A stretch of 10,733 nt of DNA, from assembly GCA_036939355.1 (NCBI GenBank), contig JALLAP010000827.1, forward strand, positions 1 through 10,733, written 5' to 3'. The notes below the pieces were generated by a model that saw only the letters and a program-made list of their open reading frames with translations, was not told where the DNA came from and did not search any database. Below are positions 1 to 10,733 of this stretch, one piece after another. The stretch is from Thalassiosira profunda. Lineage: Eukaryota > Bacillariophyta > Thalassiosirophyceae > Thalassiosirales > Thalassiosiraceae. How positions within the stretch are numbered: the stretch's first letter is position 1; every line of letters starts with the position of its first letter. The position numbers were made by a program, and so were the translations under genes.

Positions 1-187
1 CGGAGCCGTTCCCACTCATCTGCCCCTTGGGCTGCAAATTGCAAAGTGCATGAGAAGACATCACAAAAGGCAAGCTCAGCTTGGCCGGCACAAATCACAC
101 CGGCAACTCTTACCGTCATCGCCCTCTTCTTATTGAAGCTCATGGTGCGCGATTGCGGCGGTCCAGGTCCAGCGGCGTCGGAACGGC

Positions 188-254
188 GGGGCGGGGGGGC
201 TCAGGGGTCGGGGTCGGGGGTCGGGGTTGGTCAGGGTTGGTTTGAGGTTTGGGG
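188..254 (+). repeat. G-rich tract upstream of the REX1-B gene, potential G-quadruplex
   Basis: The plus strand carries successive G runs (188-191, 193-199, 204-207, 210-213, 216-220, 223-226, 234-236, 251-254), with short TC or TT spacers in the central part. This satisfies the usual four-run rule for an intramolecular G-quadruplex several times over. It lies about 105-170 bp before the REX1-B start codon, in the probable promoter or 5' UTR. It is telomere-like only in composition: the GGGGTC/GGGGTT unit is irregular and short. The rest of 1-359 shows no convincing gene. Confidence 0.6.
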
Positions 255-359
255 TCTTCGTGTCCGATTTATGTCCACAGTGACACAGTGTCCGCCATTA
301 TTCATCTCATTTTTCGTCGCGCCTCCTCGTGCATCGACGACCCCGCTCACCGCTCCGCC

Positions 360-1296
360 ATGTCCCCTCCGACCCCCACCTCCGCGCCAGGCCGCGGCAT
401 AGACGTCCGCGATGCCCTCTCCATCCTCGCGGCCCGCACCGAGCGGGGCGGCGAGGATCTCGCCTCCGCGTCGGTGCCAGACGCATTGAAGGAGATGGGC
501 CAGACGATCGACATTGCAAAACAGATGGAGTTTGCCCAGCCCAACGCCGCGGGGTGCGATTGCGCGAAGAATGGCAGTGCAGCTAATGGTGCTGATGCCT
601 CGGGGGCCTACGCGCTCAGCGAGGAGGAGAAGCAAAAGCACGAGGCCATCGTCCGCGAGCGGGCGCGGCGGGGGGAGGAGATCCGCGCCCAGCTGCGGAC
701 GATGGGCGTGGGGGAGTTGCTGGGGATGATCTTCGGGGCGCAACAGGAGCGGGTGGCGACGTACAAGGCGTTCGAGGAGTGAGTTCCACTGCGTGGGGCA
801 TCGTTGGGTGTGCGCTTGATGCATGCACCGCGATTGTTCTAGGAGTGCATGTCACGTGCATCTAACTGACTCCACTTCACTTTGATAATAATACAGCGGA
901 CTGTCCACCATCCTGGCATCGGGCAACATCACCACCTACCCCGCCATGTGCGCCAAGGTGACGGCCACGTTCTCGGTCCTCAGCGATACCATCAACGGCG
1001 CCAAAGCCACGCTCGAGGAAAGATACAACCGGAAGGATATATCAACTGTCATTTGCCAGCTGCAGATATCCGAGGGAGAAAAGCTGAACCTCACGGCGGC
1101 GTTGCATTTGGAGCGGTTGCGGCTGCGGAATTCGGAGCTGGACGCGTCGTTGGCGTCGGGAGAGGGCGACGCTCGAACGATGGGACTGTTGAAGGAGGGA
1201 ATACAATCGCTGGAGCGGAAGATCGCTGGGACCGTCGAGTCGATCAACGAAGCGCTCGAAGAACTGCGCTGCATTGCCGCGGACGAGAGCGAGTGA
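360..1296 (+). CDS. REX1-B domain protein (DNA repair REX1-B family), two exons
   Basis: Exons 360-778 and 897-1296 join across a 118-bp intron (donor GTGAGT at 779, branch-like CTAAC at 862-866, acceptor ACAG ending at 896) to give 272 residues. ATG 360 is the first in-frame ATG of the open frame. Residues about 117-220 match the REX1-B/REX1BD pattern: a helix with an 'AQQERVATYKAFEDG' core, then 'ITTYPAMCAKVTATFSVLSD', then 'LQISEGEKLNLTAALHLER'. The last resembles the conserved 'EEEKLxLTAxLQLxR' of the animal REX1BD protein. The two halves of the motif fall in different exons, which supports the splice. Residues 1-100 are a poorly conserved, probably disordered extension; the C-terminus (about 215-265) looks like a coiled coil. 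The family is named from the Chlamydomonas REX1 excision-repair locus; its biochemical role is unknown. The gene converges on the oxidoreductase gene at 1364. Confidence 0.85.
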
Positions 1297-1363
1297 TTGG
1301 AGAAGGCAGTTGGCTCTGGTGAAAAATGAAGTGCTAAACATTATGTGCATGACTGTTTGTTGT

Positions 1364-4300
1364 TTATTCCTCAATCGGCACAACTCCAATGGCAGTATCA
1401 AACCTGACGGACTGCTCTTTGGCTCCAGCACCATGGTTTCTTTGCTTGCGTGTCGATTTATCCATCTCCGAGCTCGACGATTGTGATGGAGGAGGATCTG
1501 ACTCTGTCGAAAGGTCCAACCCAGCATTATCCCCGGAGTTCTTGCTTGTCGAACCACTATTCCCAGATCTGCTGGAAAGGTCCGCGCCGTTGGGCAGGAA
1601 CTGCGACAGTTTCGACAAAGGCACCGTTCCCTCGGGGAAACGGAAGATTTGTTCCTCAACAAGCCCCGCTGTTTGCAAGCAATCGCTCATATCAGACTCG
1701 AACGAGCTATGTCCACAGAGCGCCACGAGAAACCCCTGCGTCAGATCGAGATGACGCGTTCGACTTCCCAAGGCGCGCAGATTTTGACCATCTGAGGATC
1801 GCAAGGAATCGAGGCTCCTTCTCTTTTTGGTACGTGCCGTTTCCTCTTCCGAAAGAAAGATGTAGAGCGATGCGTCGTCAAGAAGTAGAACTGTTGGATC
1901 CGATACGTGCTCGAACAATTGCAGCTTTGCTCCTAGCTCCCTTCCGAGAGCGAGCGCCGATTCTCGTGTGGGAGTGTACTCATCGACCAAGAAGCTGACC
2001 GCATCACTTCCACGAAAGCATTGGCTCTCTCTGTCTTGCATCAACTTGTCCTCGAGCGCCAGCCCGGTCTTCAGCGTTTCGCCGATTCTTTCTAGATTGC
2101 TGTTGACGGGATCCTCAGCACCTTCTTTGTCACCATCATCCAAGGCAGAATATCGTTCAGTCAACGATCTTTGGGCGTCGTCGCTTTCTGCATGAAGCCA
2201 CGACAACAGGGTGCTGACTGTCTTTTGATGAAGCATGCCGTTTGTACGGTAGAGCCGCAAAAACGCTTCCCTCGCTTCGCATTCGGCCTCATCTTCGTCC
2301 GAGGAGTGAGTCGGCTCTGGAAGCGCGTCTCCATCGCCCAAAATCTGGTATCGAAAGTGCGCAGAGATAGCCTCGCGCTCGGGCAAATTCAATGCCTCTT
2401 CGAAGGTTCCCTTCTCGCCCTGAATCATCCAAACAAGTGTGATTTTGGGTGGACTTTCCATCTTAAGGAAGAAATCAATGAGTTGCACAGCAGGTGTGAT
2501 CCCTGTCCCTTGTACAATGAGACACGCATTCGTCCAGGACTTTGCAGCCAGCTTCTCTAGATAGGGCTGGAGAGTTACGGGCGAGTTGAAACGGGTAAGC
2601 TGAACTGTCGATGGACAGCCAGAGGTTCTTCACAACATAAGTCTTACCTTGGACGCAAGCGGGCCTTTGACCATCATGGGCTTGCCCGGCGTTCTCGTGG
2701 CAAGGAACCCACTCATCTTCCCTCGTGGGACCAGCGAAATAAAAAAGTCGTAGACCGTATCCGTATCGCCCTTGCTGGACTGCGACAGGCTTTTGTTGAA
2801 GAGAGGCAGCAAAGTCTGATGGCTCTTCGAATGTTTCTTGCCTTGGGCGAGGTAGCAGCGGGAAGTATTGTACGGCCGCTCGAACGAGTTCCCATCGTCG
2901 TCCAGAGCACGAAAGATGAAGGTCGAAGTCGGCAGCGGCGTGCCGAGAACTGTGTCCAAGCGAGCTTCAGTCTTGAGCGATAGGCTGAGACGAATGAGGC
3001 ACTTCTCATCCGAGGCCAAGTCTCCTGAGATCACTTCATGCGCAACAACCTTGGCAGTACGAAACACGTGCCCAAGAAGTGCTGTGCTCCGATCTGGTTT
3101 CTGCTGAAAGAGAGAATGCCTGTTGAACACCGAACCTCGCCTTCTCTTCGATTGAGCCACCGTTCCCCTCTTCTTAACACTAAGAGTGGAGCCGATGTCT
3201 TGTCGCTCCATTCTCCATTTGACGAGCGGCCGTAAGGCTCGAAGGGCATTCTTGGAATGCTTATGCCGTTGTCCACCCACGTCGAGCTCTCCAGTGAAGT
3301 ACCTCGTAATGTCGCTGCCCACAGCAAACCGAAGCACGTTGGCGCCGCCGGGATGCACATCAATGAACGAACCAATGTCGATGACGTAGCCATCAACGAG
3401 AGAAAGCGCACTTCCGTGCCGAGTGAGAAAGAGAAAGTTGTCCACAGTCATTTCCGGAAGGTCTTTGTCATCCATGGCTAAGAGGCTACCGGTTCCTTGC
3501 ACCACCGCCTCAACATTGTTGCTTTTACCGAACAGATTTTCCCGGCGAGCGCGGACCTCCGTAATGACGAAGGTCAGGATCACAACAGCCAGCCACGGAA
3601 AGAAGAGGTATTGTTTGATGAACGCGAAGAACTCGAGATCGTAGCCCATGCTCACGGTTCTCGACGAAAAGAACGTGACCTCAACGCTGTCCGATTCGTA
3701 AGGGCTGATTTGCACACTGTAAATGGCAATTGAGTGATGAGAAATGTGTGTCGTCAAGTGACACCGCTAACAAGCTTTTCAACTCACAGTCCTGTATAGC
3801 AGTTATACCAAGCACATCCGGTCAATATCAAGCCTCCACAACGGTGGGAAATGATAACGGCTCGTTCCAGCGCCATGGATTTTGTTCTCTTGGCCAAGGT
3901 CCTTTTCCTCCTCAGCTCGCCTGCCACAAAATTTAGGTGAGACGCAGAGGTGTGTGGTGTCGATTTGCAGAGAGTGCACGTACCAGTGATAACCATGAAA
4001 GCGACGGCCACCATAATGCCCAAACCGAAACTCTTGTGCTTGCTGAAGGTGGAGCTCTCTGCGTCCACTGTCCCAAACGATGTTCCCTCGACCGATACCA
4101 GCGCGGCCGTGACCAGCGTCAGCATCAATCCACCGATGACGCCGACAAGAGTAATGTGGACCCTGAGCCTCCAGGACTTGTGTTTGTAGTACCGCACGAC
4201 GTAAATTGCAATTGGCGCTAAGAACAGCCACGCAATGAGCAAGGTGGCGCCATGCAGGGCAAACAGCCCGGCTTGGGCGGAATCATCAGCGCAGGAGGCG

Positions 4301-6609
4301 GCCACTCCCAGGGCAAGGTTGGTGGTACCACCGGTTCTGCGGGAGAAGCCGTGGGCCGCGTTGGCGTCCGTGGGATTGTAGGCGGCAATGAAGTCGACGT
4401 CGCCCTCGGGCGAAAAGCAGTTGCCACTGCTGCTCTCTCCACCAGAGCACAACTCTGCACGCACAGTAACATACGATCCTTCGTCGGAGGCGCACGAATT
4501 CAGAACCGTCAGATAGTTGTCTCGTCCGCAAACAGGACGCACGTGACGCTCGCCCGGCGCGACGCAGCAAGAGAATGGCCCAGAATCTTTGACTGGCTCC
4601 GTTGTAGAAGAATCATCGTCAATGGGCACAGCGCAAGCTTCCTGAAATACCCCGGCTTCCTCACTGGATTCGCAGAACCATATCGTCGACCCCTTCATCG
4701 CCGTCGAGCCCCAACCAAGGCCAATGTACCCGCCACTAACTCTCTCCAGAGTACTCATTGTGAACACCATGTGGTCCGTTTCTTCTCTCCAACGGACATT
4801 TAGATCGCCATCGAACAGGTCCATCGACCCACCATCGCCAACAAGCGATGCGCCTCCACCACTGCCACCGCCAGACGGCACGATCGCAAACAGGTCCTCC
4901 GGAAACCAAAAGTCTCCATCGCCCCACGCGTCCCGTATCAACTCAGACAGCGTGGGCAGTTGTGCAATCTCTGTGGCGTTCAGCCTTGCACGGTAGTAGA
5001 GCCGGTCGCCATCCCGCAGCCTTGTGAACTGCTCCCGCATCGACGCCTCATTGAGCGGTCCCAATTCACGGTGCTTGCTGACTGGATTCTCTAGCATGGC
5101 GCCCACATAGGCATCTACGTCGTCAACGTTGCCCTCGCCGTAAAGCCCTTCCAACATGTTTGCAACAGCTTCATCGCCATTAGCCACGTCAAGGTACGAC
5201 TCTGCCCTTGTCAGTCCAAACCACTCCCGTGCACCGTTGTACGTCGCTATTCCGTTGTCACGACCCCGTTGCAAGTTCGCAACCACGCTGCCCCCAGTAA
5301 AAATCGTAATGTCGTCGACAAAATGAGCGTCGGGCGCCCTCGTAACATCGTGCGCAAGTCCTCGCAGGACGGTGGCCATTCCCTCCCTCACTCCACCCTT
5401 GGCGAGCTGTGGAACGATCGCTTCGGTCTTGTTCCAAAGGTCCCGCATGAGCATGGGATCCCTCGGCGTCGGCTCCCAATTCTCGTCTAGAAATCTCGCC
5501 AGACCGCTCATCCCCGAGTGGCCGTAGCGGAAGCTGCTTGTCGAGAAAAATACATCGATCGATGCGTCCACATCTGGATCGTATCCCTCGTACGGTTCCA
5601 GAGGATCGCCCAGCACTGCCGGGATGTATTTTGTTTCGTATGTCGCTTGATAAACGGCAATGGCATCCATCCGTGCCGTTCGGAACAGCTGTTCGTCATC
5701 CCACTCGGGGTGCTGTTGCCGATGAAATTCCGCACGCTTGTTGTGGTAATGCAAAAACGTCGACAGCAGAGCAAAGTCCGCAGGGAGCCTCCTCATGGTC
5801 GTGTCCGCCACCAAATACAGACCTGTCTCGGGATCGATGGGGGGAATCCCGGTGGTGTCATCGATTTTCATCTTCCCCCCACTGCCGGTTCGGAGCTTGA
5901 GGTATTCCGGAGAGGAGGGAGGAGCGTTGCCGTAGACGTGATCCATGTCCAACCACGACGTTGCAAAATTGATGGGCTCGCCCGTTCTGCTAACGGTGCT
6001 TTCGTCCTCCTCATCTCCGCCAGGATACGTCCTCGCCGCCCTGTAAAATTCCATCTCCCTCTGCCCCGCCGGACAAAACGGCCCCCTTAATTCAACAAGG
6101 TCGCACTCTATCCCCATCGGCCTCGATTTGTCCGTCTGTGTTGTGCGAGTAATATCCCTCGTTACGAAGTGCCCGAAGCTCATCAAAAGTTGGGACGCCC
6201 GCTCGTTCCGCCGCGGGGTCACTTTTTGGAAGAGCTCCACCAAGATGCGACGGGCCGAGGGCAGGTCGAGGCGCGGGTGGTGCCAAACCGGCTCATCGTT
6301 CTCGTCGCCCAGATCGATGTAGGAGTGCAGCGCGGGGTGGGCGCGGATGCGCGGGGTGCCGAGCGCACCCCGCCTGGGGTAGCGGGGGTGGTTTTGGGCG
6401 CCGTCGTGGGTGTAGTGCGCGGGGAGGTCGGCGCCGGGCGACGCAACCTCGGCGCTGTCCATGATATCCAATCGCTTCGAAAGAGGATAGCAAGAATTAT
6501 GCATGAGAGATGAGATTTGCAAATGGATGCAGTCGGTGGTCTCCATAATAATTTCAAGAACAGTCGACGGCAATGCATCGAGAGGTATTTGCAATTTTTT
6601 GCAAGCCAT
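1364..6609 (-). CDS. Haem peroxidase-DOMON-cyt b561-cyt b5-FAD/NAD(P) oxidoreductase with nested DEP domain (DUOX-like architecture)
   Basis: Exons 6609-3788, 3716-2648 and 2599-1364 (introns of 71 and 48 bp) give about 1,708 residues. Domains, numbered from ATG 6609: animal haem peroxidase, about 50-575 (proximal His364 in 'FRYGHS'; Asn445 in 'NLQRGRDNG'; 'TSWLDMDHVYG' at 217-227); DOMON, about 595-770 with a Cys-rich insert; b561 core with His786, 818, 858 and 922 and a fifth membrane segment at 977-995; cytochrome b5, 1025-1103 (HPGG 1062-1065, second His about 1094); FAD domain (RPYN 1221-1224, GKMS 1273-1276); NAD(P) lobe (GTGITP 1328-1333, CG 1592-1593, 'EEQIFRF' 1612-1618), interrupted by a DEP domain at about 1468-1547; Ser-rich tail from about 1621. 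The splice between exons 1 and 2 falls inside b561, and that between exons 2 and 3 falls between the FAD and NAD lobes, so this is one gene. Likely role: moving electrons from cytosolic NAD(P)H across a membrane to the peroxidase side. Oddities: no signal peptide is visible at the chosen start, and the distal peroxidase residues are replaced. The frame stays open to 6681 without another ATG, so the 5' end is uncertain. Domain calls are firm; the start is weak. Confidence 0.85.
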
Positions 6610-7320
6610 CGCGGTCGACGGCAATTCCAGGTCGACGCCTTCATCAAGAAACAATCGACGCGGCAAGATAAGGTGGTGCACTTACTCCTTCAATCAAACC
6701 TCCAACCCGGGGCGCCAAACCATCAACATAAGTAGCACGCCTCTGCGCCGCTCATCCCCGCCCTCTTTCCGCACACCTCGAATGCCAGCAGGATTTGGTA
6801 CCATAGAAGGGGGGCTACGAGTCCACCGCCGCGCCTCCCAGCGCAGCACCCAGCAAGCAGAGCAAGCAAGAGGCGAGAGAAAAATCGGAGACAAAAAATT
6901 TGGGTGCACTGTCTCAAGACGGTGTCTTAAACTTAGTCCCGGACAGCTGGCGGAACGGTACTGTTCATATCATAACGTACTAATCCCTACGTTGACTTCC
7001 AAATTAATACTGCCGCATTCGGTACTCAGAATTCATGTGCCTCAGTCCGAGCTCTGCGACAACCGTCAAAGCAAGGCAAAAAAGCAGAAGCAAGGTTCTT
7101 GGTTCCGCACAAACCAACGCCACGCCAAAGAGAAGGTGCACCAACCCTCAACCCCAACGTGAGCGCGGCGAGGGGAGGCGGACAAGCCGGCCAAGACACC
7201 CGCGGGATCGGTCGCACCGAAGAGACATCGGCGGAGCCTCAACGGCCGAGCACAAGAAGGACCATCTACCTACAGCCATTGCAAATTGCCACGCCACGCA
7301 ACTAACAACAACGGCCGACC
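6610..7320. promoter_or_regulatory. Divergent intergenic region between the oxidoreductase and HSF genes
   Basis: About 0.7 kb between two genes read outward holds no convincing coding region. It should contain both promoters and 5' UTRs, plus perhaps a missing first exon of the minus-strand gene. On the minus strand a good donor (GTAAGT, first base 6685) follows a short frame with no ATG, so I could not build such an exon. Visible items are an AAGAC-GGT-GTCTT dyad at 6916-6928, a TTGCAAATTGC box at 7279-7289 about 30 bp before the HSF start, and purine-rich AGCAAGC repeats near 6851-6869. I found no clear TATA box. Confidence 0.55.
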
Positions 7321-9938
7321 ATGAGCGACGAGGGCAAGGGCAAGGCCGACCCCGGTGGGGACGCCGGGATGCGCTCCCTCCTCGACGCGGCCATGGGCCT
7401 GACGAACCTCCACGGCGGCGGCGGGGACAAGGCGGCAGCTGCCGAGCAAGAGCCACAGCAGTCCGCCGAGGCCGAGGCTACTCCTGCGGCCGACACCCCG
7501 GCCAAGTCAAAGGCGAGCACCAAGGCCAAGAAGTCGCCCAAGAAGAGCCAGAAGAAGGCATCGCCCCTCGAAGAATCTGCTGCCTCGGCCATGGCGCCCC
7601 AGGGCCAGAAGATGCCCTTTGCTCCATCACGCCCTTTTGACGACCGGATTCCCTTGTCCATGAGAGGCATGATGATGCCCGGCGGCATGGGGATGGGGTG
7701 GATGTCCGACATGGGACCGATGGGGATGATATCCGACATGGGACCGATGGGGCGGCCCTTCCCTCCAATGTCCATGCCAAGCAGTATGCCCATGATGTCC
7801 ATGTCGAACAACGATCACTTCTACCCCATGTCCGCGGAGGAAATGCCCGGCAACCCGATGCACCGCCGGCCGTCAATGGAATCCATGCCGCTGCCCCGGG
7901 GGGGAACGTACCGCTACCCCCACCCGCCGCGGTACACCGACAGGGAAAAGGGGGCGCCGTGGGGACGTCCAAAAGTGGGGTTGCGGTTCGGGGACACGAC
8001 CTCCAAAGAGGCCCGGGCGCTGGACGCCGCGGTCGCCCCCTCGCTGAGCTTCCCCGAGACGTTGTTCCAGATCGTGTCGGACCCGGCCAACGCGGAGATC
8101 GTCAAGTGGCTGCCCCACGGCCGCGGCTTTGTGGTTAGAGACAAGGACCGGTTCGGGGACGAGATTTTGACGCGGTACTTCGACGGGGCCAAGTTCACGA
8201 GCTTCACCAGGGTCAGTATTTTCCTCTGCATCCGGCCTCTAGATCTCGCCATCATACGATGCTAATCCTCTTCTTTGCTCTGCAGCGGTTGAAACGGTGG
8301 CACTTCGAGCGGATGTCAAGGGGTCCGGAGATGGGGGCGTATTACCACAAGTGAGTGGCTTGCCTTGTGCACATCTTGTGCACACTTCTGGAGCTCCATC
8401 CATTCTAATCTATGGCCCCAAAACAGGAACTTCGTCCGCGACCAGCCCGGGCTAGTCCTCAACATGATCTACGGGAAGGACGGGGACGAGGCCATGGACG
8501 AACCTTCGCTGTCCGCGGCCAAGACGAAGCGGAAGGAGCAGAGCGAGAAGCGGAAGCGGCAGTATCAGGCGCGGGTGCCCCGGGACGACGCCGCGGTGGC
8601 CAAGGCGCTGGCGGAGCGCCGACGGAGCAGCGACCAGAGTGCACAGAGCCAGGCGTCGGGCGAGGCCGCGGCGATGGGACGGGTGCTGGACGGATCCAAG
8701 GCAGCGGCGCCGATGCCGCACCATCCCAAGGACTTTGGGATTCCCAATCGGCACCCGGCGCCGCCTCCGAAGAAGGCGAAGCCGTCGCCGGGGCGGATGC
8801 CCCAAGCCGAGGGCGGCATGGCCTTTTGTGTGTGCGGCAACACCATGTCGGGGAAGGAGAGGCGGTGCGTCGAGTGCACCATGGTGAGTGTCGAATGATT
8901 TCTCACCTTACAAGTCATTGCGAGACCCCCTGCTCACTCAGTCGTGGCCGTGGCAGCAACACAAAAAGTGGCAACAGGAAGGCATGGGCCGGAGCCCCCC
9001 GTATGAGAATGCCCGGATGCTCCAGGCGATGCAGAACAGGGAGGACCAGCAGCGATGGGAGGAGATGCAGCGGATGCAGCGCTTCTCTCCCAGTCGCCGG
9101 GCGGCCGAGATGGAGATGNCAGCAGCGATGGGAGGAGATGCAGCGGATGCAGCGCTTCTCTCCCAGTCGCCGGGCGGCCGAGATGGAGATGGCCCTGGAG
9201 CGTCGGCATCAGCAGATGGGAAGCATGATGCCCATGCCACAGATGGAAATGGAAATGCAGATGGAGATGATGCGACGCCGGCAGCAGGAACTCGACATGA
9301 TGTCCCCGTCCGGCATGGAGAAGCAACGGATGATGGCGAGCGGACCCTACCCCAAGCTGCCCATGGCCTCTCCGGGCGGTGGCAGCGGCATGTACAACGG
9401 GAGCGTTGGTGGGATGAGCAGCGACCGAATGGCCTACGCAAGAGCCGGAAGCAGCGGGATGTCATCTATGGGCTCTATGGGCAGCAGGTACAGCCGTGAC
9501 AACTTCACCTCCGACCAGGCCATGATGAGCCGCATCAACGCATCGAGCAAATCCCACGAGGAGATCATGAAGATGGCCGCGCACGACCTGCAGCATCGGA
9601 GTCCGTACGACGGCCCGGCGCGCCGGGCGGCCCTGCCGTCGCTCCCGCCGCCGCCCCTCCCCATGCGGTCGCCGATGGACGACGAGGAGATGGCCCTGCG
9701 CGAATTGGAATCGCGGGCCGCCCAGGGAATGCAACAGTCGCACGCGTCGTCGTCGCAGACTTACCACCAGCGGCCGCCGCCGGAGAGGATGGGATATTCC
9801 CAGGAGCACGCGCGGATGCTGCGAGAATTGGAGGAGAAGGTGGAGGAGGACATGATGCTGCGGCAGCTGGAGGAGAAGGTGGAGCGAAACCAGGCGGCGG
9901 CCGCGGCGGCGGCGAGGAGGGATATGTACTCGGAGTGA
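7321..9938 (+). CDS. Heat shock factor (HSF) family transcription factor, four exons
   Basis: Exons 7321-8211, 8286-8350, 8427-8883 and 8942-9938 join in frame (introns 74, 76 and 58 bp; CTAAT branch-like sites at 8262 and 8405). If the 72-bp duplication around the N at 9119 is collapsed the product is 778 residues; with both copies and no N it would be 802. As written, the N shifts the frame. The HSF DNA-binding domain spans about 243-332: 'FPETLFQIVSDP', 'IVKWLPHGRGFVVRDKDRF', 'FTSFTRRLKRWHFERM' (rebuilt across intron 1) and 'GAYYHKNFVRDQPGL' (rebuilt across intron 2). A basic stretch after it (about 340-360, KRKEQSEKRKR) may be a nuclear signal. The N-terminal arm is Ala/Lys-rich, then Met-rich (114-180). 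Other features are a CxC-x10-CxxC motif (Cys453, 455, 466, 469), a second Met-rich stretch (528-578) and repeated LRxLEEKVE helices at the C-terminus. I see no classic long HR-A/B heptad array right after the domain. Expected role: binding GAA/TTC-type elements in the nucleus; its targets cannot be read from here. Confidence 0.88.
7705..7752 (+). repeat. Short in-frame tandem repeat in the HSF Met-rich arm
   Basis: A 21-bp unit at 7705-7725 recurs exactly at 7732-7752, a 27-bp period. It encodes two copies of SDMGPMG within the Met/Gly/Pro-rich arm ahead of the DNA-binding domain. It probably arose by replication slippage and keeps the frame. Confidence 0.8.
9047..9191 (+). repeat. Perfect 72-bp tandem duplication separated by one N (probable assembly join)
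   Basis: Bases 9047-9118 and 9120-9191 are identical over all 72 positions, with only the ambiguous base 9119 between them. The unit is 24 codons (from 'QQRWEEMQRM' to 'RRAAEMEM') of the HSF fourth exon. Removing one copy and the N restores a single open frame from 8942 to 9938. Two contig ends that overlap but were joined through a placeholder base would give exactly this pattern. A real in-frame 24-residue duplication with a miscalled extra base is the alternative. Confidence 0.85.
9816..9886 (+). repeat. 39-bp-period coding repeat, LRxLEEKVE helix
   Basis: Two near-identical units start at 9816 and 9855 and encode MLRELEEKVEE and MLRQLEEKVER. A more diverged relative (MALRELESR) is encoded from 9690. 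The repeats form a charged, probably helical or coiled-coil C-terminus of the HSF protein, followed by seven alanines. Confidence 0.75.
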
Positions 9939-10127
9939 AGGCCGTAATTGGCAGTCATTCGTATTGTAGTTGATGGGGTAGAAGCAGGGCAATAAGATAG
10001 TATGAGTAAATGTGCTTTAGTTCATTCGGCGTCAATGAAGCAACCTTCTTCTAGCGACTACGAGTATTGTATGTAGCAAGGACAAGACATTGTAAGGTAC
10101 CTTTGAGGCACTGGGGTGGCGTGAGTC

Positions 10128-10155
10128 CCAGCCGTTTCTTGAAAAACGGCTAGGG
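10128..10155. repeat. Inverted repeat/hairpin containing a TTCnnGAA heat-shock-type dyad
   Basis: AGCCGTTT at 10130-10137 is the exact reverse complement of AAACGGCT at 10144-10151, leaving a six-base loop. CC/GG pairs beyond a bulged A at 10152 extend the stem. The centre reads TTCTTGAA, a tail-to-tail pair of HSF half-sites. It lies about 190 bp after the HSF stop codon and about 470 bp before the next start codon. It could be an RNA hairpin in the HSF 3' UTR, a binding site, or chance. Confidence 0.5.
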
Positions 10156-10592
10156 TCATAAATCCAGGTACAGGTCTGATCAGACATCTTGGAATAGAGT
10201 ACCGAGTTGTCATTTTATGTGAGTTAGCCTGGTGGTGAAGCTAGCAGGGGGGGCGACAACAGTGTCGAGCATCTTCCTCTGAACCTTCTCTTGAGATTGA
10301 AATTGGAGGCACGATTGCTTTGTGTGCTTGCTTTTTTTGCATGCCTCTCCCCGCCCAAACAGGCACACGCACCCGCAAGAAACAACGAGCGGCGAGCGGC
10401 TTGCAAGGAAGCTGCACTCTGGGGCAGTTGTTGACGACGACCGCCATGTCAACGCGGTGGTGCCTATGCACACTCGTGAAACAAAGTACGCTGGACGACT
10501 TTATGTACCAACGTAGCCTCGACGAAGGCGAGACTCCAGCGAGGGAAGCCTCCTGAGGTTGGCGGCTATCTGGTCGTGAACCATAATATCTC

Positions 10593-10616
10593 CTAACCGC
10601 CTCATTTGCAATTCAG
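10593..10616 (+). other. Probable intron branch point and 3' splice site before the last gene's ATG
   Basis: CTAAC at 10593-10597 is followed, about 19 bp on, by a pyrimidine-containing stretch ending in TTCAG at 10616. This matches the branch and acceptor style of the other introns here (CTAAC or CTAAT, then CAG). The ATG follows after four bases. So the last gene may have a 5' UTR intron or an upstream coding exon. I could not identify the matching donor. Confidence 0.4.
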
Positions 10617-10620
10617 CGCC

Positions 10621-10733
10621 ATGGACGACGATAATGCCGCGGCCGTCGAGGCGGCCAGCAGCGCGGCTGCAAATGATGCGTCAAACGATGCATCAAATGG
10701 TGATGATGCACCGAAAGGCGTGGCATCGAACGA
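10621..10733 (+). CDS. Start of an unidentified Ala/Asp/Asn-rich protein, cut off by the window end
   Basis: An open frame begins at ATG 10621 in a favourable context (GCGCCATGG) and stays open for 37 codons to the window edge. The visible N-terminus begins MDDDNAAAVEAASS and continues with repeated ND(A/G) and DAS patterns. This is low-complexity, acidic and probably disordered, and no domain is visible yet. A probable 3' splice site just upstream leaves open that true translation starts in an earlier exon. I do not recognise the gene. Confidence 0.5.
   Translation, partial: MDDDNAAAVEAASSAAANDASNDASNGDDAPKGVASN

Follow-up and report, generated by a model that had tools for sequence, protein, structure and literature searches.

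Proteins of the animal FRRS1 type belong to the CYBDOM proteins. For the plant CYBDOM protein HYP1, passages of one study describe Met/His ligands in a DOMON domain and His pairs in a cytochrome b561 core, and the protein carries a transmembrane current (PMC10784544). For DUOX, excerpts of the literature report that the peroxidase domain of human DUOX1 is without haem (PMC7794343), that Drosophila Duox possesses neither the proximal nor the distal His (PMC4654585), and that the function of the degraded DUOX peroxidase domain "remains obscure" (PMC4420034). For Seminavis, part of another report names a gene for a haem peroxidase and, separately, one for DOMON (PMC8027222).

Here we describe a gene of the diatom Thalassiosira profunda, located in a window of 10,733 nucleotides (the whole stretch of DNA that was analysed), in which modules of both kinds are joined to a reductase. 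We favour, with somewhat better than even confidence, the reading that its product is a single-chain transmembrane electron conduit, which would draw electrons from cytosolic NAD(P)H and deliver them to an outside acceptor, by analogy most likely O2, and that its peroxidase fold, with a predicted haem, would not act as an ordinary peroxidase.

Gene structure, domain content and family

The corrected gene model consists of four exons on the minus strand, which form a single uninterrupted reading frame of 1627 residues starting at 6462. Exon 1 is identical to the T. profunda NCBI protein P0001, which begins at the same position. The exons and introns are arranged as follows.

3984 to 6462, minus strand: exon 1, with start codon, peroxidase-fold domain, DOMON and b561 helices 1-3 (100% identity to P0001)
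3921 to 3983, minus strand: intron of 63 bases, GT..AG, untranslated in P0001-P0006 and different in length in copy L005
3788 to 3920, minus strand: exon 2, with b561 helix 4
3717 to 3787, minus strand: intron of 71 bases
2648 to 3716, minus strand: exon 3, with membrane helix 5, cytochrome b5 and FAD lobe
2567 to 2647, minus strand: intron of 81 bases
1364 to 2566, minus strand: exon 4, with NAD(P) lobe containing a DEP insertion, and C-terminal tail

A preliminary description of this DNA had placed all modules in one unbroken frame across two splices. The continuity of the frame stands in the corrected model, but the introns number three rather than two. The 63-base intron had been retained as coding, adding 21 residues at a point where homologues show no interruption, and the last splice, formerly placed at 2600-2647 with a misplaced acceptor at 2600, spans 2567-2647. 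The start was also moved from 6609 to the ATG at 6462. Residues 1-49 of the earlier protein are non-coding, because a second genomic copy carries indels there (7, 2 and 1 bases, and others) and agrees closely from this ATG onward. Alignment of the two copies also reveals a conserved GTAAGT at 6680-6685, which would fit a 5'UTR intron.

The following domains and predicted ligands lie along this frame.

4978 to 6411, minus strand: animal-type haem peroxidase fold, PF03098 (Pfam E 2.2e-74)
4294 to 4830, minus strand: DOMON domain (96.6% in a profile-profile comparison with seven relatives, of which four exceed the Pfam DOMON cut-off)
4696 to 4698 and 4351 to 4353, minus strand: predicted DOMON haem ligands M589 and H704, respectively
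3557 to 4281, minus strand: cytochrome b561 core of five helices (99.2% in a profile-profile comparison with seven relatives, of which three exceed the Pfam b561 cut-off), with predicted haem His H737/H809 (outer pair) and H769/H852 (inner pair)
3209 to 3496, minus strand: cytochrome b5 domain, H992 (HPGG) and H1024 (Pfam E 3.2e-7)
2648 to 3076, minus strand: FAD lobe, RPYN, R1151/Y1153
1604 to 2545, minus strand: NAD(P) lobe with insertion, recognised by the motifs GTGITP ... CGHSSFE
1856 to 2026, minus strand: DEP domain within the NAD(P) lobe (Pfam E 3.1e-8; score 33.9 bits, cut-off 32.7)

Thus each module named earlier (peroxidase, DOMON, four-His b561 with a fifth hydrophobic segment, b5 with HPGG, FAD lobe with RPYN and NAD(P) lobe with GTGITP) was found, while the DEP domain had been missed; its score falls under the cut-off in P0002 and P0003. 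A DOMON domain followed by a b561 core with four haem His, as in CYBDOM proteins, is present. Taken alone, the T. profunda protein gives no Pfam call for DOMON, b561 or the NAD lobe, a Pfam E of only 0.099 for FAD_binding_6, and only weak flavin-reductase matches in NCBIfam. The hallmarks of the cytochrome b5 reductase (FNR) family are an FAD RxY motif, GxGxxP and a CG motif. All three occur in the same chain as R1151/Y1153, GTGITP and CGHSSFE, which upholds the claim that the protein supplies its own NAD(P)H module; GTCIAS replaces GTGITP in P0003. An FNR/b5R fold is seen in the structure model of P0006, a model of low overall quality (mean pLDDT 58.7). Among the structure matches listed, where a single domain took up the lists, no DOMON or b561 chain appeared, and this is no argument against either domain.

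This domain order is shared by 13 full-length proteins, including those of four named diatoms and six fungal proteins from five species. The co-occurrence of all modules in one protein, proposed as a check in stramenopiles, was therefore found in diatoms and extends beyond stramenopiles, with relatives in chytrid-type fungi. Invariant in 13 of 13 are H315, M589, H704, H737, H769, H809, H852, H992, H1022/H1024, R1151 and Y1153. The earlier remark that its author knew of no described enzyme with this full order agrees with our search of open-licence literature, in which no description of a peroxidase-DOMON-b561-b5-FAD/NAD order was found among the matches listed; nor is such a protein named in the available portions of PMC9421330 or PMC6411640.

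Two separate genes falsely joined through assembly or splicing choice would also give a long frame. The assembly is fragmented (1366 contigs), and the earlier splice model contained errors. Against this, the identical fusion recurs in the second copy, on contig C967, and in the named diatom and fungal species, including P0003 and P0009, which are labelled as MMETSP transcriptomes and span peroxidase to reductase in one protein. We regard the chance of false joining as negligible, and a gene-fusion artefact is ruled out by the second copy together with the other species. The second copy is under purifying selection overall, with a dN/dS of 0.143 over 1619 codons. This value and the complete match of P0001 to exon 1 indicate that the fusion frame is not due to chance. 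By domain, dN/dS was 0.124 for peroxidase, 0.205 for DOMON, 0.074 for b561, 0.068 for b5 and 0.121 for FAD. It was higher, with few changes each, for DEP (0.454), the last NAD part (0.604), the tail (0.516) and residues 1-20 (0.939).

Active site of the peroxidase fold

In a partial text of PMC4420034, the peroxidase motifs are given as a distal GQxxDHD and an RxxE. With RxxE as the motif (PMC4420034), a "REHN" column is rejected as the position of the catalytic Arg. Two positions of the T. profunda gene are central here.

6157 to 6159, minus strand: position of the distal catalytic His, occupied by Arg (R102 of P0001)
5518 to 5520, minus strand: proximal haem-ligand His, H315, retained in 18 of 18 family rows

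The T. profunda protein possesses GHxxTRD in place of the distal motif and TxxR in place of RxxE. The distal His is replaced by Arg, the Gln by His and the catalytic Arg by Thr, and neither ester residue is preserved. By the standards of the peroxidase-cyclooxygenase superfamily, the fold and the proximal His are thus present, and both distal GQxxDHD and RxxE are absent. Distal His and Arg are both retained in only one of the 16 family rows with data, as against 49 of 49 other peroxidases; P0004 keeps the Gln and the His and has lost the catalytic Arg.

On account of this loss across the family, the T. profunda protein is probably not a self-fed peroxidase, and its earlier portrayal as a chain ending in a peroxidase is not supported. 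We consider it improbable that the outer end is an active peroxidase that draws on the attached reductase chain and oxidises substrates with H2O2: these residues are changed in the T. profunda protein, and none of the 16 family rows covered has the full D-H-R-E set, which 42 of 49 other peroxidases possess. A fatty-acid dioxygenase of the cyclooxygenase or alpha-dioxygenase type, held reduced by the attached chain, fares worse still. Enzymes of this type also require the distal His. That residue is gone here, and both sequence and structure lie nearer to peroxidases, making such an activity very improbable.

Membrane orientation and proposed electron path

The counts of K+R over D+E in successive P0001 loops are 5/0, 1/3, 8/2, 1/5 and 4/2. 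These charges suggest that the b5/FAD side faces inside and DOMON outside. Some fungal rows show a weaker contrast (P0012, P0018 and P0026, the last from the chytrid Spizellomyces punctatus). The DOMON region has eight cysteines that each occur in 6 or 7 of 13 rows, which fits an outer, disulphide-bonded domain. By a crude hydrophobicity scan, a hydrophobic N-terminus is found in P0004, P0009, P0010, P0014 and five of seven fungal rows, and in none of the four Thalassiosira-type rows (P0001, P0002, P0003 and P0005), so that export of the outer part of ~730 residues is unexplained in the T. profunda protein. No signal-peptide exon was found upstream of 6462 when the two copies were aligned: frame-breaking indels lie near the start codon, and no open signal-like stretch was seen by eye.

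In the proposed conduit, NAD(P)H would reduce FAD, which in turn would reduce the b5 haem (H992/H1024). Electrons would then cross the membrane through the inner b561 haem (H769/H852) and the outer one (H737/H809), with the DOMON haem (M589/H704) as the next acceptor. The chain may terminate at this DOMON haem or at a peroxidase-fold haem bound by H315. At the latter site, which is devoid of distal His and Arg, superoxide or H2O2 would be formed from O2.

Alternatively, the protein could be a CYBDOM-type ferric or cupric reductase that has acquired an NAD(P)H dehydrogenase and in which the peroxidase fold forms a structural or docking cap. In passages describing HYP1, ferric and cupric ions are reduced via the DOMON-b561 unit (PMC10784544), and part of another source reports that oomycetes and Naegleria have FRE proteins to which DOMON is also joined (PMC3591440). 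Such a cap, however, leaves the invariance of the proximal peroxidase haem ligand across diatoms and fungi unexplained, and we hold this alternative to be doubtful. The protein is a candidate non-NOX source of reactive oxygen, or of reduced iron, at the cell surface of diatoms and chytrids.

Comparison with b561, DOMON and DUOX systems

Among fusions of cytochrome b5 with b5 reductase, such as Ncb5or and the C-terminal half of nitrate reductase, we know of none joined to b561, DOMON or a peroxidase. The peroxidase-DOMON-b561 proteins P0013 and P0020 share the three N-terminal modules of the diatom protein and group with it on one side of a branch (83/91) in the peroxidase tree. They differ in that no reductase is seen and that both have kept the canonical distal His and Arg as well as the ester residues. 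As far as the excerpts of PMC10784544 extend, the DOMON Met/His set and the two b561 His pairs are common to CYBDOM (plant HYP1/CRR) and the diatom protein. HYP1 takes electrons from ascorbate, whereas in the diatom protein DOMON is preceded by a peroxidase fold, and b5 and an FAD/NAD(P) reductase come after the membrane core. The diatom protein thus combines b561 with an NAD(P)H-type reductase of its own, where b561 proteins are described as ascorbate-driven (PMC10784544). In DOMON-FRE of Naegleria and oomycetes, DOMON is likewise joined to a membrane reductase with an FAD/NADPH lobe; the membrane core is of the ferric-reductase (NOX) type, and no peroxidase fold is mentioned in the available part of the source (PMC3591440).

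DUOX1/2 and the diatom protein each combine in a single chain an N-terminal peroxidase fold, a membrane haem pair (predicted in the diatom protein) and an FAD/NAD(P)H lobe, which in the diatom protein is assigned to the cytosolic side from loop charges only. According to excerpts, the catalytic residues of the peroxidase are degraded in DUOX, as they are in the diatom protein (PMC7794343, PMC4420034, PMC4654585). DUOX is built on a NOX ferric-reductase core with EF-hands; by contrast, the diatom protein uses b561, DOMON and b5, and Pfam returned no match at E<=1 to Ferric_reduct PF01794 or to EF-hand families. PF01794 matches elsewhere in the same genome lie on contigs C6 and C408. The suggestion that the DUOX layout was reached independently is borne out in that a b561 membrane core takes the place of the NOX core. 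More tentatively, the family may represent a DUOX that arose a second time and independently. In this view it would be an ancient eukaryotic family, retained by diatoms and early fungi, whose peroxidase joined an NAD(P)H chain built on b561 and later lost its peroxidase chemistry, as in DUOX; the haem of that domain may have become the terminal O2-reducing centre in a transmembrane wire of five haems and one flavin. The proximal haem His is lost in DUOX and kept in this family. A separate family with the same fold, another membrane chain and a catalytic site that is also broken, yet with the proximal ligand kept, thereby offers a testable outside comparison for DUOX.

Gene model, domains and paralogues

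The best protein match to the fusion gene is P0001 (hypothetical protein ACHAXT_011605 of Thalassiosira profunda), to which exon 1 of the window is 100% matched. Comparison with P0001 and relatives gave a corrected model of four exons, in frame and encoding 1627 residues; P0001 has 1625, and close to the C-terminus the two proteins differ at a few positions.

6462-3984, minus strand, exon 1
3920-3788, minus strand, exon 2
3716-2648, minus strand, exon 3
2566-1364, minus strand, exon 4

The preliminary description had retained one 63-base intron as coding, had ended another intron 33 bases early and had included 49 extra N-terminal residues that are non-coding. When that protein, as rebuilt from the window, was scanned against Pfam with curated cut-offs, three domains exceeded theirs: animal-type haem peroxidase (E 2.2e-74), DEP (E 3.1e-8) and cytochrome b5 (E 3.2e-7). 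The match to the FAD domain was weak, at E 0.099, and no call was made for DOMON, b561 or the NAD lobe in this single-protein scan. The DEP domain (1856-2026) is an insertion in the NAD(P) lobe. In Stephanodiscus triporus and T. minuscula the DEP matches are under the cut-off, at E 2.1e-6 and E 0.0019 respectively. An SH3 match in the NAD(P) lobe of the chytrid relative P0029 exceeds one SH3 cut-off, and that in P0026, another chytrid relative, is weaker and under it. Such DEP and SH3 sites would be natural places for control.

A second gene copy lies on another contig (C967) with the same neighbouring genes, the whole neighbourhood spanning 1-10000 there, and is either a segmental duplicate or a haplotype that has diverged. 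The two copies align over 1619 codons, with a dS of 0.277, a dN of 0.0396 and a dN/dS ratio of 0.143. By region, the ratio is 0.124 for peroxidase, 0.205 for DOMON, 0.074 for b561, 0.068 for b5, 0.121 for FAD, 0.037 for the first NAD part and 0.180 for the insertion before DEP; values for DEP (0.454), the last NAD part (0.604), the tail (0.516) and the first 20 residues (0.939) each rest on few changes. A GTAAGT at 6680-6685 on the minus strand, upstream of the start codon, is conserved in both copies and may mark a 5'UTR intron. Among the matches listed for queries PF03098 and P0001, the only further relative from this genome was a separate peroxidase (contig C1154, 1-2048), with a start resembling a signal peptide and the distal motif GQFFNHD; no reductase was seen beside it.

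The fusion gene is tail to tail with a two-exon plus-strand gene at 361-1296 (DNA_repr_REX1B domain, PF14966, E 3.2e-23) and divergent from a heat-shock-factor-type gene at 7321-9938 (PF00447 in its first exon). In the latter, about 73 bases occur twice, once on either side of a single N at 9119 (9046-9195), probably an assembly scar.

Distribution of the domain order

Residues 600-1640 of the originally described protein, searched against a database of about 5.8 billion proteins, gave 6 matches at E<=0.001 from 7991 candidates scored. In the same database, a four-sequence profile gave 46 matches at E<=1e-10 and a 13-sequence profile 72 at E<=1e-20, each from 7990 candidates. Thirteen full-length proteins aligned across the whole domain order: those of the diatoms T. 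profunda (P0001), S. triporus (P0002), T. minuscula (P0003, assigned to this species by its taxid) and Corethron hystrix (P0010); P0004, P0009 (an MMETSP transcript) and P0014; and those of the fungi Synchytrium microbalum (P0012), Geranomyces michiganensis (P0015), G. variabilis (P0016 and P0029), Paraphysoderma sedebokerense (P0018) and Spizellomyces punctatus (P0026). These fungi are chytrids and one blastoclad. All six Pfam families (peroxidase, DOMON, b561, b5, FAD and NAD) exceeded their cut-offs in P0014, as did three to five of them in the five fungal rows scanned (without P0015). In two further proteins, P0013 and P0020, the families are limited to peroxidase, DOMON and b561. A peroxidase-domain tree of 76 rows placed 16 of 17 family rows, P0015, P0013 and P0020 on one side of a branch whose support (83/91) is not strong; P0014 lay outside this group on a long branch.

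Predicted haem ligands and the peroxidase site

In the 13-row alignment, the peroxidase proximal H315, DOMON M589 and H704, b561 H737, H769, H809 and H852, b5 H992 and H1022/H1024, and FAD R1151 and Y1153 were all invariant (13/13); together they would mark the putative path of electrons through the protein. H1024 is presumably the second b5 ligand, as in other b5 proteins. The loop charges of P0001 (K+R/D+E: 5/0, 1/3, 8/2, 1/5, 4/2) predict a putative orientation with the b5 and reductase side cytosolic and the DOMON side outside; this contrast is less clear in some fungal rows. A simple hydrophobicity scan detected a hydrophobic N-terminus in P0004, P0009, P0010, P0013, P0014, P0016, P0018, P0026, P0029 and P0050, and none in the four Thalassiosira-type rows, P0012 or P0015. 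The ligand kinds are the same in HYP1, a plant CYBDOM protein with an ascorbate-driven transmembrane current (PMC10784544, in excerpt); by analogy, H737/H809 would form the outer and H769/H852 the inner b561 pair.

In an excerpt of PMC4420034, the peroxidase signature combines a GQxxDHD motif containing the distal His, an RxxE motif containing the catalytic Arg, and a proximal His. The T. profunda counterparts of the motifs are GHxxTRD and TxxR. The family set for this site comprised 18 rows: the 13 full-length proteins were joined by P0005, P0007, P0008, P0049 and P0050, whose sequences stop earlier, so that no reductase is seen in them; P0048 (too short) and P0006 (without the peroxidase part) were left out. 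The proximal His is retained in 18/18. Among the 16 rows covering the distal region, which are related so that counts are not independent events, the distal His is present in six, His and Arg together in one (P0014), and the complete D-H-R-E set in none. By contrast, of 56 other peroxidases, 49 covered in this region, all 49 possess His and Arg and 42 the complete set, which P0013 and P0020 both retain. What had been described as a peroxidase end is thus probably not an ordinary peroxidase. As the residues replacing the distal His vary (R, S, L, F, T, Q), several losses are pointed to.

Comparison with described systems

No description of this architecture was found in the literature searched, for which some result lists were viewed in part; the nearest described are DOMON-FRE proteins (PMC3591440, in excerpt). 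The single modules are already known. As far as searched, three features are undescribed: the module order in one chain, the joining of b561 to an NAD(P)H-type reductase, and a degraded peroxidase fold with its predicted haem ligand kept. According to excerpts, human DUOX1 has lost the proximal ligand too, with no haem seen there (PMC7794343), and Drosophila Duox is without both the proximal and distal His (PMC4654585). The family therefore resembles DUOX in its layout and in its predicted loss of peroxidase chemistry, but differs in keeping the proximal His as predicted haem ligand.
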